From the NCBI RefSeq assembly GCF_004123845.1, contig NZ_NBDP01000003.1:248001-312000 (forward strand): a DNA stretch of 64,000 nucleotides, in the 5' to 3' direction. Under the pieces are notes generated by a model. It saw only the letters and a list, made by a program, of their open reading frames with translations. It made no database searches and was not told the origin of the DNA. This document shows, piece after piece, positions 1 through 64,000 of this stretch (positions within the stretch are counted from its first letter, which is position 1; every line of letters starts with the position of its first letter). Source of the stretch: Allobosea sp. Tri-44 (GTDB lineage Bacteria; Pseudomonadota; Alphaproteobacteria; Rhizobiales; Beijerinckiaceae). The position numbers and the translations under genes are program-made.

Positions 1-90
1 GGCATAGGCGTGGCTGACGCCCGCCACGGCGAGACGCTGTCCGAGTCGCGGCACGGCAGGCTCCAGGTTCGTCTCGGCCGCCATCGACAT
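1..90 (-). CDS. ABC transporter ATP-binding protein, N-terminal fragment
   Basis: Only the first 30 codons are inside the window; the gene continues beyond base 1. The peptide starts MSMAAETNLEP and reaches LAVAGVSHAYA, which is the typical first beta-strand of a nitrate/sulfonate/taurine-type (SsuB/TauB) ABC ATPase just before the A-loop tyrosine. The start is the ATG at 90-88. It is divergent from the GntR gene at 417, with a palindrome in between, so that regulator probably controls this importer. The Walker motifs are outside the window, so the family call rests on a short stretch. Confidence 0.55.
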   Translation of the reverse strand, partial: MSMAAETNLEPAVPRLGQRLAVAGVSHAYA

Positions 91-289
91 GGTGCGTCAT
101 CCGATCGTTGGGATCGAGCGCCTTGACCATCCGCGATGATCACCAACGCTCCTCTCTCGGCGATTCCTGAAAAGCGTCTGGCAAGGCGCATGCCAACCGC
201 CGGCGGAATGTCGGACAGGCGGCGCTAATGCTCTGAAAATAAAGTCAAAAATTTGCTTTTGGCATGGATATCATAATCAAAATCTAACT

Positions 290-309
290 TGGTTTCATAT
301 TTGAAACCA
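290..309. promoter_or_regulatory. Palindromic operator candidate between ABC gene and GntR gene
   Basis: TGGTTTCA (290-297) and TGAAACCA (302-309) are perfect 8-bp inverted arms around TATT. The site lies in an AT-rich stretch of the 326-bp divergent intergenic region (91-416), where both promoters must be. GntR/FCD proteins commonly bind short palindromes of this kind; binding by the adjacent regulator is inference. Nothing else recognisable is in 91-416. Confidence 0.55.
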
Positions 310-416
310 TTTTTGGCTGCACAAATTTCGACGCACTGAGTGTTAAATGGGCTGTATCCTGATGCCTCTAAACGCTATCTGTGATCGGCACGTATGACGG
401 CAGTCAGGGAAGCAAG

Positions 417-1127
417 ATGAACGAGCGCGGCAGCGAAATGTCTGGCGACGACGTTGTCGTGCGCATCTGCGACACGCTGTCGGAAGCGATTGCCGAAGGG
501 GCGCTTCGCCCCGGCATGAAGCTTCCCGAGGATGTCATCGGGGCGCATTTTGGCGTGAGCCGCACCGTCGTTCGCGGGGCCATCGCGGTGCTGCAGCGCG
601 ATCACATCGTCGAGCGCAAGCGCAATCGCGGTGCCTTTGTCGCGGAGCCCGGTATCGAGGAGGCGCGTGCTCTTCTGGAGGCTCGCCGCGCTCTCGAATT
701 GCTGATGCTGGAACGCGTCTGCGAGCGCGCCGACCCGGAACGGATTGCCGCATTGGAGGAGCTCACGATCGAGGAGGAGCGCATTCACGCTGCTCCCGAC
801 GCTGCTGCGAAGTCCAGGCTCGCCGGCCGCTTTCACGTGGAATTGGCCAGGCTCAGCGGAAACGCCGTGCTGCTCGAACTGCTGGAGAAGGTTCTCGCCA
901 GGATTTCGCTCGTCGATGCGCTATATCGGCGGAAGAATGGCGATCAGTGCGGCGCCGACCACCACCGCCAAATCATCGGAGCTGTTGCGCGAGGCGACAA
1001 GGCGGATGCTATCGCGCTCATGAGCGAGCATCTTGATGATCTCGAGAACCGGCTCCTGCTCGATGAAGCTCAGGGCGAAAGCCATAACCTGACTGCGGTG
1101 CTGGAGCGCTTCTCGGCGCGTTGTTAA
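417..1127 (+). CDS. GntR family transcriptional regulator, FCD domain
   Basis: The protein has 236 residues. The N-terminal winged HTH (LSEAIAEGALRPGMKLPEDVIGAHFGVSRTVVRGAI) is followed by an all-helical FCD ligand-binding domain (EARRALELLMLE, then FHVELARLSGN and HHRQIIGAVARGD), which has the Asp/His pattern used to bind a metal or carboxylate ligand. The ATG at 417 is chosen because GGGAAG lies just upstream; a GTG at 381 in the same frame would add 12 residues unlike the family. It probably controls the divergent ABC importer through the palindrome at 290-309. The effector is unknown. Confidence 0.88.
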   Translation: MNERGSEMSGDDVVVRICDTLSEAIAEGALRPGMKLPEDVIGAHFGVSRTVVRGAIAVLQRDHIVERKRNRGAFVAEPGIEEARALLEARRALELLMLERVCERADPERIAALEELTIEEERIHAAPDAAAKSRLAGRFHVELARLSGNAVLLELLEKVLARISLVDALYRRKNGDQCGADHHRQIIGAVARGDKADAIALMSEHLDDLENRLLLDEAQGESHNLTAVLERFSARC

Positions 1128-1310
1128 ACGGCCTCGTGCAGTGGCCCAATCCACAATTGCTGGAAAGGGGCAGATCCCGGTCGATTACAAATATCCGGTT
1201 CCGAGCAATGATTGAGGGACCGCTATTGGCGCAAGGTTTCGGTTCTTCCTTTGCGAGAACACCGGCACGCAATCGACAGTCGGCCTCCATTCGAAAACGG
1301 AAACTGCACC

Positions 1311-1364
1311 TAGAGCAGGATGCGAAAAAGTGGGAACCGGTTTTTCGCATCGATCCTGCTCTAA
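1311..1364. repeat. Rhizobiales-type intergenic palindrome
   Basis: TAGAGCAGGAT and ATCCTGCTCTA form outer arms around a second near-palindrome, TGCGAAAAA / TTTTTCGCA, with GGGAACCGG in the middle. Elements with a GGGAACCGGTTTT core are scattered between genes in many Hyphomicrobiales genomes. It sits between two converging genes and may form a structured RNA end. It is used here as a taxonomic hint. Confidence 0.7.
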
Positions 1365-1387
1365 CCCTTTGATGAGAGACGGATTCA

Positions 1388-1426
1388 GATTTCAGTTGGC
1401 ATCGCCTTGCGATTCCAACTGAAATC
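1388..1426. terminator. Inverted repeat between convergent genes, likely bidirectional terminator
   Basis: GATTTCAGTTGG (1388-1399) and CCAACTGAAATC (1415-1426) are perfect 12-bp arms with a 15-nt loop. The position, just past the stop of the minus-strand ThDP enzyme (1435) and after the plus-strand GntR gene, fits termination of both. There is no clear T-run. It could equally be another dispersed repeat unit. Confidence 0.45.
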
Positions 1427-1434
1427 ATCCGGCT

Positions 1435-3198
1435 CTAAGGGGCGGATTTGGGCGACGACCTCGCCAACTCCACATTCCTGGCGTGAGGTTGCGCCAAGGG
1501 GTCTTCGCCAAGCCGGCGCAACCAGGAAAAGACTGGCGGAGCCACGTCGGCAATCGATTCGACGATGATATCGATGAAGACCGGGCCGTCGAACGCCAGG
1601 GCTTCGTCCAGGGCCGCGGTCAGCTCGGCAGCGTCCGTCACCCGCCAGGCCCTGAGGCCGAACGCTTCGGCGATGCGCGCGGCGTCCAGCGAGAGGAAAT
1701 CGACTGAGTAGGTCGCGTTGTGGCCGTGAAGGCGCTGCAGCGCCTTGATCCAGCCGAAGCAGCCATTGTTGAAATGGATGAGCACAGCCGGCACGCCGAG
1801 CCGGACCAGCGTCTCGAGCTCGCCGCAGTTCATTCCAAACGAGCCATCCCCGAACAGCGCCAACGGTCGCGCCTCCGGGCGTGCCAGCCAGGCACCGACT
1901 GCCGCCGGCAGCGCATAGCCGAGGCCGCCATAGGCGCGTGGAATGATGAAATCGGTATCGGGATCGTCGAGCCGCAGCAGGCGCGTCATGTGCGGCGTCG
2001 GCGTGCCCGGATCCGAAAGGATGCTGAAGGCGCCGTCCAACCGCTCGTTCAGCGCCTGGACTACGCGCTGGGGTTTCAGCGGCAAGCTGTCGTCGAGAAG
2101 CTCGTCCTGCACTTCCCGCCAGAACTGCGCCCTCCAGCCATTCAATCTTTCGAGCCATTGTGGGTCCACTGCGAGCGTATCTGGCAGGGCCGCAGCCAAG
2201 CCTTCCGCGACCGCGCGTACATCGCCGTTTATGCTGAGCGCATTGGCCGAGTTGTTGCCGATGATCTCGGGATCGATATCGATCTGGACGATGCGCCGCT
2301 CGTGATCGGGTGGCGGGAATGTCCAGCCGACGGACACGACCGAGCCGAGGCGGCAACCCCAGTAGATGAGGAGGTCGGCTTCTGCGACGGCGCGGTTGGC
2401 ATGCGGATGAAAGCCGTTGTCGCCGGTCACGCCGATGGCGAGCCGATGACCGTCGGGCAACGAGCTCTGCCCGGTGATGGTGTTGACGATCGGCATGCCC
2501 AGGCGTTCGGCCAGAGCGAGCAGCGCCGCGCCGGCTTGCGACCGCTTCGCACCGCCGCCGAAGACGAAAAGCGGGCGCCGCGCCTGGCCGATCAGGGCAA
2601 TCAGGCTGTCGAGTTCGGCCGACGTCGCTGACGGCCGATAGGCCGGGAAACTGCAATGATGCGTCTCGACATGCAGCGAGACGGCGGCCGGCTCGACCTC
2701 TTCGTGAAGCACGTCCTCAGGGACGGCGAGATGGACGACGCCCGGCTTGCCGCCCGTCGCGACGCGGAAGGCACGGCGCACCGTGTCCGGCAGCCTTTTG
2801 GCGGATTTGACCAGCCAGGACGCCTTCGCCACCGGCTCAAACAGACGGGCGCAATCAAGTTCGGTGATGACGCCGCGCCCCTCGCTGGCGACCGGCGTGT
2901 CGCTGGTGATCACGATCAGCGGAACCGAAGAGCCATTGGCCTCGGCGACACAGGGCAAGACATAGGTCGCCCCGGCGCCGCTCGGGACCTCGACCACCCC
3001 CGGTCTGTTGGTGAGGCGTGCATAGGCGTCCGCCATATAGCCGGCCGAACGCTCGTCGCGGGCCATGACATGGCGCAACTGTCCCTGCGCCTCGCGCAGA
3101 GCGTCATAGAGCGGGACGTTCGTATCGCCGGGCACGCCGAAGATGACGTCGACCCCATAGGCTGTCAGCATGTGAACGAGAAGGTCGGCGCCGCGCAT
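1435..3198 (-). CDS. Thiamine-diphosphate-dependent enzyme, acetolactate-synthase-like
   Basis: The protein has 587 residues and the three-domain layout of the acetohydroxyacid synthase/benzoylformate decarboxylase superfamily. The N-terminal PYR domain carries the ThDP-activating Glu in ARDERSAGYMADAYAR. A central Rossmann-like domain follows (PLFVFGGGAKRSQAG). The C-terminal PP domain has GDGSFGMNCGELETLV...FNNG, the ThDP/Mg motif. The start ATG is at 3198. It is the last gene of the minus-strand operon, 101 bp after the Lrp-type gene. With an alcohol oxidase/dehydrogenase and an aldehyde dehydrogenase in the same operon, a 2-oxoacid decarboxylase or carboligase role in a catabolic pathway is likely. 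It is probably not the housekeeping acetolactate synthase, because no small subunit (ilvH) is adjacent. The substrate is not known. Confidence 0.82.
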   Translation of the reverse strand: MRGADLLVHMLTAYGVDVIFGVPGDTNVPLYDALREAQGQLRHVMARDERSAGYMADAYARLTNRPGVVEVPSGAGATYVLPCVAEANGSSVPLIVITSDTPVASEGRGVITELDCARLFEPVAKASWLVKSAKRLPDTVRRAFRVATGGKPGVVHLAVPEDVLHEEVEPAAVSLHVETHHCSFPAYRPSATSAELDSLIALIGQARRPLFVFGGGAKRSQAGAALLALAERLGMPIVNTITGQSSLPDGHRLAIGVTGDNGFHPHANRAVAEADLLIYWGCRLGSVVSVGWTFPPPDHERRIVQIDIDPEIIGNNSANALSINGDVRAVAEGLAAALPDTLAVDPQWLERLNGWRAQFWREVQDELLDDSLPLKPQRVVQALNERLDGAFSILSDPGTPTPHMTRLLRLDDPDTDFIIPRAYGGLGYALPAAVGAWLARPEARPLALFGDGSFGMNCGELETLVRLGVPAVLIHFNNGCFGWIKALQRLHGHNATYSVDFLSLDAARIAEAFGLRAWRVTDAAELTAALDEALAFDGPVFIDIIVESIADVAPPVFSWLRRLGEDPLAQPHARNVELARSSPKSAP

Positions 3199-3299
3199 GT
3201 CAAAGATTCCTGATGAAACGCCACCCTATGGCACGGCACCGTCGACAGCATCGGCATAGTGTCGGAGCCATTGCTCGGCGACTGGCGAAATGCCGGAAC

Positions 3300-3749
3300 T
3301 CAGTCTCCGCGCGTGAATTTCTTCGCCAAGACGATCAGCGTCATGCAACGTTCGACTGCTTCCAGGCTTGTAATCTCGTCTATGACGGCATCCAGGTCCT
3401 CGCTGAGAGGAGCTTCCACGACCAGCATCAGATCAAACGCGCCGCTGACCGAGGCGCAACTGCGGACTTCCGGCAGGCTTTCGAGCCGCCGCACCACCTC
3501 CGACTGCCGACGCTGCCTGATCGAGAGCAGAAGCGTTGCTTCCAGTTGCTGTCCGACCGCCGGGCTGGCGAAGACGGCGCGATAGCCCGTGATGGTGCCG
3601 TTGCGCTCCAGCCTCTCGATCCGCTCGTGCACGGTCGTTCGCGGCAAGCCGAGCTTTTTTGCGATCGCTACGGTCGGCTGGCGCGCATTCGCGGCGAGCA
3701 CCGCCATGATCCTGCGGTCGTTGTCGTCTTCCCTGTTGGCGCGCGTCAT
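3300..3749 (-). CDS. Lrp/AsnC family transcriptional regulator
   Basis: The protein has 149 residues, standard for the family. The N-terminal HTH (DDNDRRIMAVLAANARQPTVAIAKKLGLPRTTVHERIERLERNGTI is the recognisable core, spanning about residues 7-50) is followed by an RAM/AsnC ligand domain with a GAFDLMLVV strand. The ATG at 3749 overlaps the tautomerase stop by 4 bp (ATGA), so the two are translationally coupled. An upstream in-frame extension reads into the tautomerase gene and is spurious. Being inside the catabolic operon it may sense a pathway amino acid or 2-oxo acid, but no operator was identified. Confidence 0.88.
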   Translation of the reverse strand: MTRANREDDNDRRIMAVLAANARQPTVAIAKKLGLPRTTVHERIERLERNGTITGYRAVFASPAVGQQLEATLLLSIRQRRQSEVVRRLESLPEVRSCASVSGAFDLMLVVEAPLSEDLDAVIDEITSLEAVERCMTLIVLAKKFTRGD

Positions 3750-4099
3750 GGCAGCCGGCGCCCTGCGACGAACCAGTCTGCCGGGCGGCTCTCGCAGAAG
3801 CAGATGTCGATGTCTGCCGCAGGCGCGCCAAAGCGCGCCAGGGCCGCGATGCAGGCCAGCGCGAGGCGTTCCTTCAGCGCCGGAGAGCGTCCTGCGAGCA
3901 TGGCGATCTCGATCAGGCAATAGCGCGCGCCTCGGTTTGCCGGTGCGACCATCTGCTCGGCGGCATAAGGTCGCCAGAACAGTGTCAGCGCCGCCGGCCC
4001 GAGCGACCATGCCGCCATTGCAGCACCCCGCAGCCCTTCAAGTGCGGCATCCGGCGCAGCGCACCAGTCCTGCGCGGTGTGAACGGCGATCACCGGCAT
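3746..4099 (-). CDS. Tautomerase superfamily protein
   Basis: The protein has 117 residues and begins Met-Pro; after Met removal Pro-1 would be the catalytic base characteristic of the 4-oxalocrotonate tautomerase/MIF superfamily. The C-terminal half matches the family pattern: LKERLALACIAALARFG, then DIDICFCESRPADWFVAGRR, resembling the E-x-P-x-x-W-x-x-G strand of tautomerases. The N-terminal half is not recognisable. It lies 3 bp after the GMC oxidoreductase gene and overlaps the Lrp gene. It may interconvert enol and keto forms of a pathway intermediate. Confidence 0.68.
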   Translation of the reverse strand: MPVIAVHTAQDWCAAPDAALEGLRGAAMAAWSLGPAALTLFWRPYAAEQMVAPANRGARYCLIEIAMLAGRSPALKERLALACIAALARFGAPAADIDICFCESRPADWFVAGRRLP

Positions 4100-4102
4100 G
4101 GC

Positions 4103-5863
4103 CTAGCTCGCATCCGCCGAAACGACCGTCGCCGCCGCCGGTCCTGGCTGCTCCGACAGGATTGTCGCGCTGATCTTTTCGGCGATCATGATCGTCGGGA
4201 TGTTGGTGTTGGCGCTCGGCACGGACGGCATCACCGAGGCATCGGCGATGCGCAAGCCGGCGACGCCAATGACGCGGCCATCGCCCATCACCACGGCATC
4301 GGGATCACCCGGCGCACCCATGCGGCAGGAGCCGGCGGCGTGCCAGACTCCATGGACCGAGCTGCGGACGAAATGCTCCAGAACCTCGTCGTCGGCGAGC
4401 ATCCTCTCCAGCGGAGCTCCTTCGGTGACGACATGGCGCAGGAGCTTGCGCCTGAGCCAGGCCGGACCGTCGAGACCGAAGGCAAGGATCGAGGTCAGGA
4501 TCAGGTTCTTGGTCGAGACGATCCCGAGGTCGCGGACGCGCTCGCTGTAGCTCGTCGGGAATGGATCATGCGTCACGGCGCGGAGCGCCGGCTGGCCGAA
4601 GATGCCGGCGGCCAGCCGCAGCCCCGACATCAGGCGGTCGAGATCCCGCCGGTCGGACAACAGGGCGAACTCGACGCGAGGCTCCTCGGCCGTCGAGGCG
4701 GAGGTCAGGACGACCTTGCCCCGCGAGAACGGCCGGTTCACCCAGGTGACCAGCGAGCCGAGCTGCAAGCCCACGGGGTGCCAACCGGTCTTGCTCAGGG
4801 CGACCATGTACATGTCGCCCTGCGGCGCGCCGGCCTGGCCGGAGGAGTAGCGCAAGCCGAGATGGGTGTGGCGGCGGAGCGCGGGCTGGAGTCGGGCCTC
4901 GCGGCGGACATAGGCCGAGACCGAAAGCGCCGGATGCTCCTGCAGATTGCGCCCGACGCCACGCCGGTCGGCGAGGACGGGAATGCCGAGCGCTCTCAGC
5001 TCCGCGGCCGGACCGATGCCATTGCGCAGCAGCATGGCAGGCGAATGGAGCGCGCCGGCGCAGATGATCGTCTCGGTGCCGGAGATGCCGACAGGCCCGT
5101 CCGGCCCTCTTGCCGAGACGCCGGTGACGCGTCCGTCCAAGATCGTCAGCGCCTCGACCCGGCAATCGGCGATGATCGTCAGGTTGCGGCGGCGCCTGGC
5201 GGAATTGTCGAGATAGGCGATCGCCGTCGAGACACGCCGGTCGTAGACATTCGAGATGGCGATCGGAAAGCAGCCGTCGCCGAACTCGGCGTTCTGATCC
5301 TGCATCGGGGAGAAGCCCGCCTCGACCATGGCGGCGGCCGCGGCGCGCGAGAAGCCGGGCCACACCTCGGGCTGGATGCGCCGGATCGGGATCGGCCCGG
5401 TGTTGCCGTGGAGCGGGCCGGCGAAGTCCATGTCCCGCTCGAGCTTGCGAAAGAACGGCAGGACGCCCTGCCAGTCCCACCCTTCGGCGCCATTCGCGGC
5501 CCAGTGGTCATAGTCGCTCGGCAGGCCGCGGTTGGCCTGCATATCGTTGAGGCTGGAGCCACCGCCCATGATCCGCGCCTGCTCATAGCGCTTTGCCTTC
5601 GGCAGGGCCGACGGATCATTGTGCGAGACCGGCTCGAGGAAGACCTTGAGGTCGGCCCAGATGTTCGCCGGATTGAAGTAGGCGACACGCGGATAGCTGT
5701 CGAGGATCGCGGGCTCCTCCTGGTCGGGGGGCTGATCGCGCCCGGCCTCGATCAGGACGACCCGATGCTGGCCCGAAGCGGAGAGGCGGTTCGCCAGGAC
5801 GCAGCCGGCGGAACCGCCGCCGACGATGATGAAATCGGCTTCCAGTTTCTGCATCGCCGCCAC
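4103..5863 (-). CDS. GMC family FAD-dependent oxidoreductase (choline-dehydrogenase-like)
   Basis: The protein has 586 residues. The N-terminal FAD-binding signature is FIIVGGGSAGCVLANRLS followed by VVLIEAG. The first GMC signature region is around YEQARIMGGGSSLNDM, and GTETIICAGALHSPAMLL matches the second. The C-terminal catalytic part contains GVWHAAGSCRMG with the conserved active-site His, and the second catalytic residue near SVPSANTNIPTIM appears to be Asn. Members oxidise primary or secondary alcohols to aldehydes or ketones. It starts 2 bp after the aldehyde dehydrogenase stop, so an alcohol-to-aldehyde-to-acid sequence is plausible. No signal peptide is seen. The substrate is not determined. 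Confidence 0.88.
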   Translation of the reverse strand: MAAMQKLEADFIIVGGGSAGCVLANRLSASGQHRVVLIEAGRDQPPDQEEPAILDSYPRVAYFNPANIWADLKVFLEPVSHNDPSALPKAKRYEQARIMGGGSSLNDMQANRGLPSDYDHWAANGAEGWDWQGVLPFFRKLERDMDFAGPLHGNTGPIPIRRIQPEVWPGFSRAAAAAMVEAGFSPMQDQNAEFGDGCFPIAISNVYDRRVSTAIAYLDNSARRRRNLTIIADCRVEALTILDGRVTGVSARGPDGPVGISGTETIICAGALHSPAMLLRNGIGPAAELRALGIPVLADRRGVGRNLQEHPALSVSAYVRREARLQPALRRHTHLGLRYSSGQAGAPQGDMYMVALSKTGWHPVGLQLGSLVTWVNRPFSRGKVVLTSASTAEEPRVEFALLSDRRDLDRLMSGLRLAAGIFGQPALRAVTHDPFPTSYSERVRDLGIVSTKNLILTSILAFGLDGPAWLRRKLLRHVVTEGAPLERMLADDEVLEHFVRSSVHGVWHAAGSCRMGAPGDPDAVVMGDGRVIGVAGLRIADASVMPSVPSANTNIPTIMIAEKISATILSEQPGPAAATVVSADAS

Positions 5864-5865
5864 CG

Positions 5866-7293
5866 TCAGGCTTCGTGCACGAAGCGGGTCAGGAGATAGG
5901 GCTCGAGCCCTTCCGGCCCGCCCTCATGGCCCCAGCCGCTGGCACCGGACCCTCCGAACGGCACCTCCGGCAACGCGACCGTGAAGGTATTGACCCCGAT
6001 CGCGCCGGCATTCAGGCCTTGCGCCAGTCGCCGGGCCGTCGGGGCATGATCGGTCACCACATAGCCTGCCAGGGCAAAGGCGCTGTCATTGGCGAGCGCG
6101 AGGGCTTCGTCGAGATCGTCAAAGGCCGCGACGGGAGCGATCGGGCCGAATGGCTCGATGCGCATGACCGCGGCCGAGGCAGGCACCTCGGCCAGCACCG
6201 TCGGCGAAAAATAGAAGCCGGGGCGCTCGAGCGGGCGCCCGCCGGCAACGACCCTGGCATTCGCCCCGGCGGCATCCGAAACCAGGACCGACATCGCATC
6301 GAGGCGACGAGCGTTCGACAGCGGTCCCATCCCGGTGGCATCGTCGCTGCCCGGCCCGACGACGATGGCGCGCGCCCGCTCGGCCAGCCGAGCCAAGAAG
6401 CGATCGTACCCTGAGCGATGGACATAGAAGCGGCTGGCGACATTGCAGCTCTGTCCGGCATTCCGGAACTTGGCGGCGGCGACCAGGTCGGCGGCAGCTT
6501 CGGGATCGGCGTCGGCGCAGATGATCGTCGGGGCATGCCCACCGAGCTCCATCGTGCAGCGCTTCAACGCCGCCCCCGCCTGTTGGGCGAGCTGGCGGCC
6601 GACCGCGGTCGAACCCGTGAAGGTGACCTTGCGGATGACGGGCGAGGCGATCAGGACAGAGGAAATCTGGGCCGGATCGCCGAAGAGCAGGTTCAGTGCG
6701 CCAGGCGGCAGTCCCGCCTGCCCGAGATGATTGGCGATTGCGAGCGCGGTCGCCGGCGTCTCCTCCGCCGGCTTGGCGATGACCGCGCAACCGGCGGCAA
6801 GAGCCGGCGCCAGCTTGCGCACCAGGTTGATGGCCGGGAAATTCCAGGGCGAGAACGCCGCGACGACACCGACGGGCTCGCGTGAGGTCGCCATGCGGGT
6901 GCCGGGGCTGCGGGCCGGAATCGTCCGCCCATAACTGCGCCGGGCTTCAGCGGCATAGAAATCGAAGGTGTCGGCGGCGGCGTCGATCTCGGCGAGCGCC
7001 TCCCGCATCGGCTTGCCATTTTCCTGCACGATCAGCGCGGCCATCGGGCTGCGGTCGGCCCGCATCGCCTGCGCCGTCAGGCGCAGCACGCGCTCGCGCT
7101 CGGGTGCCGGCGTCGCGCGCCATATCCGGTAGCCGTGCGCAGCCGCCGCTTCCGCCCGCGCGATCTCGTCGGCAGAGGCTCCGGCAAACTCGGCCAGAGC
7201 GCCACCGGTGGCCGGGTCGAGCACGGCGATGGTCGGGCCTGTGCCCCGGCAGGCCGCGCCGGCGATCCATAGCGAAGGACGGGGATAGGTCAT
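5866..7293 (-). CDS. NAD(P)-dependent aldehyde dehydrogenase (succinate-semialdehyde-DH-like)
   Basis: The protein has 475 residues. It shows the ALDH hallmarks in order: FSPWNFP, VTFTGSTAVGRQLA, the catalytic Glu in MELGGHAPTII, and the catalytic Cys in FRNAGQSCN. The closing motif PFGGSGASGWGHEGGPEGLEPYL is typical of the GabD-like subgroup. It is the first gene of the five-gene minus-strand operon and is preceded by an AT-rich palindrome at 7312-7323. It probably oxidises an aldehyde made by the downstream GMC enzyme or the ThDP enzyme to the acid. The exact substrate is unknown. Confidence 0.9.
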   Translation of the reverse strand: MTYPRPSLWIAGAACRGTGPTIAVLDPATGGALAEFAGASADEIARAEAAAAHGYRIWRATPAPERERVLRLTAQAMRADRSPMAALIVQENGKPMREALAEIDAAADTFDFYAAEARRSYGRTIPARSPGTRMATSREPVGVVAAFSPWNFPAINLVRKLAPALAAGCAVIAKPAEETPATALAIANHLGQAGLPPGALNLLFGDPAQISSVLIASPVIRKVTFTGSTAVGRQLAQQAGAALKRCTMELGGHAPTIICADADPEAAADLVAAAKFRNAGQSCNVASRFYVHRSGYDRFLARLAERARAIVVGPGSDDATGMGPLSNARRLDAMSVLVSDAAGANARVVAGGRPLERPGFYFSPTVLAEVPASAAVMRIEPFGPIAPVAAFDDLDEALALANDSAFALAGYVVTDHAPTARRLAQGLNAGAIGVNTFTVALPEVPFGGSGASGWGHEGGPEGLEPYLLTRFVHEA

Positions 7294-7308
7294 CGAGCGC
7301 CGCCATTT

Positions 7309-7330
7309 TCAAAACATATGTTTGAAACAT
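7309..7330. promoter_or_regulatory. Palindromic operator upstream of the aldehyde dehydrogenase operon
   Basis: AAACATATGTTT (7312-7323) is a perfect 12-bp palindrome, with further partial symmetry (TTCAAA ... TTTGAA) around it. It is immediately upstream of the start at 7293 and downstream of the TetR gene. A related palindrome lies in front of the TRAP operon (8142-8155), so the TetR protein is the likely ligand of both. Confidence 0.5.
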
Positions 7331-7371
7331 ACATTTGAATCGACGGTACTGGCAATAGCCCTCGGCAAGGC

Positions 7372-8025
7372 TTATCCGGGCGGCGCCTCGAGACCGGCGG
7401 AGACGAAGCGAACGAGGCGGCGGACGGTCTTCTCGTGATCGGCCCGTTCGCGGTCGGTCTCGGCGACCGCGAGCGCCGCGGCAGGCGCAAGATGCACGAG
7501 CGTCTGCAGGACGGCGCCGCGCGCGCAGTCGTAGCGTAGCGCGATCTCCGTGCGGGACAGGTCGGGCAGCAGCTTCTGCAGCAGGTCGACGAAACGTTCG
7601 TGGACCGGGCCGAACTGCTCTTCGACGATGCGTTTTGTCAGCGGCAGCTGTCCGGTGCGGACCTGCATCAGAATCGTCATGACGTCCCGGTATTCGCCGG
7701 CTCCGAGCTCCACAAGGGGCCTCACAAGCGCTTCGGCGACGGCCGCTATCTTCGGCAGCGCCGGCGCCGCCTGCCGGATGCAGGCCTCGAGCGCACCGCT
7801 CCTCGCCCGGATGATCGGCTTCAGCCCGGCCTCGAAAACCTGGCGGATCAACTCGTCCTTGGAGCGGAAATAATAGTTGATCGCGGCGGTGTTGACGCGG
7901 GCCGCCTCGGTAATGTCGCGCACGGTGCCGGCTTCGAAGCCGCGCTCGGCAAAGACGGTGAGCGCAGCGGCCAGAATCCTCTCCCGCGTGTCAGGTTCGC
8001 TCGCCGCCGGCGCTGCTCGTTTCAT
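7372..8025 (-). CDS. TetR family transcriptional regulator
   Basis: The protein has 217 residues. The N-terminal HTH has the classic TetR pattern: RERILAAALTVFAERGFEAGTVRDITEAARVNTAAINYYFRSKDELI (about residues 14-60). The C-terminal half is a helical effector domain resembling the CerR/YbiH-type C-terminal domain. The ATG at 8025 is preceded by GGAAGGA; further upstream in-frame codons are not conserved-looking. It sits between the catabolic operon (same strand) and the divergent TRAP operon, with AT-rich palindromes in front of each. It probably represses both until a pathway metabolite binds. Confidence 0.88.
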   Translation of the reverse strand: MKRAAPAASEPDTRERILAAALTVFAERGFEAGTVRDITEAARVNTAAINYYFRSKDELIRQVFEAGLKPIIRARSGALEACIRQAAPALPKIAAVAEALVRPLVELGAGEYRDVMTILMQVRTGQLPLTKRIVEEQFGPVHERFVDLLQKLLPDLSRTEIALRYDCARGAVLQTLVHLAPAAALAVAETDRERADHEKTVRRLVRFVSAGLEAPPG

Positions 8026-8111
8026 CGAATCGTCCTTCCATAAGCCCGGGCGCCTGCGCGGACAGGTTGTCGCTCTATCGCTAGCGGCGCCAGATCGCGA
8101 GCGAAAGCCGC

Positions 8112-8155
8112 TTGACAACAGTTTTTTACAAACAGATGATTAAAACAATTGTTTT
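8112..8155 (+). promoter_or_regulatory. Promoter and palindromic operator of the TRAP operon
   Basis: TTGACA at 8112-8117 is a consensus -35 box; a degenerate -10 would fall near 8135-8141. AAAACAATTGTTTT (8142-8155) is a perfect 14-bp palindrome directly after it, well placed to block transcription. It resembles the palindrome at 7312-7323 (shared AAACA / TGTTT arms). Control by the TetR gene next door is inference. Confidence 0.55.
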
Positions 8156-8205
8156 TATCAGGCATCGTGAGGGCGAGCCTGGAAAACCCGGAGGGGAATC
8201 CGATC

Positions 8206-9180
8206 ATGCTGTCGAAACTGACGTCGAAGGCGTTGCTGCTCGCAGGCCTTTTCACCGCTTCGGCGGCTGTGGCCCAGGACGCACGCACGATCCGCATCGG
8301 CCTTGTCGTACCGCCGAACCAGCAATGGACCCTGAGCGCGCAGGGTTTCGGCGAGGAACTCAAGGCTGCGACCAATGGGCGGCTTTCGGTTGCGGTTTTT
8401 CCGTCGAGCCAGCTCGGCTCGGAAGCCCAGATGATCCAGCAGATCCAGACCGGAGCGCTCGACATGGGCTGGCTGACCACCGCCGAACTGTCGAACCGCG
8501 TGCCGGAACTGGCGGCATTGCACGCTCCGTTCCTCGTCAAGGACATGGATCAGGCCCGGGCCGTCCTGGAGAGCCCGTTCGCGGAGAAGATTCTCGAGCG
8601 CTTCCCGGCCAGCATCGGCGCCATCGGCCTTGGATATGGCATGACCGGCCTGCGCCAGATCCTGACCCGCGACAAATCGACGGGGATCGCCGACATCAAG
8701 GGCAAGAAGATCCGCGTCATACCGTCGGCGCCGGCGCGTGACTTCTACGAACTGCTCGGTGCGGCGCCGACGCCTGTGCCGTTCGCCGGTGTCTATGACG
8801 CGCTCGCCAATGGTCAGGTCGATGGTATCGACATGGATTTCGAGGCGACGTTCTACAACAAATACAACCAGCTCGCCAAAACCATGCTGGTGACCAACCA
8901 CGTCATGGCGCCGATGGCGGCGGCCTTCTCGGCACGGGTCTGGCGTGAGCTGAGCGAGGCCGATCAGAAGTTGATCCGCGACCTCGTCGCCAAGCAGATG
9001 AAGCTCATCCGCAACGAGTTCGTCGCCAATGAGGAAGCCTTCCGCAAGCGCCTGGCGGAAGGCGGTTTCGAGATGCGGCCGATCGCGCGCGAGGCCTTCA
9101 CGGAGATTGTCAAAGCCTGGGATGCGCGCTGGGCATCCAAGGCACCCGATCTGCCGGCGCTGCGCGCCTTCACCCGGTGA
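8206..9180 (+). CDS. dctP: TRAP transporter solute-binding protein, DctP family
   Basis: The protein has 324 residues and a cleavable signal peptide (KALLLAGLFTASAAVAQDA). The mature part shows the DctP fold: IRIGLVVPPNQQW, VFPSSQLGSEAQMIQQIQTGALDMGW, then KGKKIRVIPSAPARDFYELLGAAPTPVPFAGVYDAL with the conserved Arg that holds the substrate carboxylate, and ANGQVDGIDMDF. The ATG at 8206 follows GGAGGGGA. First gene of a dctPQM operon. TRAP systems import organic acids driven by Na+; the ligand here is probably the substrate of the neighbouring aldehyde/alcohol oxidation operon. Confidence 0.92.
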   Translation: MLSKLTSKALLLAGLFTASAAVAQDARTIRIGLVVPPNQQWTLSAQGFGEELKAATNGRLSVAVFPSSQLGSEAQMIQQIQTGALDMGWLTTAELSNRVPELAALHAPFLVKDMDQARAVLESPFAEKILERFPASIGAIGLGYGMTGLRQILTRDKSTGIADIKGKKIRVIPSAPARDFYELLGAAPTPVPFAGVYDALANGQVDGIDMDFEATFYNKYNQLAKTMLVTNHVMAPMAAAFSARVWRELSEADQKLIRDLVAKQMKLIRNEFVANEEAFRKRLAEGGFEMRPIAREAFTEIVKAWDARWASKAPDLPALRAFTR

Positions 9181-9214
9181 CGCTGGCAGGTCGCGCCAAC
9201 AGGAGAAAGCCCCA

Positions 9215-9847
9215 ATGGATCTCATCGCGCGAAACGCGGTAGTCCTGCGCTGCCGTCGCAGGACCGTCGCCGAGGTGACGCAGGCCGTCAGCCGTGGCGT
9301 CGCCGCTGGTGAAAAGGTGCTGGTGACCGCCTTCGTCGCCGCGATCTTCGCGCTGATCCTGCTGAACATCGCAACCCGGGCTGCCGGCCGGCCGCTGATC
9401 TGGGTCGACGAGCTCGCGATCTATCTGATGGTCGCGACCTGCTTCGTCGGCACCTCGCTGACGGTGCGCCAGCGGCTCGACTTCGCCGTTACGCTCGTCA
9501 TCGACACGCTCGGGCAAGCCAAGCGCAAGGTCGTCGACGCGACGCTGACCGTGGTCGGTCTTGCCTACGGGCTTTTCCTGATCGTGCTGTGCTGGCGGCT
9601 CTTCGATCCGGTGCAGCTGGCATGGTCGGGCTTCGATATTGCGGCCTACACCGCGGCGTCGCTGAACTTCCTCTACACCGATCCGACCCAGACGCTGGGG
9701 ATTCCGAAATGGGTCGTCCTGCTCGTGCTGCCGCTTTACGCGGTCGGAGTCAGCATTCACGGCCTCGCCAATCTGGTCGAGGACCTGGGCTGGGCGGAAC
9801 GCGAACGGATCGCCACCGACGTCGCCGCGACGCTGGAGGCAGGCTGA
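9215..9847 (+). CDS. dctQ: TRAP transporter small permease, DctQ family
   Basis: The protein has 210 residues with four predicted membrane helices: about residues 33-55 (VLVTAFVAAIFALILL), 65-85 (ELAIYLMVATCFVGTSL), 108-130 (VVGLAYGLFLIVLCW) and 165-185 (WVVLLVLPLYAVGVSI). This is the DctQ arrangement, and the motif WVDELAIYLMV matches the family's conserved W-x-E-E-x-x-R-x-x region. The ATG at 9215 follows AGGAGA. It lies between dctP and dctM. Confidence 0.88.
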   Translation: MDLIARNAVVLRCRRRTVAEVTQAVSRGVAAGEKVLVTAFVAAIFALILLNIATRAAGRPLIWVDELAIYLMVATCFVGTSLTVRQRLDFAVTLVIDTLGQAKRKVVDATLTVVGLAYGLFLIVLCWRLFDPVQLAWSGFDIAAYTAASLNFLYTDPTQTLGIPKWVVLLVLPLYAVGVSIHGLANLVEDLGWAERERIATDVAATLEAG

Positions 9848-9848
9848 C

Positions 9849-11111
9849 ATGCTCACTGGTGCAGCCTTCACCGCCTTCCTGCTGGCCGGCCTGCCGATCG
9901 GGCTCGTGCTCTGCCTTGCGACGTTGTCCTATGTCGTGGCGACACGAAACTGGCAGCTCTTCGATTCCTACCTGATCCAGCTCTTCGGCGGCATCGATTC
10001 CTACGGCCTGCTCGCCCTGCCGCTGTTCATCCTGGTCGGCGAGTTCATGAACGCAGGCGGGATCACCACGCGGCTGCTCGGGATGACCATGGCCGTCACC
10101 GGCCGGATCCGTGGCAGCCTCGCCTATGTCAATGTCTTCGCCAACGGGCTGATCTCGTCGATCCTTGGGTCTTCGACGACCCAGATCGCGATCATGGCGC
10201 AGACGCTCGTGCCGGAAATGGTGCGCAAGGGCTACGACAAGAACTTTGCCGTCGCGACTACCGTCTCGGCGGGGTTGCTCGGGCCCATTATCCCGCCCTC
10301 GCTGATCTTCGTGATCTATGGCGTGATGGTACAGGCGCCGATCGGCGACATGTTCGTGGCGGGGATCATTCCCGGCCTGCTGATCATGGCGGCCTTCTGC
10401 CTGGTGATCTGGCTGATGGGCTTTTGGCTCGCCTATCCCGTCGAGCCCCATGCTTCTGTCCGCGAGCGCATCGGCCGGTTCATGCGCGGCCTGCCCACCA
10501 TGCTGATCCCGATTGTCATTCTGGTCAGCATCATGACCGGATTGGCGAGCCCGACGGAATCGGCCGCGCTGGCCTGCGTCGCAGCGCTGGGTCTCGGCCT
10601 GGGCTATCGTGAGATCGATCTGCGCGAACTGCCGCGGATGTTCCTGCGGACCGGGCTCAACACGGCGATCGTTCTTTATCTCGTCGCCGCCGCCAACGTC
10701 TTCACCTGGGTCCTGATTCACGGCCAGGTGCCGCAGGTCGTCGCCAACTGGATGACCTCGGTGGCGAGCGGACCGGTCAGCTTCATGCTCTGGCTCAACC
10801 TCATCCTGCTGGTCATCGGCACGGTGATCGATGGCGTCGCGGGGCTGATCCTGATCGTGCCGATCCTCTATCCGATCGCGATCGGCCTCTATGGCATCGA
10901 TCCGATCCATTTCGGGGTGGTTGTCTCGATCAATCTGACCCTGGGGCTGGTGTCGCCGCCGGTCGGGGCTGCGCTGTTCGTCGGCGCATCGTTGACGAAC
11001 ACCAAGCCGAGCGACGTCTTCGCCATGTCACTCCCCTTTTGCCTGGCAACCTGCGTGGTCCTGGTCGTTCTCAGCATCTGGCCATGGTTCACGCTGGCGC
11101 TGATCAGATGA
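9849..11111 (+). CDS. dctM: TRAP transporter large permease, DctM family
   Basis: The protein has 420 residues and about 12 membrane segments, the usual size for the transport subunit. Recognisable pieces are ALPLFILVGEFMNAGGITTRLL, FANGLISSILGSSTTQIAIM (substrate/Na+ site region), AGLLGPIIPPSLIFVIYG, and GVVVSINLTLGLVSPPVGAALFVG near the C terminus. It begins 1 bp after the dctQ stop. It carries out Na+-coupled uptake of the DctP-delivered solute. Confidence 0.92.
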   Translation: MLTGAAFTAFLLAGLPIGLVLCLATLSYVVATRNWQLFDSYLIQLFGGIDSYGLLALPLFILVGEFMNAGGITTRLLGMTMAVTGRIRGSLAYVNVFANGLISSILGSSTTQIAIMAQTLVPEMVRKGYDKNFAVATTVSAGLLGPIIPPSLIFVIYGVMVQAPIGDMFVAGIIPGLLIMAAFCLVIWLMGFWLAYPVEPHASVRERIGRFMRGLPTMLIPIVILVSIMTGLASPTESAALACVAALGLGLGYREIDLRELPRMFLRTGLNTAIVLYLVAAANVFTWVLIHGQVPQVVANWMTSVASGPVSFMLWLNLILLVIGTVIDGVAGLILIVPILYPIAIGLYGIDPIHFGVVVSINLTLGLVSPPVGAALFVGASLTNTKPSDVFAMSLPFCLATCVVLVVLSIWPWFTLALIR

Positions 11112-11137
11112 CTCCAAGCACAAACAGGAAAATCGCG

Positions 11138-11494
11138 ATGAATCGGTCGAGCACGGCACCTGGCGGCGTCGCCCGCATCTGGCGAGGTCGGACCAGCAGC
11201 GCCCTGGCGAACGAGTACACCCAGTATCTCTACGACCACGGGGTGAAAAAGCTCGAGTCGCTCGGGGCGCGCGGTGTCCAGATGTTCCGCGAGGACCAGG
11301 CGGATTCCAGCTTCTTCATGGTGACTTCGTTCTGGGACAGCATGGAAGCGATGACCCGTTGGGCTGGAGCCGACCCGACCAGGATCAGGCACCTTGAAAA
11401 GGATCCCGAATATCTTCTCGAACTGCCCAGCAGTGTTCAGATCCTGAGCGTCGTCTCCTGCAACTGGATGCTGGCAGATATGATGCGCATTTAG
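11138..11494 (+). CDS. Antibiotic-biosynthesis-monooxygenase (ABM)-like small protein
   Basis: The protein has 118 residues with a ferredoxin-like ABM-type pattern: VARIWRGRTSSALANEYTQYLYDHG, then GVQMFREDQADSSFFMVTSFWDSMEAMTRWAG and an end with PEYLLELPSSVQ. Proteins of this fold are heme- or quinone-handling monooxygenases or simple dimeric helpers; the exact function is unknown. The ATG at 11138 has AGGAAA upstream; an ATG at 11108 overlapping the dctM stop (ATGA) would add 10 residues. It is the last gene of the TRAP operon, so it may act on the imported compound. Confidence 0.6.
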   Translation: MNRSSTAPGGVARIWRGRTSSALANEYTQYLYDHGVKKLESLGARGVQMFREDQADSSFFMVTSFWDSMEAMTRWAGADPTRIRHLEKDPEYLLELPSSVQILSVVSCNWMLADMMRI

Positions 11495-11917
11495 AACATA
11501 TTGGTTCCGTCGTACCTATCGCAGTCGCCCGCCATATCCGGGCGTGTCGAGATATCGAACCGCAGGCCGCGATCGGCAAGGATTCGGGAGAGCGCCAGCA
11601 CGGTATCGTTGACTCGCGGTCCGGAAGTACCGGCTGGCAAGCAGCTCGACCGAGCGCGCGCCGCATAGACGATCGCGACGCGGCGAGATCATTGGCAATG
11701 TCGGTTTCCGGGCAACCCACCAGAGGCCGCTCCTGGCGCAACCGAGAAGGCCCGGAGGTTGCTTTACACGCATTGGTGCCTAGCCTCCCCGAGAAACGAT
11801 GTTGCGTAGATTAGGGCCCTAACATAACAATCGTACGGCTGAACAGCGATTTCGGCCAAGGCCTGCTGATCGCGGGCCTTATCAATAGGGAGGCTTACTA
11901 GCTCGGAGGAGACATCG
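11495..11917. other. Gene-free interval before the sugar dehydrogenase
   Basis: No convincing gene was found in these 423 bp. A minus-strand reading near 11510-11690 (LALSRILADRGLRFDISTRPD) looks like a possible gene scrap, but it has no start and no family match. TTAGGGCCCTAA (11811-11822) is a perfect 12-bp palindrome that may belong to the promoter of the following gene. Confidence 0.5.
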
Positions 11918-13183
11918 ATGACTCGACGTGTTCGCTTCGTGATGCCCTGTGCCTTATTAACCTCATTCGTTCTGTCCGGGGCGGCGGCGGCCCAAACTCC
12001 CGGACTCACCAGCACCGCCGTGATGTCAGGTCGTGACCTTACCTGGGACATGGCATTCCTGCCCGACGGCACGATGTTCTTCACCGAGAAGTGCAGCGGA
12101 CTCTCGGTCCGGCTACCATCCGGCAAGATCAACTCCCTGCTCGGCATCAAGGATTCCAAGAACTACCCCGACACCGCATCAGACCTCTTCTGCGGTGGTC
12201 AGGCTGGCATGTACGGTGTCGCGATCGACCCCGACTTCGCTACCAACCGCTTCATCTACGTGTCCTCGGCGTCGAACATGACCGCGCCGGGAACCAATCG
12301 GGTGCTGCGGCTGACGGTCAATCCCGACCTGACCAAGGTCTCGAACCGGCAGGATATCGTCACCGACATCGCCTACAAGCCGGCGCCCAGCAACCATCCC
12401 TTCGGCGATCCGGGCGCGCATAATGGCGGGCGCCTCCGCTTCGGTCCGACGGACGGATTCCTGTATGTGACGACAGGCGACACCCATAATGGCGAGGTGC
12501 CGCAAAGTCCGACCCGCATCGGCGGAAAAGTGCTCCGCATCGACCGGGACGGCAAGGCCGCGCCCGGCAACAACTCGCCACAAGGCTTCGATGCGCGCGT
12601 CTTCACCTACGGGCACCGCAACCCGCAAGGCATCTGCTTCCGCCCGGGCACCAACCAGCCCTACACGGCGGAGAACGGCCCCTGGCATAGCGACGAGGTG
12701 ACGGCGCTAACCGCCGGCGGCAATGCCGGCTGGGATCCGCGCCCCAATATGGCGGGACGCGCCGACTGTCCCGACAACTATTGCGGCTATTCGCCGAACC
12801 AGATGGGCGCGGTGGATCCGAAGGATCGCTCGGCATTCATGCCGATGACCGACACCAAGACCTATCCCAACGCGATGAAGCCGGCCTGGAACAACGAGAC
12901 GCTCTCGCAGGGCATGTCGTCATGCGTGTTCCTGAACGGCCCGCAATGGAAGGACTGGAACGGCCGGATGGTCGTGACCTTCATGGGGATCGGCATCCAC
13001 GGAACGCCGGTCGGCAACCGCCTCGACGTGCTCGACATCACGCCCGATGGCTCGTCCGCCAAGCGCAGCACGGTGTCGTTGCCGATGCCGGCCGGGCGCT
13101 TCCGCTCCGTCGTGCAGGCGCCGGACGGCAGCATGTACGTCGCCACCGACCAGGGCGACGTCTACCAGCTCAAGCCCAACTGA
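11918..13183 (+). CDS. PQQ-dependent sugar dehydrogenase (soluble, Asd/GDH-B type)
   Basis: The protein has 421 residues with a signal peptide (LLTSFVLSGAAAAQ), so it is periplasmic. It has the six-bladed propeller pattern of soluble PQQ glucose/sorbosone dehydrogenases: LTWDMAFLPDGTMFFTEK, GMYGVAIDPDF, a PGAHNGGRLRFGPTDGFLYVTTGD stretch holding the catalytic His region, GGKVLRIDRDG, and YGHRNPQGICFRPGT. Extra cysteines suggest disulfides. The ATG at 11918 follows CGGAGGAGA. It lies just before a cytochrome c gene and the pqq genes, so cofactor supply and electron acceptor are local. It probably oxidises an aldose or related sugar to the lactone; the exact sugar is unknown. Confidence 0.88.
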   Translation: MTRRVRFVMPCALLTSFVLSGAAAAQTPGLTSTAVMSGRDLTWDMAFLPDGTMFFTEKCSGLSVRLPSGKINSLLGIKDSKNYPDTASDLFCGGQAGMYGVAIDPDFATNRFIYVSSASNMTAPGTNRVLRLTVNPDLTKVSNRQDIVTDIAYKPAPSNHPFGDPGAHNGGRLRFGPTDGFLYVTTGDTHNGEVPQSPTRIGGKVLRIDRDGKAAPGNNSPQGFDARVFTYGHRNPQGICFRPGTNQPYTAENGPWHSDEVTALTAGGNAGWDPRPNMAGRADCPDNYCGYSPNQMGAVDPKDRSAFMPMTDTKTYPNAMKPAWNNETLSQGMSSCVFLNGPQWKDWNGRMVVTFMGIGIHGTPVGNRLDVLDITPDGSSAKRSTVSLPMPAGRFRSVVQAPDGSMYVATDQGDVYQLKPN

Positions 13184-13191
13184 GCGCATCC

Positions 13192-13226
13192 GCCAGCCGC
13201 GCCGCAGAAGCGGCGGTGCGGCTGGC
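13192..13226 (+). terminator. Hairpin after the sugar dehydrogenase gene
   Basis: GCCAGCCGC (13192-13200) pairs perfectly with GCGGCTGGC (13218-13226), and the interior GCCGC/GCGGC can extend the stem. It is followed by CTTTCCTCTCC. It begins 8 bp after the stop codon. It may end or attenuate transcription before the cytochrome gene. Confidence 0.6.
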
Positions 13227-13295
13227 CTTTCCTCTCCTGAGACGCCGCCCCTGCGATCCCGCCCGCTCTGGATCGAGCATGAGGGAATTCTGCCG

Positions 13296-13607
13296 ATGCC
13301 TGACTTTCGCCACTGCGCGACGGCCTTTTTCGCCGTGCTTCTGACCTCGTCGAGCGCCGTCGCGAGCCCTGAGTTGGCGAGAAGCAAGAACTGCGTGGCC
13401 TGCCATCACGCCGAGCGCAAGATGATCGGGCCAGCCTTCAAGGCCATGGCCGAGCGCTATGGCAAGGATGAATCCGCGATCAAGACCCTGAGTGAAAGGG
13501 TCGTGAAGGGCGGCGGCGGCAATTGGGGACAAACGCCGATGCCGCCTCAACCGAGCGTTTCGCCGGAGGATGCCGAAAGCCTCGTGAAGTGGATTCTCGC
13601 CCAGTAG
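13296..13607 (+). CDS. Small periplasmic c-type cytochrome (c551/c552-like)
   Basis: The protein has 103 residues. The signal peptide (FFAVLLTSSSAVAS) is followed by heme motif CVACH (about residues 33-37) and a Met ligand in TPMPPQPSVSPEDAESLVKWIL, the standard class I cytochrome c layout. The ATG is at 13296. It lies between the PQQ sugar dehydrogenase and pqqA, so it is the likely electron acceptor of that dehydrogenase. Direct electron transfer between them is inference from gene order. Confidence 0.9.
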   Translation: MPDFRHCATAFFAVLLTSSSAVASPELARSKNCVACHHAERKMIGPAFKAMAERYGKDESAIKTLSERVVKGGGGNWGQTPMPPQPSVSPEDAESLVKWILAQ

Positions 13608-13746
13608 CGAGACCTGAGTGTCGGTCCCGTGAGGAGGTGACGCAGGCCGATGTCGAAGGACGGCTCGTCCTTCGTCGACGCAGCGAGATGACGCCGCCCG
13701 GCCGTCGGCCTCGTTTGCAACACGCTGGAGCCGGGTGTAACCTTCT

Positions 13747-13770
13747 CCAGCTTTCCCGAGCGAAAGCTGG
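13747..13770 (+). promoter_or_regulatory. Leader hairpin upstream of pqqA
   Basis: CCAGCTTTC (13747-13755) and GAAAGCTGG (13762-13770) are perfect 9-bp arms with a 6-nt loop, ending 22 bp before the pqqA start. It may stabilise the pqqA mRNA 5' end or be a terminator remnant of the cytochrome gene. The function is not known. Confidence 0.4.
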
Positions 13771-13792
13771 CGACGATCTGGAGATACCGATC

Positions 13793-13873
13793 ATGCGCAA
13801 GTGGAAAAAGCCCACCATCATTGAAGTGACGGTCGGCTGCGAAGTGACGTCCTACGCTCCCGCCAAGCTCTGA
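13793..13873 (+). CDS. pqqA: PQQ precursor peptide PqqA
   Basis: A 26-residue peptide: MRKWKKPTIIEVTVGCEVTS, followed by YAPAKL. It has the invariant Glu-x-x-x-Tyr (E17, Y21) whose side chains are cross-linked and become the PQQ skeleton, and the KP near the N terminus typical of PqqA. It is too short for routine gene callers. It is followed by a very strong hairpin (13964-14008) and then pqqD and pqqE. The ATG at 13793 is the only sensible start; GGAG lies 9 bp upstream. Confidence 0.93.
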   Translation: MRKWKKPTIIEVTVGCEVTSYAPAKL

Positions 13874-13963
13874 CGTTTCGGTTCCGGGGCCCAAAGCTAT
13901 TGTCCTAGGCGGGACGCAGAGGCGCCTTCTCGGATTGGCGCCGAGTAATGAGTCTTGCGGCAT

Positions 13964-14008
13964 GAGGATCGGCCTCCCGTCCGCGAGGCAGGCGGGAGGC
14001 CGATCCTC
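13964..14008 (+). terminator. Strong hairpin (attenuator) between pqqA and pqqD
   Basis: GAGGATCGGCCTCCCG (13964-13979) and CGGGAGGCCGATCCTC (13993-14008) are perfect 16-bp arms with a 13-nt loop, followed by GCGCTTTTGTG. Placed after pqqA, it should end most transcripts and let pqqA mRNA exceed pqqDE mRNA. This is expected because PqqA is consumed stoichiometrically while PqqD/E are catalysts. Partial read-through is inferred, since no separate promoter for pqqD is obvious. Confidence 0.72.
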
Positions 14009-14080
14009 GCGCTTTTGTGCGATGCGTTCCGCATCGTCGCCTGTTCTGGTGCTTGACGAGTTCGCGCGAGCCGCCGCCCC

Positions 14081-14374
14081 ATGAAAGCCCACGCCACGCA
14101 TATCGATGTCGCAGCGATTGTCCCGGCTCTGCCTCGCGGGGTTCGCCTGCGTTTCGACGAGACCCGCCAGCAATGGTTCCTTCTCGGCCCTGAACGCGTA
14201 TTCGAGCCCGACGAGATCGCACTCGAGATTCTGCAGCGCGTCGATGGCGCGCGCAGCGTCGCGGCCATAGCGCAGGAGCTGGCGGCGGCATTCGAAGCGG
14301 ATCGCAACGAGATCGCTGGCGACGTCATGGCGTTTCTGCGCGGCCTCGCCGATCAGAGGATGGTCGATCTGTGA
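14081..14374 (+). CDS. pqqD: PQQ biosynthesis peptide chaperone PqqD
   Basis: The protein has 97 residues, normal for PqqD. It is a RiPP recognition element: a three-stranded sheet plus helices, recognisable from [52 protein letters not shown] by position and residue pattern (about residues 17-70). It binds PqqA and presents it to PqqE. Its stop overlaps the pqqE start (GTGA), implying translational coupling. Confidence 0.95.
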
Positions 14375-15501
14375 GCGATGTCGAGACGCTCCCGCAAGCC
14401 ACGCCCGTCCGGCCGACATTGCCGCCGCCCATGGGCCTGCTGGCGGAGCTGACGCATCGCTGCTCCCTGCGCTGCCCCTATTGCTCCAACCCGCTCGAAC
14501 TCGACCGACGCTCGGAGGAACTCTCGACCGTCGAATGGAAGCGGCTGATCGATGAAGCGGCCGCCCTCGGTGTCCTGCATATCTATTTTTCCGGCGGGGA
14601 GCCGATGCTGCGGCGCGATATCGCCGAGCTTGTCGCGCATGCGCATCATGCCGGTCTCTATACCAACATGATCACCTCCGGCGTCGGCTTTCAGCCGGCC
14701 GTGCTGGACGCGGTTGCCGAGGCCGGACTCGACCATATCCAGCTCTCGGTACAGGCGATCGACGCGAAGACATGCGATCGCGTCGCCGGCTATGAGGGCG
14801 CCGCGGAGCGCAAGCATGCGGTTGCGGCCGCCATCGCCCGACTCGGCCTGCGCCTCACCGTCAATGCCGTCATCCACCGCGAGAACGTGCACGAGATCCC
14901 CGCCTTTGTAGAGCTTGCAGAAGCGTGGGGCGCAGCGCGGATCGAGATCGCCCATGTGCAGTATTATGGCTGGGGCCTGGTCAACCGCGCCAGGCTGATG
15001 CCGACGCGCCAGCAGGTCGAAACCGCGATGGTGCAAGTCGACGAGGCGCGGAGCCGCACGGCCGGGCGCCTCGTCATCGATAGCGTGCTGCCCGATTACT
15101 ACGCCCGCTACCCGAAGGCCTGTATGGGCGGCTGGGGCGCGCGGCTGATGAATGTCACGCCGTCGGGCCGCGCCTTGCCCTGCCATGCCGCCGAAACGAT
15201 CGCGGGGCTGAGCTTCGACAATATACGCGAAGCCAGCCTGTCGGAGATCTGGTATCGCGGCGCAGCGTTCAACGCCTTCCGTGGCACGGACTGGATGAAG
15301 GAGCCGTGCCGCAGTTGCGCCCGCAAGGAACAGGATTTCGGTGGCTGCCGCTGCCAGGCCATGGCCCTCGCTGGGGATGCGGCCGCGACCGATCCCGCCT
15401 GCTCTTTGTCGCCGCTGCATAAGGGAATGGTTGCGCTGGCGGAAGCCGAGGCGGCCTCCGGGCGCAGCGACTTCATCTACCGGGGCTATCAGGGCGTTTG
15501 A
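14371..15501 (+). CDS. pqqE: PQQ biosynthesis radical SAM enzyme PqqE
   Basis: The protein has 376 residues. The radical SAM cluster motif C31-x3-C35-x2-C38 ([12 protein letters not shown]) and the C-terminal SPASM auxiliary-cluster cysteines ([33 protein letters not shown]) are all present. It forms the Glu-Tyr carbon-carbon bond in PqqA with PqqD. The GTG at 14371 overlaps the pqqD stop. It ends 49 bp from the end of pqqC, which runs the opposite way. Confidence 0.96.
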
Positions 15502-15550
15502 CGAAAGCCGGCTTCTGGTCCGGAGTAACTTGCCTCCCTCTGAATCGCGC

Positions 15551-16282
15551 TTAAGGCGCCGGCACGAAAGCGCTGGGCGGAATATGGCCGGGCGCGACAT
15601 AGGCGTGATGCAGCGCATCCAGCATCGCCCAGAGTACGTCGCATTTGAATTCCAGCGCCGCGATCACTGCCCGTTGCTCCGCCGGCGTGCGGGCGTGGGC
15701 CGTGACATAGGCGAGAGCGGTTTCAACGTCGCGCCGTGCCTGCTCCGGGCGGGCGGTGAAATAGCTCAGGCTCTCCGGACTGACGAAGTCGTAATGCGCC
15801 AGCATGCCTTCGACGCGATGGCGTATGACCTTCGGCGAGAACAGTTCGGTCAGGGAGGACGCGACCGCTTCAAGCAGTGGGCGCTCGCGCACGAAATTGA
15901 CATAGGCCTCGACCGCAAAGCGGGTCGCCGGCAGCACGCCGCGATGGGCCTGCACATCCGCGCGCGCCAGCCCCAGGCTTTCGCAGAGCCGGAGCCAGCG
16001 CTCGATCCCGCCCTCACCATCATGGTCGCCGTCATGGTCGACGAGGCGCTGGCGCCAGGCCCGCCGGAGCGCGGGATCGTTGGTTCGGGCGATCAGATAG
16101 GCATCCTTCACCGGGATATGGGCCTGGTAGGTGAAGCGGTTGAGGGCCCAGGCCTGGACCTCGCCCTTGCTGCACTGGCCGGAGTGGAGCCGCGCATGAA
16201 AGGGATGCTTGTCGTGATAGCGCGCCTCGCCAACCTTCCGCAGGCGCCGTTCCAGCTCCTCGGGCGATAGCAAAGCGCTCAC
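15551..16282 (-). CDS. pqqC: Pyrroloquinoline-quinone synthase PqqC
   Basis: The protein has 243 residues, close to the usual 250. It is the cofactorless oxidase that performs the final ring closure and eight-electron oxidation to PQQ. The helical heme-oxygenase-like fold and active-site signatures are visible: EARYHDKHPFHARLHSGQ, then NRFTYQAHIPVKDA, DHDGDHDGEGGIERWL, and the C-terminal FKCDVLWAMLDALHHAY. The start overlaps the pqqB stop by 4 bp. It faces pqqE tail to tail. Confidence 0.96.
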   Translation of the reverse strand: MSALLSPEELERRLRKVGEARYHDKHPFHARLHSGQCSKGEVQAWALNRFTYQAHIPVKDAYLIARTNDPALRRAWRQRLVDHDGDHDGEGGIERWLRLCESLGLARADVQAHRGVLPATRFAVEAYVNFVRERPLLEAVASSLTELFSPKVIRHRVEGMLAHYDFVSPESLSYFTARPEQARRDVETALAYVTAHARTPAEQRAVIAALEFKCDVLWAMLDALHHAYVAPGHIPPSAFVPAP

Positions 16283-17166
16283 AGCGTCATCTCCATGCCG
16301 TCATGGGCCACCGCGACACCGGCCGTTTCGATCATCAGACGCTCTGGCGATGCTGCGATCAACGCCGGATTGGTGTTGTTGAGGTGGATATAGACTTTTC
16401 GCTCGACTCGGAGCCCGGCGAGCCAGGCGAGCGAACCGCCGTCACCGGCGATCGGCATGTGTCCCATGCGGCGGCCGGTCTTTTGGCCGACGCCGGCCCG
16501 GATCATCTCGTCATCGCTGAACAAGGTGCCGTCGAAGAACAACAGGTCCGCGCCGTCCACCCTGGCGCGCAGATCGTCGGACAGGGCAGCGCAGCCCGGG
16601 ATGTAGACGATCGATCGCCCGCCACCGCTGATCCGGACGCCCGCCGTTTCCCCGGCATCGGATTCGAGCTTTGGATCCTTGTCCTCGAGATAGAGCGGCG
16701 CCTTGCCGGGAACTGGAAAGAGCTCTGTCGTCAGTCCGCCGGCCAGCGCGATTGGCGCAGAGGCGCTCGCGGCCACCCGACGTGCCGGCACTGCGGCGAA
16801 GATCGGATTGGCGGCGATCGCGTCGAGGACCGGCGGCAGCGCCACCAGATCGAACGGATGCCGCTCGCGCAGGCTGAGCAGCCCAGTGACATGGTCGATC
16901 TCGGCGCTGCTCAGGATGACCGCGCCGATCGGCGAATGCCGCTCACCACGCGGCCACAGGGCCGGCGTCGCGCGGATCTGGCTGCCGAGATCGGGCGACG
17001 CGTTCAGCACGGTCCAGCTCTCGCCGTCAAGGCTCACTGCGAGGCTCGCCTGCGTCCGCCAGGGCGCGCGCGGATCCCTGCTCCAGGCGAGCGCACAGAC
17101 CCGGCATCGGCAGTTCCACTGCGGAAAACCTCCACCAGCCGCCGCGCCGAGAACGATGGCCTTCAC
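16279..17166 (-). CDS. pqqB: PQQ biosynthesis hydroxylase PqqB
   Basis: The protein has 295 residues with a metallo-beta-lactamase-like fold. The N-terminal VLGAAAGGGFPQWNC is followed by the zinc-binding CRCRVC cluster typical of PqqB, LNASPDLGSQIRATP, SSAEIDHVTGLLSLRE, and HLNNTNP near the end. PqqB hydroxylates the cross-linked Glu-Tyr product. It is the first gene of the two-gene minus-strand unit pqqBC. The promoter must lie in 17167-17478. Confidence 0.96.
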   Translation of the reverse strand: MKAIVLGAAAGGGFPQWNCRCRVCALAWSRDPRAPWRTQASLAVSLDGESWTVLNASPDLGSQIRATPALWPRGERHSPIGAVILSSAEIDHVTGLLSLRERHPFDLVALPPVLDAIAANPIFAAVPARRVAASASAPIALAGGLTTELFPVPGKAPLYLEDKDPKLESDAGETAGVRISGGGRSIVYIPGCAALSDDLRARVDGADLLFFDGTLFSDDEMIRAGVGQKTGRRMGHMPIAGDGGSLAWLAGLRVERKVYIHLNNTNPALIAASPERLMIETAGVAVAHDGMEMTL

Positions 17167-17478
17167 CGCCGCGCCTCAGATCGCCGTTTTCTCGTAAGCG
17201 CACCGAACGAGCGCCTCCCTTTCCGGCGCCCTCTCACGCATTCGACCCAGGGCATGCCCCGCTCCTTCGATTGTGCTGAGAACTGTTGAGCGCCACCATC
17301 CGTCCGTCCGGCCGCATGCAGCCTACGGTATCGCCCACATGCCGGCCAAGGACCTTTCGACGATGCATTTTTGCTCGCTAAGAAGGCAACGGTAGAAAGA
17401 GAGCATCCCATGTGCAGAAGCTGGCCATGAGGATGAATGTCCGCTTCTCGGCGTACGTCCAGTGGCTGCTCTTGGCGC
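17167..17478. other. Intergenic region upstream of pqqB
   Basis: These 312 bp hold no gene. They should contain the pqqB promoter (minus strand) and the end of the GntR transcript. A short stretch at about 17432-17455 (AATGTCCGCTTCTCGG) belongs to a degenerate sequence also seen near 42117, 47428 and 48607. Confidence 0.45.
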
Positions 17479-18204
17479 TCAGCTGGCAGGCTCGTGGCGG
17501 CGCAGGCCATTGAGAATGACATTGGTCATCGCTGTCGCAGCCGCGACCGGGTCCCGTTCGGCGATGGCGTCCACGATCTGCTCATGGGCTGCGACGGTGG
17601 CGCGATAATCGTCGGAATCCCTGGGTGCGCTAAGCTGGAACGACGCTCGCAGCGCCGCTGCAATCACGGCGCCGATCGAGCGCATGAAGGGGTTGCCGGC
17701 GGCGTTGGCAATCGCGATGTGCAAGCTGAGATCGGCCTCGGCAAAGTCCGCCGTTTGTCGAGCGGCCTCGGCACGCATCTGCTCGATCGCGGAGCGCATC
17801 AATGCGAGGTCGGCCTCCGTCCTGCGCTCGGCGGCGAGCGCAGCGGTGCGCGGTTCGATCGCGAGCCGAATCTCGGCGAGGTCGGTCAGGAAACTTTTGT
17901 CGATGCCAGCGTCGAGGTGCCAGGCCAGCACGTCGGGGTCGAACATATTCCAGGCAGCGCGCGGTCGGACCACCGTTCCGACACGTGCCTTGGTACTCAG
18001 GAGTCCTTTGGCGACGAGGGTCTTCACCGCCTCGCGCAGCACTGGACGCGAGACGCCGAAGGTGAGGGTCAGCTCGGCGTCGCCAGGCAGCTTCGTCCCC
18101 TCGGAATAACGGCCGACGATGATATCGATCCCGATGCTGCGCGCTATCTCCGCATGGTTCGAATGGGACCGGCGCGCCCTAATGATGATCAGGGGGGAGA
18201 TCAT
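17479..18204 (-). CDS. GntR family regulator, FadR/FCD type
   Basis: The protein has 241 residues. The N-terminal winged HTH (ARSIGIDIIVGRYSEGTKLPGDAELTLTFGVSRPVLREAVKTL is the core, residues 20-62) is followed by the FCD domain (EIRLAIEPRTAALAAERRTEADLALM, DLSLHIAIANAAGNPFM, AHEQIVDAIAERD). The ATG at 18204 overlaps the upstream permease stop (ATGA), so it is the last gene of the galactofuranose-type ABC operon and probably autoregulates it. An inverted repeat at 22820-22836 in front of ytfQ is a candidate operator. Confidence 0.9.
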   Translation of the reverse strand: MISPLIIIRARRSHSNHAEIARSIGIDIIVGRYSEGTKLPGDAELTLTFGVSRPVLREAVKTLVAKGLLSTKARVGTVVRPRAAWNMFDPDVLAWHLDAGIDKSFLTDLAEIRLAIEPRTAALAAERRTEADLALMRSAIEQMRAEAARQTADFAEADLSLHIAIANAAGNPFMRSIGAVIAAALRASFQLSAPRDSDDYRATVAAHEQIVDAIAERDPVAAATAMTNVILNGLRRHEPAS

Positions 18205-19184
18205 CGCGCTCCGGCTCCGGACGCGCGCGGGCGTCGGCGGCGCGCCACAAGCAGCATCAGCTGTTGCAGGGCGATGAAGCAGAAGAGCAAGAGGCCTGTC
18301 GCGATCTTGGCCCACCAGCTCGAGAGCATGCCGTCGAAGCTGATGTAGGTCTGGATCAGACCCTGGATCAGCACACCGATGAACGTGCCGAAGATGAAGC
18401 CGTGGCCGCCGGACAGAAGCGTGCCGCCGATGACGGCCGCGCCGATGGCGTCGAGCTCGACCCCGACGGCCGAGAGCGAGTAGCCGCTCGAAGTGTAGAG
18501 CGAAAAAACGATGCCGGAGATGCCGGCCAGCACGCTGGAAAGGGTATAGATCAGCACAGTCGTGCGCCCGACTTCGATGCCCATCAGCGCAGCCGCGCTG
18601 CGGCTGCCGCCGAGCGCATAGACATTGGCGCCGAAGCGCGTGAAGTGCAGCAGCACGGCGCACAGCGCCACCACGGCCAGCATGATCATGGCGGGCACGG
18701 TCAACCTGAAGCCGCCAGGCAGCAGGAGCGCATGTTCGGCGAGCTCGCCGTAGAAGGGCGCCGTGATCGGGATCGACTCGGTCGAGAGCAGGAAGCTCGC
18801 GCCCCGGGCCAGAAACATGCCTGCCAGCGTCACGATGAAGGCGGGCAGTTCGAAATACTGGATCGCCGCGCCCATCAGTGCGCCGAACAGCGCGCAGAGC
18901 AGCAGGACGACGACGAAGGCGGTCAGCGGCGGCATGCCGGCCCGCTCGATGGCGAGCGCGAGGAAGACAGTCGTGAACCCGATCACCGAGCCGACCGAGA
19001 GGTCGATGCCGCCGGAAATGATGACGAAGGTCATGCCTACCGCGACGATGCCGAGGAAGGCGTTGTCGGTGAGCAGGTTCATCACCACCCGCGGCGAGGC
19101 GAAATTCGGATAGATCAGCGAGCAGATCGCGAAGCCGACGCCGAATACGACCGTCGTCGCGAGCACGGGCATGAAACGGTTCAC
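18201..19184 (-). CDS. yjfF: Sugar ABC transporter permease, YjfF-like
   Basis: The protein has 327 residues and about 9 membrane helices. It shows the RbsC/AraH-family signatures FVIISGGIDLSVGSVIGFT and ELDAIGAAVIGGTLLSGGHGFIFGTFIGVLIQ. By position as the second permease after a YtfT-like one it corresponds to YjfF of the E. coli galactofuranose importer. The GTG at 19184 overlaps the previous stop (GTGA); an ATG at 19172 is an alternative. The much longer open frame upstream of 19184 is inside the other permease and is not coding. Confidence 0.86.
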   Translation of the reverse strand: MNRFMPVLATTVVFGVGFAICSLIYPNFASPRVVMNLLTDNAFLGIVAVGMTFVIISGGIDLSVGSVIGFTTVFLALAIERAGMPPLTAFVVVLLLCALFGALMGAAIQYFELPAFIVTLAGMFLARGASFLLSTESIPITAPFYGELAEHALLLPGGFRLTVPAMIMLAVVALCAVLLHFTRFGANVYALGGSRSAAALMGIEVGRTTVLIYTLSSVLAGISGIVFSLYTSSGYSLSAVGVELDAIGAAVIGGTLLSGGHGFIFGTFIGVLIQGLIQTYISFDGMLSSWWAKIATGLLLFCFIALQQLMLLVARRRRPRASGAGAR

Positions 19185-20179
19185 GGGCGCCGCCTCCGCA
19201 GCAGGAGGCCGAGGCCGGCGAGCCGCGGCGACTGCGCGAGCAGCACGGCCAGCACCACGATTGCCTTGACGATGAGATTCATCTCCGGTGGGAAGCCCGA
19301 CAACAGAATGCCGGTGTTCATTGCCTGGATGATGAGGGCGCCCAGCACCGCCAGGACCAGGCTGAAGCGGCCGCCGAGAAGCGAGGTGCCGCCGATCACC
19401 ACCGCGAGGATGGCGTCGAGCTCCAGCCAGAGCCCGGCATTGTTGGCGTCCGCTCCCATGATGTCGGCGGCGGCGACGATTCCCGCAAGCGCGGCGCAGA
19501 GCCCGCACCAAGCATAGACAGCGATGGTGATGACACGGGTGCCAACGCCAGCCAGCGCGCTCGCCCGGCTATTGCCGCCGGTCGCCTCGATCAGCAGTCC
19601 GAGCGCGGAACCGCGCACGACGAGCAGCGTCAGCACCAGCATGGCGAGTGTCAGCACGATCGGAGTCGGCAAGCCCAGCAGCGAGCCACTGCCGAGCCAG
19701 GCCAGATCGGTGTTGGCGAAGGTCACGATGCGCCCCTCGGTGATGAGCTGCGCGACTCCTCGCCCGGCCACCATCAGAATGAGCGTCGCCACGATCGGCT
19801 GCATGCCGAGCAGCGCGACGAGCACGCCGTTCCACAGCCCGCACATGAGGCCGGCGCCCAGCGCGCAAACGAGGACGAATCCCAGGGCATGGCTGTCCGC
19901 CAGGCTCGCCGCGATAGCGCCGGCGATCGCCATGACAGCGCCGACTGAAAGGTCGATGCCCCGCATGGCGATGATCGGCGCCATGCCGAGCGCCAGCAGG
20001 GCGACCGGCGCGCCCCGGTTGAACACATCGACGAGACTGCCGAAAAGTCGGCCGTCCTGTACCCGCAGCTCGAGGAAATGCGGCGAGAGGAAGCTGTTGA
20101 TCGCAAAGATGATGATCAGCGCGACGATCTGCGGCATCCCAAGCCGCGGCAAGACAAACGACACGGCCTTGCGCGGCAT
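19181..20179 (-). CDS. ytfT: Sugar ABC transporter permease, YtfT-like
   Basis: The protein has 332 residues, a hydrophobic RbsC-family permease. Signatures are MRGIDLSVGAVMAIAGAI and ELDAILAVVIGGTSLLGGRFSLVLAVLGALIIQ. The start shares one base with the stop of the ATPase gene (TGATG). It pairs with the YjfF-like permease to form the channel. Confidence 0.86.
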   Translation of the reverse strand: MPRKAVSFVLPRLGMPQIVALIIIFAINSFLSPHFLELRVQDGRLFGSLVDVFNRGAPVALLALGMAPIIAMRGIDLSVGAVMAIAGAIAASLADSHALGFVLVCALGAGLMCGLWNGVLVALLGMQPIVATLILMVAGRGVAQLITEGRIVTFANTDLAWLGSGSLLGLPTPIVLTLAMLVLTLLVVRGSALGLLIEATGGNSRASALAGVGTRVITIAVYAWCGLCAALAGIVAAADIMGADANNAGLWLELDAILAVVIGGTSLLGGRFSLVLAVLGALIIQAMNTGILLSGFPPEMNLIVKAIVVLAVLLAQSPRLAGLGLLLRRRRP

Positions 20180-21699
20180 CAGACGGCCTTCGCAGCTTCG
20201 GCGGCGATCACCGCCAGGATGGTCGGCACACTCACCGCCTCGCCCTCCAGCCGCGCGACATGGGCCCGGTCGCGGAGCACCACGATCTCGTCGGCGTAGG
20301 TGACGATCTCCTCCAACTCGGACGAGGCGACGAGCAGGGCCATGCCTTCGGCGCAGAGCGCGCGGATGAGCTGGATGATCTCGGCATGGGCGCCGACGTC
20401 GATGCCGCGCGTCGGCTCGTCGAGGATGAGGATGGCAGGCTTCGTCGCAAGCCAGCGCGCCAGCAGGGCCTTCTGCTGGTTGCCACCGGAGAGCAGGCCG
20501 ATCGGCCGTTCCGGGTCGGGGGGGCGGATGTCGAGCAGCCGGATCAGGCGACCGGCGATCTCGTCCTGCTCGCGGCGCGAGAGCGGACGCAGCACGCCGC
20601 GTCTGGCCTGCAGGGCGAGCACGATGTTCTCGCGCACGGTCAGCTCGGCGACGATGCCTTCGGTCTTGCGCTCCTCCGGACAGTAGCCGAAGCCGAGCCG
20701 CATCGCCTGGCGCGGCGAATGGAGCGTGACCTGCTGCCCTCGGGCGGTCACGCTGCCGCTGTCGGCGCGCTCGGCGCCAAAGACGAGACGGGCGGTCTCG
20801 GTGCGACCGGAGCCCAGCAGGCCGGCGAGTCCGACGACATGGCCGGCCCGCAAGGCCAGATCGAAAGGCTCGACATAGCCGGCCTTGCCGAAACCGCGGA
20901 AGACTGCGACCGGTTCGCTCTCGCGCGGTGCCGATACCGGACGCGCTGCCGTCGCCTCGCGCAACTCGCGCCCGAGCATCATCCGGACGAGCTCCATGCG
21001 CGGCAGTTCCGCGGTGGCGGCCGAGGCCGCGAGCCTGCCATTGCGCAGCACGGTGATCCGGTCGCAGATCGCATAGACCTGGTCCAGGAAATGGGTCACG
21101 AAGACGATGCCGATGCCGCGCGCGGCGAGCTGGCGCATCACCGCGAACAGGATCGTGACCTCATGCGCGTCGAGGCTCGCCGTCGGCTCGTCGAGGATGA
21201 GGACGCGCGCCGAGAGATCGACCGCACGCGCAATGGCGACGATATGCTGGATCGCGACCGAATAGCTCTCCAGCGGCACGGCGACGTCGATGTCGAGGTC
21301 GAATTCGGCGAGCAGTGTCCGCGCCCGGCGGCGCATCTCGCTTTCGCGGACCAGACCGAAGCGTGTCGGCTGACGACCCAGGAAGAGATTCTGCGCCACC
21401 GACAGGTTCGGCGCGAGATTGACCTCCTGGTAGACTGTGGCGATACCCGCCTTCGTCGCCTCGCCGGTCGAACGGGGAGCAATCTCCACGCCGTCGAGTT
21501 GCATCGTGCCGGCGTCGCGCGCGACGACGCCGGTCATCGTCTTGATCAGCGTAGACTTTCCCGCGCCGTTCTCGCCCAGCAAGGCATGGATTTCGCCGCT
21601 CTGCAGCGTGAAGTCGACGCCATCCAGCGCGTTGACGCCAGCGAACGACTTGGAGAAGCCACGCAGCGCCAGCAGTGGAACGGTCTCAGGCGGGGTCAT
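20179..21699 (-). CDS. ytfR: Sugar ABC transporter ATP-binding protein, YtfR-like
   Basis: The protein has 506 residues with two fused ABC domains. The first has Walker A GENGAGKST, and Walker B VLILDEPTASLD. The second has a degenerate Walker A (GLLGSGRTETARL), signature LLSGGNQQKALLARWL and Walker B ILILDEPTRGID, as in RbsA/XylG-type ATPases. The ATG at 21699 (MTPPETVPLLAL) is the natural start; an upstream extension lacks homology. It powers the transporter with the two downstream permeases. Confidence 0.9.
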   Translation of the reverse strand: MTPPETVPLLALRGFSKSFAGVNALDGVDFTLQSGEIHALLGENGAGKSTLIKTMTGVVARDAGTMQLDGVEIAPRSTGEATKAGIATVYQEVNLAPNLSVAQNLFLGRQPTRFGLVRESEMRRRARTLLAEFDLDIDVAVPLESYSVAIQHIVAIARAVDLSARVLILDEPTASLDAHEVTILFAVMRQLAARGIGIVFVTHFLDQVYAICDRITVLRNGRLAASAATAELPRMELVRMMLGRELREATAARPVSAPRESEPVAVFRGFGKAGYVEPFDLALRAGHVVGLAGLLGSGRTETARLVFGAERADSGSVTARGQQVTLHSPRQAMRLGFGYCPEERKTEGIVAELTVRENIVLALQARRGVLRPLSRREQDEIAGRLIRLLDIRPPDPERPIGLLSGGNQQKALLARWLATKPAILILDEPTRGIDVGAHAEIIQLIRALCAEGMALLVASSELEEIVTYADEIVVLRDRAHVARLEGEAVSVPTILAVIAAEAAKAV

Positions 21700-21766
21700 G
21701 CGACCTCTGGATGTGTGTCGCGCGGGGGCGGGCGCCGCTCGCGGCAGCGCCCGCAGCGAGCCTCGG

Positions 21767-22732
21767 TCAGTAGCCGAGGTCCTTCTTGCTCTCATAGACC
21801 GCCTGCGGATTGTCGGCGCCGGTGTAGAGCTTCGACGCCGTCTGGATCCATTTCGGCGGGGTCGTGCCCTTGGCCTTGTAGGCGATGATGGCGTCGAAGG
21901 CCGGACCAGCCATGTCCGGGGTCAGTTCGACGGTGGCGTTAGCCTCACCGGCCGCCATGGCCTTGAAGATGTCGGGCACCGCGTCGATCGAGACGGTCAG
22001 GACATCGGAGCCCGGCTTCAAGCCCGCTTCCTTCATCGCCTGGATGGCGCCAACCATCATGTCGTCATTATGGGCATAGACTGCGCAGATCGACTTGCCG
22101 CCGCCATCGGCCTTGATGAAGCTCTCCATCACTTCCTTGCCCTTGGCTCGGGTGAAATCCCCGGTCTGGCTGCGCACGATCTTCAGGTTGGCATGCCCTG
22201 CGATGCCCTGCTCGAAGCCCTTCTTGCGGTTGGCTGCGACGCTGGCGCCGACCGTGCCTTGCAGTTCGACGACGTTGCAGGACTTGGAGCCCACGGCCTT
22301 GACCAGCCACTCGCCGGCGACCTTGCCTTCATGGACGCTGTCGGAGGTGACTGCGGTCAGATAGAGGTCTTTCCCGGACGGATCGATGTCGCGGTCGAGC
22401 AGCACGACCGGAATCTTGGCCTCCTTGGCCTCCCTCAGCACGGCGTTCCATCCGGTGGCGACGACCGGCGCGAGGAAGATGGCGTCGACGCCCTGGGCAA
22501 TGAAGGAACGGATCGCTCTGATCTGGTTCTCCTGCTTCTGCTGGGCATCGGCGATCTTGAAGTTGATGTTGCGCTTCTTGGCCTCCGCCTTCGACACTGT
22601 TGTTTCGGCGGCGCGCCAACCGGATTCGGAGCCGATCTGGGAAAACCCGATCGTCAACTCCTTGGCGCCTGCACCCGAGCAAACGAGCGCACCGCAGATC
22701 ACGACCGCGGCATTCAAAGCCTTGAAATTCAT
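21767..22732 (-). CDS. ytfQ: Galactofuranose-type sugar-binding protein, YtfQ-like
   Basis: The protein has 321 residues with a signal peptide (AAVVICGALVCSGAGA). The mature protein closely follows E. coli YtfQ: LTIGFSQIGSESGWRAAET, KIADAQQKQENQIRAIRSF, DAIFLAPVVATGWNAVL, VVELQGTVGASVA, VYAHNDDMMVGAIQAM and VELTPDMAGPAFDAI. YtfQ binds galactofuranose and related sugars with its permeases YtfT/YjfF and ATPase YtfR. The ATG at 22732 follows GGAGAAA. First gene of a five-gene operon ending in the GntR gene. Confidence 0.93.
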   Translation of the reverse strand: MNFKALNAAVVICGALVCSGAGAKELTIGFSQIGSESGWRAAETTVSKAEAKKRNINFKIADAQQKQENQIRAIRSFIAQGVDAIFLAPVVATGWNAVLREAKEAKIPVVLLDRDIDPSGKDLYLTAVTSDSVHEGKVAGEWLVKAVGSKSCNVVELQGTVGASVAANRKKGFEQGIAGHANLKIVRSQTGDFTRAKGKEVMESFIKADGGGKSICAVYAHNDDMMVGAIQAMKEAGLKPGSDVLTVSIDAVPDIFKAMAAGEANATVELTPDMAGPAFDAIIAYKAKGTTPPKWIQTASKLYTGADNPQAVYESKKDLGY

Positions 22733-22819
22733 GGGCGTTTCTCCGTTTCGTAAGTCGCTGCGCGCTTCTGGGAGCGCCTGTTGCGGCTGGACCATGCCAT
22801 AGCCTCCCGGCGCTGAATA

Positions 22820-22836
22820 GTCATATTGTTTGACTT
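22820..22836. promoter_or_regulatory. Inverted repeat upstream of ytfQ, candidate GntR operator
   Basis: AGTCA (22820-22824) and TGACT (22832-22836) flank TATTGTT in the only AT-rich stretch upstream of ytfQ, about 90 bp before its start. It lies right beside the end of the IS5 remnant. The GntR protein encoded last in this operon is the obvious candidate binder. The arms are short. Confidence 0.35.
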
Positions 22837-23148
22837 ATTGTGACCGATGAGCTTTCACGTGAGAGCTGTCGAGCATCAATTCATGAGGGATCGCTCCCGC
22901 CGCTGCGACCTTGGCAAAAATCCGCTGCCAGACACCGCGTCTCGCCCAGCGCGTGTAACGATTGTAGATCGTCTTCGCTGGTCCGTAGTCGCGTGGCACG
23001 TCGCGCCAGCGCGCTCCTGTCTTGAGGATGCGGAGGATGCCGCTGATCACACGCCGGTCGTCGACGCGCGGTCGACCGGCGGGTTGCGAGGCAGATGCGG
23101 TTCAAGACGCGCCCAGGCATCGTCCGATAGCCAGTAGAGATCAAGCAT
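22835..23148 (-). pseudogene. IS5-family transposase remnant (orfA part, frameshifted)
   Basis: Reading from 23148 the frame begins MLDLYWLSDDAWARLEPHLPR, the standard IS5/IS427-group transposase N terminus. A one-base slip near 23065 shifts it to the frame that continues VISGILRILKTGARWRDVPRDYGP and ends MLDSSHVKAHRSQ followed by a stop. The catalytic DDE domain after the first Asp is missing, so only the first third remains. Inverted repeats were not found. It separates the ytfQ promoter from the dehydrogenase gene. Confidence 0.82.
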
Positions 23149-23225
23149 GGCGTTCTCCATGCCCCCGTGACCCACGCCCGCAGCGAATCTCCCAATCTTG
23201 ACAATTGTTTGGTTGGGTACCCTAC

Positions 23226-24236
23226 CTAGCCGACCTCGACGAGCGCTTTGACGACGCCAGCAGTGGGGTCGGTCAGGCCCCGGAATGCCTGAGGCAGTTC
23301 GGCGAGCTGCAGGCGATGGGTGATCAGAGCGTCGGGCACTTTGCCGGCGCGCAATGCTGCCATCACGCGTTCAAAATCCTCGATTGTAGCGTTGCGGCTG
23401 CCGAGCAGCGTGGTTTCGCGCTTGTGGAATTCCGGATCGGAGAAGCTGATATCGCTCGCTACGATCGAGACCAGAACATAGTTGCCGCCATGGGCGACAA
23501 AGCCGAAGCCGCGCTCGATGGCCTTGGGATTGCCGGTGGCGTCGAAGACGGTGTCGAAGAAGTCGCCGTCGGTGAGGCGCGAGAGCCCATCCACGTCACC
23601 TTCGCCGACCTCGACGGTGGATGCGACGCCGAGATGCGCGCGGGCAAAGGCGAGCCGGTCGGTGCGGCCGTCGAGCAGCACCACCTCTGCCCCTTCGAGT
23701 TGAGCGAAGATCGCGACCGCCAGCCCGATCGGGCCGGCGCCGGCGATCAGCACCCGGTCGCCCGCTCCGGTGCCGGCGCGCGCGACCGCATGGGCGCCGA
23801 TCGCCAGGAACTCGACCATGGCCGCCTGGTCGACGCTCAATCCCTCGGCCTTCAGCACGAAAGCCTCCGGAAGGCACAGATATTCGGCCATGCCGCCGTC
23901 CCGGTGGACGCCGAGCACGCCGATCCTGCGGCAGCAATTGGTCTTGCCCTTGCGGCAGGCGTTGCATGTCCCGCAGGAGATGTAGGGGATGACGGAGACG
24001 AGATCGCCGGGCTTCAGGCGGCTTCCCGCCGGCGCCTCCTCGACCGTGGCGGCCAGCTCGTGCCCCATCACGCGCGGATAGGACAGATAGGGCTGGTTGC
24101 CCGTGAAAATGTGCAGATCGGTGCCGCAGATGCCGATACGGCGCAGCCGCAACAGCACCTCGTCCGCGCCGCGGATCGGCTTGTCGCGTTGGACGGCGGA
24201 GAGCGTGCCGGGCTGGTCGCAGATGATGGTCAGCAT
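23226..24236 (-). CDS. Zinc-dependent alcohol dehydrogenase (L-galactonate/polyol-DH-like)
   Basis: The protein has 336 residues in the medium-chain dehydrogenase family. Catalytic zinc ligands are in GICGTDLHIF and MGHELA. The structural zinc loop is CGTCNACRKGKTNCC, and the NAD-binding motif is VLIAGAGPIGLAVAI. Overall it resembles E. coli LgoD (L-galactonate 5-dehydrogenase) and other sugar-acid or polyol dehydrogenases. It is 113 bp after the sugar-binding-protein gene, with two hairpins between. It probably oxidises the sugar or sugar acid imported by the upstream ABC system. Confidence 0.85.
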   Translation of the reverse strand: MLTIICDQPGTLSAVQRDKPIRGADEVLLRLRRIGICGTDLHIFTGNQPYLSYPRVMGHELAATVEEAPAGSRLKPGDLVSVIPYISCGTCNACRKGKTNCCRRIGVLGVHRDGGMAEYLCLPEAFVLKAEGLSVDQAAMVEFLAIGAHAVARAGTGAGDRVLIAGAGPIGLAVAIFAQLEGAEVVLLDGRTDRLAFARAHLGVASTVEVGEGDVDGLSRLTDGDFFDTVFDATGNPKAIERGFGFVAHGGNYVLVSIVASDISFSDPEFHKRETTLLGSRNATIEDFERVMAALRAGKVPDALITHRLQLAELPQAFRGLTDPTAGVVKALVEVG

Positions 24237-24299
24237 GGGGGAGCCTGATCAGGAGAGGGAATGCAGGTGTCGGTGACCTGCAAGCTACGGTGTTCCATC

Positions 24300-24333
24300 G
24301 TCCGGGCATGGGGCGGCTTCCCCATGCCCGGAC
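24300..24333 (-). terminator. Strong hairpin after the sugar-binding-protein gene
   Basis: GTCCGGGCATGGGG (24300-24313) and CCCCATGCCCGGAC (24320-24333) are perfect 14-bp arms with a 6-nt loop. There is no T-run on the minus strand. A second hairpin, TGCAGGT / ACCTGCA, is at 24262-24282. Likely attenuates transcription between the transporter genes and the dehydrogenase gene, or stabilises the upstream mRNA end. Confidence 0.6.
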
Positions 24334-24349
24334 AACGCAGGCTGGGCGC

Positions 24350-25291
24350 TCAGTAGAGCACGTTCCTGGCTTCGGGCTTGTCGATATTGTCCTTGGTGAC
24401 CAGGACGACACCGGTATCGACGAGCTTGTCGACCTTCTCCTTCTTCAGGAGCTTCGAGACCGTCTTCACGCCCAGCTCGCCCATCTGGAAGGAGCCTTGC
24501 ACGGCGATCGCCGTCAGCGTGCCGTCCTTGACGAATTCCTGCAGGTCCTGATTGCCGTCGAAGCCGACGGCGACGACCTTGCCCGATTTGCCGGCCTGCT
24601 TGATGGCGCGGCCCATGCCGATCGCCGTCGGCTCGTTGGCACCGAAGATGCCCTTGAGATCGGCATTGGCGGCGAGGGCGTCGGTGGTCTGGTTGAGCGC
24701 CGTCGCCATCTGCGATTGCGAATAGAACGGGCCGACGATCTGCAGCTTCGAGTGGGCCTTGATGTAGTCGGTGAAGCCGCCGACGCGGCCGATCTCCGAG
24801 CCGGCGCCCGCGACATAGGACATGATCGCGATCTTGCCGTCGCTGCCGACCTTGTCGATCAGCGCCTTGGCGGCGAGCTCGCCGGCCTTGCGGTTATCGG
24901 TGGCGAGGAAGGACTGGTAGTACTGCTCCGCCCCCTTGCCGAGCAGGGAGTCGACGATCACGACGGGAATGCGCGCCTCCCAGGCCTTCTTGACCGCGGG
25001 GACGAGCGCGTCCGGGTCGGACGGAGCCAATACGATGGCGGCGACGCCGCGATTGACCGCGTTCTCGACCATGTTCACCTGGTCGGCGATGGCGGATTCG
25101 GCGGCCGGGCCCTGGAAGGTCATGGTGTTGCCGGCGCCGACCTCCTTCATGGCCGCATCGGCGCCCTTCTGGACGTTCTGCCAGAAGGTGGAGTTGACGG
25201 TCTTGACGATCACGGCGATCTCGCCGGCCTCGGCCGGCAGGGCGGAGAGCGCCATCGCCGAGGCCAGTACTGCAGCTGCAAGCTTGTTCAT
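24350..25291 (-). CDS. Sugar ABC transporter substrate-binding protein (RbsB-like)
   Basis: The protein has 313 residues, signal peptide AAVLASAMALSALPAEA. The Peripla_BP_4-type pattern is clear: IAVIVKTVNSTFWQNVQKGADAAMKE, DQVNMVENAVNRGVAAIVLAPSDPDAL, PVVIVDS, GANEPTAIGMGRAI and VVAVGFDGNQDLQEFVKDGTL. It is the third gene of an ABC operon (ATPase, permease, binding protein). The ligand is a monosaccharide or derivative, perhaps the dehydrogenase substrate. Confidence 0.9.
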   Translation of the reverse strand: MNKLAAAVLASAMALSALPAEAGEIAVIVKTVNSTFWQNVQKGADAAMKEVGAGNTMTFQGPAAESAIADQVNMVENAVNRGVAAIVLAPSDPDALVPAVKKAWEARIPVVIVDSLLGKGAEQYYQSFLATDNRKAGELAAKALIDKVGSDGKIAIMSYVAGAGSEIGRVGGFTDYIKAHSKLQIVGPFYSQSQMATALNQTTDALAANADLKGIFGANEPTAIGMGRAIKQAGKSGKVVAVGFDGNQDLQEFVKDGTLTAIAVQGSFQMGELGVKTVSKLLKKEKVDKLVDTGVVLVTKDNIDKPEARNVLY

Positions 25292-25386
25292 CGCTCGTTT
25301 CCTCCAGATGCGGCGCCGGCTTTCCGGTCGCCTGTCGAGGAAGCTCTCTGCTTCCTGTCTCTCGCGGAGAGGGTCCGCGCCCGTCT

Positions 25387-26418
25387 TCATCGGCGATTGC
25401 GCAACTGGTCGATCCAGACGGTCAGCAGGATGACCAGGCCGATGATGATCTGCTGGGTGAAGGCGGAGACGCCGTTCATGTTGAGGCCGTTGCGTAGAAT
25501 GCCGATGACGAAGGCGCCGATCGCAGTGCCGGAGATGCTGCCGACGCCGCCGATCAGCGACGTGCCGCCGATGACCGCGCTGGCGATGGCGTCGAGTTCG
25601 TACATCACGCCCTCATTGGGCTGGGCGGTGACCAGGCGCGACATCAGCACGCAACCGGTGAGCCCCGCGAGCGTGCCGGACAGGACATAGGTGAAGTTGA
25701 CGGTGCGGGCGACGTCGACGCCCGAGAGTCGGGCGGCATCGACGTTCGAGCCGACCGCATAGATATGCCGGCCGAGGATCGAGCGGTTCAGCATGAAGGA
25801 GACGGCGAGCGCGATCGCGACCATCAGGATGACCGGATAGGGGACGCCCGGGAAGACGACGGTCGGAAAGCCGTCTTCGCCGATCGTTACGATGCGGAAG
25901 AGCGCGCCGTTGCCGAGGACGCCGAAAGATTCGCCAAGCCCTGAAACGGCGCGCGCACCGGTGAGCTGCAGCGCGACACCGCGCGCGATCAGCATCATGC
26001 CCAATGTCGCGATGAAGGGCGGCAGCCGCATCCTGGTGACGAGAATGCCGTTGGCGAAGCCGCAGGCCGATCCGGTCAGGATGCCGATCAGCATGCCGCC
26101 CCAGATCGGCAGGCCGAGCTCCTTGACGCAGAGCGCCGCCACCACGCCGGCCAGCGCCAGCACCGAGCCGACCGAGAGGTCGATGCCGCCGGTGATGATC
26201 ACGCAGGTGGCCCCGATGCCCAGCAGCGCGATCGAGGTGACCTGCAGCGCGACCGTCATGCCGTTGCCGACGGTGAAGAACGCATTGCTCGTCAGCGAGA
26301 AGATGGCGACGAGGACGAAGAGGCTGCCCAGCGCGGCGAATTTCTGAATGATGTCCTTCTGCCGGTCGGTCAGGCGCCCGCTCTTTTCGCCAGGAATCGT
26401 CGTGACGCTCATGCTCAC
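25387..26418 (-). CDS. Sugar ABC transporter permease (RbsC-like)
   Basis: The protein has 343 residues and 8-10 membrane helices. RbsC-type motifs are CVIITGGIDLSVGSVLALAGVV and ELDAIASAVIGGTSLIGGVGSISGTAIGAFVIG. The GTG at 26418 is 1 bp after the ATPase stop; the ATG at 26412 is equally possible. Confidence 0.9.
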   Translation of the reverse strand: MSMSVTTIPGEKSGRLTDRQKDIIQKFAALGSLFVLVAIFSLTSNAFFTVGNGMTVALQVTSIALLGIGATCVIITGGIDLSVGSVLALAGVVAALCVKELGLPIWGGMLIGILTGSACGFANGILVTRMRLPPFIATLGMMLIARGVALQLTGARAVSGLGESFGVLGNGALFRIVTIGEDGFPTVVFPGVPYPVILMVAIALAVSFMLNRSILGRHIYAVGSNVDAARLSGVDVARTVNFTYVLSGTLAGLTGCVLMSRLVTAQPNEGVMYELDAIASAVIGGTSLIGGVGSISGTAIGAFVIGILRNGLNMNGVSAFTQQIIIGLVILLTVWIDQLRNRR

Positions 26419-26419
26419 C

Positions 26420-28000
26420 TCACCTGTCTGTCCGTCCGAAGCCGGACGCGTAGCGCATGATTTCTTCCTGATCGGTGCCGGCGGTTTCGAGCACGCCAGT
26501 GATCCGGCCCTGGTGGAACACGGCCACGCGGTCGGTCATGCCGAGGATCTCGGGCAGCTCCGAACTGATCAGGATCACGCCGATGCCCTGGGCGGCGAGT
26601 TCGTCCATGATCCGGTAGATCGCGAACTTGGCGCCGACATCGATGCCGCGCGTCGGCTCGTCGAAGAACAGCAGCCGCGACTGGCGGAAGAGCCATTTGC
26701 CGATGATGATCTTCTGCTGGTTGCCGCCGGACAGGAGCCGGACCGGCTGCTTCATCGACGGCGTCTTGACCTTCAGTAGGTCGATATAGCGCCGGGCGGC
26801 CTCGCCATGCCTCGCGAAATCGATGAGGCCGAACCGGTTCGACACTGCTTCCATATTGGCGAGCGTCAGGTTGGCGTCGACCGGCATCTTGAGCGCGAGG
26901 CCCTGCCCCTTGCGGTCCTCGGAAAGGTAGGCGATGCCGGCCGCGATGGCGTCACGCGGCGAACCGATCGCAAGCTCGCGGCCCTCCAGGATGATCTGAC
27001 CGGCGTCCGGCGTCTCGGCCCCGAAGATGGCGCGCGCGACCTCCGTGCGGCCGGCTCCCATCAGTCCGGCGAAACCCAGGATTTCCCCTCGGCGCAAGTC
27101 GAAGCTCACATCCGAGAACACGCCTTTGCGGGCGAGCCCCCTGACCGAGAGGATCACCTCGTCCGTCGGCAGCGACGTCCGCTCGGGAAATTTCTCGTCG
27201 AGCGGGCGCCCGACCATGCGTGCCACGATCTCGTCGATGCTGGTGGCGGCGAAGTCACCGGTCGCGACATGGCGGCCGTCACGCAGAGTGGTCACGCGGT
27301 CGACGATCTCGGCCATCTCGTCGAGGCGATGCGAGATGTAGACGATGCCGACGCCTGCGACTTTCAGATCGCGGATTACGTCGAACAGGAGCTGCGTCTC
27401 CTGCTCGGTGAGCGAGGAGGTCGGCTCGTCCATGATCAGCACTTCGGCCTCGAGCGACAGCGCCTTGGCGATCTCGACCATCTGGCACTGCGCGACGGAG
27501 AGCCCGCGCACCAGGCGGTCGGGGTCGATCGCGACGCTGAGGCGGTCGAGGCAACGCTTCGCATCGGCCTTGAGCCTCTTGCGGTCGACGAGGAAACCGC
27601 GACGCGGCTCGCGCGCGAGATAGATGTTTTCCGCCACCGACAGATGCGGGACTAGGTTCAGTTCCTGATGGATGATCGCGATCCCGGCGGCTTCAGCTTC
27701 GAGCGGCGAGGAAAAGCGGCGTTCGACACCCTTGTAGGTCATGCGGCCGTCATTGGGAGCGTAGATGCCGCTGATGATCTTCATCAGCGTCGACTTGCCC
27801 GCGCCGTTCTCGCCGCAGACTGCGTGCACCTCGCCGCGGCGCAGGTCGAAGCTGACGCCGCTGAGCGCTTTCACGCCTGGAAATTCCTTGGAGATGCCGG
27901 TCAGAACCAGCAGCGGCTCGCTCGCCGGCCGGTGCTGCCGATGCGAGCCGAGCGCGCGCGCATCGGCAATCTGGCCGTCCTGCATGCTCTCCTCCGCCAT
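26420..28000 (-). CDS. Sugar ABC transporter ATP-binding protein (RbsA/XylG-like)
   Basis: The protein has 526 residues with tandem ABC domains. The first has Walker A GENGAGKST and Walker B VLIMDEPTSSLT; the second has GLMGAGRTEVARA, signature LLSGGNQQKIIIGKWL and Walker B LLFFDEPTRGID. First gene of the operon, divergent from the GntR gene at 28199. Two similar operator-like sites lie in the region between them. Confidence 0.92.
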   Translation of the reverse strand: MAEESMQDGQIADARALGSHRQHRPASEPLLVLTGISKEFPGVKALSGVSFDLRRGEVHAVCGENGAGKSTLMKIISGIYAPNDGRMTYKGVERRFSSPLEAEAAGIAIIHQELNLVPHLSVAENIYLAREPRRGFLVDRKRLKADAKRCLDRLSVAIDPDRLVRGLSVAQCQMVEIAKALSLEAEVLIMDEPTSSLTEQETQLLFDVIRDLKVAGVGIVYISHRLDEMAEIVDRVTTLRDGRHVATGDFAATSIDEIVARMVGRPLDEKFPERTSLPTDEVILSVRGLARKGVFSDVSFDLRRGEILGFAGLMGAGRTEVARAIFGAETPDAGQIILEGRELAIGSPRDAIAAGIAYLSEDRKGQGLALKMPVDANLTLANMEAVSNRFGLIDFARHGEAARRYIDLLKVKTPSMKQPVRLLSGGNQQKIIIGKWLFRQSRLLFFDEPTRGIDVGAKFAIYRIMDELAAQGIGVILISSELPEILGMTDRVAVFHQGRITGVLETAGTDQEEIMRYASGFGRTDR

Positions 28001-28061
28001 CGCTCGCGACGGCGGCCCTCCCGTGGTCTTGTTATCGCGGTCGACGATAGCACTGCCGATA

Positions 28062-28078
28062 AATTGGTAAAGCCAATT
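28062..28078. promoter_or_regulatory. GntR operator candidate, site 1
   Basis: AATTGG-TAAAG-CCAATT has perfect 6-bp arms. It lies 61 bp upstream of the ATPase start. Its core TGGTAAAGCCA is almost the same as site 2 (TGGTAAGGCCA at 28170-28180). The TGGT-N3-RCCA pattern is typical of FadR/UxuR-type GntR operators. Confidence 0.65.
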
Positions 28079-28166
28079 CTCGAGAGGAGGTTCGGAGGCG
28101 GTTTAAGACGCGCTAAAGCATGTTACATTTTCGAGTTTTGAAGCATTTGTGGCATTGCTTCGGGCA

Positions 28167-28183
28167 ATCTGGTAAGGCCAATA
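28167..28183. promoter_or_regulatory. GntR operator candidate, site 2
   Basis: ATCTGGTAAGGCCAATA, centred about 25 bp before the GntR start, repeats site 1 with the core TGGTAAGGCCA. The pair suggests that this regulator controls both the transporter operon and itself. Confidence 0.62.
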
Positions 28184-28198
28184 TTGGGGAGGAGTGAG

Positions 28199-28891
28199 AT
28201 GACGTCCGTTCGACCGGCCGAGCGCCGGCTCTATCAGCAGGTCGCGGACCAGATCCGGACCCTGATCCAGAGCGGCGCTTTCGCATGCGGTGATCGCCTG
28301 CCGGCCGAGCGGGAGCTCGCGCTGCAACTGGGTGTTTCGCGGCCTTCTCTGCGCGAGGCGCTGATCGCGCTGGAGATCGAGGGCGCGGTCGAGATCCGGA
28401 TGGGCTCGGGCATCTATGTCGTGTCGGCGGCGAAGACGCGCTCCCGCTTCACCGCGATCGGTGAGAGCCCGGTCGAACTAATGCAGGCTCGAGCTGTTGT
28501 GGAGGGAGCGGTCACGCTGCTGGCGGCACCGCAGATCACGCCGGAGGTCCTCGCGTCGCTGCGCCGGACGCTGGAGGGCATGCGCGCCGAGATCGAGGAG
28601 GGGCGCACGCCGACCGATCATGACCGCGAGTTCCACATGACCATCGCCGAACAGTCCGGCAACCATGTGCTGGCGCGCATCGTCGGCGACCTGTTTGACG
28701 AACGGCACAGCCCGATCTCGTCGCAATTCCGCAGCCGCTTCGAAACCCGCGAAACCTGGCGTCTCGCGGTCGCAGAGCACGAAGCCATTCTGGGGGCTCT
28801 CGAAGCGCGCGACGCCTTGCTAGCGCAGGCGATGATGCATGCGCATCTCGAGCAGTCGAAGCGCCGGTGGTTGGAAAGCGATCCGCGCTGA
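28199..28891 (+). CDS. GntR family regulator, FCD type (UxuR/ExuR-like)
   Basis: The protein has 230 residues. The HTH (LYQQVADQIRTLIQSGAFACGDRLPAERELALQLGVSRPSLREALIAL is the core, residues 12-57) and FCD domain (QARAVVEGAVTLLAAPQ, DREFHMTIAEQSGNHVLARIV, AEHEAILGALEARD) match hexuronate-type regulators. The ATG at 28199 follows GGAGGAG. It is divergent from the RbsABC-type sugar importer, with operators in between. A sugar-acid effector is likely by family. Confidence 0.9.
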   Translation: MTSVRPAERRLYQQVADQIRTLIQSGAFACGDRLPAERELALQLGVSRPSLREALIALEIEGAVEIRMGSGIYVVSAAKTRSRFTAIGESPVELMQARAVVEGAVTLLAAPQITPEVLASLRRTLEGMRAEIEEGRTPTDHDREFHMTIAEQSGNHVLARIVGDLFDERHSPISSQFRSRFETRETWRLAVAEHEAILGALEARDALLAQAMMHAHLEQSKRRWLESDPR

Positions 28892-29147
28892 CCGGTGCGA
28901 GCCGTGGGAGCGCTAGCCAAAGCGTCGAACCTTGCCAACTGGCGTACTGAGCGCGAGAAATCCGACCGGATGTCGACGATCCCGATCTCCGCATTCGGAC
29001 ACCATGCCAATGTCCGGTTCTGGCGACGTGAACTGACAATCGCGGGCGCGAAGCCACCCCGCCTATGTGCACGCTATTCCACGCTAGAATTCTCCCGCGC
29101 TCTGAAGCGGCTTTATTTCATCCCGCAAGTGGTGTGTTCTGACCGTG
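28892..29147. other. Interval between GntR gene and radC remnant
   Basis: No gene was found here. A degenerate short motif (CCAATGTCCGGTTCTGGCG, near 29006) is related to sequences at about 42117 and 48607. The interval marks the start of a mobile-element graveyard that runs to 30131. Confidence 0.4.
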
Positions 29148-29312
29148 TCAGATCAGGCCCAGCCCCTTGAAGCTGGCCTGGCCGTCGCGGCCGACGATGA
29201 TGTGGTCGTGGATGGTGATGCCCAAAGGCTTGGCGATATCAACCAGTTCGCGCGTCATCCTCATGTCGGCGCCGGACGGGGTCGGGTCGCCGGAGGGATG
29301 GTTGTGGACCAG
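29148..29312 (-). pseudogene. radC: radC 3' fragment (JAMM-motif DNA repair protein), truncated
   Basis: The minus-strand reading is [20 protein letters not shown], then [21 protein letters not shown] and SFKGLGLI before a stop at 29148. This is the last quarter of RadC, including the JAMM metal motif H-x-H-x7-10-D. Upstream of 29312 the sequence switches abruptly to the repeat described at 29306, so the gene has no N terminus. RadC copies are common on mobile elements. Confidence 0.82.
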
Positions 29313-29530
29313 TCTACACTAAGCTGAATTCCTGTTATGTTTCAAATTTCTGCTTCAAATTCGAAATCAATAGGGGGCGCTAAGTGGTATATGTAGAGTA
29401 CGACTACTCGTGATAAATAATCATCGATCATGCTTAAGCTTGTATGATTCTTCCCAATCCCGCTTTGTTACCGATTCCGTATCGTGAATTCGTCATATCG
29501 CATCACCGATGGTTTGAACAGCCAGCCATT
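29306..29530. repeat. Dispersed repeat, copy A (partial)
   Basis: This AT-rich stretch shares, in order, TGGACCAGT, CGCTAAGTGGTATATGT, GTGATAAATAATCA, a GATTCCGTATCGTGAA block, GTCATATCGCAT and GAACAGCC with copies B (about 39560) and C (about 48760). Its left edge coincides with the truncation of radC. No reading frame is shared between copies. Confidence 0.75.
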
Positions 29531-29540
29531 GTGATCCACC

Positions 29541-29774
29541 TCAACCTGCGGGAGCGTGGTCCTCCAACGACAAAGACCGGGAGGGTCTGCAAACTACCAG
29601 ATTGGATTTGTCCCAACGATCGAGCTTGCTGACGGGATAGAGGACCGCCTTGCCGATCTTGATGAAGGACGGACCGATGCGCATCGCTCGCCAGTTCCGC
29701 AACGTCCCTTCGCTGACCTGGCCACGGTAGCGTGCAACAACTTCCTCGAGCGTAAGATACGCAGGGGTCGACAC
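29541..29774 (-). CDS. Excisionase-like helix-turn-helix protein
   Basis: The protein has 77 residues. YLTLEEVVARYRGQVSEGTLRNWRAMRIGPSFIKIGKAVLYP (residues 6-47) followed by VSKLDRW is the HTH_17/AlpA-type DNA-binding fold used by excisionases and mobile-element regulators. The GTG at 29774 has AGGAG 5 bp upstream; a TTG at 29792 would extend it by six codons. It is flanked by a repeat and a transposase remnant, with no integrase nearby. It is probably a leftover of an integrative element and may still bind DNA. Confidence 0.62.
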   Translation of the reverse strand: MSTPAYLTLEEVVARYRGQVSEGTLRNWRAMRIGPSFIKIGKAVLYPVSKLDRWDKSNLVVCRPSRSLSLEDHAPAG

Positions 29775-29997
29775 GAGCTCTCCTGAGGCCAAGCAATGAT
29801 GCAGCAGCCTGTTGCACGATTGGATGAGCCTTTGGGAGAGCGCCGAGTGCGTAGCGAACCCACACTGGAGCCTCCCGCACGATGCGCAGGAGGGCAGGGC
29901 AGGCGGCGCAGTTCGATGGCTGGCCGCAGACGTCTCGTCGTGGCCCTTTCCGGACGCTCACTGGGTCTGCTTCCGGGCGGACCGGCTTCGGGCGCGC

Positions 29998-30131
29998 CTC
30001 CAGCCGACAGAGGACGATCCCGGCCCTCTGGGACGCCGTCGGATCGATCGTCGATCTCTTCACGCCAACCGAATGCGACAACTTCTTCAAAGCCGCTGGA
30101 TATGAACCCGATTAAACCGGAAATGCTCTAG
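29998..30131 (+). pseudogene. IS630-family transposase C-terminal remnant
   Basis: The plus frame ending at 30115 reads RTIPALWDAVGSIVDLFTPT and then ECDNFFKAAGYEPD before the stop, the typical last residues of IS630-family transposases. It is followed by CCGGAAATGCTCTAG, which looks like a terminal inverted repeat. The catalytic core is absent; 29800-29997 has no recognisable coding. Confidence 0.75.
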
Positions 30132-30169
30132 CTGCGCGTACCCCCGTTCGCGGTACCTGGATCGGCCTT

Positions 30170-31102
30170 TTATTTCAGGATGAGCGCTATGCTGATCAAG
30201 ACGATGGCCATGCCAGCCAGCGAGAGGGGCGCTGGAACCTCGCCCAGGATCAGCCAGCCGAGGAGAATTCCGATCACCGGATTTACATAGGCGAATGTCG
30301 AGGCAACGGCCGGGCTAAAACTGCGCACGACGTGAATGAAGGAGATCAGCGCGATGACCGAAGCGAACAGGATCAGGAATGCGAAGGCGCCGAGTTGGCC
30401 GTGGCTGGGTGCGTGGGGCAGCGGAGCTCCTTCAACCAGCACTGGCAGGGTCAAGGCCAGCGCCGCGGCACCTATCTGATACGTGGCCGTCCAGGCGGGC
30501 GGGCTGCGCCCGATCAGCGGGTGTTGCAGCATGGTGCCCGTTGCCCAGGCCAGTCCGGCCCCGCCCAGCAGAACAACGGTCATGAGCGCATGCTCGGGCT
30601 CCACGATGACGGCATCAGGTACGAGCAATGCCGGAGCCATGACGAGCCCAAGACCACCGAGGCCGACCGCGAGCCCGACCAGAACGTCTGGTCGCGGTTT
30701 CGAGCGGCGGGCTGCGACGTCCAGCAACGCGCTCCAGAGCGGTATGGCGCCCAGGGCCATGACGACGAAGCTCGAGGCCGCATATTGCGAAGCCATGGCG
30801 GCAAGCCCGTTGCCGCCGACCCACATTAGGATGCCCGACAGAGCGCATAATCCCAGATCGCGTCGGCACAGGCGCGGCGGTGGGCCGGAGATGACGGCGC
30901 TGATCGCCGCCAGCAAGATGGCCGCGGCCCAGAGGCGCGCCGTCTGCAACTGCAGAACCGTGACCGCAGCGGGGCCGCTGAGGCAGATCTTGACCGCGAA
31001 ATAGGCCGCTCCCCAGACGAGGTAGATGACGAGCAGATGGCCGTAGGACACGAGCGACGGAGACGGAGATGAGGTGGCGATGGCCGCCTCGCGGGTATTC
31101 AT
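30170..31102 (-). CDS. EamA/DMT family transporter
   Basis: The protein has 310 residues with about 10 membrane helices in two EamA halves: LLVIYLVWGAAYFAVKICL at the start and FILFASVIALISFIHVVRSF ... YVNPVIGILLGWLILGE in the second. Family members export amino acids and metabolites. It is the last gene of the amino-acid operon, 64 bp after ridA. The ATG at 31102 is chosen; 10 upstream in-frame codons are possible. The substrate is unknown. Confidence 0.85.
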   Translation of the reverse strand: MNTREAAIATSSPSPSLVSYGHLLVIYLVWGAAYFAVKICLSGPAAVTVLQLQTARLWAAAILLAAISAVISGPPPRLCRRDLGLCALSGILMWVGGNGLAAMASQYAASSFVVMALGAIPLWSALLDVAARRSKPRPDVLVGLAVGLGGLGLVMAPALLVPDAVIVEPEHALMTVVLLGGAGLAWATGTMLQHPLIGRSPPAWTATYQIGAAALALTLPVLVEGAPLPHAPSHGQLGAFAFLILFASVIALISFIHVVRSFSPAVASTFAYVNPVIGILLGWLILGEVPAPLSLAGMAIVLISIALILK

Positions 31103-31166
31103 GATGGCGATGCCTATCAGTGGGCGACACACCGGCCGATTTCGTCAGCCGGTGTGATCTACGGGC

Positions 31167-31520
31167 TCAAAGCGCAGCGACGACCGCGATTTCGACGATG
31201 AATTGCGGGGCGGCCAGCTTCGCTTCCACGCAGGCGCGCGCGGGCGCAGCGCCCGGCGCGACCCAGCCGTCCCATACCGAGTTCATCTCGGCGAAGGAGG
31301 CGATGTCGGCCAGCCAGATCATCGCGGAGACCAGCTTGTCCCGACCGCTTCCGGCCTCGGCCAGCAGGGCATCGATCCGGGCGAGAATGTCGCGGGTCTG
31401 TTCGGCGACGGAGGTGCCGGGCGCCCCCAGCGCGACCTGTCCGGCCAGATGGACGCTGCCGACATGGATGACCGCCTGGCTCATGCGAGGGCCGGGCTGG
31501 ATTCGCAAAGGGAGGGTCAT
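31167..31520 (-). CDS. ridA: RidA family protein (imine/enamine deaminase)
   Basis: The protein has 117 residues. The YjgF/YER057c/UK114 pattern is visible: QAVIHVGSVHLAGQVAL, SVAEQTRDILARIDALLAEAG, KLVSAMIWLADIASFAEMN and the Arg/Glu region ARACVEAKLAAPQFIVEIAVVAA. RidA hydrolyses reactive imines to ketones. D-amino-acid dehydrogenase, encoded upstream, makes such imines, so the two fit together. Confidence 0.88.
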   Translation of the reverse strand: MTLPLRIQPGPRMSQAVIHVGSVHLAGQVALGAPGTSVAEQTRDILARIDALLAEAGSGRDKLVSAMIWLADIASFAEMNSVWDGWVAPGAAPARACVEAKLAAPQFIVEIAVVAAL

Positions 31521-31592
31521 GGAAAAGGGCCTTTCATTGGCGGGCTGGTCTTGGAATTGGCGAGCGGGCAGCCGTCGCGACCGCCCGCTCGA

Positions 31593-32393
31593 TCAGGCGA
31601 TGCCGCGCTCGAACAGGCGCCCGGCTTCCGGCATGGCATCCTCGATGCCGGCAAGGCGCAGACTGTGCCAGGCCATCGCATGGTTGCTCGAGGTCACTGG
31701 GATGCCGATGCGGGCCTCCAGCCGGGGCACTGCCTCGGCGACGCGCAGGCTGGTGCAGGAGACGAAGATCGCCTCGATGCCGGGCTGCGCCGCGAGCCTT
31801 TCCGCCGCCGCCTCGATCGATGCGACCGAGATCAGCGCCGCTTCGCGGTCGTCCGGCCGGTCGAAGGTGGCATAGGCCGGGACGCCGATGTCGCGCGATT
31901 GGAAGTAGCGGGCGAGATCGGCGTTGATCGCAGGGGAATAGGGCGTGAGCAGGCCGATGCGTCCGACATCAAGCGTCGTGAAGGCGGCGAGCGCGCCGGT
32001 CACGGGCGTGGTGCAGGCGACGCCGGGGCGAGCCTTGCGGATCTCGTCGAAGACATAGTCCTCGCCGAGCGTCATCGTTGCCGAGGTGCAGCCGAAGGCG
32101 ACGACGTCGAGCGGAAGACCGGGCAGGATCAACTCGGTGCAGGGCGTGATGCGCGGGCCGATGGCGCGCAGCGTTTCAGGCGTGATGTCGGCATCGTTGA
32201 ACAGCCGCGCCTCGTAGAAGGCGATGCCCGGCGCGCGAATGAGGGAACGGTATTCGTGCTCCAGCGTCTGGTCGGTGGCGAGCACCACGAGACCGATCGC
32301 GGCACGCGAGCCGAGCGGCGCATCGAGCATGGAGGCCATCACGCCGAGATCGAGAGGCTCGGCGGATGGAGAGGATGCAGCGACTGCGGACAT
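31593..32393 (-). CDS. Asp/Glu racemase-like / maleate isomerase family protein
   Basis: The protein has 266 residues. Two conserved catalytic cysteines are present, in VVAFGCTSATMTLGEDYV (about residue 107) and IFVSCTSLRVAEAV (about residue 195). This is the two-Cys arrangement of the Asp/Glu/hydantoin racemase, arylmalonate decarboxylase and maleate cis-trans isomerase superfamily. The N-terminal half resembles maleate isomerases and EutA-like proteins. The ATG at 32393 gives the expected size. It sits 17 bp after the D-amino-acid dehydrogenase gene, so it may interconvert amino acid enantiomers or isomerise a diacid. Confidence 0.78.
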   Translation of the reverse strand: MSAVAASSPSAEPLDLGVMASMLDAPLGSRAAIGLVVLATDQTLEHEYRSLIRAPGIAFYEARLFNDADITPETLRAIGPRITPCTELILPGLPLDVVAFGCTSATMTLGEDYVFDEIRKARPGVACTTPVTGALAAFTTLDVGRIGLLTPYSPAINADLARYFQSRDIGVPAYATFDRPDDREAALISVASIEAAAERLAAQPGIEAIFVSCTSLRVAEAVPRLEARIGIPVTSSNHAMAWHSLRLAGIEDAMPEAGRLFERGIA

Positions 32394-32410
32394 GAGCGGT
32401 CCTTTCGCGT

Positions 32411-33661
32411 TCAGGCGGCCAGCAGGCCGTCCATCGGGATGGCGGGGGCGCGGCCGGCGATCAGGTCGGCCGTGATGCGGGCCGAGCCATGCGACATGGT
32501 CCAGCCGATATGGCCGTGGCCGGTGTTGAGGAAGAGGTTGGCGTAGCGTCGGCGGCCGAAGAAGGGCAGGTTGGTCGGCGTCATTGGCCTTAAGCCCGCC
32601 CACATTTCGGCGCGATCGTAATCGGCGCCCTCGGGGTAGAGTTCCTGCGTGACACGCTTCATGAAAGCGAAGTCGGCCGGCTCGTGGCTCTTGTCATAGC
32701 CGGCGAACTCGGCTGTGGCAGTAACGCGGATGCGGTCTCCGAAGCGCGAGATCGCCACCAGATTGTGTTCGTCGACGCAGGCCAGGCTAGGCGGCTGCGG
32801 CCGGTTGCCGATGGGGATCGTCAGGGAATAGCCCTTGATGGGGTAGATCGGCAGTGAAACGCCGATGCGGCGCGCGAGGCCTGCGCTTTGCGAGCCGAGC
32901 GCCAGCACATAGGCATCGCCCTTGACCGTGCCCTTGTCGGTGACGACCTGCGTGATGTTCGCGCCAGCCGTTTCGATTTCGGTGATCGTCGTACCGGTCC
33001 GGATCTCGCCGCCTCGCGCCGTCACGATCGTGGCGAGCGCCCGGGTGAACAGGGCTGAGTCGCCGGTCTCGTCGGTCGGGCAATGGATCGCGCCGGCAAT
33101 CTTGTCGCCCATGCCGGCGAGCGCGGGGTCGAGTGCGACCACGCCGGTGCGGTCGAGAACCTCGATGATCTGCCCGTCGGATTCCAGCAGTTTCATCTGC
33201 TGCACCCCGCGGTCGAGCGCTTCCTGGCTTCGGTGAAAATAGAGGATACCGCGATCGTTGCGGTCATAGGCGATCGTCTCTTGCCCGATCACCTCTTGGA
33301 GGACCGCCTGGGAATAAGCCGCGAGCCTGTGCTTGAGCAGCGTGTTGCGCTTCGCCTTGGTCTGGGTGCACTCCATCAGGAAGGCCCAGGACCAGTTATA
33401 CAGGTCCGGATCGGTCGAAAGCCTGAAGCGCAGTGCCTGATCCTTGAGGAACAGCGACTTGAGCAGGATCATCGGCGCCTTGGGCGAGGACCAGACGAAA
33501 GAGTGGCCGGGCGCGATCATGCCGGCATTGCCCCAGCTCGTCTCCGCCGCGACCTGCGGATTGCGTTCGATCAGCACGACCTCATGGCCGTCCTTCTGGA
33601 GCTGATAGGCCGTCGTCACCCCGACGACGCCGCCTCCCAGCACGATGATACGCTTTGCCAT
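32411..33661 (-). CDS. dadA: FAD-dependent D-amino-acid dehydrogenase, DadA-like
   Basis: The protein has 416 residues. The N-terminal FAD motif is IIVLGGGVVGVTTAYQLQKDGHEVVLIER, followed by the DadA-type SWGNAGMIAPGH segment and a C-terminal MWAGLRPMTPTNLPFFGRRR ... LNTGHGHIGWTMSHGSA stretch. DadA oxidises D-amino acids to imines/2-oxo acids and passes electrons to quinone. The ATG at 33661 (MAKRIIVLGGG) follows GGAGAG. It lies 38 bp after livF, within the transport operon. Confidence 0.92.
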   Translation of the reverse strand: MAKRIIVLGGGVVGVTTAYQLQKDGHEVVLIERNPQVAAETSWGNAGMIAPGHSFVWSSPKAPMILLKSLFLKDQALRFRLSTDPDLYNWSWAFLMECTQTKAKRNTLLKHRLAAYSQAVLQEVIGQETIAYDRNDRGILYFHRSQEALDRGVQQMKLLESDGQIIEVLDRTGVVALDPALAGMGDKIAGAIHCPTDETGDSALFTRALATIVTARGGEIRTGTTITEIETAGANITQVVTDKGTVKGDAYVLALGSQSAGLARRIGVSLPIYPIKGYSLTIPIGNRPQPPSLACVDEHNLVAISRFGDRIRVTATAEFAGYDKSHEPADFAFMKRVTQELYPEGADYDRAEMWAGLRPMTPTNLPFFGRRRYANLFLNTGHGHIGWTMSHGSARITADLIAGRAPAIPMDGLLAA

Positions 33662-33699
33662 GTTCTCTCCTCCCCGATGGTTCTCGTTGCCTGGCGGGC

Positions 33700-34431
33700 T
33701 CAATGCGCGCCGAGATAGAGGCCGGCGAGCTCGGGATTATCGAGCAACTCCGATGCGCGCTGCTCGATGGCGACACGGCCCAGCGACAGCACATAGGCGC
33801 GCTCGGAGACCGCCAGCGCCTGTGCCGCATTCTGCTCGACCATGAGGATCGTCATGCCGGTGCGGTCGCGGATGCGCACGATCTCGTCGAAGACTTCGTC
33901 CATCATCACCGGCGAGAGGCCGGCTGAGGGCTCGTCGAGCAGCAGTACGGCCGGGTCGGCGATCAGGGCGCGCGCGATCGACAGGAGCTGGCGTTCGCCC
34001 CCCGACAGCGCCGAGGCGCGCCGGTCCCGCTTGTTGGCCAGCGACGGATAGCTCTTCATCAGCGCGGCGAAGCGCTGCCGACGCTCGGTTGCGACCAGGA
34101 AACGGGCGCCGAGCAGGATGTTGTCGGCGACGCTGAGCGTGGTGAAGACGTTGTCGGTCTGAGGCACGAAGCCGACATGGTGAGTGCGCACGCGTCGGTG
34201 GACCGGCACGGCGGTCGCATCCTGCGCGTTGATGTAGACGTTTCCAGCGCGCGGCGGCACGAAACCGCCGATCGCCTTGAGCAACGTCGATTTCCCGCAG
34301 CCATTGGGGCCGAGGATCGTGACGATCTCGCCAGCCGCCACGCGCAGATCGAGCCCATGCAGGATATCGGGACCATCGCCATAGCCGGCGCGTAGGCCCT
34401 CGACCACGATCATGCCGTCGAGCTTGCTCAT
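33700..34431 (-). CDS. livF: Branched-chain-amino-acid-type ABC ATPase LivF
   Basis: The protein has 243 residues. Walker A GPNGCGKST, signature LSGGERQLLSIARAL, Walker B AVLLLDEPSAGLSP. LivF-type in size and in its C-terminal end. It overlaps livG by 4 bp. Confidence 0.9.
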   Translation of the reverse strand: MSKLDGMIVVEGLRAGYGDGPDILHGLDLRVAAGEIVTILGPNGCGKSTLLKAIGGFVPPRAGNVYINAQDATAVPVHRRVRTHHVGFVPQTDNVFTTLSVADNILLGARFLVATERRQRFAALMKSYPSLANKRDRRASALSGGERQLLSIARALIADPAVLLLDEPSAGLSPVMMDEVFDEIVRIRDRTGMTILMVEQNAAQALAVSERAYVLSLGRVAIEQRASELLDNPELAGLYLGAH

Positions 34432-35234
34432 ACCCGCACCTCTGCCGGCACCTTTACCGGCGGTTTCTCAGGCGAAGTGGCCACGCGCCGGGCAGCGGCG
34501 CGGCCGAGATAGGCCTCGACCACGCGCGGATGGTCGGCAAGCTCGGCCGGCGGGCAGTCGGCGATCAGTTCGCCGCGGTCGAGCACCACGCAGCGCTGGC
34601 AGAGATTGCGCACGAAGGCCATGTCGTGCTCGACGATCAGCAGCGTCACGCCCTGAGCATTGGCCTGCTTGAGCAACGTGACGATGCCTCCGCGCAGGTT
34701 CGGATGCACGCCCGCCGTCGGCTCGTCGAGGCAGAGGATGTCGGGCCCGTTGGCGAGGGCGGCGGCAATGGAGAGCAACTTCTTCTGGCCGCCGGAGATG
34801 GCACTCGCCGGCTGATCGGCAACGCGTGACAGCAGGAGCTGCTCCAGCAACTCGTCGGTGCGTGCGCTGGCGCGCAGGCTTCTGCCGACTAGCGCCGCGA
34901 AGATGCCGGCATCGGAGCGCTCGGCCGCGAGCAGCACTTCGCGGACACTCATGCGCGTCGGCATGCGCGGCAATTGGAAAGTGCGCAGCAGGCCGCGCCG
35001 GGCGATCTCGGAGGCTGGAAGAGCGCCGATGGCCTGGTCACCGAGCGCGACCTGACCGGCATCCATGGCGATGAAACCGGTGAGCACGTTCAGCAGCGTC
35101 GACTTGCCGGAGCCGTTGGGACCGAGCAGCCCGACGATGCTCCCGCGCGCGATATCGATGTCGACATCGTCGAGCACGATATGGGCGCCGAAGGCCTTGC
35201 GCAGTTTCTGCGCTGACAATGCGATCTCAACCAC
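34428..35234 (-). CDS. livG: Branched-chain-amino-acid-type ABC ATPase LivG
   Basis: The protein has 268 residues. Walker A GPNGSGKST, signature ISGGQKKLLSIAAAL, Walker B ILCLDEPTAGVHP, then the LivG-type VVEAYLG at the C terminus. It overlaps the livM gene by 8 bp. The spacing shows one transcript for livKHMGF. Confidence 0.9.
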   Translation of the reverse strand: MVEIALSAQKLRKAFGAHIVLDDVDIDIARGSIVGLLGPNGSGKSTLLNVLTGFIAMDAGQVALGDQAIGALPASEIARRGLLRTFQLPRMPTRMSVREVLLAAERSDAGIFAALVGRSLRASARTDELLEQLLLSRVADQPASAISGGQKKLLSIAAALANGPDILCLDEPTAGVHPNLRGGIVTLLKQANAQGVTLLIVEHDMAFVRNLCQRCVVLDRGELIADCPPAELADHPRVVEAYLGRAAARRVATSPEKPPVKVPAEVRV

Positions 35235-36117
35235 GGATGCTGCCCACCTTCTCGGGGATAAGCCCCTGCGGCCGCAGCAGCAGGAAGCCGAGCAGCCCGC
35301 CGCCGATGAGAGTCAGGCGCATCGCGGCGACGTATTCGGAAGGCAGGGCGAAGAAGTCTTTGGCGAAGGGCACCGCCGCGAAGAGCATCTGGGTCAGGAT
35401 CGCGCCGACGACCACGCCCGCATGGCTGCCGAGCCCGCCGATCACCACCATCGTCCAGACCACGAAGGTCTCGGTCGAGAAGAGTTGGTCGGGGCCGACG
35501 AAGGTCATGTAATGAGCAAAGAGGAAGCCCGACAGCGCAGCCGGGACCGCTGCCACCAGCATGGCGCTCCGGCGCAAGCCGTCGAGATCATAGCCGAGCG
35601 AGGCGGCGAATTGCGGCTCCTCGCGCATCAGCCTGAGCGATAATCCGAACTTGCTCTGTGTCAGGCGGTGGAAGAGCCACCAGGTCGCGGCCAGCAAGGC
35701 GAGCGTGACGCTGAAGAGGATGAGGTGGCCCTGCAGCCGGGTGCTGCCGGTGAAGAGCTGCGGAAGGCCGCTGATGCCCTGCGCACCGCCGGTCAGCCAG
35801 GTCTCATTGGTCGCGATGGTGAGCAGGATCTGGCCGATCGCCAGCGTCGCGATGCCCCAGTAGTCGGAGCCGAGGCTGCGGCCGAGCCGCGCGAAGAACA
35901 ACGCCACGAGACTAACCAGCACAAGGCCGAGCAGGAGACCCACGACCGGGCCGAACTGGTTGTTGAAGGCGAGCGCCGCGCCATAGGTGCCGCAGCCGAA
36001 CAGTGCGATCTGGCCGAAATTAACGAGCCCCGCGAAGCCCGTTTGCAAGTTGAGGCTGAGCGCCAGCAGCCCGTAGAGCGCTGCGATGGTGGCGACGTGG
36101 AGCGAGAATTCAAACAC
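35227..36117 (-). CDS. livM: Branched-chain-amino-acid-type ABC permease LivM
   Basis: The protein has 296 residues, about 8-9 membrane helices. LivM motifs: YGLLALSLNLQTGFAGLVNFGQIALFGCGTYGAAL near the start and VVWTMVVIGGLGSHAGVVVGAI later. It overlaps livH by 8 bp and livG by 8 bp. Confidence 0.9.
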   Translation of the reverse strand: MFEFSLHVATIAALYGLLALSLNLQTGFAGLVNFGQIALFGCGTYGAALAFNNQFGPVVGLLLGLVLVSLVALFFARLGRSLGSDYWGIATLAIGQILLTIATNETWLTGGAQGISGLPQLFTGSTRLQGHLILFSVTLALLAATWWLFHRLTQSKFGLSLRLMREEPQFAASLGYDLDGLRRSAMLVAAVPAALSGFLFAHYMTFVGPDQLFSTETFVVWTMVVIGGLGSHAGVVVGAILTQMLFAAVPFAKDFFALPSEYVAAMRLTLIGGGLLGFLLLRPQGLIPEKVGSIRG

Positions 36118-37003
36118 GCTTCACCTCGTTCACGAACAGGCCATAGGGCCGGAAGAGCAGGGCCACGACCAGGATCAGGAAGGAGGCCGCGGCGATGTAG
36201 TTGACCGGGATAAACAGGAAGGACTGGCCGACCAGCGGGCCGAAATTGATCGCGGCGGCGAGTGTCTCGGCAAAGGAGATGACGAGCGCGCCGAAGATCG
36301 CGCCTATCGGATTGCCGAGCCCGCCGAGGATGGCGGCGGCGAAGACCGGCAGCATCAGGTCGGGGCCGAGTAGGATATTGAGCTCGCTCTTGATCGCGAT
36401 GCCGGTGCCGCCGAGCGCCGCGAGCATGCCGCTCAGGAAGATGATCACCCGCACGACTAGGCGCGCATCGATGCCGGTCGCCCGCGCGAGGTTCGGATTG
36501 GCGGCGGTGGCGCGCATGCAGCGGCCGATATCGGTGCAGAACAGCAGCAGCGCGAGCAGGATGAAGGCCGTCAGGCTCATGGCGAGCGAGATCATCTGCG
36601 TCAGCGTGACATTGCTGCCGAAGACGTCGAAGAGCGCCGTGATCGCGAAATCGAAATGGCGGGTGTCGGGACCGGCGGTGACTAGGAGGGTCGCGGTGAA
36701 CAGCATGCCGACTGCGAGCGAGCCGATCATCGCGATGGCCGAGCCCGACTTCAGCAGCCGCTCGAAGACGAGCAGGTTCAGCGCGACGGCGAGGACGCCA
36801 ACGAAAAGGCAGGCCGCCGCCACAGCGAGCGCGAAGGGAATGCCGCTGCGGGCGATGAGATAAGCGAGGAACGGGCCAATCGTCGCATATTGGACGATGG
36901 CGATATTGGGAAACTTGACCAGGGAGTATCCTGCGCTGAGCGCGACCGCGACGAGCGCGATGTCGCCTGCCCGCAGCAGGAGATCGACCAGAAACTGAAC
37001 CAT
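36110..37003 (-). CDS. livH: Branched-chain-amino-acid-type ABC permease LivH
   Basis: The protein has 297 residues and 8 or so membrane helices. It starts VQFLVDLLLRAGDIALVAVALSAGYSLVKFPNIAIVQYATIGPF and carries the LivH-type segment FAAAILGGLGNPIGAIFGALVISFAETLAA. The ATG at 37003 is chosen. It follows a strong hairpin (37041-37070) after livK. Confidence 0.88.
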   Translation of the reverse strand: MVQFLVDLLLRAGDIALVAVALSAGYSLVKFPNIAIVQYATIGPFLAYLIARSGIPFALAVAAACLFVGVLAVALNLLVFERLLKSGSAIAMIGSLAVGMLFTATLLVTAGPDTRHFDFAITALFDVFGSNVTLTQMISLAMSLTAFILLALLLFCTDIGRCMRATAANPNLARATGIDARLVVRVIIFLSGMLAALGGTGIAIKSELNILLGPDLMLPVFAAAILGGLGNPIGAIFGALVISFAETLAAAINFGPLVGQSFLFIPVNYIAAASFLILVVALLFRPYGLFVNEVKRV

Positions 37004-37040
37004 GCTTTGCTTAGCCTTGCGGGAGCGTTCGCTGCGATGT

Positions 37041-37070
37041 GGCCACACCGCCGAGCGCGGCGGTGTGGCC
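37041..37070 (-). terminator. Attenuator hairpin between livK and livH
   Basis: GGCCACACCGCC (37041-37052) and GGCGGTGTGGCC (37059-37070) are perfect 12-bp arms with a 6-nt loop, 16 bp after the livK stop. It should lower livHMGF expression relative to the binding protein and protect the livK mRNA end. No T-run follows. Confidence 0.6.
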
Positions 37071-37086
37071 GGGATCGGTGCAAGGA

Positions 37087-38172
37087 TCAGCGCTGCTCCA
37101 TGCCCTCAGCGCCGCGTCTGAGCTTCAGATAGGGCTGCAGCATACGCTGGCGGTCGGCATCGAAGGCGATGGTGCCGGTGGCGCCCTCATAGCTCTTGCC
37201 GACCTCCATCAGCGCGGCCTTGACCGCCTCGGGCTCCGCACTGCCGGCCTTGTTGGCGGCGGCGGCGAAGACCTTCACCGCGTCATAGCCATAGCCGCTG
37301 AAGGAGGTCTTGAAGCCCATGCCGTATTTCTTCCTGTAGGCCTCCTCATAGCCCTTGCCGTTGGCGCCGATGAAGTTGAGATCCATGCCGTACTGGCCGG
37401 TGACGAACTCGGGCTTGCTGTCAGCGGTGCACATGGTGAAATAGATCGCGTACCAGGGCGTCCTGTTGACGCTGAGTTCGAAGGACTCGCGGTTGATCAG
37501 TGCAGCGTCCTTGCCATAGGCCGAGTAGATGAAGGCGTCGGGCTTGAACTGGGCCGCCTGCTGCAGTTCGCGACGATAGGAGGTCTGGCCTTCGGTGTAG
37601 AGCAGCGTCGAGGCGACGCTGCCGCCGATTTTCTCAAACTCCTCCTTGAAGCCCTCGGACATGCCATGGCCATAGGCGTTGTTGGGGCCGATCACGACGA
37701 CCTTCTTCCAGCCCATCGCGAGCGCATCGACCGCTGAAAACCTGCTGGAGACCGCCTCGAGGCCGATCACGCTGAACGAGGTCGGACCGATCTGACGGAC
37801 CTTGTTGCTCGATGAGCCGGCATTGATGTGGATCTTGCCTTCCTGCATCAGATACTGCGCCATCGGCAGGGTGATGCCGGAAGAGTATTCGCCGATCACT
37901 GCCGGCACCTTGTCGACAGCGACGAGCTTCTTGGCGGCGTCCAGCGCGGAAGGCGGTCGCCCGCCCGAATCCTCGACGATGACCTTGAGCGGCTTGCCGA
38001 GCACACCTCCGGCGGCGTTGACCTCTTCAACTGCGATCTCGATGCCGCGGCGCTGGTCCTCGCCCTGCGTCGCACTGGCGCCCGAGAGCGGGATGATCGC
38101 GCCGATCGTGGTCTGTGCCGCCGCCGGAACGGCGGTCAGAAGGCTCGTCGCCAGAAGCAGTGCTGCACGCAT
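37087..38172 (-). CDS. livK: ABC transporter substrate-binding protein, LivK type
   Basis: The protein has 361 residues with signal peptide LLLATSLLTAVPAAAQ. Type I periplasmic binding fold: TIGAIIPLSGASATQGEDQRRGIEIAVEEVNAAGGVLGKPL, IGEYSSGITLPMAQYLMQEGKIHINAGSSS, KVVVIGPNNAYGHGMSEGFKEEF and FSGYGYDAVKVFAAAANKAG. The downstream DadA suggests the ligand is a D-amino acid or a related compound. First gene of a nine-gene operon to 30170. Confidence 0.9.
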   Translation of the reverse strand: MRAALLLATSLLTAVPAAAQTTIGAIIPLSGASATQGEDQRRGIEIAVEEVNAAGGVLGKPLKVIVEDSGGRPPSALDAAKKLVAVDKVPAVIGEYSSGITLPMAQYLMQEGKIHINAGSSSNKVRQIGPTSFSVIGLEAVSSRFSAVDALAMGWKKVVVIGPNNAYGHGMSEGFKEEFEKIGGSVASTLLYTEGQTSYRRELQQAAQFKPDAFIYSAYGKDAALINRESFELSVNRTPWYAIYFTMCTADSKPEFVTGQYGMDLNFIGANGKGYEEAYRKKYGMGFKTSFSGYGYDAVKVFAAAANKAGSAEPEAVKAALMEVGKSYEGATGTIAFDADRQRMLQPYLKLRRGAEGMEQR

Positions 38173-38243
38173 GTTCGTGTCCCCTCTTCAACGTGGACGT
38201 CGTTGCGTCCTGAAGTGAGTACACTTTATAATTCTCTTATTGA

Positions 38244-38266
38244 TGCACAATCTGAAATGTTGTGCA
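38244..38266. promoter_or_regulatory. Inverted repeat upstream of livK, candidate operator
   Basis: TGCACAA (38244-38250) and TTGTGCA (38260-38266) are perfect 7-bp arms around TCTGAAATG, 72 bp upstream of livK. A TATAAA-like sequence on the minus strand lies at about 38225-38230. The GntR gene just upstream (38433-39173) is the likely binder; GTGCATCACA near 39236 may be a related half-site in front of that gene. Confidence 0.5.
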
Positions 38267-38432
38267 GACGCTGCCTGCGCACCGGGCAGGCTGGGTCGTT
38301 TCGCGGCAGAAAGTGGAGATTCCGGCGATTTTTGCGGCAAGCGGCGGATGGCAGCCCGGGTTGCCCGCGAAACTGACGATTTGTAGCGCGAAGCGGAGGG
38401 CCGGAAGGCCCCTGGGATCGCGCCGCCCGTCC

Positions 38433-39173
38433 TCAGGCGGCCTTGCCAAAGAAGATCAGGGCGAGGCCGCGGGTGGCGACATCGATGGCATGGGCCGAGC
38501 TCAGCGTGATGTGCTTCTGCAGGATCGCTGCGCCTTTGGCGGCGTCGCGCCGGCGCAGGGCATCGATGATCGCGGCGTGCTCCTGGTAGCTTCCGGTCCG
38601 CTGCGCCAGAACCTCAAGGTTGACGCGGCGGAAGAACCGGATCCGGGAGGCAAGCGCCTCGAGTGCGGAGGCCATCTGGGGGTTCTTAGACAACCGCGTC
38701 AGCGCCATGTGAAAGGCCTCGTCGGCGAGCGCGATCTTTGCCCAGGAGCCTTGCTCGTCGAGATCGCTGTGTTGTTCCCAGGCTGCGACAGTCGCCTCGA
38801 TCTCATTGTCCGAGGCGCGCTCACAGGCGAGCACGAAGGCGGTGCATTCGATGGCGGCACGCAGTTCGTAAAGGTCTCGAACAGCGTCGGGCGTCAGATT
38901 GCGCGCGTAGAAGCCCTTGTTCGGCACCGAGACGACGAAGCCGTCGCTTTCCAGCCGGTTGAGGGCTGCGCGGACGGGCGTCCGGCTGACGCCGAGTTGC
39001 GCGGCCAGCTCCACCTCGTTGATCTTCTCGCCGGGCCGGAAACGGAAGTCGATCGCGAACTCCTTCACGATTCCATAAATGCGCTCGACACTGTCGGCCG
39101 CGCGCCCGCGCGGCTTGGTCTGGGGGCTCCCCCGGCCGGCGTCGGGTGCCTTCGCGCTTTGTCGAGTGGCCAC
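38433..39173 (-). CDS. GntR family regulator, FCD domain
   Basis: The protein has 246 residues. The HTH core is IYGIVKEFAIDFRFRPGEKINEVELAAQLGVSRTPVRAALNRLESDGF (about residues 32-79); the FCD part has LYELRAAIECTAFVLACERA, DEAFHMALTRLSKNPQM and EHAAIIDALRRRD. It is on the same strand as, and 260 bp upstream of, the liv-dadA operon. It likely senses the amino acid or its oxo acid. Confidence 0.9.
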   Translation of the reverse strand: MATRQSAKAPDAGRGSPQTKPRGRAADSVERIYGIVKEFAIDFRFRPGEKINEVELAAQLGVSRTPVRAALNRLESDGFVVSVPNKGFYARNLTPDAVRDLYELRAAIECTAFVLACERASDNEIEATVAAWEQHSDLDEQGSWAKIALADEAFHMALTRLSKNPQMASALEALASRIRFFRRVNLEVLAQRTGSYQEHAAIIDALRRRDAAKGAAILQKHITLSSAHAIDVATRGLALIFFGKAA

Positions 39174-39559
39174 TATGCGTCGCTCCTATCTGCCCGGCAT
39201 AGAGCCTAGCAGGGACACAAGCATATAAGGCAGATGTGCATCACAAACTAGATTCAGTTGATGTAGGCGATCGATCGCCCCCAGATCGTCTCTGGCTCGG
39301 ATGTGCCCGCGCCAAATTGCAAAGTTTCATGCAAGCGCTCATCGCTGAGCAAAGATGACCGCCAAATCGTGAACGTCTGCTTTGGGGCAGATCGCTAACG
39401 TCAGCTAGTGGCGCGATCCTGACCAATGGGGCTGGCACCGACTACGTCTGTATGCGGCCAAGGCCAGCCATCTGCGCGAGTCGACACCAGCGACCGTTGT
39501 TTGCGCTCTTTGCCGTTCGGTGGGTCTGTCGAACGTTGGAGGGGGACGAACACCATCGA
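39174..39559. other. Interval between GntR gene and repeat copy B
   Basis: No gene was recognised. It contains the GntR promoter region (near 39216-39250, AGCATATAAGGCAGATGTGC) and then sequence of unclear origin that leads into repeat copy B. Confidence 0.4.
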
Positions 39560-39960
39560 GTGTGCGAGGCGGGGAAGGGGGCTTCTTTACCCGCAGAATG
39601 GCCCCTGCAAGCTGAAGATGTGCATTTGCGTTTTACCCCCCGTCGGACAGCGGTCGGACAGGTCGGAGAAAATTCGCAAGCCTCTCATTTCAGTGGAGAT
39701 TCAAGTTGAAGCGTGATCCATCGTGTTTCAGAATACCCATGTGGTACCGTCTGGATAGTTGTGAATCAGTATAATAATATTAATTCTTATTATTTTTCAA
39801 GTAATTGTTCAATTTTAGAAATCAGTAGCGTCGCTAAGTGGTATATGTGCCGTGTGACTCCGCGTGATTAATAATCGCCAATCATGGTGTAACTTCCGTG
39901 ATACTCCGTAATCCCGTTTGATCACGGATTCTGCTTCGTGAAGCTCGCCTTTCCAATACG
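39560..39960. repeat. Dispersed repeat, copy B
   Basis: About 400 bp. The left part (GCGAGGCGGGGAAGGGGGCT, GCATTTGCGTTTTACC, CCGTCGGACAGCGG, ATTTCAGTGGAGATTCAAG, GCGTGATCCATCGTGTTTCA) matches copy C at 48760-48950. The right part (CGCTAAGTGGTATATGT, GTGATTAATAATCGCC, GATCACGGATTCTGCTTCGT) matches copies A and C. The right edge coincides with truncation of an SRPBCC gene. It has no conserved reading frame. Confidence 0.78.
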
Positions 39961-39961
39961 C

Positions 39962-40096
39962 AGCGGGTGCACAGGCCCGGCGGCAGAAACAGGCGGGCGT
40001 CGCGGGCCTTGAGCTCCAGGCCGGCCCAGGCTTGGGCCTGGGTCAGCTTGGTTTCGCCTTCCGGGTTCACCGGCACAGTGGCAGTCGATAGATCAT
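39962..40096 (-). pseudogene. SRPBCC (AtaL-like, DUF1857) gene fragment, frameshifted and truncated
   Basis: AAAGGAC precedes the ATG at 40096. After MIY a missing base shifts the frame; the other frame then reads ATVPVNPEGETKLTQAQAWA and GLELKARDARLFLPPGLCTRC, the N terminus of AtaL-like SRPBCC proteins. Homology ends where repeat copy B begins. It is non-functional. Confidence 0.68.
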
Positions 40097-40125
40097 GGTC
40101 GCCGTCCTTTTGAGGGCCTAAGCGG

Positions 40126-41007
40126 TCAGGCCGGCTTCGTGTCGGTCGCTGCCATCTGAATTGCGAAATCGCGGTAGGAGTGCAGCGGGCGGCCGAGGAT
40201 ACTGGTCAGACGCTCGACGTCGCCGATCTCCGGGATCATGCCGTCGCTGACGAAGCGCTCGGCCATCAGGCGCATCTCATAGGCCATCCACTTCGGCATG
40301 ATGTTCGCGAGGTTCTGCTCGAACTCGGTGGGATCATCGCCGCCATAAGAAACCGGGCGTCCCAGGACATCTGACCAGATCATGGCCACGTCCGAACCGG
40401 TCAGCGTATCCGGGCCGACAAGGTTGATGGTCTCGATCGGCAGCTTTCCCGGGGCCTCCTTGCGACGGATCAGCTCGATCGCTGCGATCTCGGCAATGTC
40501 GCGGGCGTCGACCATGGCAATGCCCTTGCTGCCGATCGGCATCGGATAGACGCCATAGTTGACGATGACATCCTTGATCATGAGGTCGTTGTCGATGAAA
40601 TAGGCCGGACGGAGGATCGTGGCGCTGAAGCCCATCTGTTCGATCATCCGCTCTGCGCCGGACTTCACCGCAAAATGCGGCACGTTCACAAAACGATCGG
40701 CGTGGATCACTGACAGATAGACGACCCGCTCGACGCCTGACCCGCGGGCAATGTTCAGGGCGATGAGAGCCTGGGTGAATTCGTCGCCCGAGACCGCATT
40801 GAGCAGGAACAACGTGCTGACGCCATTTAGCGCGGTGCGCAGCGAGTCGAGATCGAGCAGATCGCCCTGCACGACCTCCACGCCGGCCGGGAATTTCACC
40901 TTCGAGAGATCGCGGGTGAGCACGCGCACGCCGGCACCGCGCTCCACGAGTTGCTGGACGACATGGCGGCCAACCCGGCCGGTGGCGCCGATAACGAGGA
41001 TGGTCAT
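40126..41007 (-). CDS. NmrA/SDR-type NAD(P)-binding protein
   Basis: The protein has 293 residues. The N-terminal motif ILVIGATGRVGRHVVQQLVERG, then VRVLTRD, VEVVQGDLLDLDSLRTALNGV and VYLSVIHAD define an atypical SDR of the NmrA/TMR family, which act as quinone reductases or redox sensors. The ATG at 41007 is chosen; upstream in-frame codons run into the promoter. It is divergent from a LysR gene, which probably regulates it. Confidence 0.87.
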   Translation of the reverse strand: MTILVIGATGRVGRHVVQQLVERGAGVRVLTRDLSKVKFPAGVEVVQGDLLDLDSLRTALNGVSTLFLLNAVSGDEFTQALIALNIARGSGVERVVYLSVIHADRFVNVPHFAVKSGAERMIEQMGFSATILRPAYFIDNDLMIKDVIVNYGVYPMPIGSKGIAMVDARDIAEIAAIELIRRKEAPGKLPIETINLVGPDTLTGSDVAMIWSDVLGRPVSYGGDDPTEFEQNLANIMPKWMAYEMRLMAERFVSDGMIPEIGDVERLTSILGRPLHSYRDFAIQMAATDTKPA

Positions 41008-41056
41008 GGGAAATCTCCGTGTGTCTGAATTGACACCCAGAGATTTATCGATCCAC

Positions 41057-41079
41057 ATTCGATCCAATAGCCGTCGAAT
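41057..41079. promoter_or_regulatory. LysR-type box between NmrA-like and LysR genes
   Basis: ATTCGA-N11-TCGAAT is a perfect inverted repeat with the 11-bp spacing expected of LysR-type (T-N11-A) recognition sites. A second palindrome, GTGTC-N6-GACAC, is at 41021-41036. Both lie in the 92-bp divergent intergenic region. Confidence 0.65.
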
Positions 41080-41099
41080 TTGGACAGAGTGTCTCACAG

Positions 41100-42002
41100 A
41101 TGGAACGGATGGATCTTCTGGCCCTTGCCGATTTCAATCTCGTCGCGCGCCACGGAGGATTTGGGCGGGCTGCTCGCGCTGCCAGCCGCCCCAAGGCGAC
41201 ATTGTCCCGCCGGGTCGCCGAACTCGAAGCTGCCCTCGACTTGCGTCTGTTCGAGCGCGGAGGGCGCGCGTTGAAGCTCACCCAGGAAGGTCGAGCGCTC
41301 TACGAGCGGACCGCCGCGCTGCTCACTGAACTCGACGAGTCTGCGGCTGCAGTTGCGTCCGGAGGGCACACGCCACGCGGGCGATTGCGGATCAGCGCGC
41401 CCTTACTGTTCTCGCAGATCGCAATGGGGAAGCTCGCAGCCGAGTTCGCTGCAAGGTTTCCGGAAGTTCGGCTCGAGGTCACGACCGAAGACCGACCGGT
41501 CGACATGATCGAGGAAGGCTACGACCTTGCGATCCGCGTCAATCCAGATCCCGACGAGACCCTCGTTGGCCGTGCGTTCTTGCGGGATCGTCTGGTGGTG
41601 GTCTCCAGCCCTGTTCTCGTTCGGCCGAATGACGGCTCCCCAATCCCCGCAGTGGTGCGCGGGCCGTTTGACCGTACAGATTTCTGGAAGATCGTGACCT
41701 CAACCGGGAGTTCGAGCATCAGGATCGATCCCGTCTTGAGCCTGTCATCCATCATTATGGTCCGCGACGCGGTTCGGGCGGGTGCCGGCGCATCGCGCCT
41801 CCCCATATCGCTCGTCAGTCATGATCTGGCGGCAGGGACCCTTGTTCATTGGGGCGACGTCGACAGCCCAGAAATCGCTCTATGGACCCTCTACCCCTCT
41901 CGCCGCCTGCTGAGCGCTCGCGTCTCGGCGTTCCTCGATCACATCAGGGCGGCCTTCCCAACCGGCTCGCCGCATGAGCTTGCTGCCTACATCGGCAAGT
42001 GA
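41100..42002 (+). CDS. LysR family transcriptional regulator
   Basis: The protein has 300 residues. N-terminal HTH: LLALADFNLVARHGGFGRAARAASRPKATLSRRVAELEAALDLRLFERGGR (residues 5-55). The effector domain follows (GRLRISAPLLFSQIAMGKLAAEFAARFPEVRLEVTTEDR) in the style of DmlR-type LysR proteins. The ATG at 41100 or 41109 can be the start. It is divergent from the NmrA-like gene with a T-N11-A box in between. Confidence 0.9.
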   Translation: MERMDLLALADFNLVARHGGFGRAARAASRPKATLSRRVAELEAALDLRLFERGGRALKLTQEGRALYERTAALLTELDESAAAVASGGHTPRGRLRISAPLLFSQIAMGKLAAEFAARFPEVRLEVTTEDRPVDMIEEGYDLAIRVNPDPDETLVGRAFLRDRLVVVSSPVLVRPNDGSPIPAVVRGPFDRTDFWKIVTSTGSSSIRIDPVLSLSSIIMVRDAVRAGAGASRLPISLVSHDLAAGTLVHWGDVDSPEIALWTLYPSRRLLSARVSAFLDHIRAAFPTGSPHELAAYIGK

Positions 42003-42597
42003 GGTGCAAACGCTGGAGCTTTCCCAAACGCCTTCAGTAATATCCATCGCCAAGGTATTAAGCTCTCTTCAACGGCTTCGAAGTGGGTCGAGAACTGATT
42101 CCCGATGCCGGCTTAGAAATGTCCGCTTCGTGGTCATGTGCCAACTTCCGGTTCTGGCGCATTTCAACCGGGAAGGAGAGGGCAGTTGTGGTGGCCTCTT
42201 CCTGACGTCCGGAACGTCTGCTCGCAGGTAGGCCAGCTCGGCATGGAGAAGCGCGGCCAGGCTAGACCATAACGGACGCTCCCAACGGCCGCCCTTGAAC
42301 GAGCGTTTGAGGCAACGCCGTTGTCCGTGACGAAGGCGCCGTCCTCCCAGCGCATTGCGATGCCGTCGCCGGTCTTTCCATAGTTCGCCTTCTTGACCGT
42401 CAGTATCCGTTGATCAGAGTCCGGTACTGCCCCTGCTCGTTTTTGGTTAGGCGCAGGCCGCAGAGACGCAGGCCGTCCAGTATCTCGATGTCGAAGTGGC
42501 CTAGCGTCGGCCCGGCCTCTTTGGCTGCCGAAATAGTCGGCGCTTCGCCAGGACGGTCGGCCATTTGTCGATCGCCGTCCGACAAGATTCCAATTTT
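42003..42597. other. Degenerate region with fragments of element genes
   Basis: No intact gene. On the minus strand, VKKANYGKTGDGIAMRWEDG and AFVTDNG (about 42310-42403) resemble the tail of RepA-like AAA ATPases of integrative elements. The piece just before it (IEILDGLRLCGLRLTKNEQG, 42400-42500) resembles a small protein often found on such elements. Both calls are weak. A motif at 42117-42170 is shared with 28995 and 48607. Confidence 0.35.
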
Positions 42598-43149
42598 TCA
42601 GCTTTCGAACGGACCTTCATGGTCATTCGCGAGTTTTTTGATCAGCTCGATCTCTTCACGAAGCGACACGACGGCCGCTACGGTTGTCGATAGGGGGTCT
42701 AAGCAAAACAGATCCCAAAGCTCGCGGTTGTGTCCTTTCTGCCGGACCTGCCAGCGGCCCTTGGTATCTTTAGCGATCGGGAAGAGTGAGCAAGGCAACG
42801 GCTTGTATCGATATTTGTCGCCTTCTTCGGCGCCGACCCGGTGCAGCACACAACCCTGATTGAAGAACACGCACCAGCTGGAGACGACGCGTAGCATAGG
42901 CTGGTCGCGCAGACCTCTGCGGCTGAGGTAGCCGTGCTTTTTGACAAGCTTCCGGGCTTCGGGACGCATTTCCGGCAGGAACTTCGATAGATTGGCATTG
43001 ATGCGACCAGACTCCGCCCTGGTGACCGGCGGCCGGCCGTTTCTACAGCAGATTCCGGCGCATCCGCGACCGTAGGTGCACTCGAACCTCGCTGAAGCCG
43101 CGTTGGAGATCAGCGTGTCAGCGGTCTTCTCGCTCTGGATTTCGTTCAT
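42598..43149 (-). CDS. Cysteine-cluster protein, YkgJ/DUF3109-like
   Basis: The protein has 183 residues. Cysteines are arranged as CTYGRGCAGICCRNG (about residues 24-38), CVFFNQGCVLH (about 93-103), PCSLFP (about 119-124) and LFCLDP. This is the metal-binding or Fe-S cluster pattern of YkgJ and DUF3109 proteins, whose chemistry is not established. It is the last of three overlapping genes (ATP-grasp, GNAT, this), overlapping the GNAT stop by 4 bp, so it is co-translated with them. It may bind the metal for a modification reaction on the cluster's product. Confidence 0.7.
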   Translation of the reverse strand: MNEIQSEKTADTLISNAASARFECTYGRGCAGICCRNGRPPVTRAESGRINANLSKFLPEMRPEARKLVKKHGYLSRRGLRDQPMLRVVSSWCVFFNQGCVLHRVGAEEGDKYRYKPLPCSLFPIAKDTKGRWQVRQKGHNRELWDLFCLDPLSTTVAAVVSLREEIELIKKLANDHEGPFES

Positions 43150-43628
43150 TCGCGCGTGTCTCCCGTCAGTACCTTACTGAGGATGACGCAATCGTCTCCT
43201 GGCCCATAGAAGCCGGCAATACGGCCGGCCTCAATGAAGCCGCCTAGCTCGTAAAAGCGTCTGGTCTTCGCGTAGTCGGCCCGTCCGCTAGTTTCGACGA
43301 CGAGACACGTCCCCCCCTGTGTACGGATCGCAGCCTCGACGGCGGTCTGTAGTGCTCGCCCGACGCCTGCACTCTGCGCTTGGCTCCGAATGCAGATCCA
43401 ATAAAGATACCAAGATGTTGTGGTCAAAGGCGCGGGCCCGAAACAGGCATAGCCATCCAGTTGATCATCGGTTTCTATGGCCAGCAAGGCGTATTCTCCG
43501 TCGAGGCCGGCATCGACCATTGCCAGCGCGACGCGAATCTCCTCTTCACTGAACACACTGCACGCGGCGAGGATTTCTTCCACGCACGGCCGGTCGGTGG
43601 ACCGGAGCAGCCTTATCGTCACGCCCAT
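43146..43628 (-). CDS. GNAT family N-acetyltransferase
   Basis: The protein has 160 residues. The GNAT core is visible: IRLLRSTDRPCVEEILAAC, LDGYACFGPAPLTTTSWYLYWICI, the acetyl-CoA loop RSQAQSAGVGRALQTAVEAAI (Q/R-x-x-G-x-G/A), and RRFYELGGFIEAGRIAGFYGPGDDCVIL. The GTG/ATG choice: ATG at 43628 overlaps the ATP-grasp stop by 10 bp; an ATG at 43664 is upstream in frame. It is coupled to both neighbours. It may acetylate an amine of the ligase product. Confidence 0.85.
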   Translation of the reverse strand: MGVTIRLLRSTDRPCVEEILAACSVFSEEEIRVALAMVDAGLDGEYALLAIETDDQLDGYACFGPAPLTTTSWYLYWICIRSQAQSAGVGRALQTAVEAAIRTQGGTCLVVETSGRADYAKTRRFYELGGFIEAGRIAGFYGPGDDCVILSKVLTGDTRE

Positions 43629-44518
43629 TCGATCTGTCGGCGCAGGAAGCCCTCCCATGTCCAACCGACCTCCTCTGCCGCTCGGACGATGCCGACGCCA
43701 ACGCCGAGATTGGGATTTGGATTGATGTCGAGGACGAACGGCCGATTGGAAGCATCGAGCCTGATGTCGACTGTAAGGTAGCCGCGCGCACCGACGGCCC
43801 GCCAGGCTGCAACCGCCACTGCGAAGATGCGGTTGCGCAATTCTGATTCAAGTGTCGAATAGCAGTAGGGCGAGTCGAGAAACTCCTGACTGCCTTCCTC
43901 CCACTTCGAAACATAGGTGCTCAGGCGCAGCCCGTTTAGAAACCGTGTCTCGCAATAGGAGAGGTTGTCGGGCTCGTCTCGGCCCCATAGCGCGACCATG
44001 AATTCGCGCCCGGGAATGAACGCTTCGATGACGGCCCGGCCGGGGAGCCTTGCGAGTGCACAGGCCATCTGCGTTTCGGTCTCACACACTGAATCGAGGT
44101 CGATGTGGACCGATGCATCCTCATCCGCCGGCTTGACGATGCAAGGGAAAACGCCGTTGGGCGGCACCGGGATACCAGTTTCCGTTAGGACGGCCCGGGT
44201 CCTGTCCTTGCGGCGGCACAAGGCAAGGGTCTCGCTGCCGCAACCGGTGAAGCGCACGCCAAGCCATTCCAGGACAGCGGCGGCATGAGCCTCCAAATCC
44301 GAACGCCCGAGCGGCGCCTCACAGAGGTTGAATACAACGGCGGGACGATGGGACGCCACCGCTTCGACGATCTCGCTCACCTCCCCCCGAACGCCCACAA
44401 CGCGCGCCTCCGGGATCGCCTCGGCAATGGCCGCCGCCGTCTCGCTGAGGTCGAACTCATAGGGCGAGCGCTCCGGTGGGCCGGCGGGCGGCAAAGTGTG
44501 GAGCACAAGCACCGTCAT
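43619..44518 (-). CDS. ATP-grasp ligase 1 (D-Ala-D-Ala-ligase-like)
   Basis: The protein has 299 residues. ATP-grasp features: an N-terminal domain with VVFNLCEAPLGRSDLEAHAA, FPCIVKPADEDASVHI with the ATP-binding Lys, VIEAFIPGREFMVAL, and the Mg-binding YLTVDIRLDASNRPFVLDINPNPNL. Compared with genuine Ddl it is short and lacks the usual serine-loop consensus. It probably joins a carboxylate to an amine. First gene of the minus-strand trio with GNAT and the Cys-cluster protein; divergent from ATP-grasp 2. The ATG at 44518 gives the natural N terminus MTVLVLHTLPP. Confidence 0.82.
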   Translation of the reverse strand: MTVLVLHTLPPAGPPERSPYEFDLSETAAAIAEAIPEARVVGVRGEVSEIVEAVASHRPAVVFNLCEAPLGRSDLEAHAAAVLEWLGVRFTGCGSETLALCRRKDRTRAVLTETGIPVPPNGVFPCIVKPADEDASVHIDLDSVCETETQMACALARLPGRAVIEAFIPGREFMVALWGRDEPDNLSYCETRFLNGLRLSTYVSKWEEGSQEFLDSPYCYSTLESELRNRIFAVAVAAWRAVGARGYLTVDIRLDASNRPFVLDINPNPNLGVGVGIVRAAEEVGWTWEGFLRRQIEWA

Positions 44519-44803
44519 CGCGTGAAGCAGCCATATAGTCGGCTTCGGCACAAGGGGTGAAGGTCTGCTTAACCAGTCGCAGCGCGGCCAAGATCCCAGT
44601 GCGCTTCGACACGGTCCGCCCCGCTTGATCTCGACCCGTGGATACATGATCGTGTCATTACGAGCGTGAACCGTTGGTCAGCTCAAAGGCCAAGCCATGA
44701 AGATCACTTCGACCGCCGGTCGGCGCCCGAGCCTCACGATGTTCCCGTCGCAGGCGTGCGCAGCGCAGCTTGGCGAGACCGGTGCTTTTCTAGGTTCGTT
44801 TTG
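44519..44803. other. Divergent intergenic region between the two ATP-grasp genes
   Basis: 285 bp that must hold the promoters of both arms. No clear inverted repeat was found. In-frame codons from a GTG at 44666 would extend ATP-grasp 2 by 46 residues, but they look unlike the family. Confidence 0.4.
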
Positions 44804-45805
44804 GTGAGAGTAGCGATCCTGCACAATCTGCGGCCCGAGCAGTCTGTCGGCGCATTTCCCGACGACATGTACGAGGAGTACGACACCAGCGATACCATTT
44901 CAGCAATCTGCGCCGCACTCGCTGATCTCGGCCTGACGCCGGTGCCTCTTGTCGCTGATCGGCAATTGCCTTGCAAACTGCAAGATGGGCAGTTCGACTT
45001 TGCCTTCAACATCGCCGAGGGCGCCGGCCGACGATGCCGCGAAGCAGTGGCAGCCGCCCTGTGCGAACTGCTCGAGATTCCGTTCACCGGCTCCGATGCG
45101 CTGACTTTGGCCGTGGCACAGGACAAAGCGGTTGCGCGTCGCATTGTTTCGCCGGAGGTACTTGTCGCGCCGGGCCGTCTGGTCGAGCCGGGTAGTTCGG
45201 ACATGAGCGATTTTCGACACTTGCGCTACCCGGTCATCGTCAAGCCGAACGACGAAGGCTCCAGCAAAGGTATTGGGCCGGGCGCGATCTGCGGTTCGCT
45301 CGAAGCGGCGTTGGAGCGGTGTCGTTGGCTTGGCGAGAACTATGGCGCACCGGCGCTCATCGAGGAGTTCCTTCCTGGCGTCGAGATCACCGTCGGCGTG
45401 TGCGGGAATGGATCGGAACGGCGAATTCTGGGGGTCATGGAAATCGCACCAGCCGACCCGGGGATGGACGGAAACCGTTTCATTTATGACGTCGGCACGA
45501 AGCGGGACTGGCGTCGCCGCGTACGCTACCATGTCCCGGCGCGCTTGCCCGCCCAGACCCTGTCGATAATAGAAGCAAGCGCGTTTGCTGCAGCGCGGCT
45601 CCTGGGTTGTCGCGATCTGGCTAGAATCGACTTCCGCCTCGATGAACACGGCGTGCCGCATTTCCTCGAATGCAATCCTCTACCAGGGCTCGATCCCGAG
45701 CAGGGTGACATCGTCATCATGTGTCGTGGCAGCGTGCCTTATGCAGAGCTTGTCCAAGGCATAATTTTGGACGCAGGCCGGCGGCTCGACATCCCCATCC
45801 GGTGA
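44804..45805 (+). CDS. ATP-grasp ligase 2 (D-Ala-D-Ala-ligase-like)
   Basis: The protein has 333 residues from GTG 44804 (VRVAILHNLRPEQ). ATP-grasp motifs: FDFAFNIAEGAGRRCREAVAAALCELLEIPFTGSD, YPVIVKPNDEGSSKGIGPG, ALIEEFLPGVEITVGVCG, and LARIDFRLDEHGVPHFLECNPLPGL with Mg ligands. It resembles ATP-grasp 1 in layout, suggesting an old duplication. It is followed 125 bp later by the SET-domain gene. It is probably an amide or peptide ligase of a small specialised pathway; it is not obviously the housekeeping Ddl, which normally lies among murein genes. Confidence 0.82.
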   Translation: MRVAILHNLRPEQSVGAFPDDMYEEYDTSDTISAICAALADLGLTPVPLVADRQLPCKLQDGQFDFAFNIAEGAGRRCREAVAAALCELLEIPFTGSDALTLAVAQDKAVARRIVSPEVLVAPGRLVEPGSSDMSDFRHLRYPVIVKPNDEGSSKGIGPGAICGSLEAALERCRWLGENYGAPALIEEFLPGVEITVGVCGNGSERRILGVMEIAPADPGMDGNRFIYDVGTKRDWRRRVRYHVPARLPAQTLSIIEASAFAAARLLGCRDLARIDFRLDEHGVPHFLECNPLPGLDPEQGDIVIMCRGSVPYAELVQGIILDAGRRLDIPIR

Positions 45806-45930
45806 GCACATCGATGATTTTGCGCCGCCTTCCGCCCTCGTAAGGGCGAGCCGCTAAGGAGCCCGAAAAAGAAGAGAAATCGCTGATGGCTTCACCGCCA
45901 ATCGGCAGGCGGCGAATATAGGAGCGGTTA

Positions 45931-46368
45931 ATGTCATCGCCACATGCAGTCGAAAATTCCGAGGAAGACAGAGAGTGGCCCAGCGAAATCGGCAACCCGG
46001 CCGGCACGGATACACACACCACCGAGTTCTCATTCGTTTTGCGTGCGAGCCCATATGGGGTCGGCGTCTTTGCCGCCCATCCCATTCGGAAAGGGACGAT
46101 TCTACGCCTCTACAACGAACTGGAAGGTGCTTCGGTCGCAAAGCGTGTTAGAGTCGAAGAAGTGCCTGGCGAATTCATAAAATACTGTATCCCCTGTCTT
46201 GAGCAAGGATGGGTCTCCCGGCCGATGGACTTTGGTAAAATGGATCTGGTCTGGTTCCTAAATCATGCCCATGACCCAAACGCAGCGCCTGACGGGGAAT
46301 ATAAGTACACTGCCTTGCGCAACATCAAGGCTGGCGAAGAAATCATGATTGATTATGATACCCTCTAG
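45931..46368 (+). CDS. SET-domain protein (putative protein/peptide lysine methyltransferase)
   Basis: The protein has 145 residues. SET motifs are present: SPYGVGVFAAHPIRKGTIL (residues 39-57), FLNHAHDPNAAPD (N-H-x-x-x-P-N, about residues 109-121) and the closing LRNIKAGEEIMIDYDTL with the catalytic Tyr. No pre-SET or zinc domain is seen. It is a minimal enzyme expected to transfer methyl from SAM to a lysine. The ATG at 45931 follows AGGAGCGG. It follows ATP-grasp 2; its substrate may be a product of that ligase or a nearby protein. Confidence 0.82.
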   Translation: MSSPHAVENSEEDREWPSEIGNPAGTDTHTTEFSFVLRASPYGVGVFAAHPIRKGTILRLYNELEGASVAKRVRVEEVPGEFIKYCIPCLEQGWVSRPMDFGKMDLVWFLNHAHDPNAAPDGEYKYTALRNIKAGEEIMIDYDTL

Positions 46369-46620
46369 CAACTTATCAGATATCTGATCCGCCTCTGGCT
46401 ATGGACGGCGCTTCAATAGTCATTCGGTCCCAGATCGAATTAAGCTTTAAATTGGGACGCCGGGCCGAAGGAGAGTGTAACTTCCGCGGCCGGGCCGCCA
46501 GTGCGGCTAGAGCACCATATAGGGTGCGCGCACGGCAACACGTCGATTTTACGCTTTCTCGCCAGACGACTTCGCTGTAGCGTTGCGAGTTCTGAGATCG
46601 AGCAGACGGGGGGCGGCCCG

Positions 46621-46989
46621 ATGCCAATTTATGTTTCATTCAGTTTGCCGGTCGGCAGTTATTGCGAAGCAATCTCTGCGTCATTAGGGGCTTCAACATC
46701 TCCAACAGCGGGCGGGGTTCAGCGACTCGCCCAGGCGAGAGACTTATATTTTTCGAAACAACAGGATGAGCTGAGTCCGAAATTGTTTCTCGCCAGCGCG
46801 AAAGGTGCGCACTTCCCCTGGGTTTGGGTCGAGTTGTACAAGAAAGCCGCCGGCCTGCCCTATTTAACGTACAAGCTCACTGATGCTATTATTATGTCGT
46901 ACCAATTTTCGGCGTATCCCAGTAATGATATGAAGCAAACTGAAACTATTAGCCTGGATTTCGCAGATATAAAAGTAGAATATCGATAA
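46621..46989 (+). CDS. Orphan Hcp-like (type VI secretion tube family) protein
   Basis: The protein has 122 residues. The C-terminal two thirds match the Hcp beta-barrel pattern: SPKLFLASAKGAHFPWVWVELYKK, YLTYKLTDAIIMSYQFSA and TETISLDFADIKVEY. The N-terminal strand block (normally IFLKIDGIKGES-like) is replaced by MPIYVSFSLPVGSYCEAI, so the protein is shorter than typical 160-residue Hcp. The 3' half is visibly AT-richer than its neighbours. No other T6SS gene is in the window. It could be a stray structural gene, an effector-type Hcp, or a domesticated barrel. Confidence 0.68.
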   Translation: MPIYVSFSLPVGSYCEAISASLGASTSPTAGGVQRLAQARDLYFSKQQDELSPKLFLASAKGAHFPWVWVELYKKAAGLPYLTYKLTDAIIMSYQFSAYPSNDMKQTETISLDFADIKVEYR

Positions 46990-47554
46990 ATATTCACTAG
47001 CATTCCCTCTTGGAACAACGCGCGGACAGCCTGTATCTACCTCCCAACACTGGTTCATCTCAATGGCACCGCATGCCCCCGCGTCAGAGGGGTCCCGCTT
47101 GGATGCCGATCGCCCCGCCAACGCTGTTCTTATTCCACGCCGATGCGTAATGGATCGTGTCGCAGCGCATTCTCCGTACTGATGAGGGCAATGGCGGTCC
47201 AAGAAACATCGAACCGGTTGCGATCATCGTAACGCTGCTTTCAGGCCACGGCCTTGAGCGACTGGGCGCGTAGTGACGCTGCCCCCAGTAGCATCTCGGT
47301 CAGCGATGCCGAGGTGCTCGATTCCTTGAAGGCCTTGGGCACGGTCCGCCCGGGTGGCTGCAGCTTAATGGGACACTTTCAATATTCCTCAAGGGGTCGC
47401 CGACGGACTTCGGCTTCGCGACGCGGGAATGTCCGCTTGGAGGTGTTATTCCAATGTCTTCTCGTGGCGCGAGGCTGCCTCGAAGGACCCTGCCATGGCA
47501 AATGGCCGGAGTGGGTCGAGCGCGGACTTAGGGATATCGAAGCCCGCCACGCTC
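46990..47554. other. Gene-free interval between Hcp-like and TauE genes
   Basis: No supportable gene. A minus-strand scrap (about 47238-47360, ending SLRAQSLKAVA and a stop) reads openly but has no match I recognise. The motif GGAATGTCCGCTTGG near 47428 belongs to a scattered degenerate sequence. Confidence 0.4.
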
Positions 47555-48376
47555 CTAGCGACCGAAGGCGGCCCAGAGCATCGAGACACCCACGACCACC
47601 AGGAACACCGCGAAGATTTTCTTCAAGGTTCTGGCCTGGAGATTGTGCGCCAGCTTCGCGCCCAGCGGGGCTGTTAGGGTCGCCACGCCGCCGATCAGAA
47701 CCAAAGCGGGCAAGTTGATATAGCCGATACTCAAAGGGGGCAGGCCCGTAGTGTTCCAGCCGGAGATCAGGAATCCCAAGGTTCCGGCCAGCGCGATCGG
47801 GACCCCAATGGCAGCGCCAGTCCCGACGGCGGTATGCATCGGCAAACCAAATGCTGCCAGCGTCGGGACGCTGAGAGCACCGCCACCTGTTCCCATCAGC
47901 GCGCATAAATACCCGATGACCGCGGCGCATATCCGATGGGCTGTCGACGAGCCGTTCACACTGCTCATCAGGCGCTGCTGGAAGGGCAGAAAAATGTTGG
48001 CGGCGATGAAAAAGGCCATGAATCCCAATACCGCCTGAAGCACCTTCCCCGAAAAAATGCCTGCGGACAGTCCTCCGGCCAGCGTGGCCATGAAGATGAC
48101 CGGCGCCCAGAGCTTGAAGGTGGACATGTCCAGCGCTCCCTTCACGTAGTGAGACCGAGCGCTGGTGATGCCGATCGGTATGATGATGGCCAATGAGGTT
48201 GCAACGGCCACGTGCTGGCCTATGTCGCCACCGAACCCCATCGTGGCCAGAGCAAGGGCAAGTGCTGGAACGATGATGCCTCCGCCGCCAATACCCAGCA
48301 GGCCGGCGAGGATGCCCGATAGTGCTCCAGTCACGAGCAATCCCGCCGCGAACGGAAGAAGTTCCGAATGACCCAT
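47555..48376 (-). CDS. TauE/SafE family sulfite exporter-like membrane protein
   Basis: The protein has 273 residues with about 8 membrane helices. Two family repeats are visible: GALSGILAGLLGIGGGGIIVPALALAL and GYLCALMGTGGGALSVPTLAAFGLPMHTAVGTGAAIGVPIAL. Family members are permeases for sulfite, sulfoacetate or other organic anions. It is isolated, with no partner operon gene. Confidence 0.88.
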   Translation of the reverse strand: MGHSELLPFAAGLLVTGALSGILAGLLGIGGGGIIVPALALALATMGFGGDIGQHVAVATSLAIIIPIGITSARSHYVKGALDMSTFKLWAPVIFMATLAGGLSAGIFSGKVLQAVLGFMAFFIAANIFLPFQQRLMSSVNGSSTAHRICAAVIGYLCALMGTGGGALSVPTLAAFGLPMHTAVGTGAAIGVPIALAGTLGFLISGWNTTGLPPLSIGYINLPALVLIGGVATLTAPLGAKLAHNLQARTLKKIFAVFLVVVGVSMLWAAFGR

Positions 48377-48759
48377 TTCGATGGTCCCTGGCGCAATCGG
48401 CGGCGTCTGCCAGACGCATGAAATGGCTGTGCGCCAATGCGGTGTCTCTTAAGCGCCAGCGAGAGCGGTCAGCAATACCCTCGAAAGCCGGTCGATCGTA
48501 CCTCAACTGCATGAGGAACTGTCCAAATCTCGATATCGGCGCCTACGCGGATTCCGCGTGAAATGACAGAGTCTGCAACGGGTCGGAGGCAGATCTGGCG
48601 TCCACGAATGCGAACGTCCGGTTCCAGGCAATGAGCCAAAGTCCGCTCTTGGCATTTCAGTCAGGGAAGAGAGCTGCTCTGGCGCAATCCGCCCAAAGGG
48701 CAGGCGGCGCGCGTCCGCAAGAGGCCAAGCGAGCTGTCGACACCTGCGGAGGGCAGAGA
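48377..48759. other. Interval between TauE gene and repeat copy C
   Basis: No gene. A motif at 48607-48660 (AACGTCCGGTTCCAGG, AGTCCGCTCTTGGCATTTCA) is a degenerate copy of the short sequence also found near 17432, 28995, 42117 and 47428. Confidence 0.4.
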
Positions 48760-49195
48760 GCCGTCGCGTCTGCGAGGGAGGGAAGGGGACTTCTCTGCTC
48801 TCCGAATGGGGCCCGTGAAGCTGGCCTTGTACATTCGCGTTTTGCCATCCGTCGGGCAGCAGGTTGCCAGGTCGGAATGCGTTCGTAAGCGCCTGGTTTC
48901 AGAGGGGATTTAAATCGAAGGGTGATTCATCGTGATTCACAATGCCCGTGGGGGGCCGAGCGGGATTTTGTGGACCAGTATATAAAAAGGCCAAATCTTG
49001 TTGTTTTTCAACTATCTGTTCAAAATGTAAATTTAACAAGGGTCGCTAATTGGTATATGTCGAGCGTTACTGCTTGTGACAAATACTCAATAATCAGGTT
49101 TGAGCTGCCGTAATACTCGACAATCCTGCTGGATCACGGATTCCGCATCGTGAAGCCCGTCATATCTTATTGGCCAGAGATGAACAGCCCGCCAG
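48760..49195. repeat. Dispersed repeat, copy C (longest)
   Basis: About 435 bp. It contains all blocks shared by copies A and B: GGAAGGGGACTTCT, CATTCGCGTTTTGCC, CCGTCGGGCAGCAGG, GGTGATTCATCGTGATTCA, TTGTGGACCAGTATAT, CGCTAATTGGTATATGT, GATCACGGATTCCGCATCGT and GTCATATCTTATTGG, ending in GAACAGCC. The AT-rich core contrasts with the GC-rich flanks. Confidence 0.78.
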
Positions 49196-49307
49196 CGCCC
49201 GGTCGTCACCACCTCTTCGCTTTTCTCGACGCTGGTATGGCCTTACGTCGAAAAGCGGACAACGGTTGCGTAGATCGGTCTTTCCCGGGAGCGCTGGGTG
49301 GCTCTCG

Positions 49308-50531
49308 TCAGGCGGCGAATTCGGAACTGCTCGCGTCTCGCACCGTCGTCAGCGCATCGAATGCGTGGATCCAGCCGAAATCGTCCGGGAACCTCGACAC
49401 CCGCCGATCGCGATCCGCCAAGGCCGAGCTTTCGTCGGGGAGGTGCAGCAGGTCGTTCGTCGCGCGCGAGCTGAGCTGAATGATCCTCGTTCGCGACCGC
49501 CGAAGCCGCTGATAGCGCGACATCATGGCTTCGATCTCATCCCGCCGCGTCGACGTCAGCATTTCGGCGAGCGTGATCGCATCTTCGATGGTCGTGTTGG
49601 CACCTTGGCCATGGTGCGGCCCCATTGCATGGGCGGCATCGCCGAGCAGAACCGCACGGCCTCGCCACCACTGTCGCAGTGGCCGTACCGTGAATAGCGC
49701 CCATCGCACGCGATGCTCGACCGCGGCAACCATTTCAGTGACGGCCGGGTGCCAACCCTTAAATGGCGCCAGAGCGGTCGATGGCTCGACAGGAGCCTGC
49801 CAGCCCTCATGCGACCATGTCTTGGGACCTTCGACGACAGCGAAGAAGTTCACATCCTGAGCCCGTTCGCCGATCGCATAATGTAGCAGATGAGCGCCGG
49901 GGCCCATCCAGAACTGGATGGCCTGTGGGTCGGGAAGCGACGGCAATTGCTTGGCAGGCACAATGCCGCGAAATGCACTGGTTCCCGAGTAAATGGTCTC
50001 TTCTCCGCCGATCACATATCGGCGGACCAAGGAACGGACCCCGTCCGCGCCGATGACCAAATCTGCCTCTGCGATGCGGCCATTGGCGAAACTGAGGCTC
50101 ATGATCTGATCGTGCTCGGAGAGCTCGGTCAAGCGGTGGCCGAGTTGAAGACCCGCTCCCGCCAGCGCGCCGGACAAAATCCGCTGGAGGTCGGCGCGAT
50201 GAATTCCGAAATAGGGTGCTCCGAAACGCTTCTGATAAGCGAGATCATCGTGAACGGGGAAAGCTGCGATGCGATGCCCCTTCCGCCAGTCGCGATAGAT
50301 CAGTTCACTAGGCTCGGTTGAACAGCCGGCGATGAGGTCGAGCACGCCAAGACGACGCAGTTCCCGCGTCGCGTTGGCCGAGAGCGCCACCGCTGCCCCG
50401 ATTTCACTGAGTTCGGACGCCTGTTCGTAAACGGTCGCCTCAATGCCGCGCTGTCGCAATGCAAGCGCAAGCGTCAAGCCACCGATCCCTCCCCCGACAA
50501 TGGCAATCCGCAGGTTCCGGCTGTTCTTCAT
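49308..50531 (-). CDS. FAD-dependent aromatic monooxygenase (salicylate-hydroxylase-like)
   Basis: The protein has 407 residues of the group A flavoprotein monooxygenases. FAD motif IAIVGGGIGGLTLALALRQRG, the DG motif VIGADGVRSLVRR, and VLLGDAAHAMGPHHGQGANTTIEDA. It resembles salicylate 1-hydroxylase and 3-hydroxybenzoate 6-hydroxylase; which ring it acts on cannot be told. It lies 0.4 kb from catR, so salicylate to catechol would feed catA directly. That link is inference. Confidence 0.85.
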   Translation of the reverse strand: MKNSRNLRIAIVGGGIGGLTLALALRQRGIEATVYEQASELSEIGAAVALSANATRELRRLGVLDLIAGCSTEPSELIYRDWRKGHRIAAFPVHDDLAYQKRFGAPYFGIHRADLQRILSGALAGAGLQLGHRLTELSEHDQIMSLSFANGRIAEADLVIGADGVRSLVRRYVIGGEETIYSGTSAFRGIVPAKQLPSLPDPQAIQFWMGPGAHLLHYAIGERAQDVNFFAVVEGPKTWSHEGWQAPVEPSTALAPFKGWHPAVTEMVAAVEHRVRWALFTVRPLRQWWRGRAVLLGDAAHAMGPHHGQGANTTIEDAITLAEMLTSTRRDEIEAMMSRYQRLRRSRTRIIQLSSRATNDLLHLPDESSALADRDRRVSRFPDDFGWIHAFDALTTVRDASSSEFAA

Positions 50532-50955
50532 GGCTGTCTGCGCCTCGTTTTGACACTGCTCGTTACCGTGAAGAGCGGGCCCGGCGTCTCGATCCCACTA
50601 TGGGCCCTGAAGGCGATTTTTCTGGCGGGCCTGCTTGCCTTGCACCGTGGCGAGATGCCGAGATGGCGTTCGAGGATCCGTGAGGGCGCCTCTGCTATGC
50701 AGCAAGCTCGATGAGGAAGTCTGGTTGGGCCTGACACCTCTGTCCTGGCCGGGACGCCCGACATGACACCGGATTTCGGACCTCGTCGAGAGCACATTTC
50801 TGGCAGCTACGTTAGAAGACACTCGCGTCGAGCAACACAATTTTTTGAATCTATATTGATACCCAGACCGCATAATCAGCTCGTCCGGGCATTGAACCAG
50901 AAATCAACATCGTGCGCCCGGCAGCGAGATTTACTGCTTGGCCGGCGCCAAGGTG
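50532..50955. other. Interval between monooxygenase and catR
   Basis: 424 bp with no recognised gene. It holds the promoter of the monooxygenase gene (minus strand) and the 3' end region of catR. Confidence 0.4.
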
Positions 50956-51870
50956 TTACGTGTCGTTCTTGTTCTTGACCGACTGGTTCCACTCATCGAA
51001 TTCGCGCACCAGCTTGGTCAGCGCCGCGAGCAGAGCGGAATTGTCGTTCTTGCGGTGGCTCATGATGATCGGCGTCATCATGCGTGGTTCATCGAGATCG
51101 ATGTAACGGATATCGTCGCGGCCGAGGCGTCTTACCGAGGCCGGAACGAGGCAGACTCCGCCACCCGAGGCCACCAGGCCGAGCGCCGTCTGCACCTCCT
51201 TCGCCTCCATGCCGATGGTCGGCTCGACACCGGCATCGCGATAGAATGACAGGACCTGATCGGCATAGCTCGGCCGCGGCGTTTTCGGGTAGAGGATCAG
51301 CGGCTCGCCGGCGGTCTGCCTGAGCCTAATCTTGCCCTCGCTGGCCGCCAGCTTGTGGCCGAGCGGGACGGCGAGGCACAGTGTTTCCTCGCGAATGACC
51401 CGGCGCGTGATCCGCTCGTCGTCGAAACGCAGGCGGCCGAAGCCGACATCGATGCGGCCGTCCTTGAGCGCAGCGACCTGCTCCATTGTGGTCAGCTCGA
51501 CCAGTTGCACTTCCGCTCCCGGCGCGATGATGCGGAAGCGCCGGATCAACTCGGGCAGCGCGTCGTAGAGCGTCGAGGCGACGAAGCCGATATTGAACTG
51601 CAAAACCATGCCTTTGGAGATCCGCTGCGTCATCGCGCGCATCTCGTCGATCCGCTGCAGGATCTGGCGACTTTGCTCGAAAAGGTATCGACCCGGTTCG
51701 GTCAGGGTGATCGGGCGGCCCCGGTCCAGTAATCTGACGCCCAGTTCCTCCTCGAGCTGCTGGACCTGACGGCTCAGCGGCGGCTGGGCGATATTGAGCT
51801 TTTCTGCGGCGCGGCTGAACGAGCCTTCCGCCGCGACGGTGGTGAAGTAGCGCAGATGGCGCAGCTCCAT
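50956..51870 (-). CDS. catR: LysR family regulator, CatR/CatM/BenM-like
   Basis: The protein has 304 residues. The HTH is MELRHLRYFTTVAAEGSFSRAAEKLNIAQPPLSRQVQQLEEELGVRLL (residues 1-49), the near-invariant start of the CatR/CatM/BenM subfamily. The effector domain has FNIGFVASTLYDALPELIRRFR and ELTTMEQVAALKDGRIDVGFGRL. Muconate (and in BenM benzoate) is the usual inducer. It is divergent from catB with an exact ATAC-N7-GTAT site at 51896-51910. A similar site lies before the ABC operon at 58760. The ATG at 51870 is chosen. Confidence 0.92.
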   Translation of the reverse strand: MELRHLRYFTTVAAEGSFSRAAEKLNIAQPPLSRQVQQLEEELGVRLLDRGRPITLTEPGRYLFEQSRQILQRIDEMRAMTQRISKGMVLQFNIGFVASTLYDALPELIRRFRIIAPGAEVQLVELTTMEQVAALKDGRIDVGFGRLRFDDERITRRVIREETLCLAVPLGHKLAASEGKIRLRQTAGEPLILYPKTPRPSYADQVLSFYRDAGVEPTIGMEAKEVQTALGLVASGGGVCLVPASVRRLGRDDIRYIDLDEPRMMTPIIMSHRKNDNSALLAALTKLVREFDEWNQSVKNKNDT

Positions 51871-51895
51871 GCTCGTTTCCCCGGCGAGGCCGTCG

Positions 51896-51930
51896 ATACC
51901 TCCTGGGTATGAAAATAGACACAATCAATC
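51896..51930 (+). promoter_or_regulatory. CatM/BenM-type operator and promoter of catBCA-benABCD
   Basis: ATAC-CTCCTGG-GTAT (51896-51910) is an exact ATAC-N7-GTAT site, the known consensus for CatM/BenM. It is followed by GAAAATAGACACAATCAATC, which is nearly repeated at 58775-58794. It lies 71 bp before the catB GTG start (51982). Confidence 0.82.
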
Positions 51931-51981
51931 CTGTGCAGCAAGCGGGGCGAATTCTATCGTCGGTCCATCTCAGCAAGGGCC

Positions 51982-53157
51982 GTGACCTTGACGATTGCAG
52001 CCACCCGGATAGAGCAGGTCGAGACGTTTCTGGTCGATCTTCCGACCATTCGTCCGCACCAGCTGTCGATGACGACGATGCAGGGCCAGACCCTGATGAT
52101 CGTCAGGATCGGTACCTCCGACGGCATCGTCGGCGTCGGCGAGGGGACGACCATCGGCGGGCTCGCCTACGGACCCGAGAGTCCGGAGGGCATGAAGCTC
52201 GCGATCGACACCTATTTCACGCCGATCCTGCTGCAGAGCGACCCCAATCGCATCGGCTTGACGATGGCTGCGATTGCCAAGGCCATTCAGGGCAACAATT
52301 TCGCCAAGAGCGCGGTTGAGACTGCCCTGCTCGATGCCTTGGGCAAGCGCACCGGCCTGGCGGTTTCGGAGCTTCTCGGCGGGCGCTTCCATGGCCGTTT
52401 GCCCGTCGCCTGGACGCTGGCGAGCGGCGACACCAGCCGCGATATCGCCGAAGCGGAGCAGATGCTCGAGCGGCGCCGGCACAACATCTTCAAGCTCAAG
52501 ATCGGCCGTGGCGATCCGCGCGAGGACATCGCCCATGTGGCAGCGATCAAGCAGGCCTTGGGCGGCCGCGCCAGTGTCCGCGTCGACATCAATCAGGCCT
52601 GGAGCGAGACGACCGCCTCGGCTTGCCTGCCGATGCTGGCCGACGCCGGCGTCGATCTGATCGAGCAGCCGATCGCGCTGAAGAACCTCAAGGGGATGGC
52701 GCGCTTGGCGCGCGAGACCTCGGTCGCGATCATGGCCGACGAGGCGCTGAACGGCCCCGAGACGGCGTTCCAGATCGCCTCGCTCGCCGCCGCGGACGTG
52801 TTTGCCCTGAAGATCGAGCAGTCGGGCGGACTCTACGCCGGCGCCAAGGTGGCGGCGATCGCCGAAGCCGCCGGGATCGGCCTTTATGGCGGCACGATGC
52901 TGGAGGGCGCGGTCGGGACGATCGCGTCTGCCCAGCTCTTCTCGACGATCGCAAAGCTGGAATGGGGCACCGAGCTGTTCGGGCCGCTGCTGCTGACCGA
53001 GGAAATCCTCGAGGAGCCGCTGGACTACAGCGAATTCAGTCTCGGCGTTCCCACCGGGCCGGGCCTCGGCATCGCGCTCGACGAGGCGCGCATCGCGCGC
53101 TTCCGCCGTGACCGTGCCGAACGCTCGGTCCATCTCGTGCTGAAGACGGGGAGCTGA
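51982..53157 (+). CDS. catB: Muconate cycloisomerase
   Basis: The protein has 391 residues in the enolase superfamily. The Lys-x-Lys catalytic motif is in IFKLKIGRGD, the metal site includes VRVDINQAW, DLIEQPI and IMADEAL, and GGTMLEGAVGTIASAQLF is near the C terminus. It cyclises cis,cis-muconate to muconolactone. The GTG at 51982 is used (AAGGGCC upstream). First gene of the catBCA-benABCD operon; catC starts 4 bp after its stop. Confidence 0.95.
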   Translation: MTLTIAATRIEQVETFLVDLPTIRPHQLSMTTMQGQTLMIVRIGTSDGIVGVGEGTTIGGLAYGPESPEGMKLAIDTYFTPILLQSDPNRIGLTMAAIAKAIQGNNFAKSAVETALLDALGKRTGLAVSELLGGRFHGRLPVAWTLASGDTSRDIAEAEQMLERRRHNIFKLKIGRGDPREDIAHVAAIKQALGGRASVRVDINQAWSETTASACLPMLADAGVDLIEQPIALKNLKGMARLARETSVAIMADEALNGPETAFQIASLAAADVFALKIEQSGGLYAGAKVAAIAEAAGIGLYGGTMLEGAVGTIASAQLFSTIAKLEWGTELFGPLLLTEEILEEPLDYSEFSLGVPTGPGLGIALDEARIARFRRDRAERSVHLVLKTGS

Positions 53158-53161
53158 CGGG

Positions 53162-53452
53162 ATGCTGTTCCATGTCGAGATGGAGGTTCGGCTGCCGCAT
53201 GACATGCCCGCGGAGAAGGCCGACGCGTTAAAGAAGACCGAGCGCGAGCGCGCCCACGAATTGCAGGCGTCCGGCGCCTGGCGCCATCTCTGGCGCGTCG
53301 CCGGCCGCTACGCCAATGTCAGCGTTTTCGACGTCTCGGGCGCCGAGGAGCTTCACCAGATCTTGTCGACGCTGCCGCTCTTCCCCTTCATGGCGATCAG
53401 CGTGACCCCGCTCTGCCGCCATCCCTCCTCGATCCGCGAGGATGACCGCTAG
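53162..53452 (+). CDS. catC: Muconolactone delta-isomerase
   Basis: The protein has 96 residues, exactly the family size. The sequence begins MLFHVEMEVRLPHDMP, has ERERAHELQASGAWRHLWRVAGRYANVSVFDV in the middle, and LPLFPFMAISVTPLCRHPSS at the end. It converts muconolactone to 3-oxoadipate enol-lactone. It lies between catB and catA. Confidence 0.97.
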   Translation: MLFHVEMEVRLPHDMPAEKADALKKTERERAHELQASGAWRHLWRVAGRYANVSVFDVSGAEELHQILSTLPLFPFMAISVTPLCRHPSSIREDDR

Positions 53453-53511
53453 CCGTTCTACCCATTCAAGCCGGCCGCCAAAGATGGCCGCTTCAACACG
53501 AGGGAAACGCC

Positions 53512-54441
53512 ATGCCTGCCAATCTGATCTCGAAGACCGACATGAAGGCGCTCGCCGCGAAGGCGGCCGGCCTCGACCAACCCGGCGGCGATCCGCGCGT
53601 CAAGGAGGTCGTGAACCGGCTGCTCTATCGACTGATGCAGGTCATTGACGAACTCGACGTCTCGATGGACGAGTTCTGGGCCGGCGTCGGCTATCTGGGA
53701 GAGGCGGCCAAGGCGAACGAGCTCGGCCTCGTCGTGCCAGGCATCGCGCTGGAGCATTTCCTTGATCTTCGCCTTGACGAGGCCGAGCGCCTGGCCGGTC
53801 TCGACGGCGGCACGGCCCGCACGATCGAGGGGCCGCTCTATATCTCCGACGCGCCGCTGTGCAAGCACGAGGCGCGTCTCGACGACGGCACCGACGACGG
53901 CGAGATCCTGTTTATGGAAGGGCAGGTGTTCGACACCAAGGGCCGCCCGGTTCCCGGCGCAATCGTCGATGTCTGGCACGCCAATTCCTTCGGCTTCTAT
54001 TCGTTCTTCGGGCCGCCGCAGTCGCCCTACAATCTGCGCCGCCGGATCGAGACCGACGCCGAGGGCCGCTACCGCTTCCGCTCGATCATGCCCTCCGGCT
54101 ATGGCTGCCCGCCGGGCTCCAACACCGAGAAGCTCCTGGCGATGATGGGCCGCCATGGCCAGCGCCCGGCCCACATCCATTTCTTCGTCACCGCCGATGG
54201 CTACCGGCAGTTGACGACGCAGATCAACATCGACGGCGACAAGTATCTCCACGACGATTTCGCCTTCGGCACGCGCGACGATCTCATCCCGCCGGTCGAG
54301 CGTGTCACCAATGCGGCCGAGATTCACAAGGCCGGGCTCAACAAGCCGTTCGCCCGCATCGAATTCGACTTCAAGATGACCCGCGAGCAGGCCGGCGCAC
54401 CGAGCACCATCGTGCGCCGCGAGCACGCCGTCGCCGCCTGA
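53512..54441 (+). CDS. catA: Catechol 1,2-dioxygenase
   Basis: The protein has 309 residues of the intradiol dioxygenases. The Fe(III) ligands are in the expected motifs: Tyr in SPYNLRRRI, Tyr in PSGYGCPP, and two His in RPAHIHFFV. The N-terminal helical dimerisation domain is present (VKEVVNRLLYRLMQVIDELDVSMDEFWAGV). It cleaves catechol to cis,cis-muconate. Confidence 0.97.
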   Translation: MPANLISKTDMKALAAKAAGLDQPGGDPRVKEVVNRLLYRLMQVIDELDVSMDEFWAGVGYLGEAAKANELGLVVPGIALEHFLDLRLDEAERLAGLDGGTARTIEGPLYISDAPLCKHEARLDDGTDDGEILFMEGQVFDTKGRPVPGAIVDVWHANSFGFYSFFGPPQSPYNLRRRIETDAEGRYRFRSIMPSGYGCPPGSNTEKLLAMMGRHGQRPAHIHFFVTADGYRQLTTQINIDGDKYLHDDFAFGTRDDLIPPVERVTNAAEIHKAGLNKPFARIEFDFKMTREQAGAPSTIVRREHAVAA

Positions 54442-54516
54442 GCGAAATCGAGAACGGCAAGGTCGCGCCAGCGACGCGGCCTTGCTGCAACAAGATCAAG
54501 ACGGGGAGTTGGAACC

Positions 54517-55893
54517 ATGCTGGATGCCGTGATCACCCGACTGGAATCCTCCGTCGAGGATAATCGTGAGACGGGCAGCTTTCGCTGCCGGCGCGACATC
54601 TTCACCGATCCCGAGCTGTTCGAGCTGGAGATGAAGCATATCTGGGAGGGCAACTGGGTCTATCTCGCTCATGAGAGCCAGATCGCGAACAACAACGACT
54701 ACCTGACCAGCTTTATCGGCCGGCAGCCGATCGTGATCAGCCGGGATCGCCAGGGCCAGTTGCACGCCTTCCTGAACGCCTGCTCGCATCGCGGCGCCAT
54801 GATCTGCCGGCACAAGCGCGGCAACAAGTCGACCTATACCTGCCCGTTCCATGGCTGGACCTTCAACAATACCGGCAAGCTGCTGAAGGCGAAGGATCCC
54901 GACGGAGCCGGCTATCCCGAGACCTTCAACAAGAACGGCTCGCATGATCTCACCAGGCTCGCCCGCTTCGACAACTATCGCGGCTTTCTGTTCGGCAGCC
55001 TGAACCCGGATGTGAAGCCGCTGCCGGAGCATCTCGGCGAAGCCGCCAAGATCATCGACCTGATCGTCGACCAGTCGCCGGACGGGCTCGAGGTCCTGCG
55101 CGGCTCCTCCTCCTATATCTATGACGGCAACTGGAAGCTGCAGACCGAGAACGGCGCGGACGGCTATCACGTCTCCTCCGTGCACTGGAACTACGCCGCC
55201 ACCACCAATCAGCGCAAGGCGGCGGTCGCCGCTGCCGCGGGCAAGGACGATGTCCGCGCCATGGACGCCGGCGGCTGGGCCAAGAAGGGCGGCGGCTTCT
55301 ACTCCTTCGAGAACGGCCACCTCCTGCTCTGGACCAACTGGTCGAACCCGGAGGATCGCCCGCTCTATGAGCGCCGGGCCTCGCTGGTCGAGCAGTTCGG
55401 CGCGCCGCGTGCCGACTGGATGATCGAGAAGAGCCGCAATCTCTGCCTCTATCCGAACGTCTATCTGATGGACCAGTTCTCGTCGCAGATCCGGATGTAC
55501 CGGCCGATCTCGGTCGACAAGACCGAGGTGACGATCTACTGCATCGCGCCCAAGGGCGAGAGCGCCGAAGCGCGCGCCCATCGCATCCGGCAATACGAGG
55601 ACTTCTTCAACGCCTCCGGCATGGCGACGCCGGACGATCTCGAGGAATTCCGCTCCTGCCAGATCGGCTACGGCGCCCGGAGCGCGGTCTGGAACGACCT
55701 CTCGCGCGGCGCCACCCATTGGATCGAAGGCGCAGACGCCGATGCGCAGGTCATCGGTCTCGAACCCCTGCTATCGGGCGCCAAGACCGAGGATGAGGGC
55801 TTGTTCGTGGTCCAGCATCGCTACTGGAAGGACGCGCTGGTCGCCGCGCTGCGCAAGGAAGCCGAAGCCGGTTTGCGGCAGGCGGCCGAGTGA
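54517..55893 (+). CDS. benA: Benzoate 1,2-dioxygenase large (alpha) subunit
   Basis: The protein has 458 residues. Rieske ligands C89, H91, C109 and H112 are in CSHRGAMIC and CPFHGW. The mononuclear iron site is in [16 protein letters not shown] (D-x2-H-x4-H) with a distal Asp further on. It starts 75 bp after catA. It cis-dihydroxylates benzoate with BenB and reductase BenC. Confidence 0.96.
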
Positions 55894-55946
55894 GGCCCTG
55901 ACGCCGCGGCCCGCTTATCCAAGAAAAACGACAAGGGAGGATCGCC

Positions 55947-56471
55947 ATGTCCGCCATGCTGAAGACCGTCGCCAAGACCAGGGTCGTGACGATCGAGGAG
56001 GTCCAGGCCTTCCTCTATGCCGAGGCGCGTGCGCTTGATGATCGCGACTGGGACACCTGGCTCGCCTGTTACGCGCCGCAGGCGACGTTCCACATGCCGG
56101 CCTGGGACGATGACGACACGCTGACCGAGGATCCGCAGAAGGAGATCTCCCTGATCTACTACGGCTCGAAGCAAGGGCTCGAGGATCGCGTCTTCCGCAT
56201 CAGGACCGAGCGCTCGAGCGCGACCTCGCTGCCGGAGCCGCGCACCTCGCACAACATCTCGAATGTCGAGATCGTCGAACAGGGCGAAGGCCATGCGGAG
56301 ATCCGGTTCAACTGGCTGAATCTGAGCTTCCGCTACAAGACGACCGATAGCTATTTCGGCACGTCCTACTACACGCTCGACACATCCGGTGACGGGTTCA
56401 AGATCACGGCCAAGAAGGTCGTTCTGAAGAACGACTACATCCACCACGTGGTGGATATCTATCATATCTGA
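55947..56471 (+). CDS. benB: Benzoate 1,2-dioxygenase small (beta) subunit
   Basis: The protein has 174 residues. The ring-hydroxylating beta-subunit pattern is clear: EEVQAFLYAEARALDDRDWDTWLACYAPQATFHMPAW, and ERSSATSLPEPRTSHNISNVEIVEQ. Its role is structural (alpha3-beta3 hexamer). The ATG at 55947 follows GGAGG. Confidence 0.95.
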   Translation: MSAMLKTVAKTRVVTIEEVQAFLYAEARALDDRDWDTWLACYAPQATFHMPAWDDDDTLTEDPQKEISLIYYGSKQGLEDRVFRIRTERSSATSLPEPRTSHNISNVEIVEQGEGHAEIRFNWLNLSFRYKTTDSYFGTSYYTLDTSGDGFKITAKKVVLKNDYIHHVVDIYHI

Positions 56472-56588
56472 CCACAATCCCCGGGCGGCCGGGGCGCTAC
56501 GCCTTCAGGGCGGACGCCTTTGCGCGGGTCTATGGAGGCAGCGCGTCACGGGTCGATGGACCGGCGGAGCCGCTGCTGGAGGACGATC

Positions 56589-57599
56589 ATGACGCATCGC
56601 ATCGCCTTGAATTTCGAGGATGGGGTCACCCGCTTCATCGAGGCGCGCCCGGACGAGCTCGTCGCCGACGCCGCTTATCGCCTGGGCCTCAATATCCCGA
56701 TGGATTGCCGCGACGGCGCCTGCGGCACCTGCAAATGCCATTGCGAATCCGGCCGCTACACGCTCGGCAGCTTTATCGACGACGCGATGACCGATGAGGA
56801 GGCCGAGCAGGGCTATGTCCTGACCTGTCAGATGAAGGCGCAATCGGACTGCGTCATCAACATCCCGGCCTCGTCTTCGCTCTGCAAGGTCAAGCCGTCG
56901 TCGCTGCCGGCGACAGTCGCCGAGATCCGCCAGCTCTCCCTGTCGACGATCGGTTTTTCTCTCGCGGTCGCGGGCGAGCCGCTGTCCTACCTGCCCGGCC
57001 AATATGTCAACGTCTCCGTCCCGGGCACGACCCAGACGCGATCCTATTCCTTCTCCTCGATGTCGCGGGACGGGGCGGTCGAGTTTCTCGTCCGCAATAT
57101 TCCCGGTGGGCTGATGTCGAGCTATCTCGCAAAGCGCGCTGCGCCGGGCGACGGCCTCACCATCACCGGGCCGGTCGGCAGCTTCTATCTGCGCGAGGTC
57201 AAGCGGCCGCTGCTGTTCCTGGCCGGCGGCACCGGGCTCGCGCCGTTCCTCGCCATGCTCGACGAGTTGAAGAACATCGGCAGCGACCAGCCGATCCACA
57301 TGATCTACGGCGTCACCAGCGACGCCGATCTCGTCGAGACCGACAAGCTGACGGCCTTCGCGGCGCAGATCGCCGGCTTCACCTATTCGACGATCGTGGC
57401 CGATCCTGCGAGCGGCCACGACCGCAAGGGCTATGTCACGAACCATATGCCGGACGCCGTGCTGCATGGCGGCGATGTCGACCTCTATCTCTGCGGTCCG
57501 CCGCCGATGGTCGATGCCGTCCGCACGCATCTTGCGGAGCGCGGCGTCGTGCCGAAGAGCTTCCATTTCGAGAAGTTCTCGCCGTCGGAGGGCAAATGA
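56589..57599 (+). CDS. benC: Benzoate 1,2-dioxygenase reductase
   Basis: The protein has 336 residues. The N-terminal plant-type [2Fe-2S] ferredoxin is CRDGACGTCKC plus a later Cys in YVLTCQ. The FAD domain has RSYSFSS and the NAD domain GGTGLAPFLAML with LYLCGPPPMVDAV. The ATG at 56589 (MTHRIALNFEDG) is correct; the reading upstream is not conserved. It passes NADH electrons to BenAB. Confidence 0.95.
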   Translation: MTHRIALNFEDGVTRFIEARPDELVADAAYRLGLNIPMDCRDGACGTCKCHCESGRYTLGSFIDDAMTDEEAEQGYVLTCQMKAQSDCVINIPASSSLCKVKPSSLPATVAEIRQLSLSTIGFSLAVAGEPLSYLPGQYVNVSVPGTTQTRSYSFSSMSRDGAVEFLVRNIPGGLMSSYLAKRAAPGDGLTITGPVGSFYLREVKRPLLFLAGGTGLAPFLAMLDELKNIGSDQPIHMIYGVTSDADLVETDKLTAFAAQIAGFTYSTIVADPASGHDRKGYVTNHMPDAVLHGGDVDLYLCGPPPMVDAVRTHLAERGVVPKSFHFEKFSPSEGK

Positions 57600-58384
57600 T
57601 GGCCCCGGCCATGCGGTTTTCCCGCAAGAGCATGGTCGTGACCGGCGCCGCCCAGGGCATCGGCCGGCAGGTCGCGATCGAGGCGGCGGCCGAGGGCGCC
57701 AGGCTGACGCTCGTCGACCGCTCGCCTCTCGTCGAGCAGGTCGCGAGCGAGATCCGCGACGGCGGCGGCGAGGCGATCGGCATCGTCGCCGATCTCGAGA
57801 GTTGGGACGCCAATGTCGAGGTCATGGCGGCGGCCAGCCGGACCTATCGCGCGATCGACGTCCTCGTTACCAATGTCGGCGGCGCGATCTGGATGAAACC
57901 CTTCCAGCATTTCGACGAGAAGCAGATCGTCGCGGAAATTCAGCGCTCGCTCTTCACGACGCTCTGGGGCTGCCGGGCCGTGCTGCCCCATATGCTCGAA
58001 CAGGGGCGCGGCGCCATCGTCAACGTCTCATCAATCGCGACCAAGGGCGTCAACCGCGTGCCCTATTCGGCCGCAAAGGGCGGGGTCAACGGGCTGACCG
58101 CGGCGCTGGCCTTCGAACTCGGAACCAAAAATATCCGGGTCAATGCGGTCGCGCCGGGCGGCACGACCGCGCCGCCGCGCCAGGTGCCGCGCAACACCGA
58201 GACGCAGGGCGCGCAGGACAAGGCCTGGGTTCAGGAGGTCGTCGACCAGACCGTCGAATCCAGCCACATGAAACGCTACGGGCTGCTGCGCGAGATGTCG
58301 GCGGCCATCCTGTTCCTCGCCTCGGACGCCGCTTCCTACATCACCGGCACGGTGCTGCCGGTCGGCGGCGGCGACCAGGGCTGA
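57596..58384 (+). CDS. benD: cis-1,2-dihydroxycyclohexadiene-1-carboxylate dehydrogenase
   Basis: The protein has 262 residues of the SDR family. Cofactor motif VVTGAAQGIGRQVA, then VTNVGG, catalytic Ser in VNVSSIA, and Y-x-x-x-K in VPYSAAKGG. It oxidises the benzoate cis-diol to catechol with loss of CO2. It overlaps the benC stop by 4 bp. Last gene of the ben operon. Confidence 0.95.
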   Translation: MMAPAMRFSRKSMVVTGAAQGIGRQVAIEAAAEGARLTLVDRSPLVEQVASEIRDGGGEAIGIVADLESWDANVEVMAAASRTYRAIDVLVTNVGGAIWMKPFQHFDEKQIVAEIQRSLFTTLWGCRAVLPHMLEQGRGAIVNVSSIATKGVNRVPYSAAKGGVNGLTAALAFELGTKNIRVNAVAPGGTTAPPRQVPRNTETQGAQDKAWVQEVVDQTVESSHMKRYGLLREMSAAILFLASDAASYITGTVLPVGGGDQG

Positions 58385-58524
58385 AGAGCGCCGTCATGAG
58401 GCTATCGCGATCACGGACTCCGGTGCCGGGGAGCCCGGCTGCCAAGCCTATACGGCGTCCGGCGCGCCCGCAGAGGCGGCGTCGATCTTTCACGCACAGA
58501 GCATAGTGCATTCAGATTGAATCG

Positions 58525-58650
58525 AGGGACGGGCCATCCCGGACAAGCGGCGAAGCCGCGCCGATCCGGGATCCATGCCGGAACCTTCCCGACATGGGGT
58601 CAGGCATGGATCCCGAGTCTCTCTGTGGTCGCCCGGGACGACCCCGGACA
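58525..58650. repeat. Alphaproteobacterial dispersed palindrome
   Basis: CGGGATCCATGCC (58567-58579) and GGCATGGATCCCG (58603-58615) are perfect 13-bp arms; GCGGC-GAA-GCCGC lies just before. The GGGCCATCCCGGACAAGCG opening is typical of the dispersed repeats found in many Hyphomicrobiales. It may terminate benABCD transcription. Confidence 0.65.
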
Positions 58651-58759
58651 TCAGCCTTCAAGCAAGCTGCCTGACGATACTTATGCGCCATAAATACAAC
58701 CTGACGCCTGCTCCAACATCCGGCAGGCGCAGGGCCTTTGCGGAGTTGGCGAAGCGGCT

Positions 58760-58794
58760 ATACCCGCAAGGTATCAAAATACACTCAATCGATC
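58760..58794 (+). promoter_or_regulatory. Second CatM/BenM-type operator, upstream of the ABC importer
   Basis: ATAC-CCGCAAG-GTAT (58760-58774) is an exact ATAC-N7-GTAT site. The following CAAAATACACTCAATC matches the corresponding stretch of the catB promoter with few changes, and both run on to GATCCTGT / AATCCTGT. It lies 150 bp before the binding-protein start (58925). It is strong evidence that CatR (or BenM-like) also controls this importer. Confidence 0.78.
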
Positions 58795-58924
58795 CTGTCC
58801 TTACCGAGTGGGCCTCCCTAGCGTGACGGTCGGGAAGAAACGCTTGCCGCACGAGGAGCGCCGGTCATGCCGGACGCCCCTCCCGGTGGCGAAAAACGCG
58901 CAACAGTCGCTGGAGGAGAGTTTC

Positions 58925-60139
58925 ATGTCGCAATCGATCGTTTCGTCGCGCCCGCTTGATCGCCGTCGCTTCCTGATGGGGTCGGCCGGTGCCCTGGCTG
59001 CCGGCGCCGCGTTCCGGTTTCCGACGCCGGCGATCGCGCAGCCCGCGCCGCTCAAGGTCGGCTTCATGCTGCCCTATTCGGGCACCTTCGCGAAGCTTGG
59101 CAAATTCATCGATGACGGCTTCCGCCTCTATGTCGAGCAGCAGGGCGGCTCGCTCGGCGGCCGTCCGATCCAGTTCGTCCAGGTCGACGACGAATCCAAG
59201 CCCGAGAGCGCGACCGACAACATGAATCGCCTCGTCGGCCGCGAGAAGGTCGATGTCGTGGTCGGAACCGTGCATTCCGGCGTCGCCATGGCGATGGTCA
59301 AGGTTGCCCGCGACACCAACACCATGCTGATCATCCCCAATGCCGGCGTGAACGAGGCCACCGGCCCCCTCTGCGCGCCCAATATCTTCCGGACCTCGTT
59401 CTCGAACTGGCAGGTCTGCGAGCCGATGGGCAAGGTGATGTTCGACGAGGGCCGGCGCAACGTGGTGACGATCACCTGGCGCTACGCTGCCGGCCAACAG
59501 ATGGTCGGCGCCTTCGCCGAGGGCTTCACCAAGGCCGGCGGCAAGGTCGTCGAGGAGCTGGCGCTGCCCTTCCCGGAGGTCGAGTTCCAGGCCCTGATCA
59601 CCCGCATCGCGACGCTGAAGCCCGACGCCGTCTTCGCCTTCTTCGCGGGCGGCGGCGCCGTGAAGTTCGTCAAGGACTATGCCGCGGCCGGCCTCAACAA
59701 GTCCGTTCCGCTCTATGGCGCGGGCTTCCTGACCGATGGCACGATCCCGGCACAGGGCGAGGCTGCCAACGGCATCAAGACGACGCTGCATTACGCCGAC
59801 AATCTCGACAACGCCGCAAACAAATCCTTCCTGACCGCCTTCAAGGCGAAGACCGGGCAGGACGGCGATATCTATGCGGTGCAGGGTTTCGATGCGGCTG
59901 CGCTGATGGCGGCGGGACTTTCCGCCACGAAGGGAGATTGGGGCGCACGAGCGCAGGTCGCCGCGGCCATGCAGGCGGCTAAATTTGACAGCCCGCGCGG
60001 CCCTCTGAGCTTCAGCAAGGCGAACAATCCCGTCCAGAACGTCTATCTGCGCGAGGTCCGCAACGGCCGCAACGAGCTCGTCTCGGTCGCCGGTCAGGCT
60101 GTGAGCGATCCGGCGCGCGGCTGCCGCGCTCAGAGCTGA
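58925..60139 (+). CDS. ABC transporter substrate-binding protein, Tat-type signal
   Basis: The protein has 404 residues. The N terminus has a twin-arginine signal (LDRRRFLMGSAGALAAGAAF) ending in PAIAQ. The mature type I binding fold shows VGFMLPYSGTFAKLGKFIDDGFRLYVEQQGG and VVVGTVHSGVAMAMVKVA. The ATG at 58925 gives the intact signal. By operator and position it likely binds benzoate or a related aromatic acid, not a branched-chain amino acid. It leads livH/M/G/F-type genes. Confidence 0.9.
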   Translation: MSQSIVSSRPLDRRRFLMGSAGALAAGAAFRFPTPAIAQPAPLKVGFMLPYSGTFAKLGKFIDDGFRLYVEQQGGSLGGRPIQFVQVDDESKPESATDNMNRLVGREKVDVVVGTVHSGVAMAMVKVARDTNTMLIIPNAGVNEATGPLCAPNIFRTSFSNWQVCEPMGKVMFDEGRRNVVTITWRYAAGQQMVGAFAEGFTKAGGKVVEELALPFPEVEFQALITRIATLKPDAVFAFFAGGGAVKFVKDYAAAGLNKSVPLYGAGFLTDGTIPAQGEAANGIKTTLHYADNLDNAANKSFLTAFKAKTGQDGDIYAVQGFDAAALMAAGLSATKGDWGARAQVAAAMQAAKFDSPRGPLSFSKANNPVQNVYLREVRNGRNELVSVAGQAVSDPARGCRAQS

Positions 60140-60157
60140 GTGCCGCCGCCAACCGGG

Positions 60158-60205
60158 GGAGGGCGCGCGCTGAACCTCCCGCACGCGCGCCCTCCGACTT
60201 TTTTT
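60158..60205 (+). terminator. Intrinsic terminator-like attenuator after the binding-protein gene
   Basis: GGAGGGCGCGCG (60158-60169) pairs perfectly with CGCGCGCCCTCC (60184-60195), followed by GAC and TTTTTTT. This is a full rho-independent terminator in form, located between the binding-protein gene and the permease genes. It should keep permease expression below that of the binding protein. Confidence 0.82.
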
Positions 60206-60222
60206 CCCCAAGGAGCATCGCC

Positions 60223-61089
60223 ATGGATGCGATAACCTTCGCCGTTCAGCTTCTGAATGGCGTCCAGTACGGCCTTGTGCTGTTTCTCGTGGCGAGCGGC
60301 CTGACGCTGGTCTTCGGCATCCTCGGCGTCATCAACCTCGCCCACGGCGCGTTCTACATGCTCGGCGCCTATCTCGCCTGGGCAATCGCGTCCTATACCG
60401 GCAGCTTCGCGCTGGCGCTGGTCGGAGCGCTGGCGATCTCGTTCGCGCTCGGCGTCGCGCTCGAAGAGGTCTTCGTCAAACGCATGATCGGGCGCGACCA
60501 TCTCGCCCAGGTGCTGCTGAGCTTCGGGCTGATCCTCGTGATCGACGAGCTCCGCCAGATCCTGTTCGGCAAGGACGTTCACTCGGTCGCGCCGCCCTCC
60601 TGGCTGCAGGGCTCGATCCAGCTCACCGAGGTGTTGTCCTATCCGGTCTACCGGATCGCGCTCTGCCTGGTGTGCCTCGTGCTGGCGGTGGCGATTTTCT
60701 ACGTCATCCAGCGCACGCGGCTCGGCATGATCATCCGAGCCGGCGCCGAGAATCGCGACATGACACGTTGCCTCGGTATCCCGTTCGATCTGGTCAATCG
60801 CTATGTCTTCGCCGGCGGGATCGCGCTCGCCGGCCTTGGTGGGATTCTCGTCGCGCCGATCTCCACCGTCTTCCCCGGCATGGGCGACGGCATGCTGATC
60901 CTCTCCTTCGTAGTGGTCGTTCTGGGCGGCATCGGCTCCGTCACCGGCGCGGCGATCGGCGCGCTGCTGATCGGCCTCACCGACACCTTCGGCAAGGTCT
61001 TCTTCCCGCAGGTCTCATCGATCCTGATCTATGTGCTGATGGCCGGCGTGTTGCTCTGGCGGCCGAACGGCTTGCTCGGCAAGGCGTGA
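60223..61089 (+). CDS. livH: ABC permease, LivH type
   Basis: The protein has 288 residues and about 8 membrane helices. It starts FAVQLLNGVQYGLVLFLVASGLTLVFGILGVINLAHGAFYMLGAYLAW and has the later motif SFVVVVLGGIGSVTGAAIGALLIGLTDTFGK. The ATG at 60223 follows AAGGAG. Confidence 0.92.
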   Translation: MDAITFAVQLLNGVQYGLVLFLVASGLTLVFGILGVINLAHGAFYMLGAYLAWAIASYTGSFALALVGALAISFALGVALEEVFVKRMIGRDHLAQVLLSFGLILVIDELRQILFGKDVHSVAPPSWLQGSIQLTEVLSYPVYRIALCLVCLVLAVAIFYVIQRTRLGMIIRAGAENRDMTRCLGIPFDLVNRYVFAGGIALAGLGGILVAPISTVFPGMGDGMLILSFVVVVLGGIGSVTGAAIGALLIGLTDTFGKVFFPQVSSILIYVLMAGVLLWRPNGLLGKA

Positions 61090-61099
61090 GGAGGCTGCA

Positions 61100-62131
61100 A
61101 TGATCCGATCCGCAACACCCGTGACCATGATCGCCATCGCCGCCGCTTTGGCCTTGGCGCTGGCGCTGCCGGTGATCGCGCCGGGCTACTACGTCCAGTT
61201 TGCCTCGAAGGCGATGCTGATGGGGATGCTGGCGCTCTCGCTGAACCTGATCGTCGGCTTCGGCGGGCTGGTCAGCCTGTGCCATGGCGCCTTCTTCGGG
61301 CTTGCCGGCTACATGCTGGGCTTCCTGACGCCGGACAGCGGCGGCGCCTCGCTCTGGCTGTCCCTGCCGGTCGCGCTTCTGACCGTCGCGGCGGTCGCCG
61401 CGATCATCGGCGCGCTGTCGCTACGCACGCGCGGCATCTACTTCATCATGGTCACGCTCGCCTTCGGCGAGATGCTCTTCTACCTCTTCCACGACACCAG
61501 GATCGGCGGCGGTTCGGATGGCATGTATATCTATTTCAAGCCAGAGATCGCGATCGCCGGCTCGGCCCTGCTCGATCTGGAGAAGTCGAATACCTTCTTT
61601 TACGTCGCGCTGGCCTGCCTCGTCGGCACGGCGCTGCTGATCCGGGGGCTCGTCCGCTCGCCGTTCGGCCATGCGCTGGTCGCCGCGCGGGATAACGAGC
61701 GCCGGGCGCTCTCGCTGGGCTTTCCCGTCTTCCGCCTTCGCCTCGCCGCCTTCGTGATCTCGGCGATGATCGCGGGTCTCGCCGGCTATTTCTCGGCGGC
61801 GCAGTTCGGCTTCGTCGCGCCGCAGCTGCTCGGCTGGCATCTCAGCGCGACGATGCTGGTCATGGTCGTGCTCGGCGGCATGAGCTCGATCCTGGGTCCG
61901 CTCGTCGGCGCGCTCGCCCTGATCGGTCTGGAGGAGGTGCTGAAATCCTCCTTCGAGCATTGGAAGCTGATCAAGGGCCTCATCATCATCGGGCTGGTCT
62001 TCGCGCTGCCGGGCGGGCTGCAGCAGCTTGCTGCCATGCTCCAGACAGGATCCTCGCAGGTGCCCGACCTTGGCGCCGACGTCGCCGAACCCGTCCCCGC
62101 GCCGGCCGGAGAGGCGCGCAGCCATGTCTGA
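61100..62131 (+). CDS. livM: ABC permease, LivM type
   Basis: The protein has 343 residues, about 9 membrane helices. The typical LivM segment MLALSLNLIVGFGGLVSLCHGAFFGLAGYMLGF and ATMLVMVVLGGMSSILGPLVGALALIGLEEVLK are present. It ends 8 bp into livG. Confidence 0.92.
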   Translation: MIRSATPVTMIAIAAALALALALPVIAPGYYVQFASKAMLMGMLALSLNLIVGFGGLVSLCHGAFFGLAGYMLGFLTPDSGGASLWLSLPVALLTVAAVAAIIGALSLRTRGIYFIMVTLAFGEMLFYLFHDTRIGGGSDGMYIYFKPEIAIAGSALLDLEKSNTFFYVALACLVGTALLIRGLVRSPFGHALVAARDNERRALSLGFPVFRLRLAAFVISAMIAGLAGYFSAAQFGFVAPQLLGWHLSATMLVMVVLGGMSSILGPLVGALALIGLEEVLKSSFEHWKLIKGLIIIGLVFALPGGLQQLAAMLQTGSSQVPDLGADVAEPVPAPAGEARSHV

Positions 62132-62885
62132 GATCCTGCTCAAGGCGACGGCGCTGGAAAAGCGCTATGGCGGTCTGAAGGCTGTGTCGGGCGTCTCGAT
62201 CGACGTCCATCGCGACGAGGTCCACGCCGTCATCGGCCCCAATGGCGCGGGCAAGTCGACGCTCATCAACCTGCTCTCCGGGGACGTCTCCGTCAGCGCC
62301 GGTGCCGTGATGCTCGGCGAGCGCGACATCACCAATCTCGCGCCGGATCGGCGCGCCCGCGCTGGCCTCGGCCGCTCCTACCAGAAGACGACGATCTTCC
62401 AGAATTCCACCGTGTTCGAGAATGTGCGCCTCGCTGCCCAGGCGCATGGCGGCCAGGCGCTGCGGCTATTCGGCAGCGTCGTCAGAGACAGCAACGTCAA
62501 CGCTCGCGCCGATAGCGCGATCGCCGAGGTCGGCCTCGCGCGCCGCGCCAGCACTATCGCGAAGCTGATGAGCCATGGCGAGCAGCGGCAGCTCGAAATC
62601 GCCATGGTGCTCGCGACGGAGCCGAAGCTCATCCTTCTCGACGAGCCGCTCGCGGGGATGGGCCAAGCCGAGGCCTCCAGCATGATCGCGCTGATCGGCC
62701 GCCTGAAGTTCGGGCGCGCCATCCTGCTGGTGGAGCACGACATGGACGCCGTCTTCGCGCTGGCGGACCGGCTGACGGTCATGGCGGACGGCGCGGTGAT
62801 CGCGGCCGGTTCGCCCGGGCATGTCCGCAACCATCCGGCCGTCCGTTCCGCCTATCTCGGCCACGATCATGGAGCGGCGGCATGA
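62124..62885 (+). CDS. livG: ABC ATPase, LivG type
   Basis: The protein has 253 residues. Walker A GPNGAGKST, signature MSHGEQRQLEIAMVL (a relaxed LSGGQ), Walker B LILLDEPLAGMG, and the LivG-type VRSAYLGHDH ending. The ATG at 62124 overlaps livM by 8 bp. Confidence 0.9.
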   Translation: MSEILLKATALEKRYGGLKAVSGVSIDVHRDEVHAVIGPNGAGKSTLINLLSGDVSVSAGAVMLGERDITNLAPDRRARAGLGRSYQKTTIFQNSTVFENVRLAAQAHGGQALRLFGSVVRDSNVNARADSAIAEVGLARRASTIAKLMSHGEQRQLEIAMVLATEPKLILLDEPLAGMGQAEASSMIALIGRLKFGRAILLVEHDMDAVFALADRLTVMADGAVIAAGSPGHVRNHPAVRSAYLGHDHGAAA

Positions 62886-63592
62886 ACGCGCTGTTGTCCG
62901 TTTCGGACCTGAGGAGCTTCTACGGTGCCAGCCAGGTCCTGCACGGGGTCGACCTCGTGGTCAGGCCCGGCGAGCAGATCGCCCTGATCGGGCGCAACGG
63001 CATGGGCAAGACGACCCTGCTGAAGTCGATCGTCGGGCTCCTGGCCGATCGGCGCGGGCAGATCAGCTTCGCGGGATCCGACACCTGCGGCGCGAGGCCG
63101 GAAGACATCGCCGGCAAGGGCATGGCCTATGTGCCGGAAGGGCGCGGCGTCTTCGGCTCGCTCTCGGTGGTCGAGAATCTGCTGATGGCGGCGCGCGCCG
63201 GCGTCTCCGGCTCCCGGCGCTGGACGATCGAGCGCGTCTTCGAGGCCTTCCCGCGCCTGCATCAACGGCGTGGCAATGGCGGGCACCAGCTCTCGGGCGG
63301 CGAGCAGCAGATGCTCTCGATCGGGCGCGCCCTGATGACCAATCCCGACCTCATCCTGCTCGACGAGGCGACAGAAGGGCTGGCCCCGCTGATCGCGCAG
63401 GAAATCTGGCGGACGCTCGGCGTGATCCGCTCGGAAGGCATCGCGACGATCGTGGTCGACAAGGACTTCCGCGCCCTCGCCAAGGTCGCCGACCGCATGG
63501 TGATCATGGCGAAGGGCGAAATCGCCTTCGACGGTAGCCCTGGCGACCTTCTGGCCGATCCTGCCATTCTGGAACGGAATCTGGGCATCTGA
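62882..63592 (+). CDS. livF: ABC ATPase, LivF type
   Basis: The protein has 236 residues. Walker A GRNGMGKTT, signature LSGGEQQMLSIGRAL, Walker B LILLDEATEGLAP. It overlaps livG by 4 bp. It completes the aromatic-acid importer operon. Confidence 0.9.
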   Translation: MNALLSVSDLRSFYGASQVLHGVDLVVRPGEQIALIGRNGMGKTTLLKSIVGLLADRRGQISFAGSDTCGARPEDIAGKGMAYVPEGRGVFGSLSVVENLLMAARAGVSGSRRWTIERVFEAFPRLHQRRGNGGHQLSGGEQQMLSIGRALMTNPDLILLDEATEGLAPLIAQEIWRTLGVIRSEGIATIVVDKDFRALAKVADRMVIMAKGEIAFDGSPGDLLADPAILERNLGI

Positions 63593-64000
63593 CGGCGCAC
63601 GCGCCCGAGCCCCCAGGGCTGCCACCCGGCGATCGAAGAACGCACCCGAACCGTCATCGACTCGCTAATCACAGAGTCCGCTTACGGAAAGCAGTTCATT
63701 TTGAGTGAAGCGAAGGAATCCATGGCGTATCTCCCGCCAGCGATAGCTGGCGCGGCGGACACGATTTCTGGTGTCGCCCAGACACCCAACCAGAGGTCTC
63801 GGCAGTGCGCCGTTATGGCTTGTGAGATTCGGGTGCGCTGGTCGGACCTCAGCGACGTCATCCGCCTATTCGATCGGATCGGCATCCGGCAAAAGGCGGT
63901 TGTTTACCGAGACGAAGATGTAGCCGCGAGGCAGCCGGTGAGCCGCCTTGTTCGCTTCGGTGCTGAAGCACAATACAATACTCTGTATTGAATTGTGACG
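63593..64000. other. Right-hand end of the window, no supportable gene
   Basis: 408 bp. A plus-strand frame of about 96 codons (63701-63991) starts TTG and has no recognisable pattern, so it is not called. No terminator or repeat stands out. Confidence 0.4.

Follow-up and report, generated by a model that had tools for sequence, protein, structure and literature searches.

A CatM/BenM-type LysR regulator (CatR) very likely induces the genes for benzoate catabolism together with those for a Liv-type ABC importer of benzoate, as a two-promoter CatR regulon read from sequence comparison, in the 64,000-nucleotide stretch of DNA analysed here (the window), which comes from the soil bacterium Allobosea sp. 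Tri-44. The sequences were observed directly, as were their conservation and their specificity within the genome; from these we infer binding, effector, induction and transport as follows: the divergent LysR regulator would bind the same composite site (a recognition dyad, an activation dyad starting 19 bp downstream and a core promoter) before catBCA-benABCD and before the ABC operon, muconate build-up, possibly aided by benzoate, would lead it to activate both units, and the ABC operon would encode an HbaE-like importer of benzoate. Because the control sequences match, catabolism and uptake are probably switched on jointly by the one regulator, and because that regulator would activate both units, benzoate entry and breakdown should climb together in a positive loop.

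The cat-ben genes all lie on the forward strand: catB (muconate cycloisomerase, 51982..53157; TIGR02534, 547.9 bits), catC (muconolactone isomerase, 53162..53452; TIGR03221), catA (catechol 1,2-dioxygenase, 53512..54441; TIGR02439), benA (54517..55893; TIGR03229), benB (55947..56471; TIGR03232), benC (56589..57599; NF040810) and benD (57596..58384; NF040811), and each of these gene calls is confirmed by a score above its NCBIfam cut-off. The regulator gene is on the reverse strand (50956..51870), and its assignment to the CatM/BenM type draws on NCBIfam scores and solved relatives. It scores 258 bits with AlsR (the top match; cut-off 430), 254 with BenM (600) and 251 with CatM (580), all far below cut-offs of which the BenM and CatM values are strict "exception" cut-offs; its nearest relatives of solved structure are BenM and CatM, and it is identical to a BenM chain in 126 of 293 alignment columns. 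Residues of the BenM benzoate pocket include Arg160 and Tyr293 (excerpts of PMC6628147). Arg160 is present in all 18 distinct regulator rows, the window's among them; the Tyr293 region is unalignable, and that residue has no recognisable counterpart in the window regulator. Between benD and the importer promoter lies a palindromic (REP-like) intergenic repeat (58535..58642, no strand assigned) with 45 genome matches at E ≤ 0.001 and a DNA hairpin z of -3.58. A salicylate/3-hydroxybenzoate hydroxylase-like gene is found at 49308-50531.

Two exact ATAC-N7-GTAT sites are present on the forward strand, ATACCTCCTGGGTAT at 51896-51910 before catB and ATACCCGCAAGGTAT at 58760-58774 before the importer operon, just where the original prediction had placed them, and when the window was dinucleotide-shuffled 100 times, no shuffle contained two such sites. 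Each is the start of a 65-bp promoter that contains, at equal spacing in both, the ATAC-N7-GTAT site, a T-N11-A dyad starting at +19 bp, a CCTGT block and a -10-like TAnCnT. At catB the predicted CatR recognition dyad (RBS; exact in 10/10 catB promoters of the double-type loci described below) is followed by a second dyad, ATAG-N7-CAAT, with the CCTGT block (51915..51935; T-N11-A in 29/30 promoters) and a -10-like TATCGT (51955..51960; T59, A60 and T64 each in 29/30 promoters). At the importer the predicted recognition dyad (exact in 11/12 double-type loci, degenerate in 1/12) is followed by ATAC-N7-CGAT with the CCTGT block (58779..58799, from promoter alignments) and a -10-like TAGCGT (58819..58824, spaced as at catB). 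The likeness originally put at about 20 bp past each site is real and larger than claimed, since it extends through the 65-bp module, with identity at 31/39 positions in the first 39 bp and 42/68 overall. The weak likeness also claimed before the sites (GGCGAGGC/GGCGAAGC) did not hold up; the in-register match is 6/30, and in 30 promoters, picked because the module is present, the 30 bp upstream of it carry 0.22 bit per column, compared with 1.41 and 1.55 bit per column inside the module (the latter for +15..+38). The RBS, second dyad and -10 keep a single spacing throughout the 30 promoters. The position of the dyad between catB and the divergent LysR gene is that of a CatM/BenM-type CatR regulon, of which a downstream T-N11-A site weaker than Site 1 (29/30 promoters) is likewise expected; in Acinetobacter baylyi ADP1, ATAC-N7-GTAT is the sequence of Site 1, from which Sites 2 and 3 depart slightly (excerpts of PMC6628147).

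By itself the bare ATAC-N7-GTAT palindrome is weak evidence, since the 6.05-Mb genome holds 3 copies of it and 6 of a reversed control. A core pattern of 39 bp with 26 bases specified (≤3 mismatches), which was composed after viewing the promoter alignment and partly from the 12 double-type loci, matches this genome at 51896 and 58760 only, with 0 matches to reversed controls, and genomes G008 and G066 likewise carry two extended modules each and none besides. Among 150 genomes (own included) the module, again with ≤3 mismatches, occurs in 7, with two copies in each and 0 reversed-control matches; 4 of these 7 genomes played no part in writing the pattern. An adjacent CatR ortholog and the module co-occur in 7/7 module-bearing genus genomes. 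The third palindrome of the genome (C34:229705) was dropped as a regulon member, the extended module being missing there; judged by eye, it is flanked by a GntR-like ORF and an ORF resembling a peptide-binding protein.

Importer-family loci of relatives were taken from the 9 nearest of 146 genomes with a match and from 80 of 81 further matched loci (89 in all); leaving out L053, L050 and L086, whose contigs are shared with L035, L036 and L037, and adding the window gave 87, of which the importer tree has 86 rows, one having been dropped by the filter (no stop, at least 330 aa). Their neighbours are box (benzoyl-CoA) genes in 45 (counted when the locus contains at least one boxA, B, C or R family member, at any position), cat-ben in 18 and ben alone in 5, with 19 unassigned, including two cat-ben loci cut by a contig end. 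The paired module flanks catBCA-benABCD in 12 distinct, related loci (the double-type loci, which are kin and not 12 separate origins), and its catB-side copy is visible in 10 of them. Upstream of the importer, a weight matrix built from the ten catB promoters only, with the tested locus omitted each time, gives 36.5 to 67.5 bits for the 12 double-type loci, with no score above -5.5 bits for the 72 other loci that have upstream sequence. The proposal that a CatM/BenM-type promoter pair ties the importer to cat-ben is strongly supported at the sequence level by conservation in 12 distinct loci. The module stays 110-166 bp ahead of the importer gene, and the gap from benD to the importer ranges from 139 to 2353 bp and contains other genes in several loci. 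Where box genes adjoin, no module was found upstream of the importer (0/44 loci); the importer-side module in 9/18 versus 0/44 box loci gives a Fisher p of 2.4e-6 with kinship ignored, and a comparison of 10/10 versus 0/44 was set aside, its groups having been selected by outcome. No box or bclA gene is linked to the window importer, by name or translation, on either side of the operon. Within the genus, 3/67 genomes have a benA scoring above cut-off, with the importer linked to it in 3/3; in genus-mate G059 the importer (77% identical) sits on a contig of 4126 bases where no neighbours can be seen, and neither a benA match nor the module was found.

That the importer is merely read through from the cat-ben operon, with the 58760 palindrome a chance or decayed copy, is highly unlikely. 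The cat-ben and importer genes are collinear, and in eight Rhizobium/Aminobacter loci, none of which has an importer-side site (0/8), six importers lie 81-143 bp behind benD and, from this arrangement, probably belong to the cat-ben operon; however, the module recurs in 12 loci at a near-constant distance from the importer over large gaps, every module-bearing genome has exactly two copies, and in the window the palindromic repeat with its strong hairpin stands between benD and the importer promoter. Service of the 58760 promoter by a LysR regulator different from the adjacent one seems very improbable, given that all conserved elements are common to both promoters and that the adjacent CatR ortholog accompanies the module wherever it occurs in the genus.

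The importer under this putative CatR promoter is a complete Liv-type (HAAT) set on the forward strand: a predicted benzoate-type substrate-binding protein of the Liv/HAAT family (58925..60139; Peripla_BP_6), LivH/UrtB-type and LivM/UrtC-type permeases (60223..61089 and 61100..62131; both BPD_transp_2 with NCBIfam matches under cut-off), a LivG-type ATPase (62121..62885; ABC_tran and BCA_ABC_TP_C) and a LivF-type ATPase (62882..63592; ABC_tran). The best solved match of the binding protein is the 4evq/4evr chain (422 bits, residues 31-401), which we take to be RPA0668 with 4-hydroxybenzoate or benzoate; its predicted model has a mean pLDDT of 87.4, and an N-terminal RR motif appears Tat-like by eye. 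The original prediction had named benzoate, another aromatic acid or muconate as ligand. Since the cat-ben and box routes, both found beside the importer, have benzoate in common, benzoate is the best candidate, a choice that the solved match also favours, and the affinity for it is probably high. The box route yields no muconate, so the family's box-linked members make muconate an unlikely cargo. The window protein resembles HbaE (RPA0668), which binds benzoate with a thermal shift of 17 C and further takes 4-hydroxybenzoate, salicylate and benzaldehyde (excerpts of PMC3223731); 4-hydroxybenzoate raises hbaE, F, G and H transcripts (excerpts of PMC6974649). These further ligands, the salicylate/3-hydroxybenzoate hydroxylase-like gene and the NCBIfam matches, which are confined to models for urea and branched-chain amino acids and fall below cut-off, would fit a co-regulated importer whose main cargo is muconate, 4-hydroxybenzoate, salicylate or an amino acid, a reading partly compatible with ours if benzoate is also carried. 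We consider it unlikely, as the genes beside the importer belong to two different benzoate chemistries.

Bacterial benzoate uptake is usually ascribed to proton symporters. The kinds of component described here are known, and CatR control of a Liv-type benzoate importer appears to be new; an ABC importer under a muconate-type regulator of aerobic catabolism would connect uptake with degradation in a clean and testable way. LysR regulation of ben and cat genes is shared with the ADP1 CatM/BenM regulon, but here a second promoter precedes a Liv-type ABC importer, and excerpts of PMC6628147 name none. The Liv-type importer HbaEFGH of Rhodopseudomonas palustris (RPA0665-0668) is next to benzoate genes (excerpts of PMC3223731), but these are the anaerobic bad/hba genes, whereas the window importer adjoins cat-ben. 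According to excerpts of PMC6449761, ABC importers near benzoate genes are still predictions: benzoate import by the box-linked ABC system is predicted only, that system is credited to BoxR, BenR or AphS, and the transporters named for CatR/CatM/BenM are COG3181, COG2271, benK and benE, not the box-linked system. Unlike that system, the window importer is paired with a CatR-type promoter and has no box genes, which suggests that a single importer family has been connected to both the ben-cat and the box pathway under different regulators. Genomes G069 and G133 have catR-catBCA-benABCD in the window's gene order with ATAC-N7-GTAT before catB, but differ in having no importer within 19.9 kb and sequence past the dyad unlike the window's. 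In a Sulfitobacter, BenM adjoins the ben genes and the benzoate transporter gene is located elsewhere (excerpts of PMC9873259). Among the matches listed from the open literature (subscription papers being outside its scope), no tie of CatR/CatM/BenM to a Liv-type ABC importer was found, and excerpts of PMC6079105 and PMC10803450 contain none.

The original statement that no benK/benE-type permease is in the cluster is correct for the window, where a benE or acetyltransferase remnant was also rejected (best tblastn E 0.73). Five relatives have a BenE-family gene directly before the importer promoter (names were scanned for three), and elsewhere in the genome is a distant BenE (C45:399103) that shares 25% identity with L034's BenE-family protein. 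For benK, the 38 TIGR00895 matches elsewhere in the genome include 0 above cut-off; since L087 and L173 have MFS genes that likewise score below that cut-off, the genome may still encode a benK. In four genus-mates the two copies of this module precede an aromatic-acid MFS gene and catBCA-benD without benABC. It is conceivable, though we hold it doubtful, that the CatR promoter pair works as a plug-in cassette, tying a transporter to catechol breakdown (the ABC importer with benABC, an aromatic-acid MFS symporter without) together with cis-diol scavenging; the benABC-less genus-mates might feed on benzoate cis-diol that leaks from neighbours, the one switch governing both its uptake and its oxidation by an orphan BenD.

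The CatM/BenM-type LysR gene in the window (50956-51870, minus strand; assigned from NCBIfam and solved relatives) is divergent from catB, the first gene of a catB-catC-catA-benA-benB-benC-benD series (51982-58384) whose members all score above their NCBIfam cut-offs, and beyond benD lies a five-gene Liv-type ABC operon (58925-63592) in which Pfam identifies a binding protein, two permeases and two ATPases. The regulator's best NCBIfam models are AlsR (258 bits), BenM (254 bits) and CatM (251 bits), each under its strict cut-off, and BenM and CatM are its best solved relatives. Past the regulator gene, an FAD monooxygenase gene (49308-50531, minus strand) resembles 3-hydroxybenzoate 6-monooxygenase or salicylate hydroxylase, under their cut-offs. 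The original prediction that one CatR-type regulator serves both the importer and benzoate catabolism holds by sequence comparison: the CatM/BenM-type regulon is predicted to reach a putative Liv-type benzoate importer through a second complete promoter. This kind of regulon is known; its extension to a Liv-type importer appears to be new.

The two ATAC-N7-GTAT dyads that had been reported, before catB (51896) and before the importer (58760), are both exact, and two dyads arose in none of 100 shuffles of the window. By itself the dyad is weak evidence, since the 6.05-Mb genome has three copies of it and six of the reversed control; the longer module, not the bare dyad, is the decisive point. 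Both window dyads are followed by a second dyad, T-N11-A, offset by 19 bp (start to start), and further on by CCTGT and then TAnCnT at +59 to +64. Among 30 aligned promoters from 16 loci, which were picked for carrying the module so that their figures describe it and do not test it, the second dyad and each of T59, A60 and T64 are present in 29, and the information content is 1.41 bits per column in the first dyad and 1.55 from +15 to +38, against 0.22 for the 30 bp upstream. If TAnCnT is the -10 element, the first dyad is centred at about -64 and the second at about -45, which is a usual LysR activator layout. A 39-bp core pattern (up to three mismatches) was found in the window's own genome at the two window places only, and twice each in genus mates G008 and G066, with no matches for reversed controls; it was written with the alignment already seen, and its use on the other genomes among the 150 surveyed is the freer test.

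Searches with the binding protein (58925-60139) covered 150 related genomes, which supplied the nine nearest loci besides the window, and genome contigs, which gave at least 80 loci; the loci listed from both, minus three duplicates and plus the window, made the 87 that were scored. catB and ben genes are linked in 18 of the 87 listed, and in nine of these 18 an exact dyad lies no more than 500 bp 5' of the binding-protein gene; L104 has a degenerate importer-side dyad (6/8 letters), and eight, from Rhizobium, Agrobacterium and Aminobacter (the Rhizobium type), have none within that distance. Two further loci, L045 and L047, which are cut by contig ends, carry an exact dyad after benD. No importer-side dyad was found in the 45 listed loci linked to box (benzoyl-CoA route) genes (44 with upstream sequence), in the five listed with ben but without catB, or in one bclA locus and 16 other unassigned loci listed (two without upstream sequence). 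In the sequence 5' of the importer, a weight matrix built from the ten catB promoters, with the tested locus left out, gave the twelve loci with an importer-side module near cat-ben (double type) 36.5 to 67.5 bits and the 72 other listed loci with upstream sequence at most -5.5 bits.

Read-through from beyond benD is the alternative to a promoter of the importer's own. Six of the eight loci of the Rhizobium type have 81-143 bp between benD and the importer, consistent with one operon containing importer and cat-ben in these six; the two Aminobacter loci have an MFS gene in between, which in L087 matches an aromatic-acid symporter family under its cut-off. The gap between benD and the binding-protein gene varies widely among the double-type loci (139 to 2353 bp), but the distance from the module to the importer is always 110-166 bp. 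The gap contains a BenE-family gene in L034, L035, L045, L052 and L108 (three such proteins were scanned and gave 132.9 to 168.6 bits, under the NCBIfam cut-off of 203.4) and a 3-oxoadipate:acetyl-CoA acetyltransferase-family gene in L043, L044, L045, L104 and L108 (that of L044, the one scanned, gave 451.5 bits against a cut-off of 350); the window showed no significant match to either gap gene. Its own gap, 540 bp, holds a hairpin (z -3.58) and, between benD and the importer promoter, a palindromic intergenic repeat (58535-58642) with 45 genomic matches, of which some are second arms of the same copies. The steady module-to-importer distance across variable gaps, together with the repeat and hairpin in the window gap, favours a separate promoter for the importer over read-through.

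In the binding-protein tree, a 13-row set (97/95) includes ten double-promoter rows and two box-linked rows, L036 and L049; the double-promoter rows L047 and L051 fall outside it, and the rows of the Rhizobium type group together in a single clade (100/100). Given a tree that is midpoint-rooted and includes a single very long row, L042, we cautiously read this pattern as control of the importer tracking the pathway more than importer descent. The grouping of L036 and L049 with importers under putative CatR control suggests that the importer may have moved between regulons.

The best solved relative of the binding protein is chain 4evq/4evr (422 bits), which we take to be RPA0668 (HbaE) with 4-hydroxybenzoate and benzoate. 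Benzoate gave RPA0668 a 17 C thermal shift, and 4-hydroxybenzoate, salicylate and benzaldehyde were bound too (PMC3223731); in R. palustris, hbaE, F, G and H transcripts rose 4.1 to 5.5 log2 units on 4-hydroxybenzoate versus succinate (PMC6974649). Box-linked ABC systems are benzoate importers by prediction, without experimental proof (PMC6449761). Of the cargoes first proposed, benzoate is the best candidate, and muconate is unlikely because the importer family accompanies both the ben-cat and the box route, and benzoate is the substrate that both have in common. As regulator effector, muconate is the safer prediction over benzoate. Ser99, Thr128, Arg146, Arg160 and Glu162 of BenM are all kept in the window regulator; Arg160 is present in all 18 distinct regulator rows, the window's included, and the Rhizobium type has Ser at position 128. 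The benzoate response of BenM depends on Arg160 and Tyr293, which are His160 and Phe293 in CatM (PMC6628147), and the preference for muconate follows from the Tyr293 region, where the regulator has no alignment with BenM.

The 150 genomes surveyed include 67 of the genus, the window's own among them. A benA above its cut-off occurs in only three, the window's own genome, G008 and G066, and all three have a linked importer. G069 and G133, from other genera, have benA just under cut-off (743.7 and 721 bits) and catR-catBCA-benABCD with a dyad before catB; the ABC importer was absent from the 19.9 kb fetched at these clusters. Genus mate G059 has a 77% identical importer on a contig too short to show neighbours, and its genome gave neither a benA match nor a CatR module. 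The module was found in seven of the 150 genomes, in exactly two copies each: the three importer genomes and genus mates G045, G050, G053 and G057. One module in each of these four genus mates sits next to the gene for a regulator with 72-73% identity to that of the window and ahead of pcaD and an aromatic-acid-type MFS gene; the other is followed by catB-catC-catA-benD and a gene of the acetyltransferase family named above. Thus, with three importer and four pcaD-MFS genomes, the module in this genus is always paired, with one copy before a transporter unit (7/7). In the one such locus scanned by name, L173, pcaD and BenD exceed their cut-offs, and the MFS protein (294 vs 418.6) and catA (384 vs 392) fall under theirs. 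These four genomes gave only weak, Rieske-type benA matches (best E 3.3e-28), no BenB match, and distant BenC matches (at most 30% identity where most of the length was covered). All four, each rated 100% complete, carry an orphan benD behind catBCA under a paired CatR-type module.
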